Virus record (IMG/VR): IMGVR_UViG_3300006737_000020
Span: 39,224-103,223 of that record
Direction: 5' to 3' (one strand)
Length of the DNA stretch: 64,000 bases
Origin: a virus
The translations under genes were made by a program, and so were the position numbers. Positions 1 through 64,000 of the stretch are shown here, one piece after another (within the stretch, counting starts at the first letter, position 1; every line of letters starts with the position of its first letter). The notes beneath the pieces are model-generated. The model was not told the origin of the DNA. It searched no databases and worked only from the letters and a program-made list of their open reading frames with translations.

Positions 1-904
1 TAAGATTATAATCACCTGTTTGTTCATCCATATAAGGAACTTTTTTCATTTTGTTCATTATTTGTTGCATATGTGAATCAACTTCATTTGGTGGTATATT
101 ACCTACATCAATTTTAAATATTCTTCTTTCTGGAGCTCTCATTATTCTATGTAACAACATTGCATCTTCCATAAGAGTTAATTGTTTGAATACTTTTCGT
201 GCACCTTCTAACATTGATTTACCATACGGTAAAAAGTTTGTATCTGACAATAATCTAAAATGTGCTACCTCAAATGGATCATATTCCATTTGTGAATTAC
301 CTCCTTGGCCAATATTACTCATTCCTTCATAATAAAATTTAACGGCATACGGATTTTTATCATCAAACTGCTCTTCACGTCTCATTTCATATGCAGACAT
401 TGGAACTACATTTACAATACCAATTTCTTCATCAATATCTAAATGTAAATAAAAGTCACCATATTTACATGCATTTCTAATCCAAGGCCATAAGTTATAT
501 TCTACATTTAATACATCATAAAATAAATTTCTTAATATTTTTCGTATATTATCATCAGATGATTTAATTGTTAAAGTATCACCATCAGCATCCTTCACTG
601 TACTTTCATCTGCATATATATCTAATGCTGAAGATATAATTGGGTCCATATCCATACCTTCATAATCTGTATATAATTCTACTCTATTTTGATGATAATT
701 TGCTGTATTATTATATGTGCTCCATCCTGGGTTTTTTGTATGAATTCCTGAAAACCGATCAATGTATTTTGTCTGTCTCATGTTACCCATTGATTGTAAC
801 TTATTTGAATCTACAACTTGTAGTCTCTTTTTACCAATTCTACGAACTATTACATTCGTTGAAAAAAGTCTTCTAAGTCTAGATCTTAATGATTTGTTTG
901 CCAT
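1..904 (-). CDS. 20: Portal protein, gp20-like (partial, C-terminus beyond left edge)
   Basis: The first ~301 residues of a T4 gp20-type portal are visible; the gene continues past base 1. By family knowledge the portal forms the dodecameric ring at the head vertex through which DNA enters and leaves. The diagnostic stretch is HRIMRAPERRIFKIDVGN followed by a helical MNKMKK segment, which matches the conserved gp20 core; LWPWIRNACKYGDFYLHLD is also portal-like. The ATG at 902-904 follows a late promoter motif by 16 nt. The gene sits directly downstream of the terminase, as expected for a packaging module. Confidence 0.93.
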   Translation of the reverse strand, partial: MANKSLRSRLRRLFSTNVIVRRIGKKRLQVVDSNKLQSMGNMRQTKYIDRFSGIHTKNPGWSTYNNTANYHQNRVELYTDYEGMDMDPIISSALDIYADESTVKDADGDTLTIKSSDDNIRKILRNLFYDVLNVEYNLWPWIRNACKYGDFYLHLDIDEEIGIVNVVPMSAYEMRREEQFDDKNPYAVKFYYEGMSNIGQGGNSQMEYDPFEVAHFRLLSDTNFLPYGKSMLEGARKVFKQLTLMEDAMLLHRIMRAPERRIFKIDVGNIPPNEVDSHMQQIMNKMKKVPYMDEQTGDYNL

Positions 905-920
905 AATTTTCTACTTTTAT

Positions 921-929
921 ATAAATATG
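921..929 (-). promoter_or_regulatory. Late promoter motif before portal
   Basis: CATATTTAT on the minus strand, followed by ATAAAA, ends 16 nt before the portal ATG in the terminase-portal gap. One member of a same-orientation motif family found sixteen times in the window. Confidence 0.6.
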
Positions 930-935
930 ATTGTA

Positions 936-2519
936 CTATAAAAGCCAGGTTAAATCGTCGTTGTCTTTATCTCCACTCTTCCAATCCCATCCTGAACCTT
1001 TTAAGTCTGTTTTTGTTGAATATACTCCTTCTGATGTCTTTCCTATACCGCCTAATGATTTTCTATTTAAATCCATACCTTGTTGATGAAGTCTTAATGC
1101 TGTATCTCTCATCCATAATCCTGTTGCAAATGACATTACTAAATCATCATTATAGCCCCTTGCAGCTTCTGCTCTATGCCCTAACCAAATAAATGTAAAT
1201 AATTCATCTACTAATCTTTTTGAATGAACCAATGGTGTTTTATCTCTAAAATATGTTTCTAATTTAGATATTACTAATGGACGAGTTCTTGATGTCATTG
1301 AAAATCCAGGAACTTTTTGTGATTTCTTTTTTAAATCATATCCTTTCTTCAAGTGTATTTCCTCATCTAAGTATCCATCTTGTTTATAAGAATAGTATAG
1401 ATTTTGGTATCCTTTGTCTAATGCTACCTGAATGGATGCCCATCCTATATTTGCATTTTCAATAACTAGTAATGCATTATTATATTCTGTTGCAACTGAT
1501 ATTAACATATTACCATATTCGGTAGTTCCTATTTTACCTCTATATTCTGCAACTTGTTTACATTGTTCTGTATCAAATACATGGAATGCAGAGTAATCAG
1601 TTGAATCTCCTCTTGCAACGTCAGCTACAACCATATATGATTTTGAATAATTTGGATATTCCCATATCCAATAATTTCCATCCATTCCTCGCTTTTCAAT
1701 TGGATCTTTAACATATGTTTCCTGATACCATTGTAGTATTTCTCCATCTACTACTGTATGTCCAGATGATATAAAATCACAGTCACATTCTTGAGCGGCC
1801 ATTTTCTCACCTAACAATTCTGTTTGTTTATCTCGCCAAGCTTGATCTCTATCTGGATGTACTGTCCAATGTAATGATATATTATTAAATTCTCCGCCTG
1901 CAGTTGCTTCTACCCATTGTTTATGAAACCAATTACCAACTCCATTAGGTGTAGATAATGCAATACAATCTCCACCAGTTGCTAATGTTTGTTGAGCGGC
2001 TGTCCATATATCATCAATTTTATCAATAAATGCTGCTTCATCAAATATCAATAATGATAATGCTTCAGATCTACCTGCATCACCTTTTGATGATATGGCC
2101 TTTATTTGCGACCCATTACTTAATCTTAATGAAAGTTTATTATCTTCAGCAACTGCCCCCTTTAACCATTTAGGTAAGTTTTCATGCATTACTCTAACCT
2201 TTGTTACAAGGTTCTTTGCAACATCTTGTTTAGTTGCAATTACTAGACAGTTAAAATCTGCCTTAAATAACATTTTCCATAATGCATATCCGGCTGTTAA
2301 AGTTGAAATTCCTAACTGTCTAGACTTAAGAATAATATTATATCTATTTTGAGATATCTGTGTTAATGATTCTTCTTGGAATGGATACAGATTAAAATAT
2401 ATTTTTCCTTGAGTAGGATGTTGAATTATACAGTATTTACGCATAAAGTGTATAGGATCTTGTACACACTTCTTATATTCATCGCGTATGATTTCTTTTA
2501 ATGTTTTCTTTACTGACAT
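936..2519 (-). CDS. 17: Terminase large subunit, gp17-like
   Basis: DNA-packaging motor, 527 aa. The N-terminal ATPase shows a variant Walker A (SRQLGIST, 66-73), Walker B LLIFDEAA (156-163) and coupling motif LSTPNG (~188-193). The C-terminal RNase H-fold nuclease shows D300/D305 in VADVARGDSTD, E354 in VIENANIG and D458/D459 in YNDDLVMS. All key acidic residues are present, so it should be active for translocation and headful cutting. The ATG lies 3 nt beyond a host-type promoter box at 2523-2557, so the transcript may be leaderless. It is followed by the portal. Confidence 0.95.
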   Translation of the reverse strand: MSVKKTLKEIIRDEYKKCVQDPIHFMRKYCIIQHPTQGKIYFNLYPFQEESLTQISQNRYNIILKSRQLGISTLTAGYALWKMLFKADFNCLVIATKQDVAKNLVTKVRVMHENLPKWLKGAVAEDNKLSLRLSNGSQIKAISSKGDAGRSEALSLLIFDEAAFIDKIDDIWTAAQQTLATGGDCIALSTPNGVGNWFHKQWVEATAGGEFNNISLHWTVHPDRDQAWRDKQTELLGEKMAAQECDCDFISSGHTVVDGEILQWYQETYVKDPIEKRGMDGNYWIWEYPNYSKSYMVVADVARGDSTDYSAFHVFDTEQCKQVAEYRGKIGTTEYGNMLISVATEYNNALLVIENANIGWASIQVALDKGYQNLYYSYKQDGYLDEEIHLKKGYDLKKKSQKVPGFSMTSRTRPLVISKLETYFRDKTPLVHSKRLVDELFTFIWLGHRAEAARGYNDDLVMSFATGLWMRDTALRLHQQGMDLNRKSLGGIGKTSEGVYSTKTDLKGSGWDWKSGDKDNDDLTWLL

Positions 2520-2522
2520 AGT

Positions 2523-2557
2523 ATTTTAATATAATAAATTATCTACAGAAAAACAAG
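2523..2557 (-). promoter_or_regulatory. Host-type promoter before terminase
   Basis: Minus strand: CTTG (2554-2557), exactly 20 nt, then TATATTAAAAT (2523-2533). It fits the Bacteroidota -33/-7 layout and abuts the terminase ATG, leaving little or no 5' leader. Confidence 0.6.
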
Positions 2558-2568
2558 AAAAAGAATGA

Positions 2569-2967
2569 TTATTTTTTCTTTGTCTTTTCAAGTGATCTAC
2601 CACCAAAATAAGCACCAATTACTGTAATAAGTACTAATTGTAAAAGGTCCGTCCATTTATCTTCTACTACAAATTTAATTGTTCCTGCATCAATAAAAAT
2701 TAATAATACTGTACATACTACTAAAAATATTAATACTAATGGTCTTACATTTTTACTTAACCAAGAATCTGAATTCATATCAGCTGACCATCTGTCTGTG
2801 ATATTCTTTTCCATTGCCGCCTCATGGTTGGCAATTAATTCTTTCATTTTTCTTTTTGCTTCTAATTTTTCTTCTTTCGAGGTTGTTAGATTATCAAGTA
2901 CACCACCAACTGATTCTACTAGTTCTCCGGCTCCACCTGAAAATAATTTTCCTAATCCAAATCCCAT
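2569..2967 (-). CDS. Putative holin of the 3TM type
   Basis: 132-aa membrane protein. A Gly-rich N-terminus and a charged helical middle (KEEKLEAKRKMKELIANHE) lead to SWLSKNVRPLVLIFLVVC and a second hydrophobic span (LLQLVLITVIGAYFGG), ending in basic SLEKTKKK. The 'SWLSKNVRPL...FGGRSLEK' layout matches the family named 'holin of 3TMs', whose members are proposed to permeabilise the inner membrane at lysis. Good Shine-Dalgarno (AAAAGGAG). No lysozyme-type endolysin was found next to it in this window. Function is inferred from the family. Confidence 0.65.
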   Translation of the reverse strand: MGFGLGKLFSGGAGELVESVGGVLDNLTTSKEEKLEAKRKMKELIANHEAAMEKNITDRWSADMNSDSWLSKNVRPLVLIFLVVCTVLLIFIDAGTIKFVVEDKWTDLLQLVLITVIGAYFGGRSLEKTKKK

Positions 2968-2971
2968 AATG

Positions 2972-3619
2972 TTATTCTCCTTTTAATTCTGATAATATTT
3001 GTTCTTTATATTCTTTATATTTTTGCAATACAGTTTCTTTAAATTTTTCTTTACTCATTGCAGCATCAAACGTTTCAATATCTCCATCAGCATTTTGTAC
3101 TTGTCGAATAGCTTCTGTCATCATCTTTTCTAATCCTTTAACATCTTCATCAGCATCTTTAAAGAACGATTCAGCATTTTTTAACATTCTATCACGTTTG
3201 TAATTTTCCCATGCATCTTTATCATTCCTCAGGTTAGTTTCAAATTTAACAACACAATCAAAACATTGTTTATGTGTTATCCAAAACTTTTCATTTAATC
3301 GTTTTTCTGATGTATGAGTATTCTTTCCACAGTTTGGACAAGTATCTGGCATTTGAAATTGTTTTTGTACTTGTCTTACTAAATAACCATTTTCGGATTC
3401 ACGTGATTTAAATCCATTATTTTGAGTAACTCGAGTTCTATTTCCATTTGGATCTGTTTCAATCCAAATCTTAGGTTTTCCGTCTTCAAATTGTTCAATA
3501 ACATCTTCCTTTTTTATTTCAGATTTTGTATTTCCAAAATAATGAGACTTTCTTGTTTGTGATTTATGCGTTCCAGATAACATATCTTGGATCGCCTTCA
3601 CGTTCTTTAACTTACTCAT
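2972..3619 (-). CDS. Zinc-ribbon protein of unknown function, packaging region
   Basis: 215 aa, not recognised. The middle has CPNCGK...KQCFDC, a CxxC/CxxC zinc ribbon, followed by a long charged helical C-terminus (FKDADEDVKGLEKMMTEAIR). The N-terminus is polar. It lies two genes upstream of the terminase, so a role in packaging (a small-terminase-like or adaptor function) is possible but unproven. No helix-turn-helix typical of small terminases can be seen. Confidence 0.7.
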   Translation of the reverse strand: MSKLKNVKAIQDMLSGTHKSQTRKSHYFGNTKSEIKKEDVIEQFEDGKPKIWIETDPNGNRTRVTQNNGFKSRESENGYLVRQVQKQFQMPDTCPNCGKNTHTSEKRLNEKFWITHKQCFDCVVKFETNLRNDKDAWENYKRDRMLKNAESFFKDADEDVKGLEKMMTEAIRQVQNADGDIETFDAAMSKEKFKETVLQKYKEYKEQILSELKGE

Positions 3620-3636
3620 ATAACCTTTTTTTTTAA

Positions 3637-3948
3637 TTAAACTTCTTGATCCCTACCAGATCTTTTTGCAGCTGCTTTCATCTTTACCAATTGACTTCTT
3701 AGTTGAGCCACTTTATTAATTGGTAAACCTACTTCATCTGCAAATCTTGCAATGGCTTGAGCTTTTTCAATATCTGTTTTCAACATATTTAAAAATCTAG
3801 ATAATCCTTTTCTTTCTAAATATTGAAAAATTCTAGACACTTTTTGTCTTTCAGATCCACCTAAACCAGAACCATACTTTGATGGAGCTTCTTTAAGTGT
3901 TCTACGAATTTCAGTTCTTATTGCTTTTCTTAAATTTTCTTCGTTCAT
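3637..3948 (-). CDS. Small leader-bearing protein, possibly capsid-internal
   Basis: 103 aa, helical and basic. The N-terminus, an amphipathic helix ending RRTLKEA before PSKYGSG, matches the leader shared by several proteins here and could be cut at LKE|A by a prohead protease. The remainder is Arg/Lys-rich helices (QLRSQLVKMKAAAKRSG), compatible with contact to packaged DNA. SD TAGGGAAT, with a late promoter motif just upstream. The function is not known. Confidence 0.75.
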   Translation of the reverse strand: MNEENLRKAIRTEIRRTLKEAPSKYGSGLGGSERQKVSRIFQYLERKGLSRFLNMLKTDIEKAQAIARFADEVGLPINKVAQLRSQLVKMKAAAKRSGRDQEV

Positions 3949-3968
3949 GGTTATTCCCTATTTTTTAT

Positions 3969-3977
3969 ATAAATATG
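3969..3977 (-). promoter_or_regulatory. Late promoter motif
   Basis: CATATTTAT on the minus strand, directly after the stop of the polyprotein gene and 20 nt before the ATG at 3948. Confidence 0.6.
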
Positions 3978-6437
3978 CTACTTATCGCCAAGTCCGCCTA
4001 TTCCTAACAATTGATTGATAGGAGCAAATAAACCTGTTAATTTATATGTTTTTCCTTTATATACAAATACTATACCCTCTGTTGGCACTAATTTTTCAAA
4101 TCCACCTAAATCTTCAATACGTTTTAATTCAAACTTTAATTTGTCAAGTGACGCTAAATCCTTAGATTTCTGTATGACTTTGATTTTTGCAGCTATCCGC
4201 CTTTTCATATCCTTTATTGCATCTGTAGGAACAATTGATAAATAATCTGATATATTATGTAGTATTTCAACTCCTAATTCTAAAAAGATTTTTTCAAAAT
4301 TATATACATTTTGTTTGTTTTGTTGTTTAAAATTTTGTTTATCAAATTCTTTAGCTTTTTGTAATATTTCTGGATCAGGTATATTTTTTGAATTCATTCT
4401 AAATGATTTATCAAAATATGCCCATCTTTTTAATAATCCTAATTTTATATCATCTGTTGCATTAGGTATTATTTGATTTATTCTTACTTCCCACCATTTT
4501 TGATGCCACATTTTTAATTCATCTGAATCCTTTAATTTGAATTGAGATTGTAAGGATGTTACTTGATCTATAAAATATTTTTCCTTTTCTTCAAAATCAG
4601 GTAATTGTTTTGTAGTTAGAATTTTAGGTGGAATTATTTCAAATCGCTTTTGTATATTTGCATTAACATTGGCTATTGTTTTTTGTAATAATGGTGCATA
4701 TTCAGGATATGAATCAACTTTAACTGCTAATTCTAAATCATATTCATCTACTCCATGAAATTGTATATATGCCTTTGGTCCATACATTATAACATTTTGA
4801 GTTCCTGGGTATATAATTTCCATGTTTAAAAATCTTGAACCGTTTTGAAATATTTCAAATAATTTATCTTTTGGTACTCTTAATAATGCGCGTTCTAAAT
4901 CTTCCATTGCAAATGTAAAAGCTTTTTCTATTTCACCTCTACCTGCAAATTTCATTCTAACAGCATCAATATCCATTGGATTCTTAATTGTAGTTTTGTT
5001 TCTTGCTGCTCCAAGTTTACCATCTTTAAAAGTAACTAATAAATTTTGTCCGTCTGTTTTTTCTTGAACTCCAGATTCAATATTTAATTTACCTTCTAAT
5101 GATAATCGTATCATTTGTTTCATATCCGCAAATGTAATATCTCTATCATCAAATGGATGATTCATGTGTCCGGCTGCTCCACCCTCTGTTAATAACTGTA
5201 ATGCAATTGATTCTCCTAATGATTTAGGTTTTGGTTCTTGTGGCATAATTCTAAATCTTGCTGCAGACCTACCATTAATTAATAAGTCTCCTTTATCATT
5301 AAAATTAATTGTTTTCACTACTACCTTTTTATTTTTAAATCTACCCATCATAATTGTATCGCCGATATTGATTGGTAAATTAATATCTTCTTTTAATGTA
5401 GTTGGCACTAATATCTCTCCTTTACTTGATTCAATAGAATCTTCTGCTCCTAAAAAATCTAAAAATTTATATCCTACAGATTGAGCAATATTTGAAATAT
5501 AACTCTTCCATTTTGAATACCCAGGCCTTCCTTTGTAATCTTTAATATAATCTGTACCAGAAAACTCTCCTCCCTTGACACCTGTTGGAAAGTATGATAC
5601 TGTCAATGGTGGTCCATCTGGAAAATTTGTATTATGAACTTCAATAGGATTATCCTTTACAATATAATTTATAACTTCATATCCTAAACGTTTTGCCATG
5701 GCATCTGTTTTCTTTCTATATGTATTCTGATTTCCATAAAAGTATCTTGGTCCATCATCTACATCAGCTTTACCTTGGCCTGTAACATTACTTCCTTCTT
5801 TAACTATAAATGATTCCATTATTGCAGAAAACTTTTTTCTTAATAACTGATATATTTTTGGATCATACCAGCCCATTATATTTTTAAATGTTTTCATGTC
5901 TGCGGTTGCCAATGCGGCTCTAATTGTTGTACCTGACATTTCACCAAATCCTGGTACTTTTAACTCTATATGCGGTGATATAACAACGTATCCATGTTTA
6001 TCATATCCTTTTAGATTTGATTTAGACTTTGCAAAATCCTGGAAATAACCAGGTGAACCATCTTTTTTTGTATATCTTAATCTTCCTGCATCTTTTTTTC
6101 CATATACAAATACCACTGCAGTAGTTTCAGGATTATATTTTTTTAATATATTTTCTGGAGCATAAACATTTTTTTCTTGAGAAACATTTGTTATTCCATG
6201 TTTTCTAATTACCTGAACCTTTTCTCGAAAGTTTAATGGAGATTTTGGCAATGCAACTTTATCTGATGTTGCAATATATGTATTTTGTTTTCCAAATTGT
6301 TTTGCTAACCAGTCATATACTTTTGCATGATGTTGACCCATTGGTTGAAATCTACCTGGATATATTGCCACTACGGTTTTAATCGGAGAATCCATTTCCG
6401 TTAATAAATTGTCTACTATTTGTTCACCTAAATTCAT
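3978..6437 (-). CDS. NMN adenylyltransferase-like / ligase-like polyprotein
   Basis: 819 aa in three parts. Residues 20-200 are a nucleotidylyltransferase fold: GRFQPMGQHH (28-37, HxGH-like) and MSGTTIRAAL (167-176, the ISSTxxR-type motif), as in NadM/NadR. Residues ~215-400 are unrecognised. Residues ~430-819 resemble a covalent nucleotidyltransferase (RNA/DNA ligase type): EKTDGQN (motif I, Lys460), FLNMEI (536-541, motif III-like), EGIVF (787-791, motif IV) and YKLTG (798-802, motif V-like). Two leader-like segments, NLGEQIVDNLLTE (2-14) and SLGESIALQLLTE (406-418), stand before the first and third parts and resemble prohead-protease sites (LTE|M, LTE|G). It may be packaged and cut into separate enzymes. 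The start follows a late motif so closely that the mRNA may be leaderless. Confidence 0.8.
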   Translation of the reverse strand: MNLGEQIVDNLLTEMDSPIKTVVAIYPGRFQPMGQHHAKVYDWLAKQFGKQNTYIATSDKVALPKSPLNFREKVQVIRKHGITNVSQEKNVYAPENILKKYNPETTAVVFVYGKKDAGRLRYTKKDGSPGYFQDFAKSKSNLKGYDKHGYVVISPHIELKVPGFGEMSGTTIRAALATADMKTFKNIMGWYDPKIYQLLRKKFSAIMESFIVKEGSNVTGQGKADVDDGPRYFYGNQNTYRKKTDAMAKRLGYEVINYIVKDNPIEVHNTNFPDGPPLTVSYFPTGVKGGEFSGTDYIKDYKGRPGYSKWKSYISNIAQSVGYKFLDFLGAEDSIESSKGEILVPTTLKEDINLPINIGDTIMMGRFKNKKVVVKTINFNDKGDLLINGRSAARFRIMPQEPKPKSLGESIALQLLTEGGAAGHMNHPFDDRDITFADMKQMIRLSLEGKLNIESGVQEKTDGQNLLVTFKDGKLGAARNKTTIKNPMDIDAVRMKFAGRGEIEKAFTFAMEDLERALLRVPKDKLFEIFQNGSRFLNMEIIYPGTQNVIMYGPKAYIQFHGVDEYDLELAVKVDSYPEYAPLLQKTIANVNANIQKRFEIIPPKILTTKQLPDFEEKEKYFIDQVTSLQSQFKLKDSDELKMWHQKWWEVRINQIIPNATDDIKLGLLKRWAYFDKSFRMNSKNIPDPEILQKAKEFDKQNFKQQNKQNVYNFEKIFLELGVEILHNISDYLSIVPTDAIKDMKRRIAAKIKVIQKSKDLASLDKLKFELKRIEDLGGFEKLVPTEGIVFVYKGKTYKLTGLFAPINQLLGIGGLGDK

Positions 6438-6442
6438 TTTAT

Positions 6443-6451
6443 ATAAATATA
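6443..6451 (-). promoter_or_regulatory. Late promoter motif variant, abutting the start
   Basis: TATATTTAT then ATAAA on the minus strand, only 5 nt before the ATG at 6437. No Shine-Dalgarno fits between, suggesting a leaderless transcript. Confidence 0.5.
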
Positions 6452-6455
6452 TAGA

Positions 6456-7847
6456 TTATGCGTTCTCTAATGATATTATTCTAGTTTTCAAGTCTTCTAT
6501 AATATCTTGTTGTTCTTTTATGGCCTCTGATAATATTGGGATCAAAGCAGAATAATTTATACTCTGTTTATTAGATATTATCGGATTTCCCATTTCTTCT
6601 GGTAATGCATTTCCATGTTGATCATGAGAACTTGTAAGATTACCGACCCACCAAGTTGTACCATCTTCTAAAAGACTTCCAGATTTATACAGTTTTACTT
6701 CTGTTGCTGTATTTACCACTCCTGGTAGTATAGGTTCTACTTCATCTGCTATATATCCATAACTTGCACTAACAGGTTTATTATATTTTATCCAATCAAA
6801 TGAAACTGCTTTTAATTGTTTTACAATAGATATTGCATCCATCGCAGAACCAGTTAAATATTTTATATTTGTTTTTAGTCTTCTATCAGAAGAACTATAT
6901 GAACCATGAATAGCAAAATCACCATCATTATCCATATTCCATCCTTCCCAGTCTGAACCATCATAATTTAACCATCTAGATTTTTGAGTATCTGTATTAT
7001 AACCATAAATAGCATATTGAGTGCTAATAGCATCTTCATCATATATTTTCCACCAAGCAGTATGTTCAGCTCTTACTTCAGTAGCTGCATAAGTTTCGTT
7101 ACCAGGTAATCCACCTGAGTCATCAGTTGTTTCAATTAATATCTTTGTTGCTCCAGTATCTTGGAAACCATCTGTTCCACCAGCGCCTGTACTTATATAC
7201 AATTTACCTTTAATTGCTAGATCTCCATCAGCTGACATTTGGCCAACCATTGTATCTCCATTTTCATATTGTCCTATTGTTACACTGCCATCATAATGAT
7301 TCCACTTACCATCTCTTCGAATTACTCTAACAGTATTATCTGTATTAGTATCATCATCCCAATCTTGTAATTGAAGAGATTTAATCTCTCGCAATTCACA
7401 ATCATTAAAATCGATATTATCATGAACACCAGCTGTACCAATAATATTATCTACTCTTAATGTATTATGAATCATTACGTCTTCATTTGAAGTATCAATA
7501 GTTAAAGCTAAGGTTGATCCTATATTAGAACTGTTTCCAATTGAAAATCTATTGGATTGGTCATTATCAGATCCTACTGACCAATATGCACTATCTGTTC
7601 TAAAACAAATTCCTGCGTCACCTGCTCCTGTGTTCCAACAAAATATAGTAGGTCCGTATTGAGTAGTACCGTTATTTGATTTAACCGTAAGTTGTGCATT
7701 ACTGGTGCCTTCTATATCTTCTATATGAACTTGGTTATGAAAATAATTCACATCTCCTACATTATCGGAAGATTCTAGTAACACAGGTGATCCTGCCGAG
7801 GCGGCGAATTTATATCTGTGTCCTGCTGTCATTGTTACTGTTGCCAT
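6456..7847 (-). CDS. Tail fibre protein with C-terminal S74 chaperone domain
   Basis: 463 aa. The N-terminal ~315 residues are Gly/Thr/Asn-rich beta repeats, typical of a trimeric fibre shaft. From about residue 318 there is an intramolecular chaperone/autoprotease of the peptidase S74 type: SSSDRRLKTNIKYL (the Ser-Asp cleavage motif with downstream Lys), GYIADEVEPILPGVV, and a terminal coiled coil (EAIKEQQDIIEDLKTR). Family knowledge: the domain trimerises the fibre and then cuts itself off. SD TAGGAGA. It follows the giant fibre gene and probably forms the distal receptor-binding part. Confidence 0.85.
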   Translation of the reverse strand: MATVTMTAGHRYKFAASAGSPVLLESSDNVGDVNYFHNQVHIEDIEGTSNAQLTVKSNNGTTQYGPTIFCWNTGAGDAGICFRTDSAYWSVGSDNDQSNRFSIGNSSNIGSTLALTIDTSNEDVMIHNTLRVDNIIGTAGVHDNIDFNDCELREIKSLQLQDWDDDTNTDNTVRVIRRDGKWNHYDGSVTIGQYENGDTMVGQMSADGDLAIKGKLYISTGAGGTDGFQDTGATKILIETTDDSGGLPGNETYAATEVRAEHTAWWKIYDEDAISTQYAIYGYNTDTQKSRWLNYDGSDWEGWNMDNDGDFAIHGSYSSSDRRLKTNIKYLTGSAMDAISIVKQLKAVSFDWIKYNKPVSASYGYIADEVEPILPGVVNTATEVKLYKSGSLLEDGTTWWVGNLTSSHDQHGNALPEEMGNPIISNKQSINYSALIPILSEAIKEQQDIIEDLKTRIISLENA

Positions 7848-7861
7848 TTTATTCTCCTATT

Positions 7862-10800
7862 CTAATCTCGTAAAGCGTTCATTTGTTGCATTGATGTACT
7901 AATACCATCATCAAATCCAGTTATAGCTACTATAACATCTATTAATATTTGCGATTCAACTTCGGTGCCATCATCAACTAAATCAAATCCTTTTATTAAT
8001 CCTGGGTCATGATCTAAAATCATATGCATAACTCTATCTCCTCCTTGTGATCCATCAAATACTAAATTAACTCCACCTGTAACAGCCCTTGTATAATCAG
8101 ACACGTTACCATTTGTCACTGTCACAACTTTGGTTGCAAAATTGGTTGCTACTGCAGAACCTGATAACAACATGCTTGATGCAGTTATTTGTCCATTTGC
8201 TTTCAAGAATGTTTGTCCTCCATCTCCTGAATTACTTGTAAGTTGTGTGCTATCAAATTGCCATCCTGCTATTTGATTGTCATCTGAACCTGCTGTTTCT
8301 CCTAGATGGAATATTGTCCCGCCGGCTCCATTACTTGTTTTTCCTTCAATACCCCATGTATCAACATCATGGTCTTGATACATTCTAACATAGTTGGAAG
8401 TACCTACTCCCGTTCCATCAGATGAAATTCTAATTTCTGTTTGTCCTGAATCTGCAGAACTTTGTCCCATCCATATCATTCCGCCTGCAGAGTCATACTT
8501 TATATAATTATTTGCAATCAACCAACCACCTATTTCACCTGCTGATGATGTGATAGCTCCACCTTTATCAACTTTGAAATTACCAGTATCTATTATATAA
8601 TGGCCTGCAGAATTAATAGTTAAGTTTGTTGCGGCCAAATCAAATGTTTCTGCTTTCATTGTTAATGCAGTTCCATCTTTCTTAAGATAATTATTTGCAT
8701 CTCCATATGCAAGGAAGTCACCAGTACCATCCATGTATATACCAGCATTTGTTCCTGCCACAGATGTGTTTGGAGTTGAACCTAATGCAATCTTACCTGA
8801 ATTGGTTCCACTATCTAATATCATAGTTGATGTTGCAAGATCAAATGTATTAGCTTTAATTTCAACTGATGTACCAGATGCATCAAATTTTACAAAGTTA
8901 GTTGAATTACCATATGCAAGGAAACTACCATCTCCGTCCATATAAATACCTTTATTGGTTCCGGCTACAGATGCATTTGGTGTAACACCTAATGTTAAAA
9001 TACCACTACCACTCAAGATGGCATTACCACCTTTTATTTTATCAGTTGATATTGTCCAACCACCTACAGTTCCATCATGAATAGATGGTTCTTTGTATGC
9101 ATATACTCGATCAACAATTAATGGATCTCCAGCTGCTATATCAGTCCAATTTAAAACAATTAATGAAGCCCATTTAGCTGTGCTAGTTGGTCTATATATA
9201 AATTCATAATCTGTAAATGAAGTTGCAACAGGTCCATTTTCAACACTTGTTCCAGCTATTCTTTCAAATTGGAATGAACCACTTGAATTTTGAGTTCCTT
9301 GCGTCACTTGCCTTGTAGCTTCTTGTACGCCAGCTTCTGAGATACTAGCATTATAAGATACATGAGTATCTCCAGAATCTAACTCAGAATCATATTCTTG
9401 CATTCTAATATAAAGTCCGGATGAATCAACTACTTCTCCTCGAAGCCTTACTTGTACTCGATATTCAGATCCAACTGATACATGAAAGGCTGGCCAGCCA
9501 GCGCCAATATGGGCATCACTATCATTAACAATTACTAGTTGTTGACTTGCTGCTAAACTTCCAGAAAAACTAATATTGGTTGCGGTTGCACCACCATACA
9601 CGGCTTTTACTCCGGCTGGTCTTCCATCAGGCGCAGCTAATTCAAAATTAGGATTATAAATTAAAGAACTTCCTTGAGTGGTTGAACCTGTCTGATTCAA
9701 TGTATTGGCTTCTGTTAAATCTGAAGTTCCAATAGTTACTGTTCCTGCAAATCCTGCATTACCTGTTGCTGTATCAACATAGAATTGTTTTGTATGAATT
9801 CCATCTGCACCAATGGTTATATCTGCATTGTTTGCGGCAAATCCAGAAGTGTCTTTTGTTCCAGAATATATTGCATCTTCTTCAATTGTAAAGCCTGCTA
9901 TTAATCCACCAGATGCTGATATTCCTCCTGATACAATTAAATCTGTTCCGTCAAATTCTAATGATGGATTTGTATCTCCACCCATTTTAAATGTGCCATC
10001 ATTAAGATTAAACTCAGATCCTACTTGGCCACCATCGGTCCAATTATTAGATTGCACTTTACCAGTTTTAACCATATCACCAGTTATTTTGGTAATACCT
10101 TGTTGATATGATTCTTGGTCTAAATCTTTCTTAAGTAGGAAGTCTAAACAACGTTCCAATGGTGTTTCTTTAATATAATTATATCTTGTAGTTGATATAA
10201 TTATTCTACCTCCTCTTGGATTAGTACCATAAAATGCTAAATAGGCTGCAGTTGTATTTGTAGCTATATTACCAGTATCTGATATTGTAGGTATCGAACC
10301 AGATATTGCAATTGGTGCATATGTAGAACCTCCTCCATCTGAATAAACTGTTATTGGAATATTACCTGTATCAGCAGGAGCCGAATCTGACCATACCGAC
10401 CAACCTTGACCGATTGGATCTGTTTCTTGCAATCCAGATCCTGTTGCTATATGACCGTTTTCATATGGATTTGATGCAACACCACTAGTATGCTGTTTAA
10501 TAGGATAATCAGTACCACCTGATCCGGTTACATCTGCACCTGCCATATTATTCGCTTGTACAAATACAGACTGTCCTTCATCAAATAGATTCATAACCAT
10601 CTGTTCTTTTTCTACATTCCATACTTCACCTGAAAATACATATAAATCATATCCTTGATCGTAACCTAAAATATCCGAAGGCGTAGTTGAACCTGTAGTT
10701 GTATTTTCAAAGTAATTTGTATATCCTAATGAACTTGAAATAACTCTACTACCTGGTGTAGGATCTGCTGAAGCTGATTCTATTAATGCAATTCTATAAT

Positions 10801-13800
10801 CTGCCTTTGTTTTATTTGGCATATAAAATGATTCAGAATTTTGTACTTGAATATTTCCTATTATTTGTAATGATGCATCAGCTGCGCTCCACATCAATGA
10901 ACCAGTACTATCTCCTCCTAAATAGAAGTTACCAGCACTATCCATATAAGTTGCAAAACCACCATTATAATATCCCATGTATTGAGATGTTAAATTTAAT
11001 CCTTCAGCTGCTGTATTTGTTGTCAATGTGAATCCATCTCCTCCAAATGCATAATTGGATGGATTATGTAATGATGTAGTAGCTGCGTTAGTTGTATAAG
11101 GTCCTAACATTGAACTGGTTGCTGTTTCTTCTATGAATCCTCCAATCAATAATGTAGTACCGTCCCAAGATAATTTTGGATTGCTAGAACCTCCTAACTT
11201 GAATGTTCCATTATCTAAACTAAATTCAGAACCAACTGATGGGCCCCAATTATTTGATCTTAAATGTCCTGATGTTATAGAATCTCCTTCAATGATTGTT
11301 CTACCAACACCTGCATTAGGACTTAAATATAATGCTTGAACTTCTTCATCAGTTAATGAACCAGTATAAATTCTAAAGTCATCTATTTCACCTTTAAAAT
11401 TATATGCATATTGTGCTCCTTGGTATCCTCCGATGTTAAGATCTGCTCCTACAGCTGGTCCCATTGTTGGATTTCTATATTTTGCCCAACCTTTCCATTG
11501 ACCATTAATATATAAACTTGCAGTCAATGTTAATGTATCATTTACAACAGCAAAGTGAGTCCATAATCCATCATATTCTTGCCAAGTAACATCTGGTCCT
11601 CCTGGATATTCTTGGAAAGGATTATTGTCACCATCACCTGTATTCCATAATATTTTAGTGCCATTAAACCAAAGATCTAATTGAGCATTATTACCAGCAC
11701 CACCAACACCAGCTACTAATGCTCCTCCTCCGTGAGGATTTGTAAATGAAGTATCTGCATCAACTGAAAATGACATTTGAGAAGTATCTGATTTGTCTAT
11801 CTTTAGCCAATGTGCAAATGTATGGTTATCATATAATTGTATTGGATTCAATGTTAACTTACCAGTTTTATCAGTTACACCTGGAAATACTGCAGAACCA
11901 CCTATTTTGGCACTTGAAGAATTGCATGTAACGGCCGTACCGGCGTCTATCTGAATGGTTCCATTTTCATGTTGTCTAAATCCTGACACATCTTGTAATA
12001 AACTACTTGAACCAAAAGATCCAGTTGATATAAATCCATCAAATGGTAAATGTAAAATTAATCCTTCACTTGGAGGAGCGGTTGGTAATGAACTTACTTC
12101 AATCTTTCCTTTGAAATATCCATTGGTTGTATAAATACCATGACCAGTTACTCCATCACTAAATGAACTATCTGTTATTCCTGATAAATCTCCTACTTGT
12201 GCTGCAAGATTCAAATCATATAATCCTGAACCTGTTCTTTCTACAATTTGCATATATGGTGTAAATGGGTCATTTGGATTGGCATTTAATCTAATATATC
12301 CAGTATTAATTTTACCTGTTGATACAATTACCTGAGAACCTGTATATGATTGTGCAGCAAATGGAGAATCTCCTAATGAACCTGATGGTCCATGAGTAGG
12401 AGAACCATCATAACTTATACTCCTAGTTACAAATAAGAAGCCACCAAAGTCAGTATCGCTTGATGCATCAAATCTAGAAGCTGATTGAACTCTTACGTAC
12501 TCTGTAGTAAATCCAGTTGATGATACTTTTTTAAGTGATAATATTTCTCCATATGTAAATCCAGATACATTTGCAATTGACATTGTTGTATCTGTTGCAT
12601 CATGAAAGGCTCCTGGATGTAATGCTGATCCTGTTAACACTGATGAGTTTGCAACATATAATTGTCCACCAACCGCATTAACTGTTTCTTTTTCAAATAC
12701 TGCAGTAGATAATGTTCCTCTTATTCTTGCATTCTCTACTTCTAGGAATCCTCCTGACACCGCAGTTAATCTAAATCCTGAACCTGCTAAGTTTGAAACA
12801 AATCCATCTGATTCAATAGTTCCTTCTTTTCTGATGATCATATTACCACCAGTTAATTTTTCATTATCAAATGCCCAACCAGCAATTTGATTATCTTCTT
12901 CTCCTGATTCTACATTGGCTCCTAAAGCAAATAATATATTGCCTCCAGATTTGCCCATCAATCCCCAATTATCACTTGCAGCAAAATGTGTTCTTACAAA
13001 ATCATCTGCAGATTTTCTAACAAGTAATTCAGGAGTAGCTCCTCCTTCAAGGAATGCATTTGATGATGATAACATATCACCGTTTATATTCCAACCTGCA
13101 ATATCTCCTCCATCAAATAATACCTGTGATCCAGTTATTCTACCATCAGATCTTAATATCAAGTCTTCATTTAATGATTTAATTACATCTGTTTGTACTT
13201 CAAATCCACCAATACTTGCAGATACAAATTTGGCTAAACCTTGAGATGTAATAGATGCAGATGCATTTGATAATGTTGATGGCGATCCTCCAATTGAAGC
13301 AGGAGTTTGAATATTATCAGCTGTAATTGTTCCTTGTACTGTTAATGTACTTCCTAAAAATTGTAAGAAGTTACCAGCTGCTTTATCACCTAATAATATA
13401 TCAGAACCTGTAATTGTTCCATCAGCTGATACTTTAAATGCTGAAGAAGATATAAATGATACTGGATCTGCTGTATCTAATGATGCTGATATTCTCCATC
13501 TATTAGATCTATATAAAGAACCACTTATAAAATTAATTCCAGCTATTTGATTTTCTGATCCTAATTCAAATATTTTTTCTGTTCCTACTGTTCCTAATAG
13601 TCCCCAATCAGTTGCACTATTATAAAACATATTTACTGTATTATTTGTATCAGATTGTACTTTTACAAACGGTGTATTATCTCCTTGCAATACAATATAA
13701 TCACTTGTAGATTTTAAATTTGTTCCATCTATTGTCCATCCAGCTACCACTCCTCCATCAAATTGTACATCAGATCCTGTTACTTCACCTGAGTGTTTTA

Positions 13801-16800
13801 CTTTAAATGTACTTGAACTAATAAAATATGTTTGAGTAGAATCATTTAATTCTACCCCTGAGGTTTCTAAACTATGGTCTCCTAATGTAAATCCTCCTAT
13901 CAATCCTGCACTTGCAGATACTCTACCATCTGAATCTACTTGGAAACCTGAAGATGAAATATGATATGGTCCATCTGCATCTAATATAACTGAATTATTA
14001 CTTGATGATAATGTAGTTGTTCCTATACCCCAACCACCAATAGTTCCTCCTGCTTCTGCGGTGATTGTTCCTTGCATGATAACATCACCTTGTCTATCTA
14101 AATGGAAATTAGATGATGTAATTTCTATTGCTCCATTTGCACCAGATATAAACGAATCATCACCTCCTAGGAAGAATGAATCAGTACGTATTTCTAAACC
14201 AGCTGGTTTTCCAGAAATTGATCCTGATGTTGCAAATCTGAAGAAACTTGATGAGTCTTGTACAAGTTCTAATCCTACACCACCATAGCCATCTGGGGAG
14301 TCAGGTAAAACAGATGCACTATAAAATAAGAATCCTGATCCTTTACCTGCAGATGCAGATGTAAATCCTTGATAACCTATAGACCTAATAAATGCTGAAC
14401 TAACACCTGCAAGTTCTATACCAGATCCTACTGTATTACCAATTGTTATTGAACCTGTTATAAGTCCGCTATCACCTTCAAAATAATTGTTATCGCCATC
14501 AAATATAGCTCCTTGGGCATAAGTTTCAGTTTGTGCAGGAGCTCCTAAATAATCTACATATTGGAATCGGAATGCCATTGGTGCATTCATTGCATCAGTT
14601 GGTATTCGAATATTCAATGTATGGAAGTTAGGAGAAAATCCTGTATCTAGATTTGCCGTTAAAGATATATTTGTAATAAACCAACTTCCTTTTCTAATTA
14701 CAAATATTGGTGTAAATGTTTCTGTATATTCAGGTACAAATTCTACTCTATTAAATACTGCTGCTCCTCCTGCTACTGATTCAAGAGTTCCTAAATAATT
14801 TCCATATTGTGAATCTGTAAATGGACCTGTTAATCCTCCACCTATCTGTGATTGCTGGATACCTCCATTATATGTTCTTGCATCACTTATTGATGAACCT
14901 GACATATATACATCTATCCTTGCATCTGTAGGAGATACATTTTGAGCATTCATTGAACCTGTATTAATTGCCTTTGCAAAAAACTGAAATGCATATTCTG
15001 AATTTGCAAAACATATTGGTCTAAATTCTTTTTTCAATTGCATTTTAACACCTGTATTTTGTGTTAATGGATCAGTTGATTTTATTTGTATAGATTCATT
15101 TAAAGTATCCATATCAAATTTTCCTTCACCACCAGTGAATTCATAATACAATCCAATATGGTTTTGATCTGCAATTTGTCCTATTTTAGTTTCTGTTAAT
15201 CCTAATGTTACATCAGCTGAAGTAGATCCTGTATCGACCATCACTTCTTGTAATTCTAATATTGATGTTCCAGTATCTATAAAGTCTCCTGGAGCTCCCA
15301 TCATTTTATAAGAAGTTTTAACTCCCATTACATCACCAGTTGCTGGTTCTATATTTGATAATTTAATATGAGCAAATGACATTGAATTTTCTGTCTCAGC
15401 TGTCATTTGTGGAACCCAGAAGCTCATTGTCACAGTTGATGGATTAAAGTCAATTATATGTTCTCCATCTTGAGGTTTACTAACTCTTCCAACTGAGAAA
15501 TCAAATGCCGGAGATAATTTAGCTGTGGTTGAATTTTCTATATCTACAATTGTTGCAACATATGTACAATCTATTGTTTTTGATCCTCCTCCTTCACTTA
15601 CATGTTCACTTGCTGCTGATACATGGACTGCCTCTCCTGCTGAATTTAACCATGTATCATTTGGAACGGTAGCTACTGGTCTATTAATTATTACTGTTGC
15701 ACCTAAATGTAAACTACCTGTTAATGGTAGTCCTACAAATGTTGCTGTTGTGGTATCAGGTGGATTATATACAACGGTTTGGATTGATGTAACTTCATTT
15801 TGAGGAGCTGCCATCAAATCAGCCGCGGCCTTAGTTGGTGGTGGTAATGCTGTTAATGTAGTTCCACCAGGTCCTTGATTACCAACATTTCCAAGTGCAT
15901 TATTTATAACCTGTGCCGGATCGGCTATCTGTAACTGTGTCTTTGTTTGTGCTGCAGTTAAATTATTTATTGTACCTGCAACTGCTGGTGAATTGGCTAA
16001 TGTAGATGGCATTGCAGATGCTACCTTTGATTTTCCCATTGCTTTTGCAATTGTCTTACCAGAAAATTGTGCTTCTTGTACCATCACCATATTTGCATTT
16101 GCTTGTGCCTGTGCTGCAAATGCAGGCCAAACAGCTGTTACTACTTGGTTTGCAATTCCTGCTGCAGTAGGTACAGATATATTTGTAGTTATAGTTGAAT
16201 ATCCTCCTGCAGGTCCCGTTCCTGAAACTGACATACCTGTTGCAACAGATCCTGATACTTGTTTAAAGAATGTTGGCAGATCAGTTATCTGGGCAAATGT
16301 TTTTACTTGTTCTGAAATAGCTACTTTAGGTTGTTGTAAAAATATTATTTCTGAACCATTTCTTCTATTTGGTGCAATTCTTGTTGTACGTTTCCATAAT
16401 ACATTTGGTAAATTTTTATATAAGTCTGAATTTTGATCTGAACTATATCTATACCTCTGTCCTGATTCCGGATCAAGCTGCATACGACCAGCTAAATAAA
16501 ATGTACATCTTCCTTCTGGTGTATCTGGATATACCCATACGGCTAATACCCTTACACCATCTTTTTCCATATATGGAAGTACATCATAATAAACTGGATC
16601 GCCATTATAATCTAATATTTCTACATATATATTAGAATCATCTACTAGTGAGTCAGGATCACCACGAAACTTAAACACATTTTTACCTGCTGTTAATGTT
16701 TCTGGAAATTCTACTACTTCGAAAAAGTCTTTGGATAATGGATCACGATCAACTACGTCATACCGTAACTGTTCATTATCTTTTAATCCTATATAAGAGG

Positions 16801-16819
16801 CTTCTCTTCTTATCGGCAT
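7862..16819 (-). CDS. Giant tail fibre / adhesin (2985 aa) with LamG-like domain
   Basis: The largest gene in the window. The N-terminus (MPIRREASYIGLKDNEQLRYD) is probably the virion attachment end. Most of the length is repeats of an IGGW/AGW-(T/S/N)I...L.SSN..I unit alternating with D-G-turn beta strands. A concanavalin/LamG-like lectin domain lies at about 1585-1830 (EGLILHLPFDG ... GEIDDFRIYTGSLTDEEV), consistent with glycan binding. Near the C-terminus a ~72-aa unit (AGTNxGIYMDGxGxFLAYG) is tandemly duplicated. SD TAGGGAA. A late motif lies inside a hairpin just upstream. Receptor recognition is inferred; no enzymatic motif is visible. Confidence 0.85.
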   Translation of the reverse strand: MPIRREASYIGLKDNEQLRYDVVDRDPLSKDFFEVVEFPETLTAGKNVFKFRGDPDSLVDDSNIYVEILDYNGDPVYYDVLPYMEKDGVRVLAVWVYPDTPEGRCTFYLAGRMQLDPESGQRYRYSSDQNSDLYKNLPNVLWKRTTRIAPNRRNGSEIIFLQQPKVAISEQVKTFAQITDLPTFFKQVSGSVATGMSVSGTGPAGGYSTITTNISVPTAAGIANQVVTAVWPAFAAQAQANANMVMVQEAQFSGKTIAKAMGKSKVASAMPSTLANSPAVAGTINNLTAAQTKTQLQIADPAQVINNALGNVGNQGPGGTTLTALPPPTKAAADLMAAPQNEVTSIQTVVYNPPDTTTATFVGLPLTGSLHLGATVIINRPVATVPNDTWLNSAGEAVHVSAASEHVSEGGGSKTIDCTYVATIVDIENSTTAKLSPAFDFSVGRVSKPQDGEHIIDFNPSTVTMSFWVPQMTAETENSMSFAHIKLSNIEPATGDVMGVKTSYKMMGAPGDFIDTGTSILELQEVMVDTGSTSADVTLGLTETKIGQIADQNHIGLYYEFTGGEGKFDMDTLNESIQIKSTDPLTQNTGVKMQLKKEFRPICFANSEYAFQFFAKAINTGSMNAQNVSPTDARIDVYMSGSSISDARTYNGGIQQSQIGGGLTGPFTDSQYGNYLGTLESVAGGAAVFNRVEFVPEYTETFTPIFVIRKGSWFITNISLTANLDTGFSPNFHTLNIRIPTDAMNAPMAFRFQYVDYLGAPAQTETYAQGAIFDGDNNYFEGDSGLITGSITIGNTVGSGIELAGVSSAFIRSIGYQGFTSASAGKGSGFLFYSASVLPDSPDGYGGVGLELVQDSSSFFRFATSGSISGKPAGLEIRTDSFFLGGDDSFISGANGAIEITSSNFHLDRQGDVIMQGTITAEAGGTIGGWGIGTTTLSSSNNSVILDADGPYHISSSGFQVDSDGRVSASAGLIGGFTLGDHSLETSGVELNDSTQTYFISSSTFKVKHSGEVTGSDVQFDGGVVAGWTIDGTNLKSTSDYIVLQGDNTPFVKVQSDTNNTVNMFYNSATDWGLLGTVGTEKIFELGSENQIAGINFISGSLYRSNRWRISASLDTADPVSFISSSAFKVSADGTITGSDILLGDKAAGNFLQFLGSTLTVQGTITADNIQTPASIGGSPSTLSNASASITSQGLAKFVSASIGGFEVQTDVIKSLNEDLILRSDGRITGSQVLFDGGDIAGWNINGDMLSSSNAFLEGGATPELLVRKSADDFVRTHFAASDNWGLMGKSGGNILFALGANVESGEEDNQIAGWAFDNEKLTGGNMIIRKEGTIESDGFVSNLAGSGFRLTAVSGGFLEVENARIRGTLSTAVFEKETVNAVGGQLYVANSSVLTGSALHPGAFHDATDTTMSIANVSGFTYGEILSLKKVSSTGFTTEYVRVQSASRFDASSDTDFGGFLFVTRSISYDGSPTHGPSGSLGDSPFAAQSYTGSQVIVSTGKINTGYIRLNANPNDPFTPYMQIVERTGSGLYDLNLAAQVGDLSGITDSSFSDGVTGHGIYTTNGYFKGKIEVSSLPTAPPSEGLILHLPFDGFISTGSFGSSSLLQDVSGFRQHENGTIQIDAGTAVTCNSSSAKIGGSAVFPGVTDKTGKLTLNPIQLYDNHTFAHWLKIDKSDTSQMSFSVDADTSFTNPHGGGALVAGVGGAGNNAQLDLWFNGTKILWNTGDGDNNPFQEYPGGPDVTWQEYDGLWTHFAVVNDTLTLTASLYINGQWKGWAKYRNPTMGPAVGADLNIGGYQGAQYAYNFKGEIDDFRIYTGSLTDEEVQALYLSPNAGVGRTIIEGDSITSGHLRSNNWGPSVGSEFSLDNGTFKLGGSSNPKLSWDGTTLLIGGFIEETATSSMLGPYTTNAATTSLHNPSNYAFGGDGFTLTTNTAAEGLNLTSQYMGYYNGGFATYMDSAGNFYLGGDSTGSLMWSAADASLQIIGNIQVQNSESFYMPNKTKADYRIALIESASADPTPGSRVISSSLGYTNYFENTTTGSTTPSDILGYDQGYDLYVFSGEVWNVEKEQMVMNLFDEGQSVFVQANNMAGADVTGSGGTDYPIKQHTSGVASNPYENGHIATGSGLQETDPIGQGWSVWSDSAPADTGNIPITVYSDGGGSTYAPIAISGSIPTISDTGNIATNTTAAYLAFYGTNPRGGRIIISTTRYNYIKETPLERCLDFLLKKDLDQESYQQGITKITGDMVKTGKVQSNNWTDGGQVGSEFNLNDGTFKMGGDTNPSLEFDGTDLIVSGGISASGGLIAGFTIEEDAIYSGTKDTSGFAANNADITIGADGIHTKQFYVDTATGNAGFAGTVTIGTSDLTEANTLNQTGSTTQGSSLIYNPNFELAAPDGRPAGVKAVYGGATATNISFSGSLAASQQLVIVNDSDAHIGAGWPAFHVSVGSEYRVQVRLRGEVVDSSGLYIRMQEYDSELDSGDTHVSYNASISEAGVQEATRQVTQGTQNSSGSFQFERIAGTSVENGPVATSFTDYEFIYRPTSTAKWASLIVLNWTDIAAGDPLIVDRVYAYKEPSIHDGTVGGWTISTDKIKGGNAILSGSGILTLGVTPNASVAGTNKGIYMDGDGSFLAYGNSTNFVKFDASGTSVEIKANTFDLATSTMILDSGTNSGKIALGSTPNTSVAGTNAGIYMDGTGDFLAYGDANNYLKKDGTALTMKAETFDLAATNLTINSAGHYIIDTGNFKVDKGGAITSSAGEIGGWLIANNYIKYDSAGGMIWMGQSSADSGQTEIRISSDGTGVGTSNYVRMYQDHDVDTWGIEGKTSNGAGGTIFHLGETAGSDDNQIAGWQFDSTQLTSNSGDGGQTFLKANGQITASSMLLSGSAVATNFATKVVTVTNGNVSDYTRAVTGGVNLVFDGSQGGDRVMHMILDHDPGLIKGFDLVDDGTEVESQILIDVIVAITGFDDGISTSMQQMNALRD
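8640..9010 (-). repeat. Tandem ~217-bp repeat within the giant fibre gene
   Basis: CCATATGCAAGGAA occurs at 8703 and again at 8920. The surrounding DNA encodes near-identical blocks (AGTNAGIYMDGTGDFLAYG and AGTNKGIYMDGDGSFLAYG). This is an in-frame duplication of about 72 codons. Confidence 0.75.
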
Positions 16820-16831
16820 ATATGTTCCCTA

Positions 16832-16868
16832 GTTTTACCTTAAATATTTATTATAAATATGGTAAAAC
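16832..16868. repeat. Inverted repeat enclosing a late promoter motif
   Basis: GTTTTACC (16832-16839) pairs with GGTAAAAC (16861-16868). Between them ATATTTAT and ATAAATAT are also complementary, giving a long hairpin with a 4-nt bulge. There is no U-run, so a termination role is uncertain. Confidence 0.6.
16853..16861 (-). promoter_or_regulatory. Late promoter motif before giant fibre
   Basis: CATATTTAT then AATAAA on the minus strand, 33 nt before the fibre ATG at 16819, inside the hairpin at 16832-16868. Confidence 0.55.
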
Positions 16869-16869
16869 A

Positions 16870-19800
16870 TTAATTATAGGAAATATTTGAGTAGCCGTTT
16901 GTCTTTTTAATTTCAATTAATTTATCTACTATGTCTCGCATTGCATCTATATGAGAAATACACATAATAAATCCAAACTGTGATTTTAAATAATCAAATA
17001 ACATATACATTGAATTAAGATTGTCTGAATCTAATACTCCAAAACCTTCATCAATTGCAAGAAAATTTGGCCTAGGAAGATTTGATACATTTATTAGAGA
17101 AGTTCTAATAGCTAATGATGAAATAAATTTCTCCATACCAGATGTTAATTCTAATGGCCAGTAATTATCATCATCATATACAATAAATGCATTTATATTT
17201 TTGCCATCTGTATGTAATATAATTGTAAATTCAACAATTTGATTTAAGATATTATTTATTTCAGCTTCTATTTGTGGAAGTGCTCTAGTTATTAAATGAT
17301 AAGGAACTCCATTACGCTGAACTGCTTTTTGATAATATTCATATCCTTGATATTGTTGTTCTAATGATTTTAATCTATTAATACCATCAATTGCATCTTG
17401 TCTAGACTTTTCAGCCATTTTTAATTTACCTGAAAGAGATAATAGTTTAGTATGTAATTGTCCTAATTCTGAACTTACTGTTGTTATTTCTTCTCTAATT
17501 TCAGATATTTCAGAATTTTTAGTTTTATTAAATTCAATATTATCTTTTTGTTTTTGAGATTTTGTTAATTGTTTTTTCTTATCACGTATATCATTATTTA
17601 TAGATTCAATATCCCATTTACACTTTTCTAATTCATGTTTATATGCAATTAATGTTCCATTATTTATTCCTAATGAATGTTTTAAATCAGCTAAAACTTT
17701 TAATTTTTCTTTTGGTTTATCTTCATGTTCTATTTTTGCAATACCATCTTCATGATGTTTAATATCAAATTCTAAAACTTGTTCTTCATCAATTAATTTA
17801 GGCAATAAGTCTGCAACTTGTTGAGTTTCTTTTAACCATGGATTAGCCATACAATAACTACAATCTTCATCCCATTCATGTTTGTCTAATTTTGAAACCA
17901 TTTTTTGAGCATGTTGTATTTTTAATTGTTTTAATTTAAGATCGTTATTTAATTTAATAACAGTATCATTATAATCTTTTAATTCTACTAATGCATCTTT
18001 TAAAGATTGTTCATCAATCTTATTTATTTTTTGGGTTATTTCTTTTATTAATTTTTGTTGAGACTTAATTAAATCTTTTTGATGTTCTCGGTCTAATTTT
18101 AAATTTCCAATTCTATCAGATAATTGAGTAATTTCATATTTAATATCATCTGGTGAATCTAATGTATCATCAACTTTTTTTAATTCTTTTGTTAACGAAA
18201 AAATGATATCATTGAGATTTGTTTTCATTTCTTCATGTTCTGTCTTGTCAACTTTCATTTGTTCATATGATCCGGTATATTGAGATATAATTTCCCTAGC
18301 AGTTGATAAATCAGTTGAAAAATCTTTTCTTTTGTATTCTCTTATTAATGCAGCTGTTTCTCTAATATCTTCATGGCCTACCAAATATTGTTGTTCAAAA
18401 ATATCAATATCTAAAAACTGTGATAATAAATCTTTTCGTTCTCTTTGAGTTTTATCAATAAAGCCTGTATTATTATTTTGTAATGATAATGCTGTTAATA
18501 CAAAGTCTTCATATGATCCAAGATATTGTCTTATACTTTTATTTGTAGAATCTCTTTGGTCTCCATTTAATGATTCTTCATTTCCGTCTTTATCAACTCT
18601 CCAAAAATTTACATCTACTTTTACATGACCACGATTATTCTTTTTTCCTGTCCTTTCAATAAAGTATATATATTTTCCTAATTCAAATTCAAACTTACAA
18701 TGGAATCTAGATTTTTTATTATTTAATACATGAGCAGCTTTTTTTGTACGACTACATCTATCAAAACAAGTAAATGCTAATGCATCTAATAATGTTGATT
18801 TACCAGATGCATTTGGTGCAAATAATCCATATGTTCCATTCATATTTGAAAAATCAATTTCATTATCTTCACCATAACTAAACATGTTTGAAAATTCAAA
18901 TTTCTTAGGTTGCCAAGTAATATTTCTTGTTAATGTATTAGTTGGTAATTTTGAATGAACGGTTCTATTTATATGTCTAACTGTATCTAGCAATTCATCA
19001 TCAAGCGCAAATTCATCTGTTAGATATTCTGTAATAACATTGTTTTGCCATTCTACATCTCGCACATTTCCAAAATTAATTTTATTTTTTGAATCTGTTG
19101 TATTTAATGCATTTATTTTTTGAATTGAAATATCTTGGACTTTATATTTAGATCGAATATCTGCAATTATTTGTTTTAAGGTTCCAGAATCTGTATCTTT
19201 TACTTTTAATCTCAATCTTGGTTTTTTAGGTACTCTTGAGTCTGGATTGATAATTTTGCCATTATCAATTTCGTATGTATAATAACCATAATCATTTTCA
19301 ATTTCAACAAATTCAGATTTTTTAGTTTTTAAATCCCAAATCATTATTCCATGACCTAAAGATTCTCCATGATTTTGTTGAATTAAAGAACCAGCATATG
19401 CAATTGTTTTCTTATCATCTAAATATTGTGGTTTATGGATATCACCTAATAATACCAAATCATGTCCTATAAACATATCTGTTGTAACATGAGTATTACT
19501 TAATGTAAATCCAGCATCTGTTGATGCGTTATGTACCGAACCATGATGTAATGCTATCTTAAAATTACCTTCAAAATCAGATGCTTTTATATATTTTGCA
19601 GGCTTTTCATCCACCGCCATTACGTTAAAGTGTACACCTTGGATATCATATACATCGTTGTCTTTAAGATAGTGTAAGTTCTTATGATTGATGGCTTTAA
19701 CAATAGGACTTAAGGCATCCAGTCTATAATTGTTATTTAGGTTACAATCATGATTTCCTAAAATTACTATGGTAGGTAATAAATCTGCTAAATTAGAAAA

Positions 19801-20001
19801 GAATTCAGATGTTAAATCAATTAACTCTGGTGACATATCTGTTTTTGCGTGTACAATATCTCCAGCAATATAAATAATATCATTTTCTTGTTTTGTCTTT
19901 TTTATATAAGAATATAATCGTTTAAATACTTGTCTATATTCTTTATGACGTTTAACATTTCTTATATGTACATCTGCTATGTGATATATTCTATTTATCA
20001 T
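16870..20001 (-). CDS. 47-46: Fused SbcD-SbcC type recombination nuclease (gp47-gp46 fusion)
   Basis: 1043 aa from the ATG at 20001, which overlaps the primase stop (ATGA) and has GGGAAT upstream; a longer frame to 20031 is less likely. The N-terminal calcineurin-type phosphoesterase has IADVHIRN, GDIVHAK, LGNHDCN, HHGSVHNA and GDIHKPQ. From ~residue 380 there is a Rad50/SbcC ATPase with Walker A FAPNASGKST (~395), long coiled coils around a zinc hook CSYC (~714), then signature LTSGMEKF and Walker B FLAIDEGFGVLD (~981). In T4 these are two genes, 47 and 46; here they form one chain. Expected role: end resection and recombination-dependent replication. Confidence 0.93.
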   Translation of the reverse strand: MINRIYHIADVHIRNVKRHKEYRQVFKRLYSYIKKTKQENDIIYIAGDIVHAKTDMSPELIDLTSEFFSNLADLLPTIVILGNHDCNLNNNYRLDALSPIVKAINHKNLHYLKDNDVYDIQGVHFNVMAVDEKPAKYIKASDFEGNFKIALHHGSVHNASTDAGFTLSNTHVTTDMFIGHDLVLLGDIHKPQYLDDKKTIAYAGSLIQQNHGESLGHGIMIWDLKTKKSEFVEIENDYGYYTYEIDNGKIINPDSRVPKKPRLRLKVKDTDSGTLKQIIADIRSKYKVQDISIQKINALNTTDSKNKINFGNVRDVEWQNNVITEYLTDEFALDDELLDTVRHINRTVHSKLPTNTLTRNITWQPKKFEFSNMFSYGEDNEIDFSNMNGTYGLFAPNASGKSTLLDALAFTCFDRCSRTKKAAHVLNNKKSRFHCKFEFELGKYIYFIERTGKKNNRGHVKVDVNFWRVDKDGNEESLNGDQRDSTNKSIRQYLGSYEDFVLTALSLQNNNTGFIDKTQRERKDLLSQFLDIDIFEQQYLVGHEDIRETAALIREYKRKDFSTDLSTAREIISQYTGSYEQMKVDKTEHEEMKTNLNDIIFSLTKELKKVDDTLDSPDDIKYEITQLSDRIGNLKLDREHQKDLIKSQQKLIKEITQKINKIDEQSLKDALVELKDYNDTVIKLNNDLKLKQLKIQHAQKMVSKLDKHEWDEDCSYCMANPWLKETQQVADLLPKLIDEEQVLEFDIKHHEDGIAKIEHEDKPKEKLKVLADLKHSLGINNGTLIAYKHELEKCKWDIESINNDIRDKKKQLTKSQKQKDNIEFNKTKNSEISEIREEITTVSSELGQLHTKLLSLSGKLKMAEKSRQDAIDGINRLKSLEQQYQGYEYYQKAVQRNGVPYHLITRALPQIEAEINNILNQIVEFTIILHTDGKNINAFIVYDDDNYWPLELTSGMEKFISSLAIRTSLINVSNLPRPNFLAIDEGFGVLDSDNLNSMYMLFDYLKSQFGFIMCISHIDAMRDIVDKLIEIKKTNGYSNISYN

Positions 20002-20921
20002 ATTCCCATTATCCTTTGCTCTATTAGCCAACTAGAAGTAAGTTTTTCTGTTCCAGCTAATATGTTATTAATTTTTCCAAAACCTACTTCACTTGGATCT
20101 TTTTCTTTTAAGTCTACAAAATATACATCTACTCCATTTGCCATAAAATATTCAGCCGTTTCAATAGCTTGTTTTCTTGCATCCTGGTCAAGACATATAT
20201 AAATTATTTTTACATTATTTTCTATAATACGATGTTTAAGTTGATCTGGTATTGTTTTACCAAATAATGGAATTGCATTCCTTCTTATTGCAATTGCATC
20301 AAAAGCTCCTTCAACTAAACATACTGGATAATTCCAGTTAATATGTAACTCAAATCCTACAATATCTTTTGATACCTGTGGATTTTTATGTTTAAAATTA
20401 TCATCTTCATAGTAAGCTCTTCCAACAAAGTAATTTAATACTCCATTTGCATCATAACTAGGAATAATAACCTTTCCTGAATATTGTCCAGTTTCGCAAT
20501 ATCCTATTCTATATTTAAGAATATCATGAATAGTAATACCTCGTTTTTTAAGATAATAAACCGCATTTCTATATTCTGGTGATAATGTGTTTATTTTCCA
20601 TAATGGCTTGAACTCGGGTGGTAATTCTACTGCCTTTGTATTTGTAGTAGTTATTTTAGGTCTATATTCTGTTTCTTCAATATATTCAAATAATTTAGAT
20701 ATTTTAAATCGTTCAACTTTTAACTTTTTAAATAATGTAATTATTTTACGGCCTGCCGCATTACATACCCAGCAATGCCAGTGTTGAGAAAGGATGTTAA
20801 CTTCTAACTTCTTTTTGTTATGATGGCAAAAAGGACAGTGAAAAGCTACATTGCCTTTATTAGTAGATCTACCCTTTCCAAGTACAGATTCTATTAATGT
20901 TAGTAATTTAAAATTCGTCAT
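19998..20921 (-). CDS. 61: DnaG-type primase (gp61-like)
   Basis: 307 aa. A CHC2-type zinc finger (C29-x2-C32 ... C50-x2-C53) is followed by a Toprim core: VCLVEGAFDAIAI (catalytic Glu motif) and YICLDQDARKQA (the DxD motif). It should make RNA primers for lagging-strand synthesis. The C-terminus is short, so no helicase domain is fused. The ATG lies 2 nt beyond a host-type promoter box, and the gene overlaps the fused recombination nuclease, so the two are translationally coupled. Confidence 0.9.
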   Translation of the reverse strand: MTNFKLLTLIESVLGKGRSTNKGNVAFHCPFCHHNKKKLEVNILSQHWHCWVCNAAGRKIITLFKKLKVERFKISKLFEYIEETEYRPKITTTNTKAVELPPEFKPLWKINTLSPEYRNAVYYLKKRGITIHDILKYRIGYCETGQYSGKVIIPSYDANGVLNYFVGRAYYEDDNFKHKNPQVSKDIVGFELHINWNYPVCLVEGAFDAIAIRRNAIPLFGKTIPDQLKHRIIENNVKIIYICLDQDARKQAIETAEYFMANGVDVYFVDLKEKDPSEVGFGKINNILAGTEKLTSSWLIEQRIMGI

Positions 20922-20923
20922 GT

Positions 20924-20958
20924 ATACTAATATAAAGAAAACTTTTCAAATAACCAAA
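20924..20958 (-). promoter_or_regulatory. Host-type promoter before primase
   Basis: TTTG (20955-20958), 20 nt, TATATTAGTAT (20924-20934) on the minus strand. The box nearly touches the primase ATG at 20921. Confidence 0.65.
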
Positions 20959-21369
20959 TTATTTTTCAGAAAACCATGAAGTTGGAATTGTTTTTTCTGC
21001 CCATGGAATTCCATGCTTATCACACCACATTCCATATGTAGTTGGTGAACCTTTTCTAATTTTTGTTTTACCAGACATGAATACTATCCTTATATCTAAC
21101 TCAGGATGTTGTTTTTTAATAAGTAAGTGTTTTTTACGGTCTTCTGCTACCCACCTTCCTTTTGTTTCAACTAGTATTCCATTTGGTAATGTAAAATCAA
21201 TTGTATAAGTATGTTTAGTTTCTGGTTTGATATATGGTATTACTGTTGTTTCATATTCAAACTTAATTTTGTTTTCTTTTAACTGATCTGATACTTTATG
21301 TTCGAATCCAGATCTATAACCATGTTTAATTGCATTTCTACGTAATTTACTTTTACTTCTCCAAGCCAT
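20959..21369 (-). CDS. T7 endonuclease I-like Holliday junction resolvase
   Basis: 136 aa. YRSGFEHKVSDQL, then YTIDFTLPNG...VETKGRW, gives the D58, E68 and K70 active-site set of the T7 endonuclease I family. The end is YGMWCDKHGIPWAEK, also typical. It should resolve branched DNA before packaging; T4 itself uses the unrelated gp49. The ATG follows the PhoH stop by one base (TAATATG), so translation is probably coupled. Confidence 0.85.
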   Translation of the reverse strand: MAWRSKSKLRRNAIKHGYRSGFEHKVSDQLKENKIKFEYETTVIPYIKPETKHTYTIDFTLPNGILVETKGRWVAEDRKKHLLIKKQHPELDIRIVFMSGKTKIRKGSPTTYGMWCDKHGIPWAEKTIPTSWFSEK

Positions 21370-21370
21370 A

Positions 21371-22039
21371 TTAATGATAACCGTTTAATAATTCTAACAA
21401 ATCATCTATTGCACTATGTCTATGTGAATCTTCTAATACACATTTAAATACATAAGCTGAATTTGTTAGTTTAGCCATATCGTGGTAAGCTGAATAATTT
21501 TTATCTTTTAGATCGATTTGGTAAGAATCTCCACAAAATAACATTTTGGAATCTTTACCTAATCTACCAATTGCCATCGCCAATTGTGATCTTGTTAAAT
21601 TTTGAAACTCATCTACAATTACAATTGAATTATCAAAAGTTCTACCTCTAAAGTGAGCTAATGATACTAATTCAATTTGTTCAGACTTTTCCATTTTTTC
21701 TAATATAGGTGGTTTATTATAAACCTTTCTCATATTACTTCTAATTGGTACTAACCATGGTTCCATTTTTTCTCTTTCAGATCCAGGTAAGAATCCATTA
21801 TCTTCTGTAGAAATAGTTGGTCTTGTAATTATTATTTTATTATATTGTTTTTTAAAAAATTGATCCAATGCTACTTGCACTGCTAATAGTGTTTTACCAC
21901 TACCAGCTTTACCTACAATAAAATTATAAGGATGTTTTAGAATTTGTGTTTTTGCTTTCTTTTGTTCTGGTGATAAAGAAATAGAAAACCTTATAGCCCC
22001 TTTTGGCGGACTCTTAACCATATTATCTTTTACTGCCAT
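21371..22039 (-). CDS. phoH: PhoH-like ATPase
   Basis: 222 aa. Walker A GKAGSGKT (43-50), Walker B VIVDEFQN (Asp143/Glu144), and the PhoH signatures RPTISTEDNGFLPG and MLFCGDSYQID. PhoH is widespread in marine phages; its exact role (RNA metabolism or phosphate stress) is not settled. It sits with the replication and recombination genes and ends one base before the resolvase start. Confidence 0.9.
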   Translation of the reverse strand: MAVKDNMVKSPPKGAIRFSISLSPEQKKAKTQILKHPYNFIVGKAGSGKTLLAVQVALDQFFKKQYNKIIITRPTISTEDNGFLPGSEREKMEPWLVPIRSNMRKVYNKPPILEKMEKSEQIELVSLAHFRGRTFDNSIVIVDEFQNLTRSQLAMAIGRLGKDSKMLFCGDSYQIDLKDKNYSAYHDMAKLTNSAYVFKCVLEDSHRHSAIDDLLELLNGYH

Positions 22040-22070
22040 TCTCGTGACTCCTTTTATTAACCTATTTAAT

Positions 22071-22079
22071 ATAAATATC
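22071..22079 (-). promoter_or_regulatory. Late promoter motif variant before phoH
   Basis: GATATTTAT followed by ATTAAA on the minus strand, 31 nt before the phoH ATG. The first base differs from the usual C. Confidence 0.45.
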
Positions 22080-24214
22080 TAGTAATCCCATTTAATTAGG
22101 AAATTCATATCAACATCATCTCGTTTTTGTACTGGTCTAGCCAATTTTGCTACAGCTAATAACTGTGCATTGTCGTCGTACAATCCAATTGTTGTTATAT
22201 ATGGTTTCCAGGCACTACTTGTAAATTGATTTTGTATCAATTCACTTTTTGGTTTACGTAATGTTGGATTCATACTAACATTACATTCTCCCATTGGAAC
22301 TTTACATAGTATTTCATTTTCATAAATAGTTCTAGACGATTTATGTTCTATATCAAAACCTTCTTGTAATGCATAATGATATTTTGGTAATGGTGATGAA
22401 ACTACTATTTGTCCTGATCTGTAAAATACATTACCTGCAACATTTGTTTGGTATGCACTACTACTCATCCAATGATTATTTGCTAATGACTCTGCAGATG
22501 CAGAATGTAAATATGTATTGAAAATTCTTATTTCATCAATACTTCCTGATAAGGATGCATTACAATCCTCATCTAATGCTCCAAACATTAAATGTGATGG
22601 ATTCATTAAATTATCATCAGCTGTATGGAATTTATCTGTAACTCCACTTTCCCATACACCATTAACAAACATTGCAAGATCTGATCCTGATTTGCTACAC
22701 ATTACATGATACCAAGTATCATTAGACGATGTAACACATGTACTTGAAGTTACTTCCAATGTATCAATTCCATTACTTCTACTAAACAATATTTTTCCGG
22801 CCGGATATGTTGGATGATTTTTATTTGTAACACTTATATCATATGGAAATCTAGTACGATGTATATTTGTATTTCTATAAAATGTTTTTCTATTTGATTT
22901 TCTATTTACTCTTACTAATTCTTGTTCAACACCTCGCTTTGTAATTATACAATTTGAACCAGATGTACGATATGCTGTTGATCCTGTATCTGATTGAGTT
23001 GGTGGTAATTTACACCAAAATGATATTGCAAAGTCTTGGTCTTGTCTAAAATTAAACTTATTATTATTTGGAGTAATTATATATGCTTTTGAACCTGAAT
23101 CAAATGCGGCTGCAATTCCTGAATTAGGAAAATTAATTCTAGATAAATGTACGTTATCTATAGTACCTGCTGCATTACCTACTGGTGTTATATAAAGGTG
23201 GCTGGCATATGGTAAAGTACTTTTTATAACAAATTGATGAACACCTACTGTAGTGAAGGTGTCAGAAAAATTAGTTCCTTGACCGACAGAAACTTTGTAT
23301 CCTGTTCCTGAAGTTAATGATTTTATTTCAAGTGATCCAGAATAAGTAATACCTGATCCACTATGCTGATGTCCATCAGGTACGGAGCCATAATTGAGGT
23401 TACCATTTGAAGATCCATCACTTGCTGCAACTCCACTTCCTATCGTCCAGTTAGAGTTTTTATTCCAATTGGTATCAGATGCAAAAGTAGGATTTGGTAC
23501 TATTTCTGATCCTAATGTGATTCCACCTAAACCTGTTGTTTTAATACCTGGTTCATATCTTACTAAATGTGCTGTTGATACAATATCCTTATTGATACGA
23601 TTGGTATTCTGAATATGTTTATATGTTTTTCCTCTGGTATGAACTCCTAGACGACCAAAGTTTAATTCAAAATGACGAAACTCATCATTGAATCCCCAAT
23701 ATGCAATAGACTTTGATTGAGATATAAAACTACCAGTATTTATTGTATGGTCACGTAAATTTCCATATTTATCATCATATAAATCTACTAATTGATAATC
23801 ATCAGATCCTGTAAAAGATACATGCACTGATGTTTTCTTAATATTTTCTCCATGTTTAACATATGGTATTGCTACTACACTACATGAATAAAATAAATTC
23901 TTTTCTGTATATCTTGGATTATAATGTTCCATAGTATGCATAGGAACATTTTTTGTTTCTGGTCTATAAAATAAATGGTCTATTGCTTTCCAAGTAGGAG
24001 TTTGATATGTTCCGTCTGGATTTCTTGCATTATCAGCATCTAGATTTGATGCACTAATTGGTGTAGTCTGTACATTATGTATTCCATGTCGAACTACATA
24101 TCCATCAGTTAGATATGATGTTTCATCTGTTTTAAATATTGTATTTGCTTCAAACGGTGTAATTGATACATCATCTTTATTAATTGGTCTGAAGACTACT
24201 GCTCTTGAAGCCAT
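22079..24214 (-). CDS. Tail structural protein with LamG-like domain
   Basis: 711 aa. The N-terminus (MASRAVVFRPINKDDVSITPFEAN) is typical of a family of marine phage tail proteins without a characterised function. Residues ~365-585 form a LamG/concanavalin-like fold (AISFWCKLPP ... GSIDEIRIFNTYLHSA). The C-terminus (YITTIGLYDDNAQLLAVAKL) is shared with the next upstream gene product, suggesting docking to the same partner. SD AAAGGGAAT. Probable baseplate or fibre component. Confidence 0.75.
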   Translation of the reverse strand: MASRAVVFRPINKDDVSITPFEANTIFKTDETSYLTDGYVVRHGIHNVQTTPISASNLDADNARNPDGTYQTPTWKAIDHLFYRPETKNVPMHTMEHYNPRYTEKNLFYSCSVVAIPYVKHGENIKKTSVHVSFTGSDDYQLVDLYDDKYGNLRDHTINTGSFISQSKSIAYWGFNDEFRHFELNFGRLGVHTRGKTYKHIQNTNRINKDIVSTAHLVRYEPGIKTTGLGGITLGSEIVPNPTFASDTNWNKNSNWTIGSGVAASDGSSNGNLNYGSVPDGHQHSGSGITYSGSLEIKSLTSGTGYKVSVGQGTNFSDTFTTVGVHQFVIKSTLPYASHLYITPVGNAAGTIDNVHLSRINFPNSGIAAAFDSGSKAYIITPNNNKFNFRQDQDFAISFWCKLPPTQSDTGSTAYRTSGSNCIITKRGVEQELVRVNRKSNRKTFYRNTNIHRTRFPYDISVTNKNHPTYPAGKILFSRSNGIDTLEVTSSTCVTSSNDTWYHVMCSKSGSDLAMFVNGVWESGVTDKFHTADDNLMNPSHLMFGALDEDCNASLSGSIDEIRIFNTYLHSASAESLANNHWMSSSAYQTNVAGNVFYRSGQIVVSSPLPKYHYALQEGFDIEHKSSRTIYENEILCKVPMGECNVSMNPTLRKPKSELIQNQFTSSAWKPYITTIGLYDDNAQLLAVAKLARPVQKRDDVDMNFLIKWDY

Positions 24215-24232
24215 TTATATTCCCTTTATAGT

Positions 24233-24265
24233 AAAAACTCTCTTATACTTATAAATATAAGAGAG
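24233..24265 (-). terminator. Rho-independent terminator containing a late promoter motif
   Basis: On the minus strand a 10-bp stem (CTCTCTTATA / TATAAGAGAG) with an 8-nt loop is followed by TTTTTAC. It ends the transcript of the 24301-25716 gene. Its left arm and loop contain TATATTTATA, a late motif variant. Confidence 0.7.
24251..24259 (-). promoter_or_regulatory. Late promoter motif variant inside a terminator stem-loop
   Basis: TATATTTAT on the minus strand, 36 nt before the ATG at 24214, embedded in the hairpin at 24238-24265. Confidence 0.45.
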
Positions 24266-24300
24266 CTTTAAATATGATGAATTATAACGATTAGAATCTA

Positions 24301-25716
24301 TTAGAAGTCTAATTTTACTTTAATTAATGCCTCTCTTGTAAATGATTTCAATAAAGGCTTACTTAATTTTGCAACTGCTAATAATTCTCTTCTATCATTA
24401 TACATACCTACTGTAGTAATATAAACTTTAGGATCTCCAATAAATGATGATTGAGCAAATCTACCATTTGAACCGGTAACAAATGTTGGATTATTTGTAA
24501 AATTATATTCCGCATTTGTTGCTCTAACAAAATAATGAGTTGATGTTACTTTTTCAGATGACCTTGCTTGTATTCCTAATTTATCACCAGATGCATCAGA
24601 TAGATATGCTCCTGAATGCGATATTGATGTAAATAATTTAAATGCATTATTACCTGCTATTTCTGAACCTGTTACAGTATTAAATCCTCCTGACACGTTT
24701 AATACATCTGCATTAAGTATTATAATTCCTAAATCTGGATATAATAAACCATAATGGTAAGGTGTTACTGAATTATAAACTCCTTGTTCAATTGATCCAG
24801 ATACCATATTATATCTTCTTCCAAAATGTCCTCTTCTAACTGATATTGCAGAAGTTATTTTTGAATCATCAGTAATACGTAAAACATGATTATTTTCAGG
24901 ACTACTATCACCAAATGAAGGTTTTACATTTGAACCTGTATGTGTATTGTTATTTCCTGTTGCTCCATAAACCGAACCAGATAAGTGAGATAAGTTAAGT
25001 TCTATATTTCCTTCATCTAATCTTTCTCTCATCAATGCACGGTTAAAGTTCATTACATATATAGAATCTGAATCAACGCCGTTAAATGTAAACTTAGTAT
25101 CATCTGGTTCTAAACATAATAATCTATATTGAGAATAAATTGCTCTTGATGGTGTATCATTTACTTGGCCACCTTCATCTGCAGAACCAGAACCTAATCT
25201 ATGTCCATATGCAATACTCATTAATGCAGAACCTGTTGCATCATATGATGAATTTGCAGTTCTATTATCTCCGTTCCATATTTCGTAATAATATCTTTTT
25301 TGAGTTGCAGATAATAAAGATGATGTATAAAAATCTAATTGATTACCAACATTTGGTGGAAATAATCCTCTTGTTACAACCTCTTGCTGATTTGGGATAA
25401 CATCAGTATCAAGATCGAACTCAGTAAATATTCTTCCATTCCTTGCTGCTAATCTTGCACGCTCTCTTTGTGCAATTAATTGATTTGCAATCTGTCTTGC
25501 TCTTCTTTCAATTTCAATATTTCTTATACGAGCTTGGTTCGCAATATCTCTAACAGTATCTTGTTGGAGAACTGGTGATTCTGCTCTTGGTCTAGGTCTT
25601 GGTCTTGCCATATTTCGCATTGGACCTCTTGATCTAAACCTACCTGCAAATCTTCCTCTTGATGCTGCCATGGATGAACCATTATATCCTGACTTATTTC
25701 TTTTTATTGATGCCAT
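24301..25716 (-). CDS. Tail structural protein sharing the YITT...LLAVAKL C-terminus
   Basis: 471 aa, not assigned to a named family. The N-terminus is very Arg-rich (GRFAGRFRSRGPMRNMARPRPRPR) and disordered-looking. A helical segment (ARIRNIEIERRARQIANQL) precedes a beta-rich, Ser/Gly/Thr-rich body. The C-terminal YITTVGMYNDRRELLAVAKLSKP matches the end of the neighbouring 711-aa protein. SD AAGGGAT. A baseplate or tail-associated role is inferred from position. Confidence 0.7.
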   Translation of the reverse strand: MASIKRNKSGYNGSSMAASRGRFAGRFRSRGPMRNMARPRPRPRAESPVLQQDTVRDIANQARIRNIEIERRARQIANQLIAQRERARLAARNGRIFTEFDLDTDVIPNQQEVVTRGLFPPNVGNQLDFYTSSLLSATQKRYYYEIWNGDNRTANSSYDATGSALMSIAYGHRLGSGSADEGGQVNDTPSRAIYSQYRLLCLEPDDTKFTFNGVDSDSIYVMNFNRALMRERLDEGNIELNLSHLSGSVYGATGNNNTHTGSNVKPSFGDSSPENNHVLRITDDSKITSAISVRRGHFGRRYNMVSGSIEQGVYNSVTPYHYGLLYPDLGIIILNADVLNVSGGFNTVTGSEIAGNNAFKLFTSISHSGAYLSDASGDKLGIQARSSEKVTSTHYFVRATNAEYNFTNNPTFVTGSNGRFAQSSFIGDPKVYITTVGMYNDRRELLAVAKLSKPLLKSFTREALIKVKLDF

Positions 25717-25741
25717 ATTATTTTATCCCTTATTTATAATC

Positions 25742-26416
25742 TTACATAGCTTGTAAAGCTACTCCTGGTGTCGTTTCTAATTCTTGTTTTTCTACTGTTA
25801 AGTTAATTGTTACACTTCCACCAGTTTCATTACCTACAACTGTAATAGTTGCTGTCTTATCTTCTACTGGTTGAGCTTTTGCAATTACTTCAAATGACAA
25901 TCCTTGTACAGTTACTGTTTGTGCCGCTTCATTATCACCAATAAATGCAGGAACCGTAGCACCTCTTCCTGCTCTACCTGTTCCTCTTGTTACTCTTAAA
26001 TAAGCTGCATCTGAATCAGATAATACTGCAGTATAACCAAATGTTTGGTTACCTCTATTGAAGTTTCTAGTATATGGTCTAATTGAAGCTGTACCACCAC
26101 TCGATAATGTAATGTTCTTGTTTTGTACGGAAATCACTGGAATTCTAGTTGACCTAGATGGAAGTGTTACAAGTTTATATTTCATCATTTGAGTTTCGTC
26201 TGGTAATGCTTCGATTACCGGCATGTTCTCAATTACTACTCCATAGAATGAAGTTCCTAATGGATGATCATTATTCCATAAATCGTAATCTACCTCATCA
26301 TCTGCTAAAGCGTATTGTGTTATTTTGAATTCATCTCTACCCCTTGCCAACAATTGTCTTCCCTTCTTGGTCAGGATAGCATCTACTGTAATTGAACTAT
26401 TATCTAAATATCCCAT
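25742..26416 (-). CDS. Virion structural protein, beta-rich
   Basis: 224 aa. It starts MGYLDNSSITVDAILTKKGRQLLARG, a sequence seen in many T4-like phage structural proteins of unknown function. The C-terminal half is Val/Thr-rich (TATITVVGNETGGSVTINLTVE) and looks like an Ig-like or sheet domain. SD AAAGGGAA with a late motif upstream. Probably a minor tail or baseplate protein. Confidence 0.75.
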   Translation of the reverse strand: MGYLDNSSITVDAILTKKGRQLLARGRDEFKITQYALADDEVDYDLWNNDHPLGTSFYGVVIENMPVIEALPDETQMMKYKLVTLPSRSTRIPVISVQNKNITLSSGGTASIRPYTRNFNRGNQTFGYTAVLSDSDAAYLRVTRGTGRAGRGATVPAFIGDNEAAQTVTVQGLSFEVIAKAQPVEDKTATITVVGNETGGSVTINLTVEKQELETTPGVALQAM

Positions 26417-26439
26417 AGTGTTTCCCTTTTTATTTTTAA

Positions 26440-26448
26440 ATAAATATG
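26440..26448 (-). promoter_or_regulatory. Late promoter motif
   Basis: CATATTTAT on the minus strand, 23 nt before the ATG at 26416. Confidence 0.6.
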
Positions 26449-26471
26449 TTTATCATAGAAAAGTATACCAT

Positions 26472-29400
26472 TTATCTAACATCTAAATTACCTCCAGATG
26501 GTAAATCTTTCTTATATACTAAACTATATCTGTTTCTTAATGTTATTTTTACTACTTCTTCCCCATCTGTTGTCTGATTTGAGAATTCATTTATCCCTGG
26601 TGCCGTTAATTTTGATCCTTCATAATATGATGAATCTAATGCATCATCTCTATAATCTGCTGGTTGTAATGAATGGCTGGTAGAAAATGTTCCTAGATCT
26701 GTAAATGTACCATATCCATTACTTCGTCTTGCTCTAGTCATATATATTCTACCTTTTCTACCTCTTTCATCTCCCCAATCTCTATTTGCTTGCATATCTG
26801 GATATTTGTTTAATGTTTTAACTTCTTGGGCTGATAAACAATAATCATCAAATATCTGAAGCTGTGCCATTGATCCTGAATATGCATATGTATTTGCTGA
26901 TGATTTATATCCCATACCAATATGTCTAATTCTCCATCTTCCTAAACCTACATCACCAGTTACATCTTTGGTAACTGTGTTTTGCAATCTTCCGTTTAAG
27001 TAAAACTTCATAGTTGCATTTTCTGGATCTGTACCGTCATATGTATATGCTAGATGATTTGTATCTCTTGCAGCATCATTTGTTACTGGCCAGGCTTGTC
27101 CTCCGTCCCATCTTGAGTTCCATTCAGCTGTTTGGAAGCCTGATCCTAATGTACCCCAATAAGTTGCATCTTCAGATCTTGCAACCAAATTACCATAATT
27201 ATTAATCCAGAATCCAGGATTTGTTGCATCTCCTCTACCAAGAAATGCAATATCCCCTTCACCTGATCCAGAAGCAGGTTTCAATATTACTGATATACTA
27301 AACTTTCCTGTGTTATCAGATTTTGGAAGCATTATATCATCTGTTAATTTGATTCTAGTACCTCCTCTATTATGTGTCGCAGATAACTGTGGTCCTTGAA
27401 GATCAAATAACATGGCTTGGCCGGTCCAATTATTATGAGTTATCGTTTCAAATCTAGCAGTTGATGCAGCTTTCTGAGTTGCAGTTCCTGAAGTATTTAC
27501 TGATTCAAATCCGGAGCCTGATGAATGGTTATAAGTTGGTCTAGAATCTAACATTCTTGAACCATTAAAGTTATCCAATCTAAAGTGATGTGATGCAGCA
27601 TTTTCAGGTCCATAATAAAATACCTTTTTACTAAACATCGGAGATTTACGTTGTTCCATTACTACAGAGCCGGTTGGTGACCATTCTAATTCATGTCTTG
27701 ACTGCGTTATCCAACCACCATTTGTTGTATCATATCTTACGCCTATATACCTATATGTTGCTCCAGGATATCCATCTCCTATTCTAAATAAATCTATTCC
27801 TGGATCTGTGTAATCATCTCCGTCAACTGATCCGGTTGCTATTTTATATACTCCTAAATTAGTTCCATTAATAACATCATTTACTGTAACAATTGATCTT
27901 GTCAATGAACCTGATAAATTAGAATGAACAGGAACTTCAAAATTTAAAGAACCTGTATAATGCATTGGCTCACCTTCCATTGTTTGTATATCTGAAATAG
28001 ATGCAGTATAATGCATTGGTTCAGCTTCTAAAGGTTCTAATGCATCTACAGATGCTGTTAATGGTAATATGTCCATGATTGGATCAGGGAAAGGATCTGG
28101 TATAAAATCTTCATAATGCAGTTCTTCTCTTGAAGGTTCTGCCTCTACCATTACTTTAGACCTTTCTAGCACACTTGGTTCAACTATCAGCCCTAAATCT
28201 GCATTTGTCCTAACTGGTATTAACTGTTTTAGTTGCGAGAAGAATGAAAAATCAAATAATGCAAATATTCTTATATATGCATTTATATCATTATCATTTT
28301 CATATTTTCTCCAATATCTATGAGCAAATGTTTTTAGTTTTGGATACAATTCTTTGTATTGATCTTCTGCAGAACCAAAGAAATCATCTAATGCAACGTT
28401 ACCTATTTGATTGAAAATATCTTTGTTTATCATATCCTGAGGAGAGAAATATATTCCTAGTTTAGCAGAATCATTTGATACTGTATCATACTGACTTATT
28501 TCTCCTCTAGTTTCTCTATTCAATGGATGAACTAATTTATTATCTTCAATTCTTATTTTTTCTGATTTTAAATTCTTTCCTCCAATACTTGGTCCATGAA
28601 TATAATATGTTTCTTCTACTCGCTCATAATGATCATTATTAACAGTATCCCATGGTGTTTGGAAATTACTTGCGGTTGCCCATGATGTTGTTCCATCATT
28701 TACTGGATCAGAAAAGTCTTGAATAGCTTGATTTGGATGTGATGATGAAATATAAATTGTCGCTGCATGATTATATCCTTTTTGATTTGTTCCAAAAGTA
28801 TAATGCCTTACCAATGTATCAAATGATGAAGTTGCGCTAATTGATGATACATATGATTTTGGATTCAATGTATGTTTATCAAATGCATTTTGACCTATAT
28901 TTTCTAACCATTCGCGATATTCTTGGAATGAACCTGTAAATGTTCCTATTCCTGCAGGATCAGATGCACCACCTGATGTTGATCCATTTCCAATTGCATG
29001 ATTTAAGTATTGATTTACTTTGAAGGTATTTCCACCAGTTGATCCAGTTTGGCCTCCTAGATATCCAGCTGTTGCTCCTGTTGCTGTACTCCATGCATTG
29101 TTATGTGCATTATAAGTTGGAGTAACAGATAAACTTGCTGAATGGATTAATTTTCCTTTAACATAATCTGAAGCTTGTTGTACCTGTACATGGTAAGTGA
29201 CATTGGTACTAGCAGCTATATTATATATTCCTGAGTCAGATCCGGTTGCTTCCCAATAATATCTCAAGTTCCAAAAATTACCATCATATAATGGAGCCCA
29301 ATCTGATGATGCTGTCATTGGTGTTGTTGATCCAGCACCTTGTCCATGCACATAATGCACTCTACCATAATTTGCACTACCTGAATATGAACCTGTATAT

Positions 29401-32273
29401 TCAATTGCAATATGTGATATAGGCACTGGTATGGCACCTACAAGACCTGCAGAGTAAATTATCATACTTGCTGTTATTGCTGGTTTGAATCTCCACTCTC
29501 TTGTTTGATCAGGTATTGTATCTCCTGCAGATAAATACTCTCTTTGGAATCCCCAATCATATAAATCTGTTTTATAATGATCATGAGTAAATTCTACATA
29601 TGAACCAGATTGTATTTGCAATGCATATGAGAATTGATCATATATTCCTGCTGGTTCAGATTTTGGCATTTTAGGTCCACCATATTCTCTAATAGATAAT
29701 AAAGATTCTGGAATACCGTAACATGATAATAAAGCTTTAACTGATCTAGATGTTCCTTTTGTTTTTAATAGGTGAGGTAAATTATTAACTACTCTTCTCC
29801 ATACCTGCTTTGTTAAATCTTCTTTTGGAGTTGCAAATGATACGGCTGATGATTGAGTTATATATTGTGATTTATTTGTATATAAATCTGATATTTCTGC
29901 ATCTGTTAATGTTCTGTTATATATTCTAAACTCATCTAATGAACCAGTAAAGTTACTATAAGGAACTCCTGTATTATTAGTATCTCTTGCACCAAGAATT
30001 GGTTTTGGATAATCACCTGTTGATTCAGGTCCTATATCATGAGATCCACTAACTGAAATATCTGTGCCTTCTACAAATGTTCCATTAAGGTATGCAGATG
30101 CACTTTCTTGTCTATTAACATTAAATACTATGTGATGCCAGCCATTTGATACACCCCCAGTTGATGTTCCTTCTAATGACGTTGTATCAAGATATGATGA
30201 TGAAAATATCTTTGTAGTATGTTTATCAAGAGTAACTGTATGTTCTCCATGAGAGCCTGAATAGTTTTGTACCCATCTCAGCGTTCCATATGGAGCATTT
30301 GCATAAATTCCCCATCCTGCATCATTTCCAGATCCTGATAATGCGCTAAATACATATCCGGTTGCATTTGTAAGGTCTGCATCTTTTATCCAGAATGATA
30401 CTGCATAATCATCTGTTCCATAGTCATATGGTTTATTATATTTTAGATAATTTGTTCCATCAAATTTTCCGCCCCAACCATGTGCGCCTTCTTCAAATAT
30501 TGGTTTATCAAATGCTTCTAATGCTTGATCTTTTACTATACCATAATCTATAAAATTTTGTCTTGCAAAGTCAGGCCTTCCTTCATCAAATGGAACATAT
30601 AATATTAAATTATCATCTATTCTTCTATCATTGATATTTCCAAATGATCCTAATTCATCTGTACCTAATAAGTATTCAAATAAACGTTCATGTTGATTTC
30701 CGTTTTCTAAATGCCAACCAAATGATTTTGCAGTTTCATATAATAAGTCTTTTGATAAACCATGTCTATGATGTTCATCTCTATTGTATACATCCGTTTG
30801 ATGTTTAACATATGAATACATAATATCATAATGATGGCCAATCATATGTACAAATGTTTCAAACTCAGAATTATTATTATCTTCTCTAATATGCTCTGGT
30901 ACTGTTTTTACTAATGCATGATCGTTATGGAAATCCCATAATGAAGCAGATGCTTCTAATGCATTATACCATACTTCTGCTTGAGATGATGTTGAATGAC
31001 ATAATGTCCATTGGTTAGCTGTAAATTGTTTATCTGAAGTTGTTACTCCGTATCCTTCTTTTGGCCATGGCTCAACAACAAACGTTTCATGTCCAATATT
31101 GGAACCTGAGGTTGCATTTGTATAAATACTTCCTGTATTATATTGATAAAGATATTTTTCAAAACCATCAAAACCGCCTAAAATATTATCTTTATATTTT
31201 TCGTATAAAGATTTATTTGCATTTACTTCGTTAGATTCTGATACTGAATTTAATGTTTTAACTTGATCATCATAGTATTCAACTAATTCTATTTTATGTT
31301 TAAAGTTTGCAACTCTTTCTTTAGCTGATGAGTAATGAACAAAGTTTTGGAATCCAGAATAATCAATTCCTAACTCTACTCCTTGTAAAGATCCAGAAAA
31401 CATTTTATCTATAATTTGCTGTGAAGTCGATGTCGCAGATCCTAATAAATCGTTCCAGTTTTGGAAATTTGTTTCGTTAATTTTTGACCATTTTGCATCC
31501 ACTTCAAAATTTGGACCTCTCATTGCATTGGTTGGAGATTCAATTGGCTTTCTGTAAAGTACTACATTATCTGTATATGGTTGTCTTACTTGTTGAACTA
31601 TCCATAGTCGTTGTTTTTCTTTGTAATTTTCCTGTAATGGTTGATATAACTTAATATATAATTCTCTAGAATCACTTAACCATCTATAATTTACAAATTG
31701 TGCTAATCTATTTCTACCAAAATTCAAGAATAATAAGTTCATAAACCCATTATCACCACATAACTCATTTCTTCTTGTATGGAACATTGATAACTGTTCT
31801 GATGTTGTTAAATCAGATATATCTAATGTTTTAATGGCCTTTTTCTTTTGTTTTATATTTTCGTCACCAATATATACTTTTAATTCTGTACGATCTGCAG
31901 ATATTTCTTTTATGTATAATGATGGATTTGCATCATCACCTACAATTGGTCTAAAAAAGTTAAGAACAAATTTATATGTTCCTTGCTTGATTCCTAAGTC
32001 ATCAAAGTTTTTATATAAATCAAATTGAACAAGACTGTCTTCAGTATTAAATGCTTTCCAGTGATCAGCTGTATGTTCACTTGTGATATAATTACTCATC
32101 ATATCATAAACATGTAACTCTACTGTTTCATCTAAAGCAGGATCATCAAATTTACGTATTTCAACTACTTCACTTGCAATTACTTCTTGGTCATCAGCTG
32201 TGAGTTGTAATGCATCAATTGGTTTATTTGATGCTTTTATGTTTTCACTATTTAGATATTGTTCTATTGCCAT
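26472..32273 (-). CDS. Large baseplate/tail protein with two LamG-like domains
   Basis: 1933 aa. The N-terminal ~500 residues include a helical tail-protein section (MIGHHYDIMYSYVKHQTDVYNRDEHH) resembling baseplate wedge components. A LamG-like domain lies at ~550-800 (LILYVPFDEG ... GSLDEFRIYNRTLTDAEI). Next comes WRRVVNNLPHLLKTKGTSRS (~820-850), a motif recurrent in marine phage tail proteins. A second LamG-like domain is at ~1590-1815 (KFSISVILKPASG). By size and position it may fill the place of T4 gp7 or gp10, but that is a guess. Likely mediates attachment to cell-surface glycans. Confidence 0.75.
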   Translation of the reverse strand: MAIEQYLNSENIKASNKPIDALQLTADDQEVIASEVVEIRKFDDPALDETVELHVYDMMSNYITSEHTADHWKAFNTEDSLVQFDLYKNFDDLGIKQGTYKFVLNFFRPIVGDDANPSLYIKEISADRTELKVYIGDENIKQKKKAIKTLDISDLTTSEQLSMFHTRRNELCGDNGFMNLLFLNFGRNRLAQFVNYRWLSDSRELYIKLYQPLQENYKEKQRLWIVQQVRQPYTDNVVLYRKPIESPTNAMRGPNFEVDAKWSKINETNFQNWNDLLGSATSTSQQIIDKMFSGSLQGVELGIDYSGFQNFVHYSSAKERVANFKHKIELVEYYDDQVKTLNSVSESNEVNANKSLYEKYKDNILGGFDGFEKYLYQYNTGSIYTNATSGSNIGHETFVVEPWPKEGYGVTTSDKQFTANQWTLCHSTSSQAEVWYNALEASASLWDFHNDHALVKTVPEHIREDNNNSEFETFVHMIGHHYDIMYSYVKHQTDVYNRDEHHRHGLSKDLLYETAKSFGWHLENGNQHERLFEYLLGTDELGSFGNINDRRIDDNLILYVPFDEGRPDFARQNFIDYGIVKDQALEAFDKPIFEEGAHGWGGKFDGTNYLKYNKPYDYGTDDYAVSFWIKDADLTNATGYVFSALSGSGNDAGWGIYANAPYGTLRWVQNYSGSHGEHTVTLDKHTTKIFSSSYLDTTSLEGTSTGGVSNGWHHIVFNVNRQESASAYLNGTFVEGTDISVSGSHDIGPESTGDYPKPILGARDTNNTGVPYSNFTGSLDEFRIYNRTLTDAEISDLYTNKSQYITQSSAVSFATPKEDLTKQVWRRVVNNLPHLLKTKGTSRSVKALLSCYGIPESLLSIREYGGPKMPKSEPAGIYDQFSYALQIQSGSYVEFTHDHYKTDLYDWGFQREYLSAGDTIPDQTREWRFKPAITASMIIYSAGLVGAIPVPISHIAIEYTGSYSGSANYGRVHYVHGQGAGSTTPMTASSDWAPLYDGNFWNLRYYWEATGSDSGIYNIAASTNVTYHVQVQQASDYVKGKLIHSASLSVTPTYNAHNNAWSTATGATAGYLGGQTGSTGGNTFKVNQYLNHAIGNGSTSGGASDPAGIGTFTGSFQEYREWLENIGQNAFDKHTLNPKSYVSSISATSSFDTLVRHYTFGTNQKGYNHAATIYISSSHPNQAIQDFSDPVNDGTTSWATASNFQTPWDTVNNDHYERVEETYYIHGPSIGGKNLKSEKIRIEDNKLVHPLNRETRGEISQYDTVSNDSAKLGIYFSPQDMINKDIFNQIGNVALDDFFGSAEDQYKELYPKLKTFAHRYWRKYENDNDINAYIRIFALFDFSFFSQLKQLIPVRTNADLGLIVEPSVLERSKVMVEAEPSREELHYEDFIPDPFPDPIMDILPLTASVDALEPLEAEPMHYTASISDIQTMEGEPMHYTGSLNFEVPVHSNLSGSLTRSIVTVNDVINGTNLGVYKIATGSVDGDDYTDPGIDLFRIGDGYPGATYRYIGVRYDTTNGGWITQSRHELEWSPTGSVVMEQRKSPMFSKKVFYYGPENAASHHFRLDNFNGSRMLDSRPTYNHSSGSGFESVNTSGTATQKAASTARFETITHNNWTGQAMLFDLQGPQLSATHNRGGTRIKLTDDIMLPKSDNTGKFSISVILKPASGSGEGDIAFLGRGDATNPGFWINNYGNLVARSEDATYWGTLGSGFQTAEWNSRWDGGQAWPVTNDAARDTNHLAYTYDGTDPENATMKFYLNGRLQNTVTKDVTGDVGLGRWRIRHIGMGYKSSANTYAYSGSMAQLQIFDDYCLSAQEVKTLNKYPDMQANRDWGDERGRKGRIYMTRARRSNGYGTFTDLGTFSTSHSLQPADYRDDALDSSYYEGSKLTAPGINEFSNQTTDGEEVVKITLRNRYSLVYKKDLPSGGNLDVR

Positions 32274-32281
32274 TAGTCTTT

Positions 32282-34159
32282 CTATCCTTCAAATAATTTG
32301 TTATATGGTGCTAAATGTGATTTTCTATAGAAACTATCCTCAGCTATATATTTTTTATACCTATCTCTAGTTAACTCTGCACCTCCAGCTCTTAATCCTC
32401 TTGTTCCGCCATTATGTTCATAAACTTCAATTGTATCATAATCATCATTGTCCCCTCTACCAAAATTGATTCTATAATCATCACCTATTATCCATTTTTC
32501 TCTACCAGGTGAAAAGAATGGTGAATCAGGAATTCCTGTTCTGAGCCTAACCTTTATCCCTTTTGGAATAAAAATAGAAGTTAAAGAATTTTCTGTCCAG
32601 TTACTTAACCTAATATGACCAGCCGCCCGTGCATAGTGACTATGGGTACTATTACCATGCCTATGCGATCTTCTAGCATTTGCATGATATTTCTTACCAA
32701 CCTCAAGTTCATAATTCCAACCAGCTCCGTCACTATGTTGAGATATTTTTACTCGTTCTGATCCGTCTAGCGTTGCTTTAGTTACCATCGAAGATGCAGG
32801 ATATCCTAAATATCTTATCTGGCTCCAATCCATTGCTGTATATGTTCTATTATGATATTCATCGTAATTATTCTCTGCTGTGTTTGCTTCAACAGATGAT
32901 GGTAATTTTTTTACTGTTGCGTAAAAAGCAAGTCCACCAGTATACTTTCTCACCTCTCCTCTACATACCATAAAGTAACCACCTTTTAGACCTCCAGTAT
33001 ATCCTCTAATAAGTTCACCTTCCCATTGTTTAGTTGTAAACTCATTTCCAGTAGGAGTATATATTTGAGAACGTTTAGCAGGCTTTTGTGTTTCTTCTGG
33101 ATGGTATTCTGTCCATCTAGATGACATGTCTGGTAAAAATGCTTTATCATAATCACTTAAATCATCATCATCAAAACCAGCTGGTCTTATAAGATCTCCT
33201 TTTTCAAATGTTACTCTACCATCTCCTAAATTAAGATCAACCTCATTAGTATTATATTGACAACCATCTTTTTCAGCTGGGCCCCATTCTACATCATCTA
33301 AATCGTTACTTACTACTAATCGCTCTATTGCTGTAGTTTCTGTTGTGATTTCAGCTTTTGGTACTATATCTATATCATCATATGTCATGTCTCGATCTTT
33401 CATGAACACTTCTAAATTTCTACCTTCTCTTGTATTTGTTAATCCTTTAACTGGTGGTGGATTGACACCTCCATCAAAATGATGTACAGGTGATCCTCCA
33501 ATTGAATTATCATCTCCTTGAGTAGAACCATTATTACATCTATATCGTACACCTTTCCAAACAATAAATATCATTCCTGCAACTCCTGTTAAGTCTCCTG
33601 CAGAATTAAATTCTGTTTTCAATTCAAATTTATCACCAAATTGTTCGGTTGCTGTTGGCGGATCTTCTACTTCTTCTTCGTCGGTTTCATTATCTCTAGA
33701 ATCAACAAAACGAGTCTCAACTTCAATTTGTGGTTCAGATGGGTTATCTAAAACATTTATTGTAACTTCTTCAGGTAAATCAGTTTGTTCAAATCCTTTA
33801 AGATAACTATTAAAAGTTGTATCTACAGCTTCCATAAATGATTCTATATCATATTTTACAGATTGTAATGGTATTTTAATTGGAAAGTTTTCATTAGGAG
33901 TAGCTTCTTTATATTCAATAACACCACGAGGAGTACGTAAAGGTCTTTGTTCTACTAATCTAATATCTTCATTATCCTTTGCAATCGTACCATCTGGTTT
34001 TATAAGGTCTCCTTGATTTTGAATAGTAGGAGTTTGGCCTATCAATCTATCTAAACCATTAACTTTTTTATTTAATCGTTTTAATATATGATCATCAGTA
34101 GCTTGCTGAACATCTACTGCAGACTTTCCTCCAACATTATGTGCTTGATAGTCTTCCAT
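32282..34159 (-). CDS. Virion structural protein, unknown
   Basis: 625 aa, not recognised. An acidic, disordered-looking region (DNETDEEEVEDPP) separates a helical N-terminus (DDHILKRLNKKVNGLDRLIG) from a larger Gly/Tyr-rich beta section with a His-rich patch (RRSHRHGNSTHSHYARAAGHI). That patch could bind metal, as in some fibre tips. The gene lies between gp6-type and LamG tail genes, 2 nt from its upstream neighbour. A baseplate-linked role is inferred. Confidence 0.7.
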   Translation of the reverse strand: MEDYQAHNVGGKSAVDVQQATDDHILKRLNKKVNGLDRLIGQTPTIQNQGDLIKPDGTIAKDNEDIRLVEQRPLRTPRGVIEYKEATPNENFPIKIPLQSVKYDIESFMEAVDTTFNSYLKGFEQTDLPEEVTINVLDNPSEPQIEVETRFVDSRDNETDEEEVEDPPTATEQFGDKFELKTEFNSAGDLTGVAGMIFIVWKGVRYRCNNGSTQGDDNSIGGSPVHHFDGGVNPPPVKGLTNTREGRNLEVFMKDRDMTYDDIDIVPKAEITTETTAIERLVVSNDLDDVEWGPAEKDGCQYNTNEVDLNLGDGRVTFEKGDLIRPAGFDDDDLSDYDKAFLPDMSSRWTEYHPEETQKPAKRSQIYTPTGNEFTTKQWEGELIRGYTGGLKGGYFMVCRGEVRKYTGGLAFYATVKKLPSSVEANTAENNYDEYHNRTYTAMDWSQIRYLGYPASSMVTKATLDGSERVKISQHSDGAGWNYELEVGKKYHANARRSHRHGNSTHSHYARAAGHIRLSNWTENSLTSIFIPKGIKVRLRTGIPDSPFFSPGREKWIIGDDYRINFGRGDNDDYDTIEVYEHNGGTRGLRAGGAELTRDRYKKYIAEDSFYRKSHLAPYNKLFEG

Positions 34160-34160
34160 T

Positions 34161-35297
34161 TTATCTTACCACTTTGAAATAATAACCATTATCAAAATAT
34201 TTAATTGTTCCATCTGGATATTTTGATTTGATTTTAAATTTATAATATCGTTCGGGTGCTAATGAATTCATCCAATAAGTAAAATAACTTCCGTTTGAAT
34301 CAACACTTAATTTTGTATATGTATCATCATAATCTAATATAATCTCATCTGTATTTGCATCATATACCGCATATGAACTTGTATAACTTAATCTTTGTGT
34401 TTCATTTAAGTAGAATGATGATGTTGTATATGTCTTAGTTGGATATTTTGATCTAGTTCCGACTCTAAATGTTACTCTACTTCCTTCAGGATATTTTTCT
34501 TCTATATTTTTAAAGAATGCAATTGGTCCTCCGTTATTAGTTTGATGAACTTCAGTTAAAGTAGCATCTGTCACGGTATGATCTCTCCAAACCACTTCTA
34601 ATTTTGGTGCATATATTGTATGAGTATCTTTTGCAAAATATTTTATATTAAGAGAATCACTATTACTTGATTCGGCTGAATATGATTGTTTTAATATTAA
34701 TCCATAATTTGGTATAGTTCCATCTAACCATTTATTAACAATGGTAGTAATATCCATTCTAACATCTGCAGATTCATATGCGAATGATTGAGATGCTTCA
34801 TATCCAGAACCTGTTATCCAAGTTCCTCCTCCTAATGGTTCTTGTATTCCTAATTGATGTGCACTATGAGCAGATCCTGTGTTCCATCTTGTTGCAGAAT
34901 CATAATCATCAGAATAATACCATGAAGATCCGTTACGAGTTTCAGGTATATCTGCATAATTTCCGTTTCCATTATTCCAGGATTCAGAAACTGGATATGC
35001 ATACAATGTAAAATCTATTGGCATATCAGATGCATAAATACTTTTCATGTTTAAATAAAACTTACGAAGCGTACTTCCTACAGTTCCATCAACTATAGAT
35101 TGAGATAATGCAGTAAATTCTGGTCCTGAAAAATCTAATAATATACGACTATTATATGTTCCAATTTGAAATAAGTCATCTAATCGAGAACCAGAAGTTG
35201 TTTTTATTAACTCAAGTATCTGATCAATTCCAGTATTCTTACTTGGAAATTTTTCATATAATGTTGTATCTTTATTGGCATATATTTGATATTGCAT
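34161..35297 (-). CDS. Virion protein with DNRLRE-like beta domain
   Basis: 378 aa. The first ~210 residues (ANKDTTLYEKFPSKNTGID ... FTLYAYPVSESWNNGNG ... DITTIVNKWLDG) have the layout of the DNRLRE/CBM-like jelly-roll domain found in surface-attached proteins. The C-terminus is beta-rich. SD AAGGGAAAT. It follows the gp6-like gene and probably belongs to the baseplate or a short fibre. Confidence 0.65.
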   Translation of the reverse strand: MQYQIYANKDTTLYEKFPSKNTGIDQILELIKTTSGSRLDDLFQIGTYNSRILLDFSGPEFTALSQSIVDGTVGSTLRKFYLNMKSIYASDMPIDFTLYAYPVSESWNNGNGNYADIPETRNGSSWYYSDDYDSATRWNTGSAHSAHQLGIQEPLGGGTWITGSGYEASQSFAYESADVRMDITTIVNKWLDGTIPNYGLILKQSYSAESSNSDSLNIKYFAKDTHTIYAPKLEVVWRDHTVTDATLTEVHQTNNGGPIAFFKNIEEKYPEGSRVTFRVGTRSKYPTKTYTTSSFYLNETQRLSYTSSYAVYDANTDEIILDYDDTYTKLSVDSNGSYFTYWMNSLAPERYYKFKIKSKYPDGTIKYFDNGYYFKVVR

Positions 35298-35309
35298 ATT
35301 CTATTTCCC

Positions 35310-37190
35310 TTATATTCCTACAATTCTACCTTTGATATCTGAATTAGGATATCTAATTTCAAATATACATGGATCTAATGATGGATAAATTATATTATTT
35401 AATGTTGCAGCTTTGATATCATATACATTTCCTGAATATCCTGAGTTTAAATCATATAGATTTTTTATCGTTACATCTGCAACCGTTTGTACTCCTTCGA
35501 CATTATCTAACTTTGTATAAACATCGGAAATTACAATAGGTGCATTAATCTGCATATTATCTACATGTAATAATTCTTTAAGTTTATTTACACATCTTAA
35601 TACTACTTCAGAACCATTAAAGGTTGGTTTTGGTATTACTTCAAAATCAATACCTAAATTAACAATAAAACAATTCTTAATATTAATTGCATCCGTCATT
35701 AATCTAAACTGTGATATATATGTTTTAAGATTTTGTTTAATAGCAGGATTCAGAGCTACCAATTGTTTGGTAGAATTATATCCCATTGCATATATGTTCA
35801 TTGCTAATGGATTAGGTATTTTAGCTTCAGGATCTGTTGAATCTACTTGTTCATCTTGAATAATATATGCTTTAGCTACATGTCCAAATTTTGGTGGCAT
35901 GGTATAACATCTTAAGATATAATCTTCTTTTGTTACTGCTCTATTTTGTGCTGCAAATACACTTAATGCTTTTTGTCTTGTAGTTTCTACTGACTCTGCA
36001 GAAGCTCCTCCTCTAGAAGGTAATGGATTATTTACTGCTACCGATCCTTTTGCTTGATTTAATATTGATGTATCTAAATTTTGGATTGAATTTGCATAAG
36101 ATGCAAATGAAACTTCTTGTATTGAATTAGCCGGTACATTATCTGAAAGTCCTTTACCTCTTGAGTAACGAACTGTTAAGGTAGTTTGTGAAGGTGCTTG
36201 TCCATATGTACTTGAATATAAAAAGTTTGCAGGATCAATTGATACATCAACTTCTCTATTTAATCCTTTTATTCCTAATCCAACATTTTCTGGATTTGGT
36301 ATTAAATCTCTATCATGTTCTTCAGATATACCTGCACCAAATTGAATTTCTAATTGTTTATCTGCTCTAAATCTTGTTACAAATCTTTTAGCTGTTCGTC
36401 TTAATTTTAAGATATATGGTACACTACTATTATAAGAACTTAGTTCTGGATCTATCATTGGTGTATTTCTAATACCTTCTTGAATTGTATCCTGAGCTAA
36501 ATACGGAACCTCATACCACTTATTACCTTGTTCATCAATAATATCAACTACATCAATTATATCTGTATCTTTCAATACTATCTTATCATATATTTTAGGT
36601 TCTTGAAATCTGAAATCTTCTTGTGTTATTCCTCCTGATACAGCTGCAACTTTTTTCTTGATTAAGAAATATGTTGGTGTTCCAGTTGCTTCATCAATTT
36701 GATATACAGTTACTGTTCTAGGATTAGTTGCTGAACCTGTTGCGCCAAAATCTACTGGATCAACTGATCTAAATTCAACACCTGTATTTGATTTTGCAAT
36801 CATTCCTGCTTCAATATTTAATGCATATCTCCAATCTGGTTTTGCATTAACACCTGTACCAGTTGCTGGCACTGTTTGATATACATCCAATTCTACTAAT
36901 GATGATATCATATTTTTTGTTTTATATCCTAATGCCGCTGCAATAGAATTAATATTTGCTCTTTCTTCTGCATATCCCAGTAATGATTCTTTAAGATTAC
37001 TATCTGAATAATATGATAATACATCGCCTATATAAGCCGACATTTCCATGAACATCATTCCTGGTGATGATTCATTAAAATCATTATAAGTATTTGGAAA
37101 ATAATTTTTTGCGAAGTTAACTAAATTTTGTCTAAATTCACCAAAATCCCTACTTAAATATTTTATATCTTTTTTAACTAATTCTGCCAT
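35310..37190 (-). CDS. 6: Baseplate wedge protein, gp6-like (baseplate J family)
   Basis: 626 aa. The N-terminus DIKYLSRDFGEFRQNLVNF...FNESSPGMMFMEMSAYIGDVLSYYSD is diagnostic of the gp6/baseplate J family. TRQKALSVFAAQNRAVTKEDY in the middle is also typical. gp6 subunits form the ring that joins the baseplate wedges. SD AAGGGAAT. It directly follows gp25, as in other T4-like phages. Confidence 0.9.
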   Translation of the reverse strand: MAELVKKDIKYLSRDFGEFRQNLVNFAKNYFPNTYNDFNESSPGMMFMEMSAYIGDVLSYYSDSNLKESLLGYAEERANINSIAAALGYKTKNMISSLVELDVYQTVPATGTGVNAKPDWRYALNIEAGMIAKSNTGVEFRSVDPVDFGATGSATNPRTVTVYQIDEATGTPTYFLIKKKVAAVSGGITQEDFRFQEPKIYDKIVLKDTDIIDVVDIIDEQGNKWYEVPYLAQDTIQEGIRNTPMIDPELSSYNSSVPYILKLRRTAKRFVTRFRADKQLEIQFGAGISEEHDRDLIPNPENVGLGIKGLNREVDVSIDPANFLYSSTYGQAPSQTTLTVRYSRGKGLSDNVPANSIQEVSFASYANSIQNLDTSILNQAKGSVAVNNPLPSRGGASAESVETTRQKALSVFAAQNRAVTKEDYILRCYTMPPKFGHVAKAYIIQDEQVDSTDPEAKIPNPLAMNIYAMGYNSTKQLVALNPAIKQNLKTYISQFRLMTDAINIKNCFIVNLGIDFEVIPKPTFNGSEVVLRCVNKLKELLHVDNMQINAPIVISDVYTKLDNVEGVQTVADVTIKNLYDLNSGYSGNVYDIKAATLNNIIYPSLDPCIFEIRYPNSDIKGRIVGI

Positions 37191-37201
37191 TGGTTATTCC
37201 C

Positions 37202-37804
37202 TTAATATGATGCCATTGATCCTGCGTCAACTGTTGTAGTACTTTCACCGTTACTCACTAATGTTATCTCTTGGTTTGCTCCTTGTTCGGTCACTCTAAA
37301 TGTAAGTTTAATAAATAAATAATTTGTAAGATGGTTTTTATCATCTCGGTTATCTATATTAATATTTTTGATAATAATATAAGGTAACCAAAATTTTATA
37401 GCATCTTGTATTTCTTTATTTAAACTAATTATTAGTTCTGGTGTATTTGGTTCAAATACTCTATCTTTAATTCTTACTCCAAACTTTGGTTGCATATATC
37501 TCTCACCTGGATATGTTAATAACAGGTTTTTAAGATTTGTTAATGCTTGCTGTTCTGTTGTATATGATAACGGAAATTTACCAGCTAATTTTTCTGCTAA
37601 TTCATTTGCACCAGTTGAACCAGATACTTCTCCATATGCTAAATTTGGTTTTGATGTTACGCCAGCAGCTGCTCCATTAAACGGAAGCATTACTCCAATA
37701 GCCTTGTCAGCTTCCATATCATTAACATTGTAACGATATATCGGTCGACCACCACCTTTTAAGTAAGCTGATTCTTTTTTGCTTTTGAAGTATTTATCTG
37801 CCAC
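37202..37804 (-). CDS. 25: Baseplate wedge protein, gp25-like
   Basis: 200 aa with a GTG start at 37804 that overlaps the upstream stop (TAGTG). TYPGERYMQPKFGVRIKDRVFEP is the GPW/gp25 signature; family members start the sheath and lock the wedge to the hub. The C-terminal strand region carries NYLFIKLTFRV. Operon order spike, hub, gp25, gp6 matches a baseplate cluster. Confidence 0.9.
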   Translation of the reverse strand: MADKYFKSKKESAYLKGGGRPIYRYNVNDMEADKAIGVMLPFNGAAAGVTSKPNLAYGEVSGSTGANELAEKLAGKFPLSYTTEQQALTNLKNLLLTYPGERYMQPKFGVRIKDRVFEPNTPELIISLNKEIQDAIKFWLPYIIIKNINIDNRDDKNHLTNYLFIKLTFRVTEQGANQEITLVSNGESTTTVDAGSMASY

Positions 37805-38277
37805 TATCTAGTTCCCATTTTACCATTTTTCTTATCTATTGCTTTAATGATTCCACTATAATCTTTCATTAACGCATCTTGCACAGCTTGTAATTCTGGG
37901 GTCTTTGGTTTTACAGATTCTCCATCTATACCTGTCATTACTTGATTTGGTCTTGCCATAGTAGATGTTCTTGTTGGACCCATTTGTGGATAATCTTCCA
38001 TCATACTAACTGGTGGTCCATCTACCATTGATGCAAAATCACCTGTTTGTGCTGTCTCATTTAATAAATCATTTAACATTGAATTTTTTGTAAATTTCTT
38101 TTTTCTTGCAATAGGCCTCCTTGGCATAGGATTTTCTGCAATTTCTGATAAATTCATACCATGTTCAATAACTTGATTAGTGTTAACCTGTTGTTCATTG
38201 ATAGCCTGTTTAACAGCTTTACCAACTTCTTCTCTTATAACTTTTCTTAAAATTTTAACGAAACTCTTCGTATCCAT
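37804..38277 (-). CDS. Leader-bearing virion protein, unknown
   Basis: 157 aa from the ATG at 38277, which has GGAGAAG 5 nt upstream; a TTG at 38289 is less likely. The N-terminus forms an amphipathic helix (KILRKVIREEVGKAVKQ) ending AINEQ, like the putative capsid-targeting leaders elsewhere in the window (possible cut INE|Q). The rest is low-complexity, Pro/Met-rich. It sits among baseplate genes, so a tail location is equally possible. Confidence 0.7.
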   Translation of the reverse strand: MDTKSFVKILRKVIREEVGKAVKQAINEQQVNTNQVIEHGMNLSEIAENPMPRRPIARKKKFTKNSMLNDLLNETAQTGDFASMVDGPPVSMMEDYPQMGPTRTSTMARPNQVMTGIDGESVKPKTPELQAVQDALMKDYSGIIKAIDKKNGKMGTR

Positions 38278-38300
38278 AGTCTTCTCCAATTTATTTTAAT

Positions 38301-38309
38301 ATAAATATG
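38301..38309 (-). promoter_or_regulatory. Late promoter motif
   Basis: CATATTTAT then ATTAAA on the minus strand, 23 nt before the ATG at 38277. Confidence 0.6.
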
Positions 38310-38333
38310 AAGATACTAGAATTATGGTGGTTG

Positions 38334-39614
38334 TTATAAAGTATAATTCTGATCGCTTTTTATATAGTTCCAAACAAAATCTGTCTTTAATGTATCTAAA
38401 ATTGCAGCGTTAATTGCTGGACCTGTTGGACCTCCAGAATTTGTATATGTTAACATTTGAATCTTATCTATTAATTCAACACACCAATCATGCATTTGTT
38501 GGCCAAGTATTAATGGTTCGACTGAATCTAATCCTAAATGAATTTCTGGTGCATTTACTGTGAAATGGCCTGCCCCTCCTACATCTATTCCTACCGCTTC
38601 AGTTGCTGATAATCCTATTTTTGTTCCTGCAGATAATAAAATTACATCTTGTCGTGCATTAAATACTAATCTATCTGATGTAATAATAACTTGAGGGCTT
38701 TCATAATCTGCACAGCCTGCAACTGGAGATGGTGTTGGTGTACCTTGATCTTTTTGTTTTGATTCTGGTGTACCAGCTGGATCATCCATTACTCCTATTT
38801 CTTCTAAATCTTCGTCTAGGTCTCCAGGTGCATCTCCTAAATCTCCTCCTTGAGGTCCAAACATGTCTATTAAATCAGCACCAAAATTTATTAAAGCTAA
38901 TATACCTGCCGCAATTGCTGCTGTATTAAATGCATCTTGGTTGGATTCTACTACATTATCAGCAGGTATAATTTCTTTTAGTTCTTCAAATGCATTTAAA
39001 GAAGCTTCTCCTGATGGTGTTGTTGGATCATAGTTATTTGGGTTCATTGCCAACGTAATATTTGATGCTATATCTTCTGGAATCTTTAATGGAGGATATA
39101 ATATTGGATCTGACATTATTACATTTGTAAGTTCTGTATCAGTAAAGTCTATTGCATTTGCTCCTTCACCAATTGCATATATGGCATTTAAATATTGTTT
39201 TCCATCTGGGGTTGTACAACATCCACATAAATCAATATGTTTTGCGTAACTTAGTCCTTGCTCTCTAAATACATCTTTTGCATTAGATGAACATTGTTCT
39301 AAACTCCATCTATGGTTTGCTGCTACAACAATAACCCAGTCATCTTGTGGTATATGGCCTTCTTGGATAGATTGCTTAATCAAGTCATATGCATAATGTT
39401 GTCCTACAAATCCAGGATCATCTGAATATTCTATTGCTGCAGTTGATGTAGGTGGTATTACCCATAATATTCCACGCACATCTCGTTTCATATCTCCTGG
39501 AAAAATGTATACATTTTCCATTCCCCATATTTCACCTTCGTATATAGTTTCGGTTCTATCTACTACATGTCCTTTTGGTACTTTTAAATTTTCGTAAGAT
39601 TCTCTTTTTGCCAT
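38334..39614 (-). CDS. Second spike-like baseplate hub protein
   Basis: 426 aa. The C-terminal ~130 residues (VIITSDRLVFNARQDVIL ... HFTVNAPEIHLGL) look like the beta-helix needle of gp5-type spikes. The N-terminal ~160 residues (FPGDMKRDVRGILWVIPP, LCGCCTTPDG) are unrecognised. The middle is acidic and Gly-rich with a hydrophobic helix. It lies directly after the gp5-like gene, so the spike may be split over two chains. Confidence 0.7.
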   Translation of the reverse strand: MAKRESYENLKVPKGHVVDRTETIYEGEIWGMENVYIFPGDMKRDVRGILWVIPPTSTAAIEYSDDPGFVGQHYAYDLIKQSIQEGHIPQDDWVIVVAANHRWSLEQCSSNAKDVFREQGLSYAKHIDLCGCCTTPDGKQYLNAIYAIGEGANAIDFTDTELTNVIMSDPILYPPLKIPEDIASNITLAMNPNNYDPTTPSGEASLNAFEELKEIIPADNVVESNQDAFNTAAIAAGILALINFGADLIDMFGPQGGDLGDAPGDLDEDLEEIGVMDDPAGTPESKQKDQGTPTPSPVAGCADYESPQVIITSDRLVFNARQDVILLSAGTKIGLSATEAVGIDVGGAGHFTVNAPEIHLGLDSVEPLILGQQMHDWCVELIDKIQMLTYTNSGGPTGPAINAAILDTLKTDFVWNYIKSDQNYTL

Positions 39615-39627
39615 AATTTTTTTCCGT

Positions 39628-41871
39628 TTAACTTTGTCCTGGCCAAGGTCCTAACTTTCCTTGTTCAAATGCTGCATCTAATCCATGCCATGAATTACTT
39701 GATTTACCTGCTCTTAATTTTGAAAACGGTCCTTTGCTTGCAAGTGCAGTGTTATATTCAAAATGCCATTCTTCTGTTGTCACAGTTCTTACAAATCCAT
39801 ATTTATATGAATTAGCTACCAACCATGCATAAACTCCTTTTGTATTAGTAGTACTAGTTTTTGATCGACTACCATCTTTATTTACTAGATATCGTTTATA
39901 ATCTAAATCAATTGCAGTACCACTTTGGTGTCTACTATAACCTGGTATTGCTACGTAACATGAAAATTTAGTTGAACTTGCTGTCCATAACGGACTTGAT
40001 CTATCTTTTTTATTGGCTTCTGTTTTCCAACCTTTATTAATTGCATTTGCATATCTACAATTTACTTGTCCTGATGCTAATTTCTTTCCTGTTCTTGGAT
40101 GATTGATTTGCCAAAGACCTCTGAAGCTACTATTTAATTTTATTTCTACTCCATCAGCTTTTGCTGCCTTAAATAATGTAAGCACTTTGCCACACATTTT
40201 TTCTAATACAGGTTGTCCTTGTATTAATCGTATTCTATCTGTACCAACAACTCGCCCTCTAGTTGGTGATCCTCTTTCAGTATCAAAATATTCATATTCA
40301 CCATCTAATAATTCTAAATCTTCTACATCATCTGGAATTGGTTCTAATGGTTCTGCAGGAAATATTGGTGCACTAATACCATTACAATCTTTAGATGGAA
40401 TAGCATATCCATTAGAACTATAATGGGCTTCATCTGATGAATTACTAAATGGCTGTTCAATTGCATCATATTGGTTGTGTGCTAATGAAACTGCAATTTT
40501 TTGTCCTGAACACATATAGATTGAAGCTTTGTCTCCATTAATATCTTCGATGATATATTCATTTCTAGAATTTTTCTGAGAAGGTGCTTGCCCTGCTCTT
40601 AATATATTAATTGGAGCTCCTGGACCTGCTTGCCCCTCGCCCCATGATGGCATTTTTATATATCGTTCTGGTTCTTTTGGATTAACTGTTGATCCAAATC
40701 GTATAGAATTTCCAAAACGACCTTGTATTAAAATATCACCTTCATATGGCTGTAAATTATTTAGTTCTGTTTGTTCTACAAAATCATTACCTGGAGCTGG
40801 ATTAGTTTTATTATCTGATGTATTAGGGTTTGGTCCTGCGGTAGGATTAGAATCTTTAGGATTAGGAGAATAGTTTTGATCAACTTCAGGTTTACGTTCT
40901 GTTGGTTCTTTAAATTGTTCTACAAATTTAGATGATTCTTCTTTTGTATAAAAACTATTATTTTCATATCCTCTATCTAATTCATGTAATTCTGCAATTG
41001 ATTTATATGTTCCACCTTTACCAACTGGCATATTATTAAATTCGTAATTATCAGCTGTTAATGTTGATAATTCTAAATATCCTGTTACAGTGTTATATCC
41101 AAATTTTTCTTCAGATTCTTTGAATTCTCCGGTATACCCTTCTCGTACCAATCTCTCTTTATACTCTTCAATTTTATTTTCTCTATCCTTTAAACCTTCT
41201 GGAGTTTTTCGAGTATCACCAGATTCCATTGCTTGTTGATATTGAAGAACTGCTTCTTCTAATTTTTGGAATTTTGAAATCATCTTACTAGATAATTGAT
41301 CGGTAGTTGGTGGCTCTTCTGCTGGAACACCTTCTTTTGCATCTTGCTTTTTATTTGATGTAGTAGGATTACCAGCTTCTGCATTTGCATATGCATCTAC
41401 TTTATTAGTCTTATTACCATCTTGTAATACTCTAGTTGGACTTTTTACTCCTTTTGCATTTGAAGCAGGATTCAAATTTGTATGAATACTTCCTCCTAAT
41501 GATACTGGAGCAAGATAATACCAATCTAAATCATACTGCATTCCTGCAGCTTTTTTACCTGTTGCGCCATCTGGAGAGGCTGCTCCCATTTCAGGTCCAG
41601 GTCCTTGGAAGCATACAACATGTTCTCCTACTAGAGGTATACGAGTTGTATTAATATCAGCTGGATATGCTGTAACTTGTTTACCTGGTCCAGAACCAGC
41701 TCCTGCTTGGTTTCCTTGTAATTGAATTGTTACTTCACCACGAACATTATCCATAGCTTCATCACCAGAACCACCTTGCTTCTTTTTTGATTCCGATGCT
41801 GTTGTATTTTTAAATGCATGAGTTATGTCAACTACTTCTCCATATGCCCATGTTAATCCTGCTTGACTCAT
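39628..41871 (-). CDS. 5: Baseplate spike, gp5-like, with M15 peptidase domain
   Basis: 747 aa. An N-terminal OB-like part (RGEVTIQLQGN ... RIPLVGEHVVCFQGP) and GDILIQGRFGNSIRFGS are typical of gp5-type hub proteins. Residues ~550-735 are a zinc D,D-peptidase/endopeptidase of the M15 (VanY/DacB) type: SRHQSGTAIDLD (His and Asp ligands, ~650) and EEWHFEY (catalytic Glu and third His, ~703). T4 gp5 carries a lysozyme here. The phage probably cuts peptide cross-links rather than glycan while penetrating the wall. Confidence 0.88.
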   Translation of the reverse strand: MSQAGLTWAYGEVVDITHAFKNTTASESKKKQGGSGDEAMDNVRGEVTIQLQGNQAGAGSGPGKQVTAYPADINTTRIPLVGEHVVCFQGPGPEMGAASPDGATGKKAAGMQYDLDWYYLAPVSLGGSIHTNLNPASNAKGVKSPTRVLQDGNKTNKVDAYANAEAGNPTTSNKKQDAKEGVPAEEPPTTDQLSSKMISKFQKLEEAVLQYQQAMESGDTRKTPEGLKDRENKIEEYKERLVREGYTGEFKESEEKFGYNTVTGYLELSTLTADNYEFNNMPVGKGGTYKSIAELHELDRGYENNSFYTKEESSKFVEQFKEPTERKPEVDQNYSPNPKDSNPTAGPNPNTSDNKTNPAPGNDFVEQTELNNLQPYEGDILIQGRFGNSIRFGSTVNPKEPERYIKMPSWGEGQAGPGAPINILRAGQAPSQKNSRNEYIIEDINGDKASIYMCSGQKIAVSLAHNQYDAIEQPFSNSSDEAHYSSNGYAIPSKDCNGISAPIFPAEPLEPIPDDVEDLELLDGEYEYFDTERGSPTRGRVVGTDRIRLIQGQPVLEKMCGKVLTLFKAAKADGVEIKLNSSFRGLWQINHPRTGKKLASGQVNCRYANAINKGWKTEANKKDRSSPLWTASSTKFSCYVAIPGYSRHQSGTAIDLDYKRYLVNKDGSRSKTSTTNTKGVYAWLVANSYKYGFVRTVTTEEWHFEYNTALASKGPFSKLRAGKSSNSWHGLDAAFEQGKLGPWPGQS

Positions 41872-42245
41872 TTAGAATCTCCTAAATCAATTTCATCTTG
41901 TTGTTGTTGGATTGCATCTAATTCTTCCTGAGCTGTTTGTAATAATCTTTGTTTTTCTTCTTCAGACATTCCAAATTCATCTCCACCTTCCTTATTTCCA
42001 CTTCCAACTAATCGTTGAACAACTGCAGCTAATTTAACTAGATGTTCATCATTCTTAACGGATACATCTAGGTATTCTTTTATTAATGGAACTATCACAG
42101 TTGCATCACCTATATTTTTAATTAAAGGTTGTAGCTCTTGAATCAATGTATTAATTTGTCTATCTTTCTTTTTAGAATTATGATAGATATCTTTCATTAA
42201 ATCAGAAAATGTAGTTCCTTTGAATAATTCAAATTCATCATGCAT
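41868..42245 (-). CDS. Conserved helical protein upstream of the spike
   Basis: 125 aa, function unknown. Almost entirely helical and acidic: FKGTTFSDLMKDIYHNSKKKDRQI, then VPLIKEYLDVSVKNDEHLVKLAAVVQRLVG, ending in a Gln-rich coil. It overlaps the gp5-like gene by 4 nt (ATGA-type), so it may be an assembly factor or minor baseplate protein. SD AAAGGGAAT. Confidence 0.7.
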   Translation of the reverse strand: MHDEFELFKGTTFSDLMKDIYHNSKKKDRQINTLIQELQPLIKNIGDATVIVPLIKEYLDVSVKNDEHLVKLAAVVQRLVGSGNKEGGDEFGMSEEEKQRLLQTAQEELDAIQQQQDEIDLGDSK

Positions 42246-42262
42246 AGTTTATTCCCTTTAAA

Positions 42263-42271
42263 ATAAATATG
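42263..42271 (-). promoter_or_regulatory. Late promoter motif
   Basis: CATATTTAT then TTTAAA on the minus strand, 17 nt before the ATG at 42245. Confidence 0.6.
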
Positions 42272-42276
42272 TACAA

Positions 42277-43080
42277 CTATGATTTATGGGTGCCAATATA
42301 CCCTCTATGTGAATAATTTTCATACATAGAAGCATAATGTCTTTTCATTATATTAACTACTTTGGTAATGTTTTGTGTTTTAAGACCTGTCCTTTCTCTT
42401 ATAAGAATATAAAGAGCTTTCTTATTGAAATTTTCTATATTATCTCTAATTCGAAATAATTCTAATAATGTATCGGCTACAATAATATCTCGTTTGTTTG
42501 AAAATATAGTATTTAAATTTGTTGTATAATAATCTACAAATTGGTTTGTAAAATCTTTTAGGCCTTCTTGGTAATCATTATATGATGCCTCACCTCCAAG
42601 ATCTCTACTATCATCTATTACTGTTAAATCTGTCCTTGCTTTCATTTTTGCATAATTTGCATTATTTGCAATAATAAGATAATTTTTTGCTACAATACTA
42701 AAATATGAAAATGCTTTACCTTTTCCTAAAACATACTTATGTATTTTTTCATTTAAGAATGCAACTGTTTCACATTTAACATCTATATAAGGTACATCAA
42801 AATAATAAAACTTAAAAGTATGTATAATATTTTCAGCTAGTTTATCAAATGCATAATGTATATGTTCTCTGTAAACTTTATTACGTTTTAATTCATCATC
42901 TTCACTATTATATGCAACTATTGCATGATCGGTTATATATGTAAAATATTGTTTTTTAGTTGGCTTTCGGCCTCGTTTCTTTTTCTTTGGAAGTAATGCT
43001 TCTTCTTCAATACGAGCCTTATCTTCTTCTAACCAGATATAAAATTTGTCTACTGCTGATAGTTCTGTTTGTTCATTCAT
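42277..43080 (-). CDS. 55: Late-transcription sigma factor, gp55-like
   Basis: 267 aa. The central FKFYYFDVPYIDVKCETVAFLN and KGKAFSYFSIVAKNYLIIANN match the region-2-like core of marine T4-type late sigma factors. A basic stretch near the N-terminus (KKKKRGRKPTKKQ) may contact DNA. Family role: binds host RNA polymerase and recognises late promoters with a single -10 element. The CATATTTAT motifs of this window are the obvious targets. The ATG overlaps the stop of the upstream gene. Confidence 0.8.
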   Translation of the reverse strand: MNEQTELSAVDKFYIWLEEDKARIEEEALLPKKKKRGRKPTKKQYFTYITDHAIVAYNSEDDELKRNKVYREHIHYAFDKLAENIIHTFKFYYFDVPYIDVKCETVAFLNEKIHKYVLGKGKAFSYFSIVAKNYLIIANNANYAKMKARTDLTVIDDSRDLGGEASYNDYQEGLKDFTNQFVDYYTTNLNTIFSNKRDIIVADTLLELFRIRDNIENFNKKALYILIRERTGLKTQNITKVVNIMKRHYASMYENYSHRGYIGTHKS

Positions 43081-43367
43081 TAGTTAACTCCACGATTTAG
43101 GTCTTCCATTACTTCTTTGATTAACTTAAAGGAAGTGCCTACTTCGTCTGATGCTTCAAATGCTCCTTGTCTATCAGCATTTCTTATTTCAGAGTTGGCT
43201 TCATTAATTTTTGTTTTTAATCCATCAAAAAAGTTATAGTAATCTAGATTTGATTTTTCTAGATCCTCAATATAATCTGATTGATCTTCTTGTTTTTTTA
43301 ATTGGTTTATATTAACAAATAGTGATATTGTTAATGCAACCGCTAATATTATTATTGTTGTTATCAT
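43080..43367 (-). CDS. Small membrane-anchored coiled-coil protein
   Basis: 95 aa. One N-terminal membrane span (TTIIILAVALTISLFVNI), then a charged coiled coil (KKQEDQSDYIEDLEKSNLDYY). It overlaps the HD gene by 4 nt and the sigma gene by 1 nt, so all three are coupled. Function unknown. Confidence 0.7.
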   Translation of the reverse strand: MITTIIILAVALTISLFVNINQLKKQEDQSDYIEDLEKSNLDYYNFFDGLKTKINEANSEIRNADRQGAFEASDEVGTSFKLIKEVMEDLNRGVN

Positions 43368-44167
43368 TTATTATCTCCGAATAAGTCATCAAACATTTTC
43401 ATTGCTGCTCCAGCTTCTCCTTTTGCTGCAATGTTACCTAATTTTTTAAAATTGGCCTTTTTATTGTTTTTATTAAATCCTGCAAGTGAAGCTTTTTTAG
43501 CAGTTGTTTGAGATGATTTTGTCTTTGCCCACATCTCATATTCTATTCTTGCTGCCATACAATCTGCTTGATGCATTACAAAACCTAAGTTAGTTTTTAA
43601 TTTTGAATCTGCTGTTCTAGACATGAAATAAGGTTTATTATGTTCATCATATAATCCATCAGTTAATTTAATACCTAACATTTCATTCCAAGTGATCTCA
43701 ATACCATAATGCTGCAATAACCAAATAGATAGGTCGTTTACAAGGGTAAATTGGTTGTTAGGATTAACCTTATACATCCTTCCCATATTTTTTCTATGCC
43801 ATTCAGAATCATTAGGAATATATGTTTCATTACCTTCTCCAGGAAATCCCATTTTACCAATATCATGATTTAATGCTGTAAAGATTAATTCTTCTTTTGT
43901 ATAGCCAGACATATCCGCTCCCATTTTAGTCCATAATGCATGAACCTCTTTTGCACATTTAATTACTCGCAATACATGATCTACATATCCGCCTTCAATT
44001 GCATTATGATAATGGTCAATACTTGAAGCTGGTTGCATTGACATTCTATCTTCTAAGTCTGTATACATTGCTAAAAGTTTTTCTTTTCTTTCACCTTTAA
44101 AGTTATCTTCGATAACCTTAATTAAGGACTCCCAATTTTCTACTATTTGTTCTGCTGTTAATTTCAT
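43364..44167 (-). CDS. HD-domain phosphohydrolase
   Basis: 267 aa. Metal ligands of the HD fold are visible: GGYVDHVLRVI (His64) and NHDIGK (His101-Asp102), with further His residues downstream (WLLQHYGIEI). Likely a nucleotide or nucleic-acid phosphohydrolase; the substrate cannot be read from the sequence. The C-terminus is basic (FNKNNKKANFKKLG). Located between ClpP and the late sigma gene. Confidence 0.8.
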   Translation of the reverse strand: MKLTAEQIVENWESLIKVIEDNFKGERKEKLLAMYTDLEDRMSMQPASSIDHYHNAIEGGYVDHVLRVIKCAKEVHALWTKMGADMSGYTKEELIFTALNHDIGKMGFPGEGNETYIPNDSEWHRKNMGRMYKVNPNNQFTLVNDLSIWLLQHYGIEITWNEMLGIKLTDGLYDEHNKPYFMSRTADSKLKTNLGFVMHQADCMAARIEYEMWAKTKSSQTTAKKASLAGFNKNNKKANFKKLGNIAAKGEAGAAMKMFDDLFGDNK

Positions 44168-44171
44168 ATCT

Positions 44172-44813
44172 TTAAATTATTTGGTCAATTACGCCTAAGT
44201 CTAATGCTTGGCCTGAAGTTAAATACATATCCGTTCTCATTTGATCTTTCCACCATGCTGCATCTTTTTTTGTTTTATCTGCTAACAAATCATATATATC
44301 TTGTTCAACTTGTTTAACAAAATCTACAGTTGCTGTTACGTCTGTCAACTTACCTGATATCATTGAAGATGCTTGATGAAACATTATGGTTGAGTTTTTA
44401 CTAACCATTCTCATTCCTGTACCACATGTTAATATAACAGATGCGGCTGAAAAGGCTTTGCCTCTGCATATAGTATTTACTTTTACATCTAATGATTTTA
44501 AGTAATCAATAATTCCCATCATTTCATGAATATCTCCTCCTGGACTATTTATCATTAAATTAACTGGGGCATTTGGATCTCCTTTATATGCTGGTGTTTG
44601 TCTATATTTTAATATACGCCTAACACGAATCATCAAATCAAATAAAGAATGACTTTCTATTTCATCATTAAGATAAATGACAGAATCATCTAATTCAATT
44701 TGATTAGCTAATATATCATTCAATTCTTGGTATGGTGATACCTCTTGAGTTGGCTGAATTAATTCTTCTTGTTGTTTTGGTTTGATTGGTCGCTCGTTAT
44801 ATAAATCACTCAT
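44172..44813 (-). CDS. clpP: ClpP-like serine protease
   Basis: 213 aa. NLMINSPGGDIHEMMGIIDYL is the S14 oxyanion region; Ser122 in GKAFSAAS and His146 in IMFHQAS are the catalytic pair, with an Asp in WWKDQM as the probable third residue. An N-terminal ~45-residue Gln/Pro extension precedes the core. Roles could include host-protein turnover or processing of virion precursors. The ATG lies 3 nt beyond a host-type promoter box. Confidence 0.88.
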   Translation of the reverse strand: MSDLYNERPIKPKQQEELIQPTQEVSPYQELNDILANQIELDDSVIYLNDEIESHSLFDLMIRVRRILKYRQTPAYKGDPNAPVNLMINSPGGDIHEMMGIIDYLKSLDVKVNTICRGKAFSAASVILTCGTGMRMVSKNSTIMFHQASSMISGKLTDVTATVDFVKQVEQDIYDLLADKTKKDAAWWKDQMRTDMYLTSGQALDLGVIDQII

Positions 44814-44816
44814 AAT

Positions 44817-44868
44817 ACTTTAATATAATAAATTATTCTCGTAAAAACAAATTTAATAAAGCTTTTTT
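44817..44868 (-). promoter_or_regulatory. Host-type promoter before clpP
   Basis: Minus strand: AAAAAAGC (44861-44868), 9 nt, TTTG (44848-44851), 20 nt containing TTACGAG, TATATTAAAGT (44817-44827). The upstream block overlaps the end of the preceding gene. Confidence 0.7.
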
Positions 44869-45377
44869 AACTGACGTTCTAACTTCCTCATTTTAACAGC
44901 ATTGGCTCTGATATCCTTTTTATACTTGGCTGTTTTAATATTGCCTCTGACCATATTCATTTGTTCCAGGACTTTGGTACGTAATGTTTCTTTTTCACGC
45001 TTGGTAAGTTTTTTCTTTTCTGGTTTTGCTTTTGTAGGTTCTAATGTACCTTTGAGTTTAGGTTGTTCTACTCCTTTATGAAATACATTACCTTCTTTAT
45101 CAACAAATTCTTTCATGAACTGCCAGCCTCTTAATCTACCAGATGATTTATATCCTCCTCTAATATCTGGAGGTCCTACTGTTTTATTAACACATTTATA
45201 ACATAATACTGCAGTTGCTCCTTCTCCTACTTCTGACCATTCATTACATCTAGGATGTTTAGCTAAGATTTGCCAACCCCAATATGATTTATCTTCAATG
45301 CTGTTTCTGCATATCATATAAGTTGTTCTACCTTTCTTTTTTGTTTTAAATTTTGTAACTTGTTTCTTTTTTGCCAT
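44853..45377 (-). CDS. Zinc-binding basic protein, unknown
   Basis: 174 aa. The N-terminus is very Lys-rich; ICRNSIEDKSYWGWQILAKHP ... VLCYKC has Cys residues that could bind zinc. The C-terminal third is a basic helix (LRTKVLEQMNMVRGNIKTAKYKK). Not recognised. Its ATG follows the preceding stop by one base (TAATATG). Confidence 0.65.
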   Translation of the reverse strand: MAKKKQVTKFKTKKKGRTTYMICRNSIEDKSYWGWQILAKHPRCNEWSEVGEGATAVLCYKCVNKTVGPPDIRGGYKSSGRLRGWQFMKEFVDKEGNVFHKGVEQPKLKGTLEPTKAKPEKKKLTKREKETLRTKVLEQMNMVRGNIKTAKYKKDIRANAVKMRKLERQLKKLY

Positions 45378-45378
45378 A

Positions 45379-46407
45379 TTATAAATTTTTAGGTTGTTTA
45401 GGTATTCTTCCTCCTCCAGCTGTCATTCCTTGATCAGATTGTTCTTGGTAGATATCTTCTTTTTTTATTTGAAGAACTTTATGTCCTCCGGTACTATCTA
45501 TCTGTATTACCTTTTCTGTTACAGATGGTGTTTCTTCAGGTTCCTTAGGTTCTTCAGGTTCTTTAGGAATAATAGGTTTAGGTGAAGGAACTTTTATTTT
45601 TTCTTCTGGTTTTATTTGAGCAAATGCAAAATTAGCTGCTACTACCATTGCAATTGCTAATGGATCAAATACAAATACAATTAATAATAAAAACCAATTA
45701 ACTACTTGTCCCATATCTTTACCAGTTGTTTCTGCAAGATATTTAAGTGGTCCTAATTCTCTTTGTTCTTCATTACCAATTTCTAACTCTAATAGTTCTG
45801 TATCAATTCTCATTACAGAATCCATTACAGCTTCCAATCTTACATTAATAGTATCTCTATCTGCAATAGTACTTTTTAATTCTGATTGTAATGCTCTTCT
45901 TGTCGAACTAGAAGTTGTTGTTATAACTTTTTCAGCTTCAGCATCATAATATGATACCTGGGCAGGATTTGAGAGCGATGTTCTTAAATCAGAAATAGTT
46001 GTATTTAATTGTGTCTTTTCTAAATTAAGATCTGTTTTTTGTTCTTCGAATCTATTTTGTTTAGTCTGTAATACAATTAATGATTTATCTAGAAATTCTG
46101 ACTTAGTTGCTGTTTCTTGATAAGCTCCAGATAAGAATCCATATATACCACCAGATGTTATTATCATCAAAACAAATACTGCTATAGATAAATAAGCTCG
46201 TAACCATTTGTTTATTGTACCCCAATATTGATATAATAAAGAAGCGGTTATTAATTTTGCAAATTCTAACGATCCGGCCATTATAATAACTTGTAGACTA
46301 GCTCCTGCAAACAATTTACTTAGTCCAAAAACTGAATAAAATGCTGCAGAACCGGAGACGGCTAGTGCCGCAAGTCCTATTAAAAATGGAAAGAATCGTT
46401 TTTTCAT
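45379..46407 (-). CDS. Multi-span membrane protein with coiled coil
   Basis: 342 aa. Three hydrophobic spans in the first ~100 residues (FLIGLAALAVSGSAAFYSVFG; LQVIIMAGSLEFAKLITASL; AYLSIAVFVLMIITSGGIYG) are followed by a ~120-residue coiled coil. A fourth span (WFLLLIVFVFDPLAIAMVVA) precedes a Pro/Glu-rich tail. The long domain probably faces one side of the inner membrane. It is coupled to the small gene upstream (TAA-A-ATG). Function unknown; superinfection control or membrane remodelling are possible. Confidence 0.7.
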   Translation of the reverse strand: MKKRFFPFLIGLAALAVSGSAAFYSVFGLSKLFAGASLQVIIMAGSLEFAKLITASLLYQYWGTINKWLRAYLSIAVFVLMIITSGGIYGFLSGAYQETATKSEFLDKSLIVLQTKQNRFEEQKTDLNLEKTQLNTTISDLRTSLSNPAQVSYYDAEAEKVITTTSSSTRRALQSELKSTIADRDTINVRLEAVMDSVMRIDTELLELEIGNEEQRELGPLKYLAETTGKDMGQVVNWFLLLIVFVFDPLAIAMVVAANFAFAQIKPEEKIKVPSPKPIIPKEPEEPKEPEETPSVTEKVIQIDSTGGHKVLQIKKEDIYQEQSDQGMTAGGGRIPKQPKNL

Positions 46408-46408
46408 T

Positions 46409-46588
46409 TTAGTTTTGTATATTATCTTGAGCGTATTTTATTTTGTCACGTATAACTTTAAATCTACGTTGTGCTTCAGATGGATCAATTTTCATTCCGC
46501 GTCTAATTACATCTTGTAAGATTTGTATCATATTATCAGCTTCATCCAATTGGATCTTCACTTGTGGTGCATTTTTTACTGTACTCAT
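46409..46588 (-). CDS. Small helical protein (59 aa)
   Basis: ATG at 46586-46588 with a strong AAAAGGAGAAAA signal. It is helical and amphipathic (QLDEADNMIQILQDVIRRG; SEAQRRFKVIRDKI). The stop is one base before the start of the membrane protein gene, so the pair form an operon. No family recognised. Confidence 0.7.
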   Translation of the reverse strand: MSTVKNAPQVKIQLDEADNMIQILQDVIRRGMKIDPSEAQRRFKVIRDKIKYAQDNIQN

Positions 46589-46656
46589 AACTTTTCTCCT
46601 TTTTTTAGGTGGTTTGACTATGCTTATGCATAATTATTTTTAAATTATTATTTATT

Positions 46657-46665
46657 ATAAATATA
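46657..46665 (-). promoter_or_regulatory. Late-like promoter motif variant
   Basis: TATATTTAT then AATAAA on the minus strand, 68 nt before the ATG at 46588, in a very AT-rich gap (46589-46702). Confidence 0.35.
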
Positions 46666-46702
46666 TATTATTAATATTATTAATAGATTAATATATTATA
46701 TT

Positions 46703-47674
46703 TTAACTAACTCCGGCCAATATTGGCCTATTTTTTTGTCTATATAAACTTCTATGTTCTAAAACTGCCAATTCTTTGGCTTTTGCTTCAACTACTATAT
46801 CTAAATCTAATCCATATGTTCTAATCTCATCGCGGATATAATCTGAATGTGCTTGTTTTCTAATCTTATCATCTTGGTATTCACGAGCTCTACTTTCCGA
46901 ATAATGACAACATTGTCTAACATCTTCTGGCCATGTACTAGCTGCTAACCGTAAAGCTTCTTCTTCTGATAACTCATCTGGATGGAATGTATGATGATGA
47001 TAATCAAATGTAATTGGAATTCCAATTTCTTTATAGAAATAATCATATATCATTTTTGTTGACCACATACTAGCCTTATCATCATTTTCTAAAACTAATC
47101 TAGACTTAAGATTGTCTGATAATCTATGCCACGTCTTAATCCATCGTTCGGCCGTTGATTTATGGTCACCATATGCACCTCCTACATGAATATTTATTTT
47201 ATTTTCAAAAGAAGGTTTATAACCCATTAGGTCAAACATTTCTGAATGACGTTCTAAACCTATAATAGATTTTTCTACAACATCTGGTCTTGGAGAACCT
47301 AATACATGGAATGGTCCTGGATGTGTAGTTAACCTCATATTATGTTTACGAGCATATTCGCCGGCTTCATATAATCTATCAGAGATTTCTTTGATTTGAG
47401 GTAATTGATTTAGTTCATAATGATCATGCCATGGAAATAATTCAGAACCTATTCTAAACAATGTTATATCATGTTCAATATTCCATTGTAAATAGTGTAA
47501 TAAATCAGTTGCATTCTTTAAGGCACGTTCACCTATTAGTTCATAATTACGATCGGGATACCACGTTGCTTTTCGTGCCGTCCTAGAAGTAGTTACTCTA
47601 CCTCCTGCTTTTTTAGGTCTATTCGTTAATGTCATATTAACGCAAGCATAACCTAGTCTTACCTTTTTATTCAT
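46703..47674 (-). CDS. uvsE: UV damage endonuclease (UvdE/UvsE)
   Basis: 323 aa. The TIM-barrel UvdE family is clear: RLGYACVNMTL at the N-terminus, HPGPFHVLGSP, NIHVGGAYGDHKSTAERW, LENDDKASMWS and ITFDYHHHTF with the metal-binding His/Glu set. It nicks DNA 5' to UV photoproducts and so starts repair without photolyase. The ATG abuts a host-type promoter -7 box. The last codons contain a 14-bp palindrome (GGCCAATATTGGCC). Confidence 0.93.
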   Translation of the reverse strand: MNKKVRLGYACVNMTLTNRPKKAGGRVTTSRTARKATWYPDRNYELIGERALKNATDLLHYLQWNIEHDITLFRIGSELFPWHDHYELNQLPQIKEISDRLYEAGEYARKHNMRLTTHPGPFHVLGSPRPDVVEKSIIGLERHSEMFDLMGYKPSFENKINIHVGGAYGDHKSTAERWIKTWHRLSDNLKSRLVLENDDKASMWSTKMIYDYFYKEIGIPITFDYHHHTFHPDELSEEEALRLAASTWPEDVRQCCHYSESRAREYQDDKIRKQAHSDYIRDEIRTYGLDLDIVVEAKAKELAVLEHRSLYRQKNRPILAGVS

Positions 47675-47709
47675 ATTTAAATATAAGAAAAATTTTTCAA
47701 TTATCCAAG
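47675..47709 (-). promoter_or_regulatory. Host-type promoter before uvsE
   Basis: CTTG (47706-47709), 20 nt including ATTGA, TATATTTAAAT (47675-47685) on the minus strand; the ATG begins at the next base. The transcript is probably leaderless. Confidence 0.65.
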
Positions 47710-47910
47710 TGATTCTTCAGAAATGATTTCTGCATCTTGGAGAGTTTCACAACAATATAACCAACCTTCTTTCTTTAATAAGATATCAGTCATGGTCCAT
47801 TGTTTCATAATATTGGTATCAAAATTTGGGTTTAAACGATCTAATCTAAAGGCTCGTTTTACCATAAGTTTCTTACCATTGAAATCTATATAATGTCCTA
47901 CTTGTAGCAT
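47701..47910 (-). CDS. Small protein of unknown function (69 aa)
   Basis: Basic/acidic mixed 69-aa protein (HYIDFNGKKLMVKRAFRLDRL ... GWLYCCETLQDAEII). No family recognised. It lies between hsp20 and uvsE, and its last codons overlap the uvsE promoter. Confidence 0.6.
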   Translation of the reverse strand: MLQVGHYIDFNGKKLMVKRAFRLDRLNPNFDTNIMKQWTMTDILLKKEGWLYCCETLQDAEIISEESLG

Positions 47911-47920
47911 ATGTTATTAG

Positions 47921-47960
47921 TTCTTATAACCAGGTTTAAACCGGCCAATTGCGGGTTGGC
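47921..47960 (-). terminator. Possible double hairpin after hsp20
   Basis: Reading the minus strand after the hsp20 stop: GCCAA-CCCGCAA-TTGGC, then CCGGTTTAAACCTGG, an imperfect palindrome. There is no U-run, so this may stabilise the mRNA end rather than terminate it. It contains one arm of a 12-bp inverted repeat that flanks hsp20. Confidence 0.4.
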
Positions 47961-47968
47961 ATAATTAT

Positions 47969-48382
47969 TTACTTAATTGTAACTGATTTTGGTTTTTGAT
48001 CTTCAGCAAGCGGTGCATAAAGATGTAGTAAACCGTTTTGTAATTTAGCTTCTAGGTTACCTAATTCGAACCTTCTACTAATTCTCCATCCAAAGTTAAA
48101 TGATCGCTTTGCAATATTTCTTTGAATGTATTCTGCATCATTAGAGCCTTTATCTTTCTTATACTCTACTCGCAGGATATCTCCCTCTATAGTAAGATCA
48201 ATATCTTTTTTTGTAAGTCCAACACATGCAATATCAATATTAAGACCATCTTTGGCCTCATATATATCTACTGGATGGTTAACTCTGATTTGGTTGAACG
48301 GAGCAAATTCTTCCTCCGATTTGAAAAAATCCCTAAACAGGATGTCGAATGGCGATGTGCCAAAATGTGTTAATTGTGTCAT
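47969..48382 (-). CDS. hsp20: Small heat shock protein Hsp20
   Basis: 137 aa. Alpha-crystallin domain: VDIYEAKDGLNIDIACVGL, DIDLTIEGDILRVEYKK, NFGWRISRRFELG and NGLLHLYAPLAE, ending in the SVTIK tail. ATP-independent holdase, common in T4-like marine phages and proposed to help virion assembly. SD AAGGAGA. The gene is bracketed by an exact 12-bp inverted repeat (47949-47960 and 48437-48448). Confidence 0.93.
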   Translation of the reverse strand: MTQLTHFGTSPFDILFRDFFKSEEEFAPFNQIRVNHPVDIYEAKDGLNIDIACVGLTKKDIDLTIEGDILRVEYKKDKGSNDAEYIQRNIAKRSFNFGWRISRRFELGNLEAKLQNGLLHLYAPLAEDQKPKSVTIK

Positions 48383-48436
48383 AATAAATCTCCTTAAATA
48401 ATTTTATTTTTGTTAAACAATGTTTTAACATAACCA

Positions 48437-48448
48437 GCCAACCCGCAA
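48437..48448. repeat. Upstream arm of the inverted repeat flanking hsp20
   Basis: GCCAACCCGCAA here is the exact reverse complement of TTGCGGGTTGGC at 47949-47960. In the transcript the two could pair, placing the 5' and 3' ends of the hsp20 message together. Confidence 0.75.
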
Positions 48449-48475
48449 AGTATTGTCCGATTATTAATATATATG

Positions 48476-48961
48476 TTAGCTAAGACAAATTGGCGGTACT
48501 TGGCCAACTATATCATAGCACCTGTAATATCTATACTTATCAATTCCAGGAATTTTTTTTGCATGTGTATTTTTTACAATAACATGTCCATCCATAAAGA
48601 GTTTTAAAACTACTTTACGAATCCATGCTAAACTATTCGAATTCAAATGAACCGAATTATTAATTAGCAATATATTTAATTTATTCTTATTCCAAGTTTG
48701 TTCTTCATAGAATGTATCTTGAAACAATGCATTAATGATTTCTTTTGATTCTTTGGTTCCACGTGTAGGTTCTTGATCTAATTCAAAGTCTGCTTCAAAT
48801 TCAATTTCATCTGCATCTTCTTGAAATATTGTGAGTCTAGACATTGCAGTATCTATACCATATGAAATTGTATCTGATAAGAAAGCTATTTTATCTTTCT
48901 TTTTCAGGCTTAGAAATATATCAAATTCTTGTTCATCTATATGTATACTATCTATTTGCAT
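48476..48961 (-). CDS. Unknown protein (161 aa)
   Basis: The ATG at 48961 has AAAGGA 7 nt upstream and is preferred over a GTG at 48988. N-terminus MQIDSIHIDEQEFDIFLSL; acidic middle (EDADEIEFEADFELDQEP); C-terminus with IRKVVLKLFMDGHVIVKNTH. No family recognised. It overlaps the upstream gene by 14 nt. Confidence 0.6.
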   Translation of the reverse strand: MQIDSIHIDEQEFDIFLSLKKKDKIAFLSDTISYGIDTAMSRLTIFQEDADEIEFEADFELDQEPTRGTKESKEIINALFQDTFYEEQTWNKNKLNILLINNSVHLNSNSLAWIRKVVLKLFMDGHVIVKNTHAKKIPGIDKYRYYRCYDIVGQVPPICLS

Positions 48962-49151
48962 ATAACAATCCTTTATTTGTAGTTCCACTTCCTATTTCTT
49001 TTACAATAAATAGATTACGAAATTGTTCTAAAGTCAATTGTTTAACACCTGCAAAGTATGCTTCTGCTTGATTAATAGATGGCATGTCACATACGTTGAT
49101 ATGTTGATTTGACTCATTACTATTCTTTGTATATAATCCAAATTTGCTCAT
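48948..49151 (-). CDS. Small unknown protein (67 aa)
   Basis: Not recognised; helical centre (QAEAYFAGVKQLTLEQFRNL). The ATG is 5 nt from a late motif variant, so it may be translated from a leaderless mRNA. Confidence 0.55.
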   Translation of the reverse strand: MSKFGLYTKNSNESNQHINVCDMPSINQAEAYFAGVKQLTLEQFRNLFIVKEIGSGTTNKGLLYANR

Positions 49152-49156
49152 TTTAT

Positions 49157-49165
49157 ATAAATATC
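49157..49165 (-). promoter_or_regulatory. Late promoter motif variant abutting a start
   Basis: GATATTTAT then ATAAA on the minus strand, 5 nt before the ATG at 49151. Confidence 0.45.
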
Positions 49166-49403
49166 AATTTTTGTTACCTTTTAATAAAGAAGCTTCAGAA
49201 ATTACTTCAGAAATTCTATTAAAGCCTCTTATTTTATCTACTTCTAATATATTTAATAACGTATGAACGGTTTCTGATAACTCTCCTGACAATATTATGG
49301 CATCAACTCCTTTTTGATACCAATCGATAACAGCTTGACATCCATTATTTCTATAGATGTCAATTATCTGCTCGTCATCAATATACCGTTTATGAAATCC
49401 CAT
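49164..49403 (-). CDS. Small unknown protein (79 aa)
   Basis: Helical protein (QIIDIYRNNGCQAVIDWYQ; LSETVHTLLNILEVDKIRG). No motif recognised. It overlaps the upstream gene by one base (ATG within the preceding TAATG). Confidence 0.6.
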   Translation of the reverse strand: MGFHKRYIDDEQIIDIYRNNGCQAVIDWYQKGVDAIILSGELSETVHTLLNILEVDKIRGFNRISEVISEASLLKGNKN

Positions 49404-49681
49404 TACCTATTCTGTGGTTGTCCCCATTTACCCATACGATATGCTTTTTCAGCAACATCCATTGCTGCACTACATGTACGCATCAATTGATTAAGTTCAG
49501 AATATGTCACATCAAATGACCTTCCTCCTATTTCTATTTTACCAATAACTGGTTTCATTTTTGCATATTTAAAATCTGTAGCGTTAACGCTTTCTTTTAA
49601 TTCAAAGTCAATTGTTGACCAAAGTTTTCCAAGGTGGCGAGTCTTCTTTTTATCATGCGCCGAAGTTAAGTTTATACTCAT
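49403..49681 (-). CDS. Small unknown protein (92 aa)
   Basis: Not recognised. A beta-like centre (KPVIGKIEIGGRSFDVTYSEL) is followed by a helix with two Cys/Met residues (LNQLMRTCSAAMDVAEKAY). Coupled to the following 79-aa gene. Confidence 0.6.
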   Translation of the reverse strand: MSINLTSAHDKKKTRHLGKLWSTIDFELKESVNATDFKYAKMKPVIGKIEIGGRSFDVTYSELNQLMRTCSAAMDVAEKAYRMGKWGQPQNR

Positions 49682-49687
49682 CTTATA

Positions 49688-50521
49688 TTATTTAAAAATT
49701 GTTAATGTAAATATTGAATCTGCAACACTATGATCTAGTCTTACATTTCCTCCTAATTGTCCATACTCATTTAAAGCCCAATCTAGAACTTCAACTGGAT
49801 CATATACCATGTATGATTCATCATAATCTTCTGATGTATTCATACTTAATAATGAGATTACTATTCCTGTATCAGCTAATTCCATCATCTTTGTAACAGT
49901 ATTTTTTAATGCATCCATAATGTCAAAGTCTTCTTTAACTGGTTCGTACATTATAGATAATCCTCCAATATTAATTACCCAATCAGATGCAAAGTTTCCA
50001 TCTAATTTAAATAAATTACTAGCAGTAAATGTTGCGCCTGGGCTCATTTCTTTTGCTGTTTGTATTAATATCTTGTTCATATCAATACCATGATATTTAA
50101 TATCTGCTTGATATAATTCTTGTACGTGTCTTAAAAAGTCACCTCTACCACAACCAATATCAAGAATTGATTCTTGTGTACAATCAAAATTAGAAGCAAT
50201 AAAATCATACATAACTTCTTGTTCTTCTAATGATCTATAACCTACTACTTGAGGATCTGATTTAAGATAATTATCATCTAGGTCAGCAAATCCTTCTGGA
50301 GTTAATGGTTGACCATCAATTGAATCTAAATCAATTGGTTCTTCTTGAACTGGTTCACTTTTAGGTTCTGGAACTGCATCTATATTATCAGCAGCTGCTT
50401 CTGACTCTTCTCGAGCCTTTACTTGTTCTTCAAATACCTCTTGGGTACTTACTTCTTCACGGCCATCAAAGTTTTCATCTAATGCTCCGTCATATCCTTC
50501 TGGATTTCTATTTTCCATCAT
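49688..50521 (-). CDS. SAM-dependent methyltransferase with acidic N-terminus
   Basis: 277 aa. The first ~85 residues are acidic and disordered. A class I fold follows, with motif I ILDIGCGRGDF (119-129), YHGIDMN (acidic residue after strand 2) and WVINIGGLSIMYEP (motif IV region). The target is unknown: nucleic acid, protein or a small molecule. No DPPY-type DNA motif is present, so a DNA adenine or cytosine N4 role is not supported. Confidence 0.8.
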   Translation of the reverse strand: MMENRNPEGYDGALDENFDGREEVSTQEVFEEQVKAREESEAAADNIDAVPEPKSEPVQEEPIDLDSIDGQPLTPEGFADLDDNYLKSDPQVVGYRSLEEQEVMYDFIASNFDCTQESILDIGCGRGDFLRHVQELYQADIKYHGIDMNKILIQTAKEMSPGATFTASNLFKLDGNFASDWVINIGGLSIMYEPVKEDFDIMDALKNTVTKMMELADTGIVISLLSMNTSEDYDESYMVYDPVEVLDWALNEYGQLGGNVRLDHSVADSIFTLTIFK

Positions 50522-50525
50522 AATA

Positions 50526-50816
50526 TTATTTACGTTTATGTCGAGCTCCTCGACGTTTATTAATTCTATTTATCTTACTCTCAATGTCAGATAAATCCAT
50601 CCGCATAGGATGTGTTCTATTAAATTGCTGTTTTGTTCTACATGCTAATGCAGCATATTCCCAAGCCTTCTCCACATCATGTGTTTCAGGTAAATAGAAT
50701 TCTTCTGCTAAGTATGTATCACCGACCATTACACGTACACCTGTTTCGGTATACGTTAATGATGCATCTGGATGTCTTTTTAAGACCTTTCTCTGAAATT
50801 TATTTGTTACTTTCAT
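50526..50816 (-). CDS. Small basic protein (96 aa)
   Basis: The ATG at 50816 lies one base after the upstream stop (TAATATG) and is preferred over an in-frame ATG at 50870. Sheet-like front (ASLTYTETGVRVMVGDTYL), then helices, ending in RINKRRGARHKRK, a nucleic-acid-binding-like tail. No family recognised. Confidence 0.6.
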   Translation of the reverse strand: MKVTNKFQRKVLKRHPDASLTYTETGVRVMVGDTYLAEEFYLPETHDVEKAWEYAALACRTKQQFNRTHPMRMDLSDIESKINRINKRRGARHKRK

Positions 50817-50817
50817 A

Positions 50818-51258
50818 TTAAAACGATCTTGGTCCTTGAGTTGGAAATACAAAGTCATTATACTTTTCAAAATGTCCTAGAGTAGATGACTCACTTGACA
50901 TTTCTTCTCCATCAGCTCTCAATTTTGTTCCTGCAATATAATTACCTCTTGTATGACCATGTTTCTTATGAATAAACATATTATTAGTTCCTCCATTTTC
51001 AATCCATGCATTTGTAATACTAGATATAATTGATTGTCTAGATTTAGGTTCATCAACTGATGTATATATTAATCCTGAACCTGCTTCCGTTCTTATATCA
51101 TAAGATCTTTTACTATTTAATTTCTTACCAGCTACATGCACATTTGTAATAAGTCCAACTTGAAGTTTTGAATTTTGTCCATCCCAATCTTTAGTTTGAA
51201 CTATTACCTTATCACCTATCTGATACTTTGGTACTGCTACTTTACTTTTTCTTGCCAT
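50818..51258 (-). CDS. Unknown protein (146 aa), SH3/KOW-like start
   Basis: The N-terminal YQIGDKVIVQTKDWDGQN...VGLITNVHV looks like an SH3-type barrel, as in KOW/PAZ-like folds. The rest is polar. Function unknown. Its leader is made of repeated AATTAAAA units without a Shine-Dalgarno. Confidence 0.6.
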   Translation of the reverse strand: MARKSKVAVPKYQIGDKVIVQTKDWDGQNSKLQVGLITNVHVAGKKLNSKRSYDIRTEAGSGLIYTSVDEPKSRQSIISSITNAWIENGGTNNMFIHKKHGHTRGNYIAGTKLRADGEEMSSESSTLGHFEKYNDFVFPTQGPRSF

Positions 51259-51290
51259 TTTTTAATTTTTAATTTTTAATTTATTATTTT

Positions 51291-51494
51291 TTAATTATTT
51301 TCGATTACCTTAATAATCTTAGAATTAGATACTGCTTTAACTTCAAAGTCAATTCCTGAACCTTCAAAGTCTTTTGTTACCATTGCTTCCGCATGGGTTA
51401 CAGAATTTGCATTTACTAAATACATTTCTGTTACTCTTTTTACTCCTTTCGATGAATCTACTGCGATTCTAACCTTAGCTGTATAATATGCCAT
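51291..51494 (-). CDS. DUF4494-like small protein
   Basis: 67 aa. YYTAKVRIAVD...VKRVTEMYLVNANSVTHAEA resembles the pattern of DUF4494 (KVRxxxxxxDGxxKxVTExYLVDAxSxTEAEA), a family found mainly in Bacteroidota and their phages; function unknown. It is preceded by a host-type promoter and an A-rich leader. The family assignment rests on remembered pattern only. Confidence 0.65.
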   Translation of the reverse strand: MAYYTAKVRIAVDSSKGVKRVTEMYLVNANSVTHAEAMVTKDFEGSGIDFEVKAVSNSKIIKVIENN

Positions 51495-51522
51495 TTCTTA
51501 ATTTTTTTTTATGATTAATAAT

Positions 51523-51575
51523 ATATAAATATAAAAACTTTTTCTCGTAAGTCCTAATACTTTTCATGAAAAGTT
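51523..51575 (-). promoter_or_regulatory. Host-type promoter before the DUF4494-like gene
   Basis: TTAG (51554-51557), 20 nt containing TTACGAG, TATATTTATAT (51523-51533) on the minus strand; an ACTTTTCATGAAAAGT palindrome overlaps the upstream block. Confidence 0.6.
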
Positions 51576-51576
51576 T

Positions 51577-52056
51577 TTAAAAGTTTCCTGGTGCTACTTG
51601 CATACATGTTAAACCTATCTCTCTCCACATCTTAACTACTTTATCTCTATCATCAAATACTGCTACTACTTCTACTTCGTCCATATCTTCAGGATTAACA
51701 AATACTTCTTCAAACCAACCTAATTTTAATTTTTCGTCAGGCATAAATTTGAATGGATGTTTAATAGGACGCATTTTTAATATATCATATTCAACTTCAT
51801 ATTCTTTTAACCAGTCTTTAGTAATTTGTTCTGATGATGCACTTCTACCTGAAAATATTGCTATTTTATATCCAAAAGCTTTTAGCGCTTGAGCCATCAT
51901 AATTACTGGTTGATTTGGTTCATCAGACGCAACAAGTTTATCTGAAAAAAATATATCCCAATCCATTTTACCAGACTTAGATGCTAATTTTCTACGTACT
52001 TCGATGTTGGCTAACGTGCCATCTAAATCGAATATTACCCATTTATCTTTACTCAT
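51577..52056 (-). CDS. HAD-family phosphatase (Pnk 3'-phosphatase-like)
   Basis: 159 aa from the ATG at 52056, one base after the preceding stop (TAATATG). Motif I FDLDGTLA (Asp10/Asp12), motif II IFSGRSAS and motif IV VFDDRDKVV are all present. The arrangement resembles the C-terminal 3'-phosphatase of T4 polynucleotide kinase, but no kinase domain is attached. Possible role in repair of RNA or DNA 3' ends. Confidence 0.8.
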   Translation of the reverse strand: MSKDKWVIFDLDGTLANIEVRRKLASKSGKMDWDIFFSDKLVASDEPNQPVIMMAQALKAFGYKIAIFSGRSASSEQITKDWLKEYEVEYDILKMRPIKHPFKFMPDEKLKLGWFEEVFVNPEDMDEVEVVAVFDDRDKVVKMWREIGLTCMQVAPGNF

Positions 52057-52057
52057 A

Positions 52058-52345
52058 TTATATAGATTCGTTAGCCCATTCATTATCTAATGTTGCAGAA
52101 CAAGGTACTTCTATTCTAGGAGCATAATATGCAAACTTTGCTCTTCCAAGACCTTCACATTCTACTCTTTCAATAAGACCTTTCTTCATGCCTCTTCGTA
52201 ACATATCTGCATATTTCTTATTTGATTGCATTGAATTATTTCTATCATATCCAAATGCTGCTTTAAATATTTCTGTTTCGGTCATTGGCCCTACATTTTT
52301 TAAGGCATCTACCATTTCATGAACTGAATTTCTTTTTACTATCAT
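52058..52345 (-). CDS. Winged-helix-like small protein
   Basis: 95 aa. VHEMVDALKNVGPMTETEIFKAAFG ... KKYADMLRRGMKKGLIERVE looks like a winged helix (helix, recognition helix, wing AKFAYYAP). It could be a DNA-binding regulator. A-rich leader without SD; strong host-type promoter upstream; coupled to the HAD gene. Confidence 0.6.
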   Translation of the reverse strand: MIVKRNSVHEMVDALKNVGPMTETEIFKAAFGYDRNNSMQSNKKYADMLRRGMKKGLIERVECEGLGRAKFAYYAPRIEVPCSATLDNEWANESI

Positions 52346-52400
52346 TTTTTAATTTTTAATTTAGGTCTACTTCTGGCTAGACCTCTTACCTTTTTTATTT

Positions 52401-52453
52401 ATATAAAGATAAGAAAAAAATCTCAATTAACCAAATCTTTTACCAGCTTTTTT
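52401..52453 (-). promoter_or_regulatory. Host-type early promoter
   Basis: Minus strand: AAAAAAGC (52446-52453), 10 nt, TTTG (52432-52435), 20 nt with ATTGA, TATCTTTATAT (52401-52411). Drives the winged-helix/HAD genes. Confidence 0.8.
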
Positions 52454-52474
52454 TGAAAAAGTTTATAGTAAGAA

Positions 52475-52494
52475 AGGTGCACAAAAGTGCACCT
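52475..52494 (-). terminator. Terminator hairpin after the small membrane protein gene
   Basis: Perfect 8-bp stem AGGTGCAC / GTGCACCT with a 4-nt loop (TTTT on the minus strand), followed by TTTCTTAC. It ends the OMP/small-membrane-protein unit. Confidence 0.75.
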
Positions 52495-52503
52495 CTCTAA
52501 TTA
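52493..52503. repeat. Boundary box A
   Basis: CTCTCTAATTA, the exact reverse complement of TAATTAGAGAG at 52791-52801. Lies between the stop of the small membrane gene and its terminator. Confidence 0.75.
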
Positions 52504-52521
52504 TATAACAAATTAAACTAA

Positions 52522-52746
52522 TTATTTTTTAGTAAAAAATGATACTAAGATAACTAATACTACTAGTCCAACAAATCCACCTTGACCAATTGAATTGATT
52601 AAAGCTGTAAGATTTGCTACTACATCCATGTTAAATATAGCACCACCTGTTAATACATACCATAAGATTGATACAGGTATAACTGCCATCATGATAGATA
52701 ACAATCCACCGAAAAATCCGGTTACATACTTAATTACTGAATCCAT
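52522..52746 (-). CDS. Small two-span membrane protein
   Basis: 74 aa. Two hydrophobic spans (GGLLSIMMAVIPVSILWYVL and GGFVGLVVLVILVSFF) separated by a short polar loop, with a basic C-terminus. Topology resembles small holins, but no family is recognised. Second gene of the unit led by the outer-membrane barrel gene. Confidence 0.7.
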   Translation of the reverse strand: MDSVIKYVTGFFGGLLSIMMAVIPVSILWYVLTGGAIFNMDVVANLTALINSIGQGGFVGLVVLVILVSFFTKK

Positions 52747-52790
52747 AATTTATCCTCTTTTTTATTTAATTGTTTTGTGGCAAAATTGCC

Positions 52791-52804
52791 TAATTAGAGA
52801 GCTC
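52791..52804. repeat. Boundary box B
   Basis: TAATTAGAGAGCTC between the two genes. Its rc matches box A over 11 bp and box C (53277-53289) over 13 bp. Confidence 0.8.
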
Positions 52805-52820
52805 GTTTACTGTTACTTAA

Positions 52821-53228
52821 TTAAAACTTAAACCCAAACCCTAATGTAAGGTTTGTAGTCTTAGTTCCTGTATTATAAACGATTTTAGGATCTACGTAAA
52901 TATTACTTCTTAAAGTAAATAATTTACCAGCTCCGATTGACATTCCTTCCGTAGAAAGACCGTCAGTTGCTAAATAAGCAAAATATCCTTTTACAAAATA
53001 TCTTGCATGGAAGTCTATATCCATATCTGCTGTTGAATCTACTTGGCTTACTGAAGCACCTACCATTAGGTTTTCCATTACACCATATCCAATTGTTGGA
53101 GATACTGACCATTCAGTCCAAGCTGTATTTGCTACATCACCTGTTCCTACGTACCAGTCTCCTGCTGTTTGAGCGTTAGCTGCGGTAAAACCGAAAACTA
53201 ATGCTAATGTTAAAATCAAATTTTTCAT
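52821..53228 (-). CDS. Outer-membrane beta-barrel protein
   Basis: 135 aa. A signal peptide MKNLILTLALVFGFTAANA with cleavage before QT, in the style common for Bacteroidota, is followed by alternating strands (WSVSPTIGYGVMENLMVGASV; DFHARYFVKGYFAYLAT) and a terminal Phe (TLGFGFKF), the usual barrel insertion signal. It is probably placed in the host outer membrane during infection, perhaps to block other phages or alter transport. It has its own promoter, a long structured leader and SD AAAGGAG. Confidence 0.8.
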   Translation of the reverse strand: MKNLILTLALVFGFTAANAQTAGDWYVGTGDVANTAWTEWSVSPTIGYGVMENLMVGASVSQVDSTADMDIDFHARYFVKGYFAYLATDGLSTEGMSIGAGKLFTLRSNIYVDPKIVYNTGTKTTNLTLGFGFKF

Positions 53229-53247
53229 AAAATTTCTCCTTTGTTTT

Positions 53248-53289
53248 ATTATGCCAATATTGGCTTTTTATGTAAGGAGCTCTCTAATT
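53248..53289 (-). promoter_or_regulatory. Structured leader of the OMP gene (box C and palindrome)
   Basis: Holds GAGCTCTCTAATT (53277-53289, rc of box B) and the perfect palindrome GCCAATATTGGC just upstream of the SD. A CACGTG-centred stem lies further 5' near 53295-53310. A leader this structured suggests control of stability or translation. Confidence 0.55.
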
Positions 53290-53337
53290 TATGTACTCCA
53301 CGTGAGTAGAGTAAATTTCTCCTAAATCATAATACTA

Positions 53338-53390
53338 TGTATAATATATAAAATATTATTCAAAGTACCAAATCTTTAGTCATCTTTTTT
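53338..53390 (-). promoter_or_regulatory. Host-type promoter before the OMP gene
   Basis: AAAAAAGA (53383-53390), 10 nt, TTTG (53369-53372), 20 nt, TATATTATACA (53338-53348) on the minus strand. The upstream block is the Lys codons at the end of the preceding gene. The leader to the ATG is about 95 nt. Confidence 0.65.
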
Positions 53391-53675
53391 TACCTTAGTT
53401 GATGCTTCACCTTTTGCATCTTTTTTATAATCTATGTAAGCTCTTAAAACTTCGTTAGGTGTTATTTCCAATGCCGCAGCTAATTTCAATATCACCTGTG
53501 AAACCACTTTCCTTTTTTGGAAAGATCCTTTTGCACGTTTCCCTAGACTGGATAATACCATTGCTAGTCGTGTGTTGTCTGTAACCGTACCTCTTGAAAC
53601 TGCTCTTCCGGCAGCTTCGTTTTTTATTTTTTGTAATTCTTCTTTTACTAATTCTTTAATATATGATCGTTTCAT
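53376..53675 (-). CDS. Leader-bearing small basic protein
   Basis: 99 aa. The N-terminus (YIKELVKEELQKIKNEA) is of the shared leader type, though the site reads IKNE rather than (L/I)xE. The body (RAVSRGTVTDNTRLAMVLSSL ... QVILKLAAALEITPNEVLRAY) is helical and basic. Possibly internal to the capsid; function unknown. Confidence 0.65.
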   Translation of the reverse strand: MKRSYIKELVKEELQKIKNEAAGRAVSRGTVTDNTRLAMVLSSLGKRAKGSFQKRKVVSQVILKLAAALEITPNEVLRAYIDYKKDAKGEASTKVKKDD

Positions 53676-53680
53676 AATAA

Positions 53681-54076
53681 TTATTGTTTTGGAATTGGAA
53701 TTGACCTTCTACCACCTTTCAATCGTTTTGACTCTAATTGATTAGCTATATCTAATTCTGCTCCAATTAATTTATATAATATACCTGCGTCACTTATTAA
53801 ATCTTGTAATTGTTTATACGCTTGATAAGAATTAGGTCCACCTTTTGCTGCATCCTTTGCAGTAGCTAATGCTCCAGATAACCTATCTACCACCTGACCT
53901 CTAATAGACGATCGATTTAAAGTTGCAAATCCAGATACTTTTACCATTGGGTCGTTTGGGTCCATATCTTTAGGATCTGCTAGTGTTCCAAATTTATACG
54001 ATTCTTCTTTAATCAATTGATTAACTTCTTCTCGTATTATTTGTTTAATTCTATTCTTTAAATCTTTTCCGTCCAT
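53681..54076 (-). CDS. Leader-bearing small protein
   Basis: 131 aa. N-terminal amphipathic leader RIKQIIREEVNQLIKEE with possible cut IKE|E, then FGTLADPKDMDPNDPMVKVSG and helices; the C-terminus is basic (ESKRLKGGRRSIPIP). Unrecognised; grouped with other leader-bearing genes. Confidence 0.65.
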   Translation of the reverse strand: MDGKDLKNRIKQIIREEVNQLIKEESYKFGTLADPKDMDPNDPMVKVSGFATLNRSSIRGQVVDRLSGALATAKDAAKGGPNSYQAYKQLQDLISDAGILYKLIGAELDIANQLESKRLKGGRRSIPIPKQ

Positions 54077-54079
54077 TGT

Positions 54080-54292
54080 TTAATTCCAAAATATTAGTTT
54101 GCCTAAAATACCTAATACCGCGATCCATACAGACCATAATGCGCCATTAGCTTTTTTTCTAAAATCGGTGTTACGATTAACTCTAGATATAGTTCCATCA
54201 TCTGGATCTAATAATCTAATTTTAATTTCCTTTACATCTGCTTTAATTGATAAAAGTTCATCATGCAGTTGTTGATTTGTTAATCGTGCCAT
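54080..54292 (-). CDS. Small tail-anchored protein (70 aa)
   Basis: An N-terminal helix (LTNQQLHDELLSIKADVKEIKIR) is followed by a single C-terminal membrane span (ALWSVWIAVLGILGKLIFW). Looks like a tail-anchored coiled coil; no family assigned. Confidence 0.65.
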   Translation of the reverse strand: MARLTNQQLHDELLSIKADVKEIKIRLLDPDDGTISRVNRNTDFRKKANGALWSVWIAVLGILGKLIFWN

Positions 54293-54296
54293 ATTA

Positions 54297-54482
54297 TTAT
54301 GATCTTTTACTTTCTAATACTGATTGCTTTCTATAATCGGTTACTAATTTTTTTATTTCACCAATTGACTTTCTTGCTCTTGTTGCTGCTGCCTTATTAC
54401 CTTTATCGGTAAATTTTCTATGATTTTCTTGAAACTCTTCCCAAAGGTTATTCAATGTATCATATAACTGAGTTGTACTCAT
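54297..54482 (-). CDS. Histone H1-like (Hc1-type) small protein
   Basis: 61 aa. FTDKGNKAAATRARKSIGEIKKLVTDYRK matches the KGNKAAGTRARKxLxELKKL core of the H1-like DNA-binding proteins of Bacteroidota and chlamydiae. Probably binds phage or host DNA and could be packaged. SD AAAAGGAG. A late motif lies upstream. Confidence 0.7.
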   Translation of the reverse strand: MSTTQLYDTLNNLWEEFQENHRKFTDKGNKAAATRARKSIGEIKKLVTDYRKQSVLESKRS

Positions 54483-54511
54483 AACGTTTCTCCTTTTAGT
54501 TATTCTTTAAA

Positions 54512-54520
54512 ATAAATATG
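54512..54520 (-). promoter_or_regulatory. Late promoter motif
   Basis: CATATTTAT then TTTAAA on the minus strand, 29 nt before the ATG at 54482. Confidence 0.6.
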
Positions 54521-54526
54521 CTGAAG

Positions 54527-55138
54527 CTAGTAATTTCCATCATCTAAATCACCAAATTCTTCTTCATCCATATCTGTTGTATAATCAATCGCTGTAAATG
54601 GGTCTCTTCCCATATCACGAATTGCTTGAACATCTGTGATATCTAATTCTACCAATCTTCCATGTGGTCTATCTGAATGGAACTTTCCTATCATTGCACC
54701 ATATTTTGGGTGTAGATGATAATCTCCTATAAATTCTCTTCCATCTACAGTTGCATATTCACCACCTGCAGTATACATACCTTCTTGTAATCCTGGATCG
54801 TCATAATCTATATCATCATCTTCTCCAATAGCCTCTAATTCATCATCAACGTCTATTTCATCATCAGATACAAATACAGGTTCTTTATCCATTCCTATTT
54901 CATCTGTATCAAACGAATCTCGGTCTAAAGTACCATCTTCAGATTGTACAGTTTCAAATGCATCTTTAAAACTACGTTGCAAGTCTTGATCAGAATATAC
55001 TTCTGTTTGTTGGAATATTAAATTACCATCTAAGTATACTTCTCCTAGATCGTTTTCATCATCTATAACAAATTCTAAATCCCTTCCTTTATATAGGGTA
55101 TCATTTTCTCTATTTTGAAATTCATATCCGTATGCCAT
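54527..55138 (-). CDS. Acidic protein, paralogue of its upstream neighbour
   Basis: 203 aa, strongly acidic (ELEAIGEDDDIDYDDPGLQEG). The front DLEFVIDDENDLGEVYLDGNL...LQRSFKDAFE parallels a block in the neighbouring 239-aa protein, so they are divergent copies. Function unknown. Confidence 0.65.
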   Translation of the reverse strand: MAYGYEFQNRENDTLYKGRDLEFVIDDENDLGEVYLDGNLIFQQTEVYSDQDLQRSFKDAFETVQSEDGTLDRDSFDTDEIGMDKEPVFVSDDEIDVDDELEAIGEDDDIDYDDPGLQEGMYTAGGEYATVDGREFIGDYHLHPKYGAMIGKFHSDRPHGRLVELDITDVQAIRDMGRDPFTAIDYTTDMDEEEFGDLDDGNY

Positions 55139-55141
55139 AAC

Positions 55142-55861
55142 TTACCTTTTATATCTTATATGTTTAGGAGTTACAATATATTCATGATAAAGATCTTCAT
55201 GGTCATCTACCACATCATCTAATTCTTCTTGAACCATATCAGTATAATGTTCTTGATAATCATCACTAAACTTACCAGGATATTCTTGTTTGAATCTAGC
55301 TTGATATTCACGTTCAAATCGTTCTGCATATTCCTCCTCCATTTGTTCTCTTAACTCATCTAATTCAGCATCAATCCTATCTTCTATAGCAGAATCCATA
55401 TCAGCTGTATCTCCAAACATCATTGGATCATCTTCATCTTCTGCTAATATATTTGCAACTTGCGATCCAGATAATTGTTCTACTTCAAATAGTTCCATAA
55501 AACGTTCTTGTAATTTACGTAATGATGCTCCACGTATTTGAGTTTCATATATAACATGACCATCTAATAAAACTTTTTCAGATTCACCTCTACCCATAAA
55601 TCCTCTATTAACATCAAAATCTAATACACGACCTAAAAATTGTTTTTCATGATCATCTCTATTAGTAATCATAACATATCCATTACCAGGAGGAATTCCT
55701 TTAACTGGAGGTCTTTTAAATGCAGATATTAAATTATCATATGCCGCATCAATAGGACCTGATGTTCCAGGTGAAGGTGGACGATTAACCGTTACTTTTG
55801 GTCTACGTCTTTTTCTCCTTCTTCTTGCTAAAAGTGCTGCACCTACTACTATTGGCCACAT
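55142..55861 (-). CDS. Protein with basic N-terminus and acidic helical C-terminus
   Basis: 239 aa. A short hydrophobic start with RRRKRRRPKV, then FDVNRGFMGRGESEKVLLDGHVIYE...LRKLQERFMELFE, the block shared with the following gene. The C-terminal half is a long Glu/Asp-rich helix (DELREQMEEEYAERFEREYQ). Unknown; virion-associated by context. Confidence 0.65.
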   Translation of the reverse strand: MWPIVVGAALLARRRRKRRRPKVTVNRPPSPGTSGPIDAAYDNLISAFKRPPVKGIPPGNGYVMITNRDDHEKQFLGRVLDFDVNRGFMGRGESEKVLLDGHVIYETQIRGASLRKLQERFMELFEVEQLSGSQVANILAEDEDDPMMFGDTADMDSAIEDRIDAELDELREQMEEEYAERFEREYQARFKQEYPGKFSDDYQEHYTDMVQEELDDVVDDHEDLYHEYIVTPKHIRYKR

Positions 55862-55887
55862 ACTAAATCTCCTATTATTATTTTAAT

Positions 55888-55896
55888 ATAAATATG
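55888..55896 (-). promoter_or_regulatory. Late promoter motif
   Basis: CATATTTAT then ATTAAA on the minus strand, 26 nt before the ATG at 55861. Confidence 0.6.
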
Positions 55897-55909
55897 GAGA
55901 AGGAAGGAA

Positions 55910-56416
55910 TTAACTATTGGAATATGATGATAGTTTAGAGGAAATCCATCCAGCTAACCGTTTAATTACACCACGTTTATGGGTTTTAGTAACCATAGGC
56001 GTTGGTTTAACAGTTTTTGTAAACTCTGTTTTAGATTCTTCTAATTTTTCTAGAATTTTTTCTACTTTATCTTCTGGTAATGGTATTGGTTCTACAACTA
56101 CAGGTCGTTTTTTAGGTTTTCTAGGAGACATTTTTCTAGGAACAAAGTTTGATTTATCAGGTACGTCTTGTTCTTGTACAACAGCTGCTACTTCTACCTG
56201 TAAATAATCAAATTTATCAGTATTAATATTTTTTATCTCATAATCTTGATCTAAATGAGTTAAAATATCACCTATTTCAATATTTTGTTTATCTTCGTAG
56301 TCAATTGTACGTACGTTTCCATCTGTATCCAGTCCTACTTTAGCAAATTGTAATGTTTTCTTAAGATGAAATTCTGTTTCAGATATTTTTTTGAAGTTTC
56401 CTAGTATTGCTTTCAT
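55910..56416 (-). CDS. Unknown protein (168 aa)
   Basis: Beta-rich N-terminal half (KKTLQFAKVGLDTDGNVRTID ... EIGDILTHLDQDYEIKNI) resembling a small barrel, then a Pro/Lys-rich linker (RKPKKRPVVVEPIPLP) and a helix. Not recognised. Overlaps the upstream gene by 38 nt. Confidence 0.6.
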   Translation of the reverse strand: MKAILGNFKKISETEFHLKKTLQFAKVGLDTDGNVRTIDYEDKQNIEIGDILTHLDQDYEIKNINTDKFDYLQVEVAAVVQEQDVPDKSNFVPRKMSPRKPKKRPVVVEPIPLPEDKVEKILEKLEESKTEFTKTVKPTPMVTKTHKRGVIKRLAGWISSKLSSYSNS

Positions 56417-56591
56417 TTTTTTCTGTTTTTATAACTTTATCGTGAGCGTATCTCCACTTTTCACGAGTTTCTTTGTATCTATGTTCTTCTTGATGATTCA
56501 TTTTTTTCAATTGTGCATCAAATTCTTTTTTTAAACCTTTTGAATTTATTGATTCGGTGATTTCCCACCAAAAATCTTCCCAATGACCCAT
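56379..56591 (-). CDS. Small Trp-rich helical protein (70 aa)
   Basis: WEDFWWEITESINSKGLKKEF ... MNHQEEHRYKETREKWRYA. A compact helical protein of a type seen in other T4-like phages, without known role. Confidence 0.6.
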   Translation of the reverse strand: MGHWEDFWWEITESINSKGLKKEFDAQLKKMNHQEEHRYKETREKWRYAHDKVIKTEKNESNTRKLQKNI

Positions 56592-56612
56592 AATATTGAC
56601 CCTAATTTTATA

Positions 56613-56747
56613 TTATCTACCTTGACCTCTATATTTTTTCTTATAATGTCTAGAATTTTTACAGTTAGATGTTTTAGACTTGGAATGTACACCAGGTCTT
56701 TTCTTATGCTTCTTCTGAATATGAGTGAATGAATTTCTAACTGCCAT
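56613..56747 (-). CDS. Very basic small protein (44 aa)
   Basis: ATG at 56745-56747 with AAAGGG upstream. FTHIQKKHKKRPGVHSKSKT ... KKKYRGQGR is almost half Lys/Arg/His and ends in a GQGR motif. It recalls short ribosomal-protein-like basic peptides. Might bind packaged DNA or RNA. Confidence 0.65.
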   Translation of the reverse strand: MAVRNSFTHIQKKHKKRPGVHSKSKTSNCKNSRHYKKKYRGQGR

Positions 56748-56764
56748 GATTATAACCCTTTATA

Positions 56765-57715
56765 TTAAAATCTATCAACTCCTTTACCTGTTTCAAATGC
56801 TTTTAATATTTGTTTAATATATCCTGCAGTCTCTTTTGATGCATCTTGGTTATAAGATCCATATCCTGATTCCTTTTCTCTTTCTGCAGCATTATCTTGT
56901 CTTATATATTCACCATAGTATCTCAATGATCTTGACATTGCAGATGTAACATCTTTCATTGCAACTTCATTCCCATTAATATGAGTTACTAATTCATCAT
57001 ATCTACCTACTTTAATTACCGCCATTCCTTCTGCAACTGCATCATTTGCAAACTTAACTATCTTAGCAACCATTGCATCTACATTATCTCTTGTTCCTAC
57101 TCTTGCATTTAGAATATCTTTATATCTTTTAAGATTTGCACGCCTCCATGATGGCGCATCTTTGAATTTATCTTTACCTAATTTTAATTCAGCTCTTTTA
57201 GCTTTCAATGCTTTAGTTCCACCTCTGAATGATTCAAAATCCATTACATAAATTTCATCAGCTATTTCTTTTAATTTTTTAAGTTGTAATGTTCCACGTT
57301 TACCATGTCCTGATGCATCACCGTATTTACTTACACCTTTTGGTCCAACTCCTTCACGGCCATCATATTGAACTTTACCCATTAATGTCACAGCCATAAC
57401 ACCTTCCGGTATAGTTGTATCCCAATATCTACCTCCACCATATGGATTTTGTTTTCTTTGTGTATTAACCCAGAATACCAATCCTGTCTTGATCATAGGA
57501 TCATTCATGTTAGTTGATTTATTTAATGTTCCTGCAGGAAGTTTATCCCATGCTATACTATGTGTATGTGCAAAACGCTTGAACCAGTTATTATATCTAC
57601 TTGCTTTGATACCACCCATCTTTGATACTTTTCTAATAATTGGGTCTGCAAATGCTTCATTAAGAATATTATAGTATTCTTCTTTTATTATTTCTTTTAA
57701 CTTTGATATCTTCAT
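56765..57715 (-). CDS. Leader-bearing virion protein (316 aa), possible packaged enzyme
   Basis: The N-terminus KLKEIIKEEYYNILNEA before FADP is the clearest member of the shared leader set (cut LNE|A); T4 internal proteins end their leader in FIAEA. The body is mixed alpha/beta (GVMAVTLMGKVQYDG; ADEIYVMDFESFRGGTKAL) and basic. No catalytic motif is recognised; an ADP-ribosyltransferase like T4 Alt cannot be shown. SD TTAGGGAA and a late motif upstream. Confidence 0.7.
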   Translation of the reverse strand: MKISKLKEIIKEEYYNILNEAFADPIIRKVSKMGGIKASRYNNWFKRFAHTHSIAWDKLPAGTLNKSTNMNDPMIKTGLVFWVNTQRKQNPYGGGRYWDTTIPEGVMAVTLMGKVQYDGREGVGPKGVSKYGDASGHGKRGTLQLKKLKEIADEIYVMDFESFRGGTKALKAKRAELKLGKDKFKDAPSWRRANLKRYKDILNARVGTRDNVDAMVAKIVKFANDAVAEGMAVIKVGRYDELVTHINGNEVAMKDVTSAMSRSLRYYGEYIRQDNAAEREKESGYGSYNQDASKETAGYIKQILKAFETGKGVDRF

Positions 57716-57748
57716 AGTTGTTCCCTAATATTCTCTAATAATTTTATA

Positions 57749-57757
57749 ATAAATATG
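57749..57757 (-). promoter_or_regulatory. Late promoter motif
   Basis: CATATTTAT then TATAAA on the minus strand, 33 nt before the ATG at 57715. Confidence 0.6.
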
Positions 57758-57759
57758 CA

Positions 57760-58074
57760 CTAGTCCTTGATTTCACCTCGTAAGAATTTCTTTTGTTTAG
57801 CTATAGCTTTGTCTAAGTCTGCTTTCTGAATACTATCCTTCTCAATGACTTTAGGTTCTTTATGTCCTAAGTATTTTACTATATGCCATGGCTTATTTTT
57901 CTTTTGTTTTGCATCTAAATTTTTAAACCAGGTTACTCCAGGTAGTATTGTTCCTGATTTCATTCTTAATTTATACAGTTTACTCTTCTTGTCTGTGATT
58001 TCAATAACTTCACATTCACAACTTGACCCCAAGAAGACGGCCCCTACTATATCTCCAACTTTTAAATGTTTCAT
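57760..58074 (-). CDS. Unknown protein (104 aa), barrel-like start
   Basis: The ATG at 58074 is one base after the upstream stop, with TTGGAG upstream; preferred over 58116. HLKVGDIVGAVFLGSSCECEVIEIT ... SKLYKLRMKSGTILPG looks like a small SH3-type barrel; the C-terminus is Lys-rich. No family recognised. Confidence 0.6.
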   Translation of the reverse strand: MKHLKVGDIVGAVFLGSSCECEVIEITDKKSKLYKLRMKSGTILPGVTWFKNLDAKQKKNKPWHIVKYLGHKEPKVIEKDSIQKADLDKAIAKQKKFLRGEIKD

Positions 58075-58075
58075 A

Positions 58076-58627
58076 TTACATTCTCCAATTTTTGAACGCA
58101 TGCAGAATTTCATCATCTACAGGTTCTGGTTTAACACTTTTTACTTGTGGTACAATTGTAGGATTAAACGTTTCAAATATTTCTAATGCTTGTCTACGTT
58201 GGCTTCCTGATATAATTTCTTCTTCACAAGCTTTTTCTATTTTCTTAATTGCATAATTTTTATCACAATCTAAAAAGTCCATTGCCTCTTCTAATACCTT
58301 TTCAAAATTAGCTTGACTATATTCAGGCATCTTTCTAGATACTCGAGTTTTCAATGATAAGGAAGAAGCTTTAGGACTTGGATCATTCTTACTTGCTCTA
58401 TATAACATAGAACCAAATCCTTGCCTACCTTTACTATCCAATCCTCTCAAGTATTCTTTTGTATCTTTATTTTTGATAACTTCTACTTCTGAATAAGTAG
58501 TTTTACCTGATATAATAGTTCTTACATAATTACGTTCTACAGAAGAACATTCAACACATTCACGAGTACCAGGTAAAGCTTTTATTCTTGCTTCTGGTAT
58601 TAGTTCGTTACATTTACAACAGTTCAT
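58076..58627 (-). CDS. TraR/DksA-type zinc-finger protein
   Basis: 183 aa. C3-x2-C6 with ELIPEARIKALPGT and C24-x2-C27 is the C4 finger of the TraR/DksA family, which can bind RNA polymerase through the secondary channel. The long C-terminal part (EYSQANFEKVLEEAMDFLDCD ... ILHAFKNWRM) is unrecognised. The acidic coiled-coil tip of DksA is absent, so an RNA polymerase role is only possible. It is just downstream of tRNA-Arg. Confidence 0.65.
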   Translation of the reverse strand: MNCCKCNELIPEARIKALPGTRECVECSSVERNYVRTIISGKTTYSEVEVIKNKDTKEYLRGLDSKGRQGFGSMLYRASKNDPSPKASSLSLKTRVSRKMPEYSQANFEKVLEEAMDFLDCDKNYAIKKIEKACEEEIISGSQRRQALEIFETFNPTIVPQVKSVKPEPVDDEILHAFKNWRM

Positions 58628-58641
58628 ACAATTAATTTTAG

Positions 58642-58715
58642 TGAACGCGGAAGGATTCGAACCTTCGACCGTTAGCTTAGAAGGCTAATGCTCTATCCAG
58701 CTGAGCTACGCGTCC
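58642..58715 (-). tRNA. tRNA-Arg (anticodon TCT)
   Basis: 74 nt, complete cloverleaf: acceptor GGACGCG/CGCGTTC, D stem GCTC/GAGC, anticodon stem TTAGC/GCTAA with loop CTTCTAA (anticodon TCT), T arm GAAGG-TTCGAAT-CCTTC, discriminator A. CCA is not encoded. It reads AGA, an Arg codon used heavily by the phage genes. Shares a transcript with the gene and promoter upstream. Confidence 0.95.
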
Positions 58716-58743
58716 ATATTAAGTTGTGCTATTCGCAGTTAAC

Positions 58744-58923
58744 TTACGACTTACAAAATGCTCCTATGAAGCATCCGGCAGCCATCGCACAACAACAACC
58801 AAAGAAACCCATTTCATTTAATGGATCTGCGAAGTCGATATATTCTAATATCTCTCCTGTACCTGTTATCCAGGCTAAATAAAGGCTTAAACATCCTCCT
58901 AAAAATAATAACAAATTTTTCAT
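58744..58923 (-). CDS. Small Cys-rich membrane protein (59 aa)
   Basis: ATG at 58921-58923. N-terminal span (MKNLLLFLGGCLSLYLAWI) that could be a signal, a short acidic loop, then a Cys-rich hydrophobic end (GFFGCCCAMAAGCFIGAFCKS) with six Cys. First gene after a strong host-type promoter and upstream of the tRNA. Possibly lipid-modified or disulfide-linked; no family recognised. Confidence 0.7.
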   Translation of the reverse strand: MKNLLLFLGGCLSLYLAWITGTGEILEYIDFADPLNEMGFFGCCCAMAAGCFIGAFCKS

Positions 58924-58944
58924 AATTTTTACTTTTTATTTATA

Positions 58945-58997
58945 ATATAAAGATAAGAAAAAAATCTCGTAATACCAAATCTTTTTCATGCTTTTTT
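58945..58997 (-). promoter_or_regulatory. Host-type early promoter
   Basis: AAAAAAGC (58990-58997), 10 nt, TTTG (58976-58979), 20 nt with TTACGAG, TATCTTTATAT (58945-58955) on the minus strand. Drives the 59-aa gene and the tRNA. Confidence 0.8.
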
Positions 58998-59002
58998 TTT
59001 AA

Positions 59003-59482
59003 TTATATACTATCTTTCATTAATCGATCTACTACTTTATTAACAACTTTTACATGAGGATCATTAATTAGTTCTGTACCATAATCATGTTTGGCCCAAT
59101 CAAATCCAATCATCATATATTTTGTTCTAGGTAGAAGTCTTTCAAAACTACCGTAAGAATACTCTTCATGAATAGAATAGTTCTGCATCATATCTAACTC
59201 TCTTCTAAACTCTTTATCTACATCTCCAATAGTATAACCATCACCGTAACCAGAAAAGCAAACTAGTTTTTGAAGTTTAACAATATCAAAAGAAGAACAA
59301 ATTACAGTCCAATCATCATCCATACCTATATGACCTAGGTCATTAAGTAGAGCTTCCCATTTATTAAGAATATTAGTTTTCATTTCTTTAGCAACCATAT
59401 TATTATGGTCATACATTTCTTTACTATGTGGTTTGGTAATTTCGATTCCGTAAGCGAAGGTAGGTTCTTTTTTCTTTCTCAT
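59003..59482 (-). CDS. Unknown protein (159 aa)
   Basis: The ATG at 59482 is preferred over a TTG at 59491. Mixed alpha/beta (AYGIEITKPHSKEMYDH ... LPRTKYMMIGFDWAKHDYG). No family recognised. A-rich leader with repeated AATTAAAA and no SD; strong host-type promoter upstream, so probably early. Confidence 0.6.
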   Translation of the reverse strand: MRKKKEPTFAYGIEITKPHSKEMYDHNNMVAKEMKTNILNKWEALLNDLGHIGMDDDWTVICSSFDIVKLQKLVCFSGYGDGYTIGDVDKEFRRELDMMQNYSIHEEYSYGSFERLLPRTKYMMIGFDWAKHDYGTELINDPHVKVVNKVVDRLMKDSI

Positions 59483-59520
59483 ATTATTCAATTTTTAATT
59501 TTTAATTATTAATTTATATA

Positions 59521-59573
59521 ATATAAATATAAGAAAAATATTTCAATTAAACAACCTTTTTGGCAGCTTTTTT
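59521..59573 (-). promoter_or_regulatory. Host-type early promoter
   Basis: AAAAAAGC (59566-59573), 10 nt, GTTG (59552-59555), 20 nt with ATTGA, TATATTTATAT (59521-59531) on the minus strand. Followed upstream by a TCTTAATAACTTTC block shared with other early promoters. Confidence 0.75.
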
Positions 59574-59684
59574 TGAGAAAGTTATTAAGAGCCAGATTTC
59601 AAGTTTACACTGGTATTGTAAGATTTAATAATTAATTAATATTAAATTAATATACTTGAATAAGGTTTTTGCTATTTATATTAA

Positions 59685-59759
59685 ATGAAAGAAAGAATAG
59701 ACATAACACCTGCCATATACATTGGATTAATGATAGCTATATTTTTATTAGCTATTTAA
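59685..59759 (+). CDS. Possible 24-aa membrane peptide on the plus strand
   Basis: Short ORF starting MKERIDITPA and ending in a hydrophobic span (IYIGLMIAIFLLAI). It is preceded 2 nt upstream by TATTTATATTAA, similar to the late motif, and its stop meets the stop of the minus-strand gene tail to tail. Too short to be certain. Confidence 0.35.
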   Translation: MKERIDITPAIYIGLMIAIFLLAI

Positions 59760-59992
59760 TCTTCAAACTCTTCGGTGTAATACCATTCACCGGTTTTATC
59801 ACGCAATATAGATAATATATCAGAATGATTATATTGAGTTTTACCATTTAAAAAAGAAGGAGTATTACCGTTAAATTTTACTAATGCCTTAGTACCATCA
59901 ATATTATATCTTAAAGTACTACTAGAACTTTGTTCAACTTGATTAAAATCTATTGAACTAACATCGGTGCTATTTATTATTACGTATATCAT
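59756..59992 (-). CDS. Small unknown protein (78 aa)
   Basis: MIYVIINSTDVSSIDFNQV ... STLRYNIDGTKALVKFNG ... YYTEEFED. A beta-rich small protein, coupled (TAATG overlap) to the LamG gene upstream; related short proteins occur in other marine phages. Function unknown. Confidence 0.65.
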   Translation of the reverse strand: MIYVIINSTDVSSIDFNQVEQSSSSTLRYNIDGTKALVKFNGNTPSFLNGKTQYNHSDILSILRDKTGEWYYTEEFED

Positions 59993-61476
59993 TATTCTTT
60001 ACTATATTCATCTAACGGACTTACTTTTTCAAATGATGCTCCATTTACTAATGCACCAGCTGTCCTGGTAATTTTATCAGTGGTACGAGTACTTTCTCCT
60101 TCTGATAACGGCCAATATGCAAGTAGTTCTGCACTTCCTGTTGATACATATCCTCCAGATCCTGAAATAATATCTGGTGGAAATCCATCATTAAACAATC
60201 CTTTGATATTAGATTCATCTAATGCTTTATACCATACTCCTACATTGTTTATTTGGCCATTGAAATAAGAATCTGCAGCTGTATTTGCTTTACCAAACTT
60301 ACCTATATAACTTTCTGTACCAGTATATGTTAAAGCACAATCCTCATCTCCACTAGCAATAGTTGTTACCGATTTTCCATTCATATATATTTTCCAATCT
60401 GCTCGACGATTAGATCCAAATACAAATGTACACATCAACCATTTATTTTCATACATTCTTTTAGGATCTACTGTATTAGATTGAACTACCGTTTTTCTAT
60501 GACTTGATGTTTGGCCGTATGATCCATTTCTTGCTCTACCATACATGTCCATTGCCAATCTAAAATCGGCTGATACTCTAGTAGCAATACCATAATACTT
60601 ATTATGAGTTCTTCCTATTGATAATATAGGATGTGCTGCAGAACCTGAATTTTCTATCTTTAGCCATGCATTAATAGTTAATCCATATCTTGCAATTTCT
60701 TCTTCTGTTTTATATAAGGTTCTAGAATGGTCTCCTAATGCAATATAATCATTAGTTCCATCAAATGCAACACTATAATCATTTGAATAATAACTTGCAG
60801 TTGTTTGTAAATCTAATGATTTCTTAAACATGTAATTTTGTACTTTTTTGTCTGGTAAAGCTTTAGATGCAGTTAGTACAGTTAATTTTTCAACATCTTC
60901 TAGATCTCTATACCATTGTCTCTTATAAGCACCAAACCATCTTTCTTGTGGAACATCTAATTCATCAGTAAATGATTCTGATATTATCCTAATAGGATTA
61001 CCTTTTCTATCCATACCTACTTTTAGGCCTTGGATGGTATCATCTTCTTTTTCTCTAAAGTTTTGTTTATACTTGGTCTTGAATTCTTCATACCTAGGTG
61101 ATTTACTAAATGAAGCTGTAGCTGCATCGTTTACAACTCTATAACAAAATTCAGTAGTAGCTCCATTTGATGAACTACACATTCTTTCAGATCTTAATCC
61201 ATACTTTAAACTTTCAGTAACTTCTCCTGCTTCCCAATCCAACATACCAGCTTCATATCGTTCTTTCTGGACTTCCTTAATACGTTCTTTTTTCTTCTTT
61301 AAAGTTTGGTCTGCATTTGATGCATCCTTTATTACAACAGTTCTATCGTCTTTAAAATGCTTATGTGTAATTTCAGATATATGTACTTCACCAACTAATG
61401 GTTCTCCACAACATTCACACATTTCTTCGATTATTTGCTGCTTGTTCGATCCTGACATTACTAGACGTAGTACCAT
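59992..61476 (-). CDS. Structural protein with Cys motif and LamG-like domain
   Basis: 494 aa. The N-terminus has CECCGEP (a metal-binding-like cluster) and a basic helix (LKKKKERIKEVQKERYEAG). Residues ~230-420 are LamG-like (AFDGTNDYIALGDHSRTLY ... LTINAWLKI ... FNGQINNVGVWYKALDESN). SD AAAGGTAA. Fourth protein in the window with this fold; probably virion-exposed. Confidence 0.7.
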   Translation of the reverse strand: MVLRLVMSGSNKQQIIEEMCECCGEPLVGEVHISEITHKHFKDDRTVVIKDASNADQTLKKKKERIKEVQKERYEAGMLDWEAGEVTESLKYGLRSERMCSSSNGATTEFCYRVVNDAATASFSKSPRYEEFKTKYKQNFREKEDDTIQGLKVGMDRKGNPIRIISESFTDELDVPQERWFGAYKRQWYRDLEDVEKLTVLTASKALPDKKVQNYMFKKSLDLQTTASYYSNDYSVAFDGTNDYIALGDHSRTLYKTEEEIARYGLTINAWLKIENSGSAAHPILSIGRTHNKYYGIATRVSADFRLAMDMYGRARNGSYGQTSSHRKTVVQSNTVDPKRMYENKWLMCTFVFGSNRRADWKIYMNGKSVTTIASGDEDCALTYTGTESYIGKFGKANTAADSYFNGQINNVGVWYKALDESNIKGLFNDGFPPDIISGSGGYVSTGSAELLAYWPLSEGESTRTTDKITRTAGALVNGASFEKVSPLDEYSKE

Positions 61477-61492
61477 AACTTATTACCTTTAA

Positions 61493-62041
61493 TTAAATAG
61501 CTGCAAATGCCTTTTGAAGGAAAGAACCTATTTCTTTAGTTTTAACGGCATTTAATGCACCTTTAAGAGTTGCCATCCCAGTACTACCTTTTGCAAATTT
61601 ATCAGCCATACCACCTACACCTTTATATAATAATACAGCAACTGTTAATGCATGTAATATTTCAGCTACCTTTTTTCTTGCAACTGCATCTTTCATTCCT
61701 GCCTTTTCTAATGGCCATTCAAAAGCTTTTATAATCCTCTTATGATTATTTTTACCCCATTGAATAAGTTTATCTCCAGACAATCGTTTTAGGCCTGGTA
61801 TTTTACTTATAAGGTTCATAAACTTTCCTAGTAGTTTTTGTATCTCACCAAATGATAAAGCAAAACCAGCCGCTGTTAAAACAATACCTTCTGTTTCAGG
61901 AGCATCTAGATCTGCTTGTTTGATATCCTTTTCAAAATCATCAAACATGTCATCTAATACTTCTTCTGATGCATCTGTTGTATTACCAAATACATCAGCT
62001 TCGGAAATTACCTCATTTAATAAGTCTTTTAATTTTACCAT
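61493..62041 (-). CDS. Leader-bearing virion protein with hydrophobic segments
   Basis: 182 aa. Leader KLKDLLNEVISEA with possible cut ISE|A. After an acidic stretch come hydrophobic amphipathic helices (IQKLLGKFMNLISKIPGLKRL; ILHALTVAVLLYKGVGGMADK). Proteins like this could be ejected and insert into membrane, but no function is established. Confidence 0.65.
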   Translation of the reverse strand: MVKLKDLLNEVISEADVFGNTTDASEEVLDDMFDDFEKDIKQADLDAPETEGIVLTAAGFALSFGEIQKLLGKFMNLISKIPGLKRLSGDKLIQWGKNNHKRIIKAFEWPLEKAGMKDAVARKKVAEILHALTVAVLLYKGVGGMADKFAKGSTGMATLKGALNAVKTKEIGSFLQKAFAAI

Positions 62042-62475
62042 TTCCTACAGCTCCAATATCTTGCTTTAGTTCTTGGTCCTGGAGAATCACAATTATGTCT
62101 TGCTCTAAATGACTTTCTTGCTTTAGGATTATTCTTTCTTATACGCATAGTCTTTTCACCACCTTTACCTTTATGACCAAAATTCACTTTTTTAACATTA
62201 CCTGTTTTTGGATCTTTAACATATACCTTAAACTTTTTAACATCGCCTTGCATAGGTTTACCAAGTTTAACTTTACGACCTTGATATTCTGCTTCTTGAT
62301 ATAATATAGGTTCTGAAGATTCTACTATCTCCATACGTAATGATTCATTTCTATATATTACAGAATCATTAACTTTAACGCATTTGTCTTTGCCATCCTC
62401 CGTACCAGCATATCGGTATCCTTTCCAACATGCCTTTCCATCAGCGCCTTTTACTTTTTCAATAATGTATTTCAT
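62035..62475 (-). CDS. Virion-associated protein with SFRARHNC...YWSCRKW end
   Basis: 146 aa. The N-terminus CWKGYRYAGTEDGKDKCVKV is followed by ILYQEAEYQGRKVKLGKPM, containing a further possible prohead-protease site (YQE|A). Then a basic C-terminus with KARKSFRARHNCDSPGP and ARYWSCRKW. That C-terminal motif recurs in T4-like marine phages, without known function. Good SD TTGGAGAA. Confidence 0.7.
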   Translation of the reverse strand: MKYIIEKVKGADGKACWKGYRYAGTEDGKDKCVKVNDSVIYRNESLRMEIVESSEPILYQEAEYQGRKVKLGKPMQGDVKKFKVYVKDPKTGNVKKVNFGHKGKGGEKTMRIRKNNPKARKSFRARHNCDSPGPRTKARYWSCRKW

Positions 62476-62494
62476 AGGTGTTCTCCAATTTAAT

Positions 62495-62503
62495 ATAAAT
62501 ATG
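62495..62503 (-). promoter_or_regulatory. Late promoter motif at the head of the minus-strand array
   Basis: CATATTTAT then ATTAAA on the minus strand, 19 nt before the ATG at 62475. No gene lies upstream on this strand, which argues for a promoter rather than a terminator. Confidence 0.65.
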
Positions 62504-62504
62504 C

Positions 62505-62564
62505 GGTTGGTCCGGTTAAGTGTGGTTTCCGGTTAGGTAAAGTGAGGTGGTTATAGTGAGGTTA
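62505..62564 (+). repeat. G-rich GGTTA cluster in the divergent region
   Basis: GGTTG/GGTTA/GGTAA units at 62505, 62514, 62524 (GGTTT), 62531, 62536, 62549 and 62560 on the plus strand, including GTGAGGTGGTTATAGTGAGGTTA split across positions 62542-62564. Possible operator between the two divergent promoters. Confidence 0.5.
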
Positions 62565-62573
62565 AAAAGATGT

Positions 62574-62626
62574 AAAAAAGCAGCCAAAAGATTTGGTAGA
62601 TTGAAAAATATTCCTTATCTTTATAT
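62574..62626 (+). promoter_or_regulatory. Host-type early promoter for the plus-strand gene
   Basis: AAAAAAGC (62574-62581), 10 nt, TTTG (62592-62595), 20 nt with ATTGA, TATCTTTATAT (62616-62626). The only plus-strand copy with all blocks, facing the SWIM gene. Confidence 0.8.
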
Positions 62627-62645
62627 TATATAAAAAGATGAAAAT

Positions 62646-63032
62646 ATGGCCAAAGTACTAGTTAATGAATTCTTCGTGCATGGCATGAAGAAACCCAAAA
62701 GAACCTATGCAATTCATGGAGGTTTAATTCCACCATTTACAATGACCTACGGAAGCGCAAAGTATATAATGCCCGGATGGTATAAGATAGATGATACAGA
62801 AGAACTTCCCGATATAGAAGATATTGCATTTTATCCTTATAAGCCTAAAAAAGACAATAGCCTAGATAATATAAAGAGCAATGCTATATATAAGGTAATG
62901 TCTAGTAAAGGTGATAAGGAATACCAAGTCCAAATGAATACCTCTGGTAGCCTGGAATGCGAATGCCCTGGATATGGGTTTAGGAGAAGGTGCCGACATA
63001 TAGACCAGGTAGTAGCCGAATCCCTTATATAG
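62646..63032 (+). CDS. SWIM-type zinc-finger protein
   Basis: 128 aa. C105-x-C107-x8-C116-x-H118 (CECPGYGFRRRCRH) is the SWIM finger, a DNA-, RNA- or protein-binding module. The N-terminal ~90 residues (GMKKPKRTYAIHGGLIPPF ... IMPGWYKIDD) are unrecognised. It is the only clear plus-strand gene, has its own early-type promoter and lies beside G-rich repeat arrays; a regulatory or replication role is plausible. Confidence 0.75.
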   Translation: MAKVLVNEFFVHGMKKPKRTYAIHGGLIPPFTMTYGSAKYIMPGWYKIDDTEELPDIEDIAFYPYKPKKDNSLDNIKSNAIYKVMSSKGDKEYQVQMNTSGSLECECPGYGFRRRCRHIDQVVAESLI

Positions 63033-63201
63033 AAAAATTTTATTTTGCACTTTTCGCTTGCGCTCAGATTCTTGAGATGGTTGGGCTTTATAGGTATACA
63101 GCGCCTTGTGCTTGTATACGCAGTATATATTAGTATAATAGTTCTATATATAAAAATATTAAGTTCACTAGATAAAAACATATAACGACCCCCCAGAGCA
63201 T

Positions 63202-63354
63202 GGTATATACCTGGTATGTTACCGAAAACCCCTATATCCCCACCTTTTGAGGGGTATTATGGAGGTATTACGGGGTAGCTGAAGGTATGTGCCCTGCTTT
63301 AGGTTATATAGGGGTTATATGGACGGTATTAGCTGGTATGTGGATATATGGTGG
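63202..63354 (+). repeat. Phased GGTAT/GGTTA array
   Basis: GGTAT-type pentamers start at 63202, 63213, 63253, 63264, 63274 (GGTAG), 63284, 63302, 63313, 63325, 63335 and 63350 (GGTGG). Many neighbours are 10-12 nt apart, about one helical turn. Confidence 0.6.
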
Positions 63355-63365
63355 ATTATACCATT

Positions 63366-63458
63366 CTAATCGGTCTTGCGCTGTATATATTGAATTGCGT
63401 TCTTATATAGTATATTGTACATATTATATTTAGTTTGCGTTATAGCATTCGCTAGCAT
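63366..63458 (-). CDS. Doubtful 30-aa ORF downstream of a promoter
   Basis: ATG at 63456-63458 after an AAGAAGAAG stretch; peptide MLANAITQTKYNMYNILYKN and 10 more residues. It lies about 65 nt downstream of the promoter at 63524-63558. The transcript may equally be non-coding. Confidence 0.2.
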   Translation of the reverse strand: MLANAITQTKYNMYNILYKNAIQYIQRKTD

Positions 63459-63523
63459 CTGCTTCTTCTTGCTTCCGTTCAGATCGCAGCAACCTGGATA
63501 TATTTTTTTTATATATAGTCTAT

Positions 63524-63558
63524 ATTATAATATAAGGATAATAAGTCGTAAGTCCTAG
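63524..63558 (-). promoter_or_regulatory. Host-type promoter without a clear gene
   Basis: CTAG (63555-63558), 20 nt with TTACGA, TATATTATAAT (63524-63534) on the minus strand. The transcript would run through 63517-63040. Confidence 0.5.
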
Positions 63559-64000
63559 TAAATCCAAAGAAAGTTATTAAAAGTTATTAAGAACAACGAC
63601 CTTGTGGTGTATAACTTAACCCATGCATGCACAAGGATAAGTATACTTGACTGTATAACTACTTGATAATAAATAGATTATATAGGTTGTAAGGTATTCT
63701 TCCTACCAGAGTGATAAACCCTTAACCCCGTTTACCTCAATCGTTGGTTTAGGTGGATACCAATCTTGGCTGAAAGACGTTCCTGAAATCGGAAAAAAGC
63801 TATAAAAAAATTTGGAATCTCGGAAGAAAGACGTATACCACTCTACACATTTGTCCTATACAATGCTCTGAGCTTGCTATAGCAATATTATCTATTCGTA
63901 AATATTTTTAAATTTTTTAATTGATTGGTATAGAGAACATTTAAAGAACTAACTAATATGATAAAAGGTAAGGCCAATTCAACTATTAGATAGGTTTATA

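Follow-up and report, generated by a model that had tools for sequence, protein, structure and literature searches.

Computational analysis of the right-hand end of the window (the whole 64,000-nucleotide stretch analysed, positions 39224-103223 of a 103,223-base IMG/VR phage record) reveals a very probable leftward promoter at 63558 with no evident gene behind it, a helically phased array of GGTAT sites downstream, and no sign of RNA structure in the stretch that the transcript would cross. These features fit a control site in the DNA, which may be a replication origin, better than a structured non-coding RNA.

The phage terminase is of T4 type by Pfam, with matches in 'Microcystis' phage Mel-JY01 (57.7%) and in Flavobacterium phages immuto (about 57%); the host of this T4-like phage is probably a member of the Bacteroidota. 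Nearly all genes in the window run leftward, the sole evident rightward one being a SWIM-like gene, and the DNA from 63033 to 64000, which reaches the contig end, is without evident gene. The contig ends 442 nt to the right of the promoter at 63558, and early genes are absent from it; GC skew tracks gene direction and gives no clear sign of an origin. Another phage record, G059, is almost identical to the window (99.97% across the 20 kb that were compared, window 58056-38057) and stops short of the locus. A relative at about 72-84% DNA identity to the window is represented, among others, by L310 (CALBOT010000065.1), from a marine MAG that bears the name Candidatus Nitrosopelagicus. Both L310 and the contigs G060:C27, C29 and C155 carry T4-like phage genes and the same promoters as this phage, and the MAG contigs with these genes look like wrongly binned phage contigs. 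The only tRNA found in the window by ARAGORN is a tRNA-Arg (TCT) at 58641-58715.

Fifteen clear promoters of a two-box class are present in the contig. The upstream box is TTTG in eight, TTAG in four, CTTG in two and GTTG in one, and TTGA or TTACGA usually comes soon after it; the downstream box, which follows after 20 nt, is of the type TATnTTnn in the 15 promoters (in one, TATAATTA). The sections of PMC6847099 and PMC9723704 on Bacteroidota sigma-A promoters give the consensus TTTG / TAnnTTTG, with which the phage promoters share two boxes at matching distance, compatible with the host type. However, the final G of that -7 box is missing from the 63558 site, whose box TATATTAT departs from the TAnnTTTG consensus given there, and likewise from 14 of the remaining 15 promoters. 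The phage promoters also contain blocks additional to the Bacteroidota pattern, namely TTGA/TTACGA and either AAAAAAGC or a pair of AACTTT copies, and two sub-classes are described accordingly, one with AAAAAAGC, the other with the AACTTT pair and TTAGGACTTACGA. All 15 are followed by an open reading frame of at least 59 aa starting 3-163 nt past the second box, no more than 58 nt past it in 13 cases; one start codon is TTG. In six contig pieces of the relative, all 12 matrix matches scoring above 12 precede an ORF of at least 40 aa starting within 121 nt, the 12 including the homologue of a promoter (at 51557, see below) that was in the training set of that matrix. Since every other clear match, in this phage and in the scanned pieces of its relative, sits directly before a reading frame, the two sub-classes can serve directly to predict where genes start in phages of this kind, even if the locus at 63558 is no origin. 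Two tandem TTAGGA-class promoters, 125 bp apart, were also observed before one 260-aa gene at positions 3974 and 3849 of G000 (L005).

At 63558-63527 on the minus strand, the upstream box CTAG (63558-63555, within CTAGGACTTACGA) is followed by 20 nt beginning GACTTACGA and by the downstream box TATATTAT (63534-63527). By analogy with F. johnsoniae, for which PMC6847099 describes starts 4-5 nt past the box, the RNA would be expected to begin near 63522. A 42-nt core matrix with the 20-nt gap built in, trained on 14 promoters with both this site and the promoter at 51557 held out, assigns the site a score of 10.9, which places it 16th among the roughly 206,000 positions of the 103-kb contig; the 15 clear promoters score 25-43 and the next background position 7.9. 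Dinucleotide shuffles of 63033-64000 reached 10.9 in 4 of 1000 cases, and in 0 of 1000 when the 51557 promoter was included in the training set. Thus the box pair with an exact 20-nt spacer, pointing left, that had been noticed in a first-pass annotation is present and stands above chance. By the matrix alone the site is a weak member of the class: when the matrix is widened to 58 nt so as to take in the AAAAAAGC element, missing at this site, the score is only 1.6 (rank 20). It has the core blocks at the fixed 20-nt spacing; its CTAG is one letter off the TTTG/CTTG/GTTG/TTAG set and is carried by none of the 15 members, and in spite of this box the site is counted as a sub-class variant because of its resemblance to the promoter at 51557.

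This twin promoter (AACTTTTAAAAACTTT, TTAGGACTTACGA and TATATTTA; 51291-51585, minus strand, together with the 67-aa gene that it precedes) scores 27.8 when held out from the core matrix. The two sites have in common AACTTTTnAnAACTTT, TAGGACTTACGA, the 20-nt gap and TATATT, and neither AACTTTTnAnAACTTT nor TAGGACTTACGA is found anywhere else in the contig. AACTTTTnAnAACTTT occurs twice in the 103 kb, at the 63558 site and at 51585, where 0.0096 occurrences are expected, and both copies are followed, 27-28 nt downstream, by a TAGGACTTACGA box; similarly, AGGACTTACGA is found only at 51555 and 63556, even when one mismatch is allowed (0.011 expected for the exact word). In L310 the twin module is identical at 68 of 70 positions, compared with 351 of 484 for the gene upstream and 184 of 204 for the 67-aa gene itself; therefore, the blocks common to the twin and the 63558 site are kept by selection. 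L310, like L283, was found with promoter patterns; among 19 matches of one such pattern, only that in L283 was a full promoter, the other 18 being judged chance or coding. Upstream of the 63558 promoter, at 63570-63585 on the minus strand, two AACTTT copies lie 10 bp apart (AACTTTTAATAACTTT); spaced by one helical turn, they may form a binding site for an activator. The start of the leftward transcript falls within an AT-rich stretch (63497-63546), one of the 50-bp segments of the window that melt most readily and third when these are listed without overlap; similar AT-rich DNA is common around the other promoters of the phage, so that this feature is weak evidence. Overall, the 63558 site is very probably a genuine promoter of the two-box class, sub-class TTAGGA with the AACTTT pair upstream, and RNA is likely to start there.

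The stretch that a leftward transcript would cross (63033-63522, minus strand) lacks coding, structure and terminator signals. Its 30-aa ORF (63366-63458, minus strand), beginning at +68 and already regarded as doubtful in the first-pass annotation, has a codon score of -0.30 per codon, which is close to the mean of its own shuffles (-0.28) and below all 363 real 30-codon windows (lowest -0.248); it was judged to be no gene, in keeping with the earlier view of this stretch as having no evident gene. A 114-aa ORF antisense to the SWIM-like gene, at +345, also scores at the level of its own shuffles. Codon score alone would not exclude a foreign small gene, because the SWIM-like gene barely exceeds its own shuffles (-0.12 against -0.37). 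A gene directly downstream, present behind 15 of 15 promoters of this phage and 12 of 12 of its relative, is thus missing at 63558, and the initial description of a promoter without evident gene is strengthened by these comparisons and by the twin.

No structured RNA could be recognised in the same stretch. An Rfam 15 covariance-model search gave no family match, only two chance matches (E 0.94 and 4.6), and there was no folding excess in 63040-63520, with z of -1.2 on the minus strand and -0.6 on the plus strand. In a scan of both strands with 120- and 240-nt windows (92 window tests), no minus-strand window fell below z -1.51; the only one of note, 63560-63679 on the plus strand (z -2.8), lies outside the stretch and is unremarkable among 92 tests. 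The transcript had been proposed to end near a strong GTATAC-type hairpin. The two GTATAC palindromes concerned, around a 12-14 nt centre at 63093-63119, the first of them within a further GGTAT copy, were rejected as a strong hairpin: 60 of 200 shuffles fold as well or better on the minus strand (z -0.47), no U-run follows, and a terminator scan found no terminator-like site in 62400-64000. Structured non-coding RNA was consequently rejected on Rfam, folding of both strands and terminator scan, and the earlier interpretation as a non-coding or antisense RNA survives only in part: a promoter without a gene is there, while Rfam, folding, terminators and homology in the records searched offer nothing in favour of a structured RNA.

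An exceptional feature of the stretch is the array of seven GGTAT copies (63202-63339, plus strand) at 63202, 63213, 63253, 63264, 63284, 63325 and 63335, that is with spacings of 11, 40, 11, 20, 41 and 10. The transcript was predicted to cross this array, and indeed all seven copies would appear as ATACC (AUACC) in the leftward RNA. The copies are in helical phase (R 0.98 at 10.2 bp), a phase matched by 0 of 5000 random placements even with the period free between 10 and 11; the ten GGTW copies in 63202-63338 give R 0.87, again with 0 of 5000. The phase was noticed before it was tested, the controls being a survey of all 5-mers and a comparison of flanks. When all 5-mers with at least two G/C were surveyed across 57 pieces (1.18 Mb) from this phage and its relatives, this phased array came out strongest; the next-best are mostly multiples of 3 and are read as coding repeats. 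The number of copies is uninformative in itself, some 5-mer reaching eight copies in 66% of shuffles, and an eighth GGTAT at 63093 is outside the cluster and out of phase. A decayed tandem repeat was rejected as the source of the phase: the seven cores are identical, in part by choice since copies were picked by their core, and their flanks are as unlike as chance (0.26 vs 0.26, p 0.5). Intrinsic bending was also dismissed, the array being unexceptional at the 95th percentile at 100 bp and the 73rd at 150 bp. With copies on one helical face and random flanks, the array has the character of a group of sites in the DNA, an argument in favour of a DNA element. Minisatellites of 11 bp that contain GGTAT occur in two unrelated phage contigs (L246 211-261, L270 3650-3770).

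We tentatively favour a reading in which the leftward non-coding transcript serves an iteron-type DNA locus, perhaps a replication origin or a similar nucleoprotein control site. The 63558 promoter would start a leftward untranslated RNA across a lineage-specific non-coding control locus of about 1 kb; a phage DNA-binding protein would fill the phased GGTAT sites, all facing one side of the helix, and transcription that begins at the orphan promoter would help to open or prime the DNA, the RNA itself being no structured regulator. Firing of the promoter, binding of a protein to the array, joint action of the two and a function in replication are what we infer from these features.

Precedents exist for the single elements. 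Sites on one helix face are typical of multi-site operators, and at lambda ori transcription helps to open or prime the DNA. The GGTAT array, a repeated core in helical phase, resembles lambda ori and the iteron arrays of plasmid origins in its short phased sites, AT-rich DNA and nearby promoter; conversely, its core is only 5 bp, its gaps amount to one, two and four turns, and no initiator gene is known. Plasmid iterons are described in helical phase, and their phasing as important, in the part of PMC5043065 that deals with them. According to the account of T4 origins in PMC3016281, both oriF and oriG depend on a promoter with AT-rich unwinding DNA behind it, and the oriF transcript forms an R-loop, very likely the replication primer. 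The present locus is like oriF (ori(uvsY)) and oriG (ori(34)) in belonging to a T4-type phage; a promoter whose transcript would matter for the DNA, with AT-rich DNA behind it, may be a further likeness, the AT-rich start being nothing special among the promoters of this phage. It differs in that no MotA-type box is shown here, T4 minimal origins include no phased GGTAT array, and the distance from the RNA start to the array, about 180-320 nt, exceeds the roughly 100 bp of those origins; an R-loop, known at oriF/oriG, would be conjecture for this locus. A limited literature search found no origin or promoter map for Immutovirus-like phages. A bolder proposal must be considered doubtful: T4-like phages of Bacteroidota would have a novel type of origin or control locus, in which a dedicated non-coding transcript runs through a phased array of bare 5-bp GGTAT sites, a phage activator acts on the AACTTT/TTAGGACTTACGA promoter and the RNA fires replication. 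If the locus is an origin, it would offer a compact site open to testing, where a promoter yields nothing but an RNA for the DNA itself.

The lack of a known initiator, with the genes beyond the contig end missing from the record, counts against an origin, as does the distribution of the locus. No relatives of the SWIM-like protein were found in IMG/VR, and against 60 records it gave only short or weak matches, in four of them; none were found for the genes at 61493-62041 and 59992-61476. The DNA of 63033-64000, compared with 13 and 47 records (including 47 of 80 terminase loci and 11 of another 80 loci), gave only short chance or promoter matches and no homologous locus. The array pattern was found at 38 loci in viral contigs, none of them related, and nowhere in genome contigs; five of the longest ORF-free gaps in relatives contain collagen-like genes or tRNA-rich DNA instead of this locus. 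Upstream of the homologue of the 62035-62475 gene there is a same-direction reading frame in G060 and same-direction genes in L009. Both relatives examined thus differ there, and the locus is regarded as lineage-specific, which one would hardly expect of an essential origin, although T4 origins have little sequence in common. An essential role becomes less convincing, and readings of the promoter as a relic and of the RNA as antisense keep some weight.

Cis-antisense control, in which the leftward RNA would lower expression of the SWIM-like gene by pairing with its mRNA or by collision of polymerases, is somewhat unlikely. The gene (62646-63032, plus strand) encodes a 128-aa protein with a CxCx8CxH motif, which reaches 12.5 bits with Pfam SWIM, under the cut-off of 19.6, and is preceded by the best-scoring promoter of the contig (TTTG-N20-TATCTTTA, 62592-62623, plus strand). 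It is indeed convergent with the leftward transcript, as initially proposed, with no terminator-like site between promoter and gene, and flavobacteria frequently make RNAs antisense to their coding genes, according to the transcript survey in PMC9723704. However, the stop of the SWIM-like gene is 490 nt from the RNA start, the phased array would be left unexplained, and the RNA shows neither structure nor conservation. The independent and antisense RNAs of flavobacteria (Rfp RNAs) are observed transcripts, which the RNA predicted here would resemble in being non-coding and partly antisense.

It is unlikely that the promoter is a relic, left without present function when its small gene was lost in a rearrangement of the junction. 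The lack of synteny in the two relatives, the CTAG box found in none of the 15 others and the codon use of the SWIM-like gene, atypical for this phage and perhaps a mark of recent acquisition, would fit a recent change at the locus; nevertheless, all promoter blocks are intact, including the two rare ones, and the phased array with random flanks suggests a kept function nearby.

More remote is the idea that the RNA forms the 5' leader of a message encoding the leftward gene at 62475 together with the structural genes that follow: the direction is the same and a scan of the minus strand in 58000-63558 gave no terminator-like site, but a leader of about 1040 nt, antisense to a whole gene, would contrast with the 3-163 nt that separate the other promoters from their genes, and immediately before the 62475 gene stands a late-type box of its own, CATATTTATATTAAA. 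A short trans-acting or structured non-coding RNA, as first suggested, is just as improbable given the ordinary hairpin and the Rfam, folding and terminator results above, despite a promoter without gene and the report on F. psychrophilum in PMC9723704 of independent short RNAs that are often unstructured, with strong structure in 18 of 45.

Other repeated or promoter-like elements were observed on both sides of the 63558 promoter. To the right, an imperfect 19-nt repeat (AATCTTGGCTGAAAGACGT, 84%) occurs at 63762-63780 and 63816-63834, 54 bp apart, the second copy adjoining a TTTGG box without clear second box. To the left, a second promoter-like box, CATATTTATnnTAAA, present at 62475-62500 and upstream of many leftward structural genes, is probably this phage's late promoter. 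The densest GGT block of the window (62505-62562, plus strand), with repeated GGTTA/AGTGAGGT pieces, separates the late-type promoter before the 62035-62475 gene from the divergent SWIM promoter; helical phase was rejected for it, 1209 of 5000 random placements being as phased, and the block is a possible operator.
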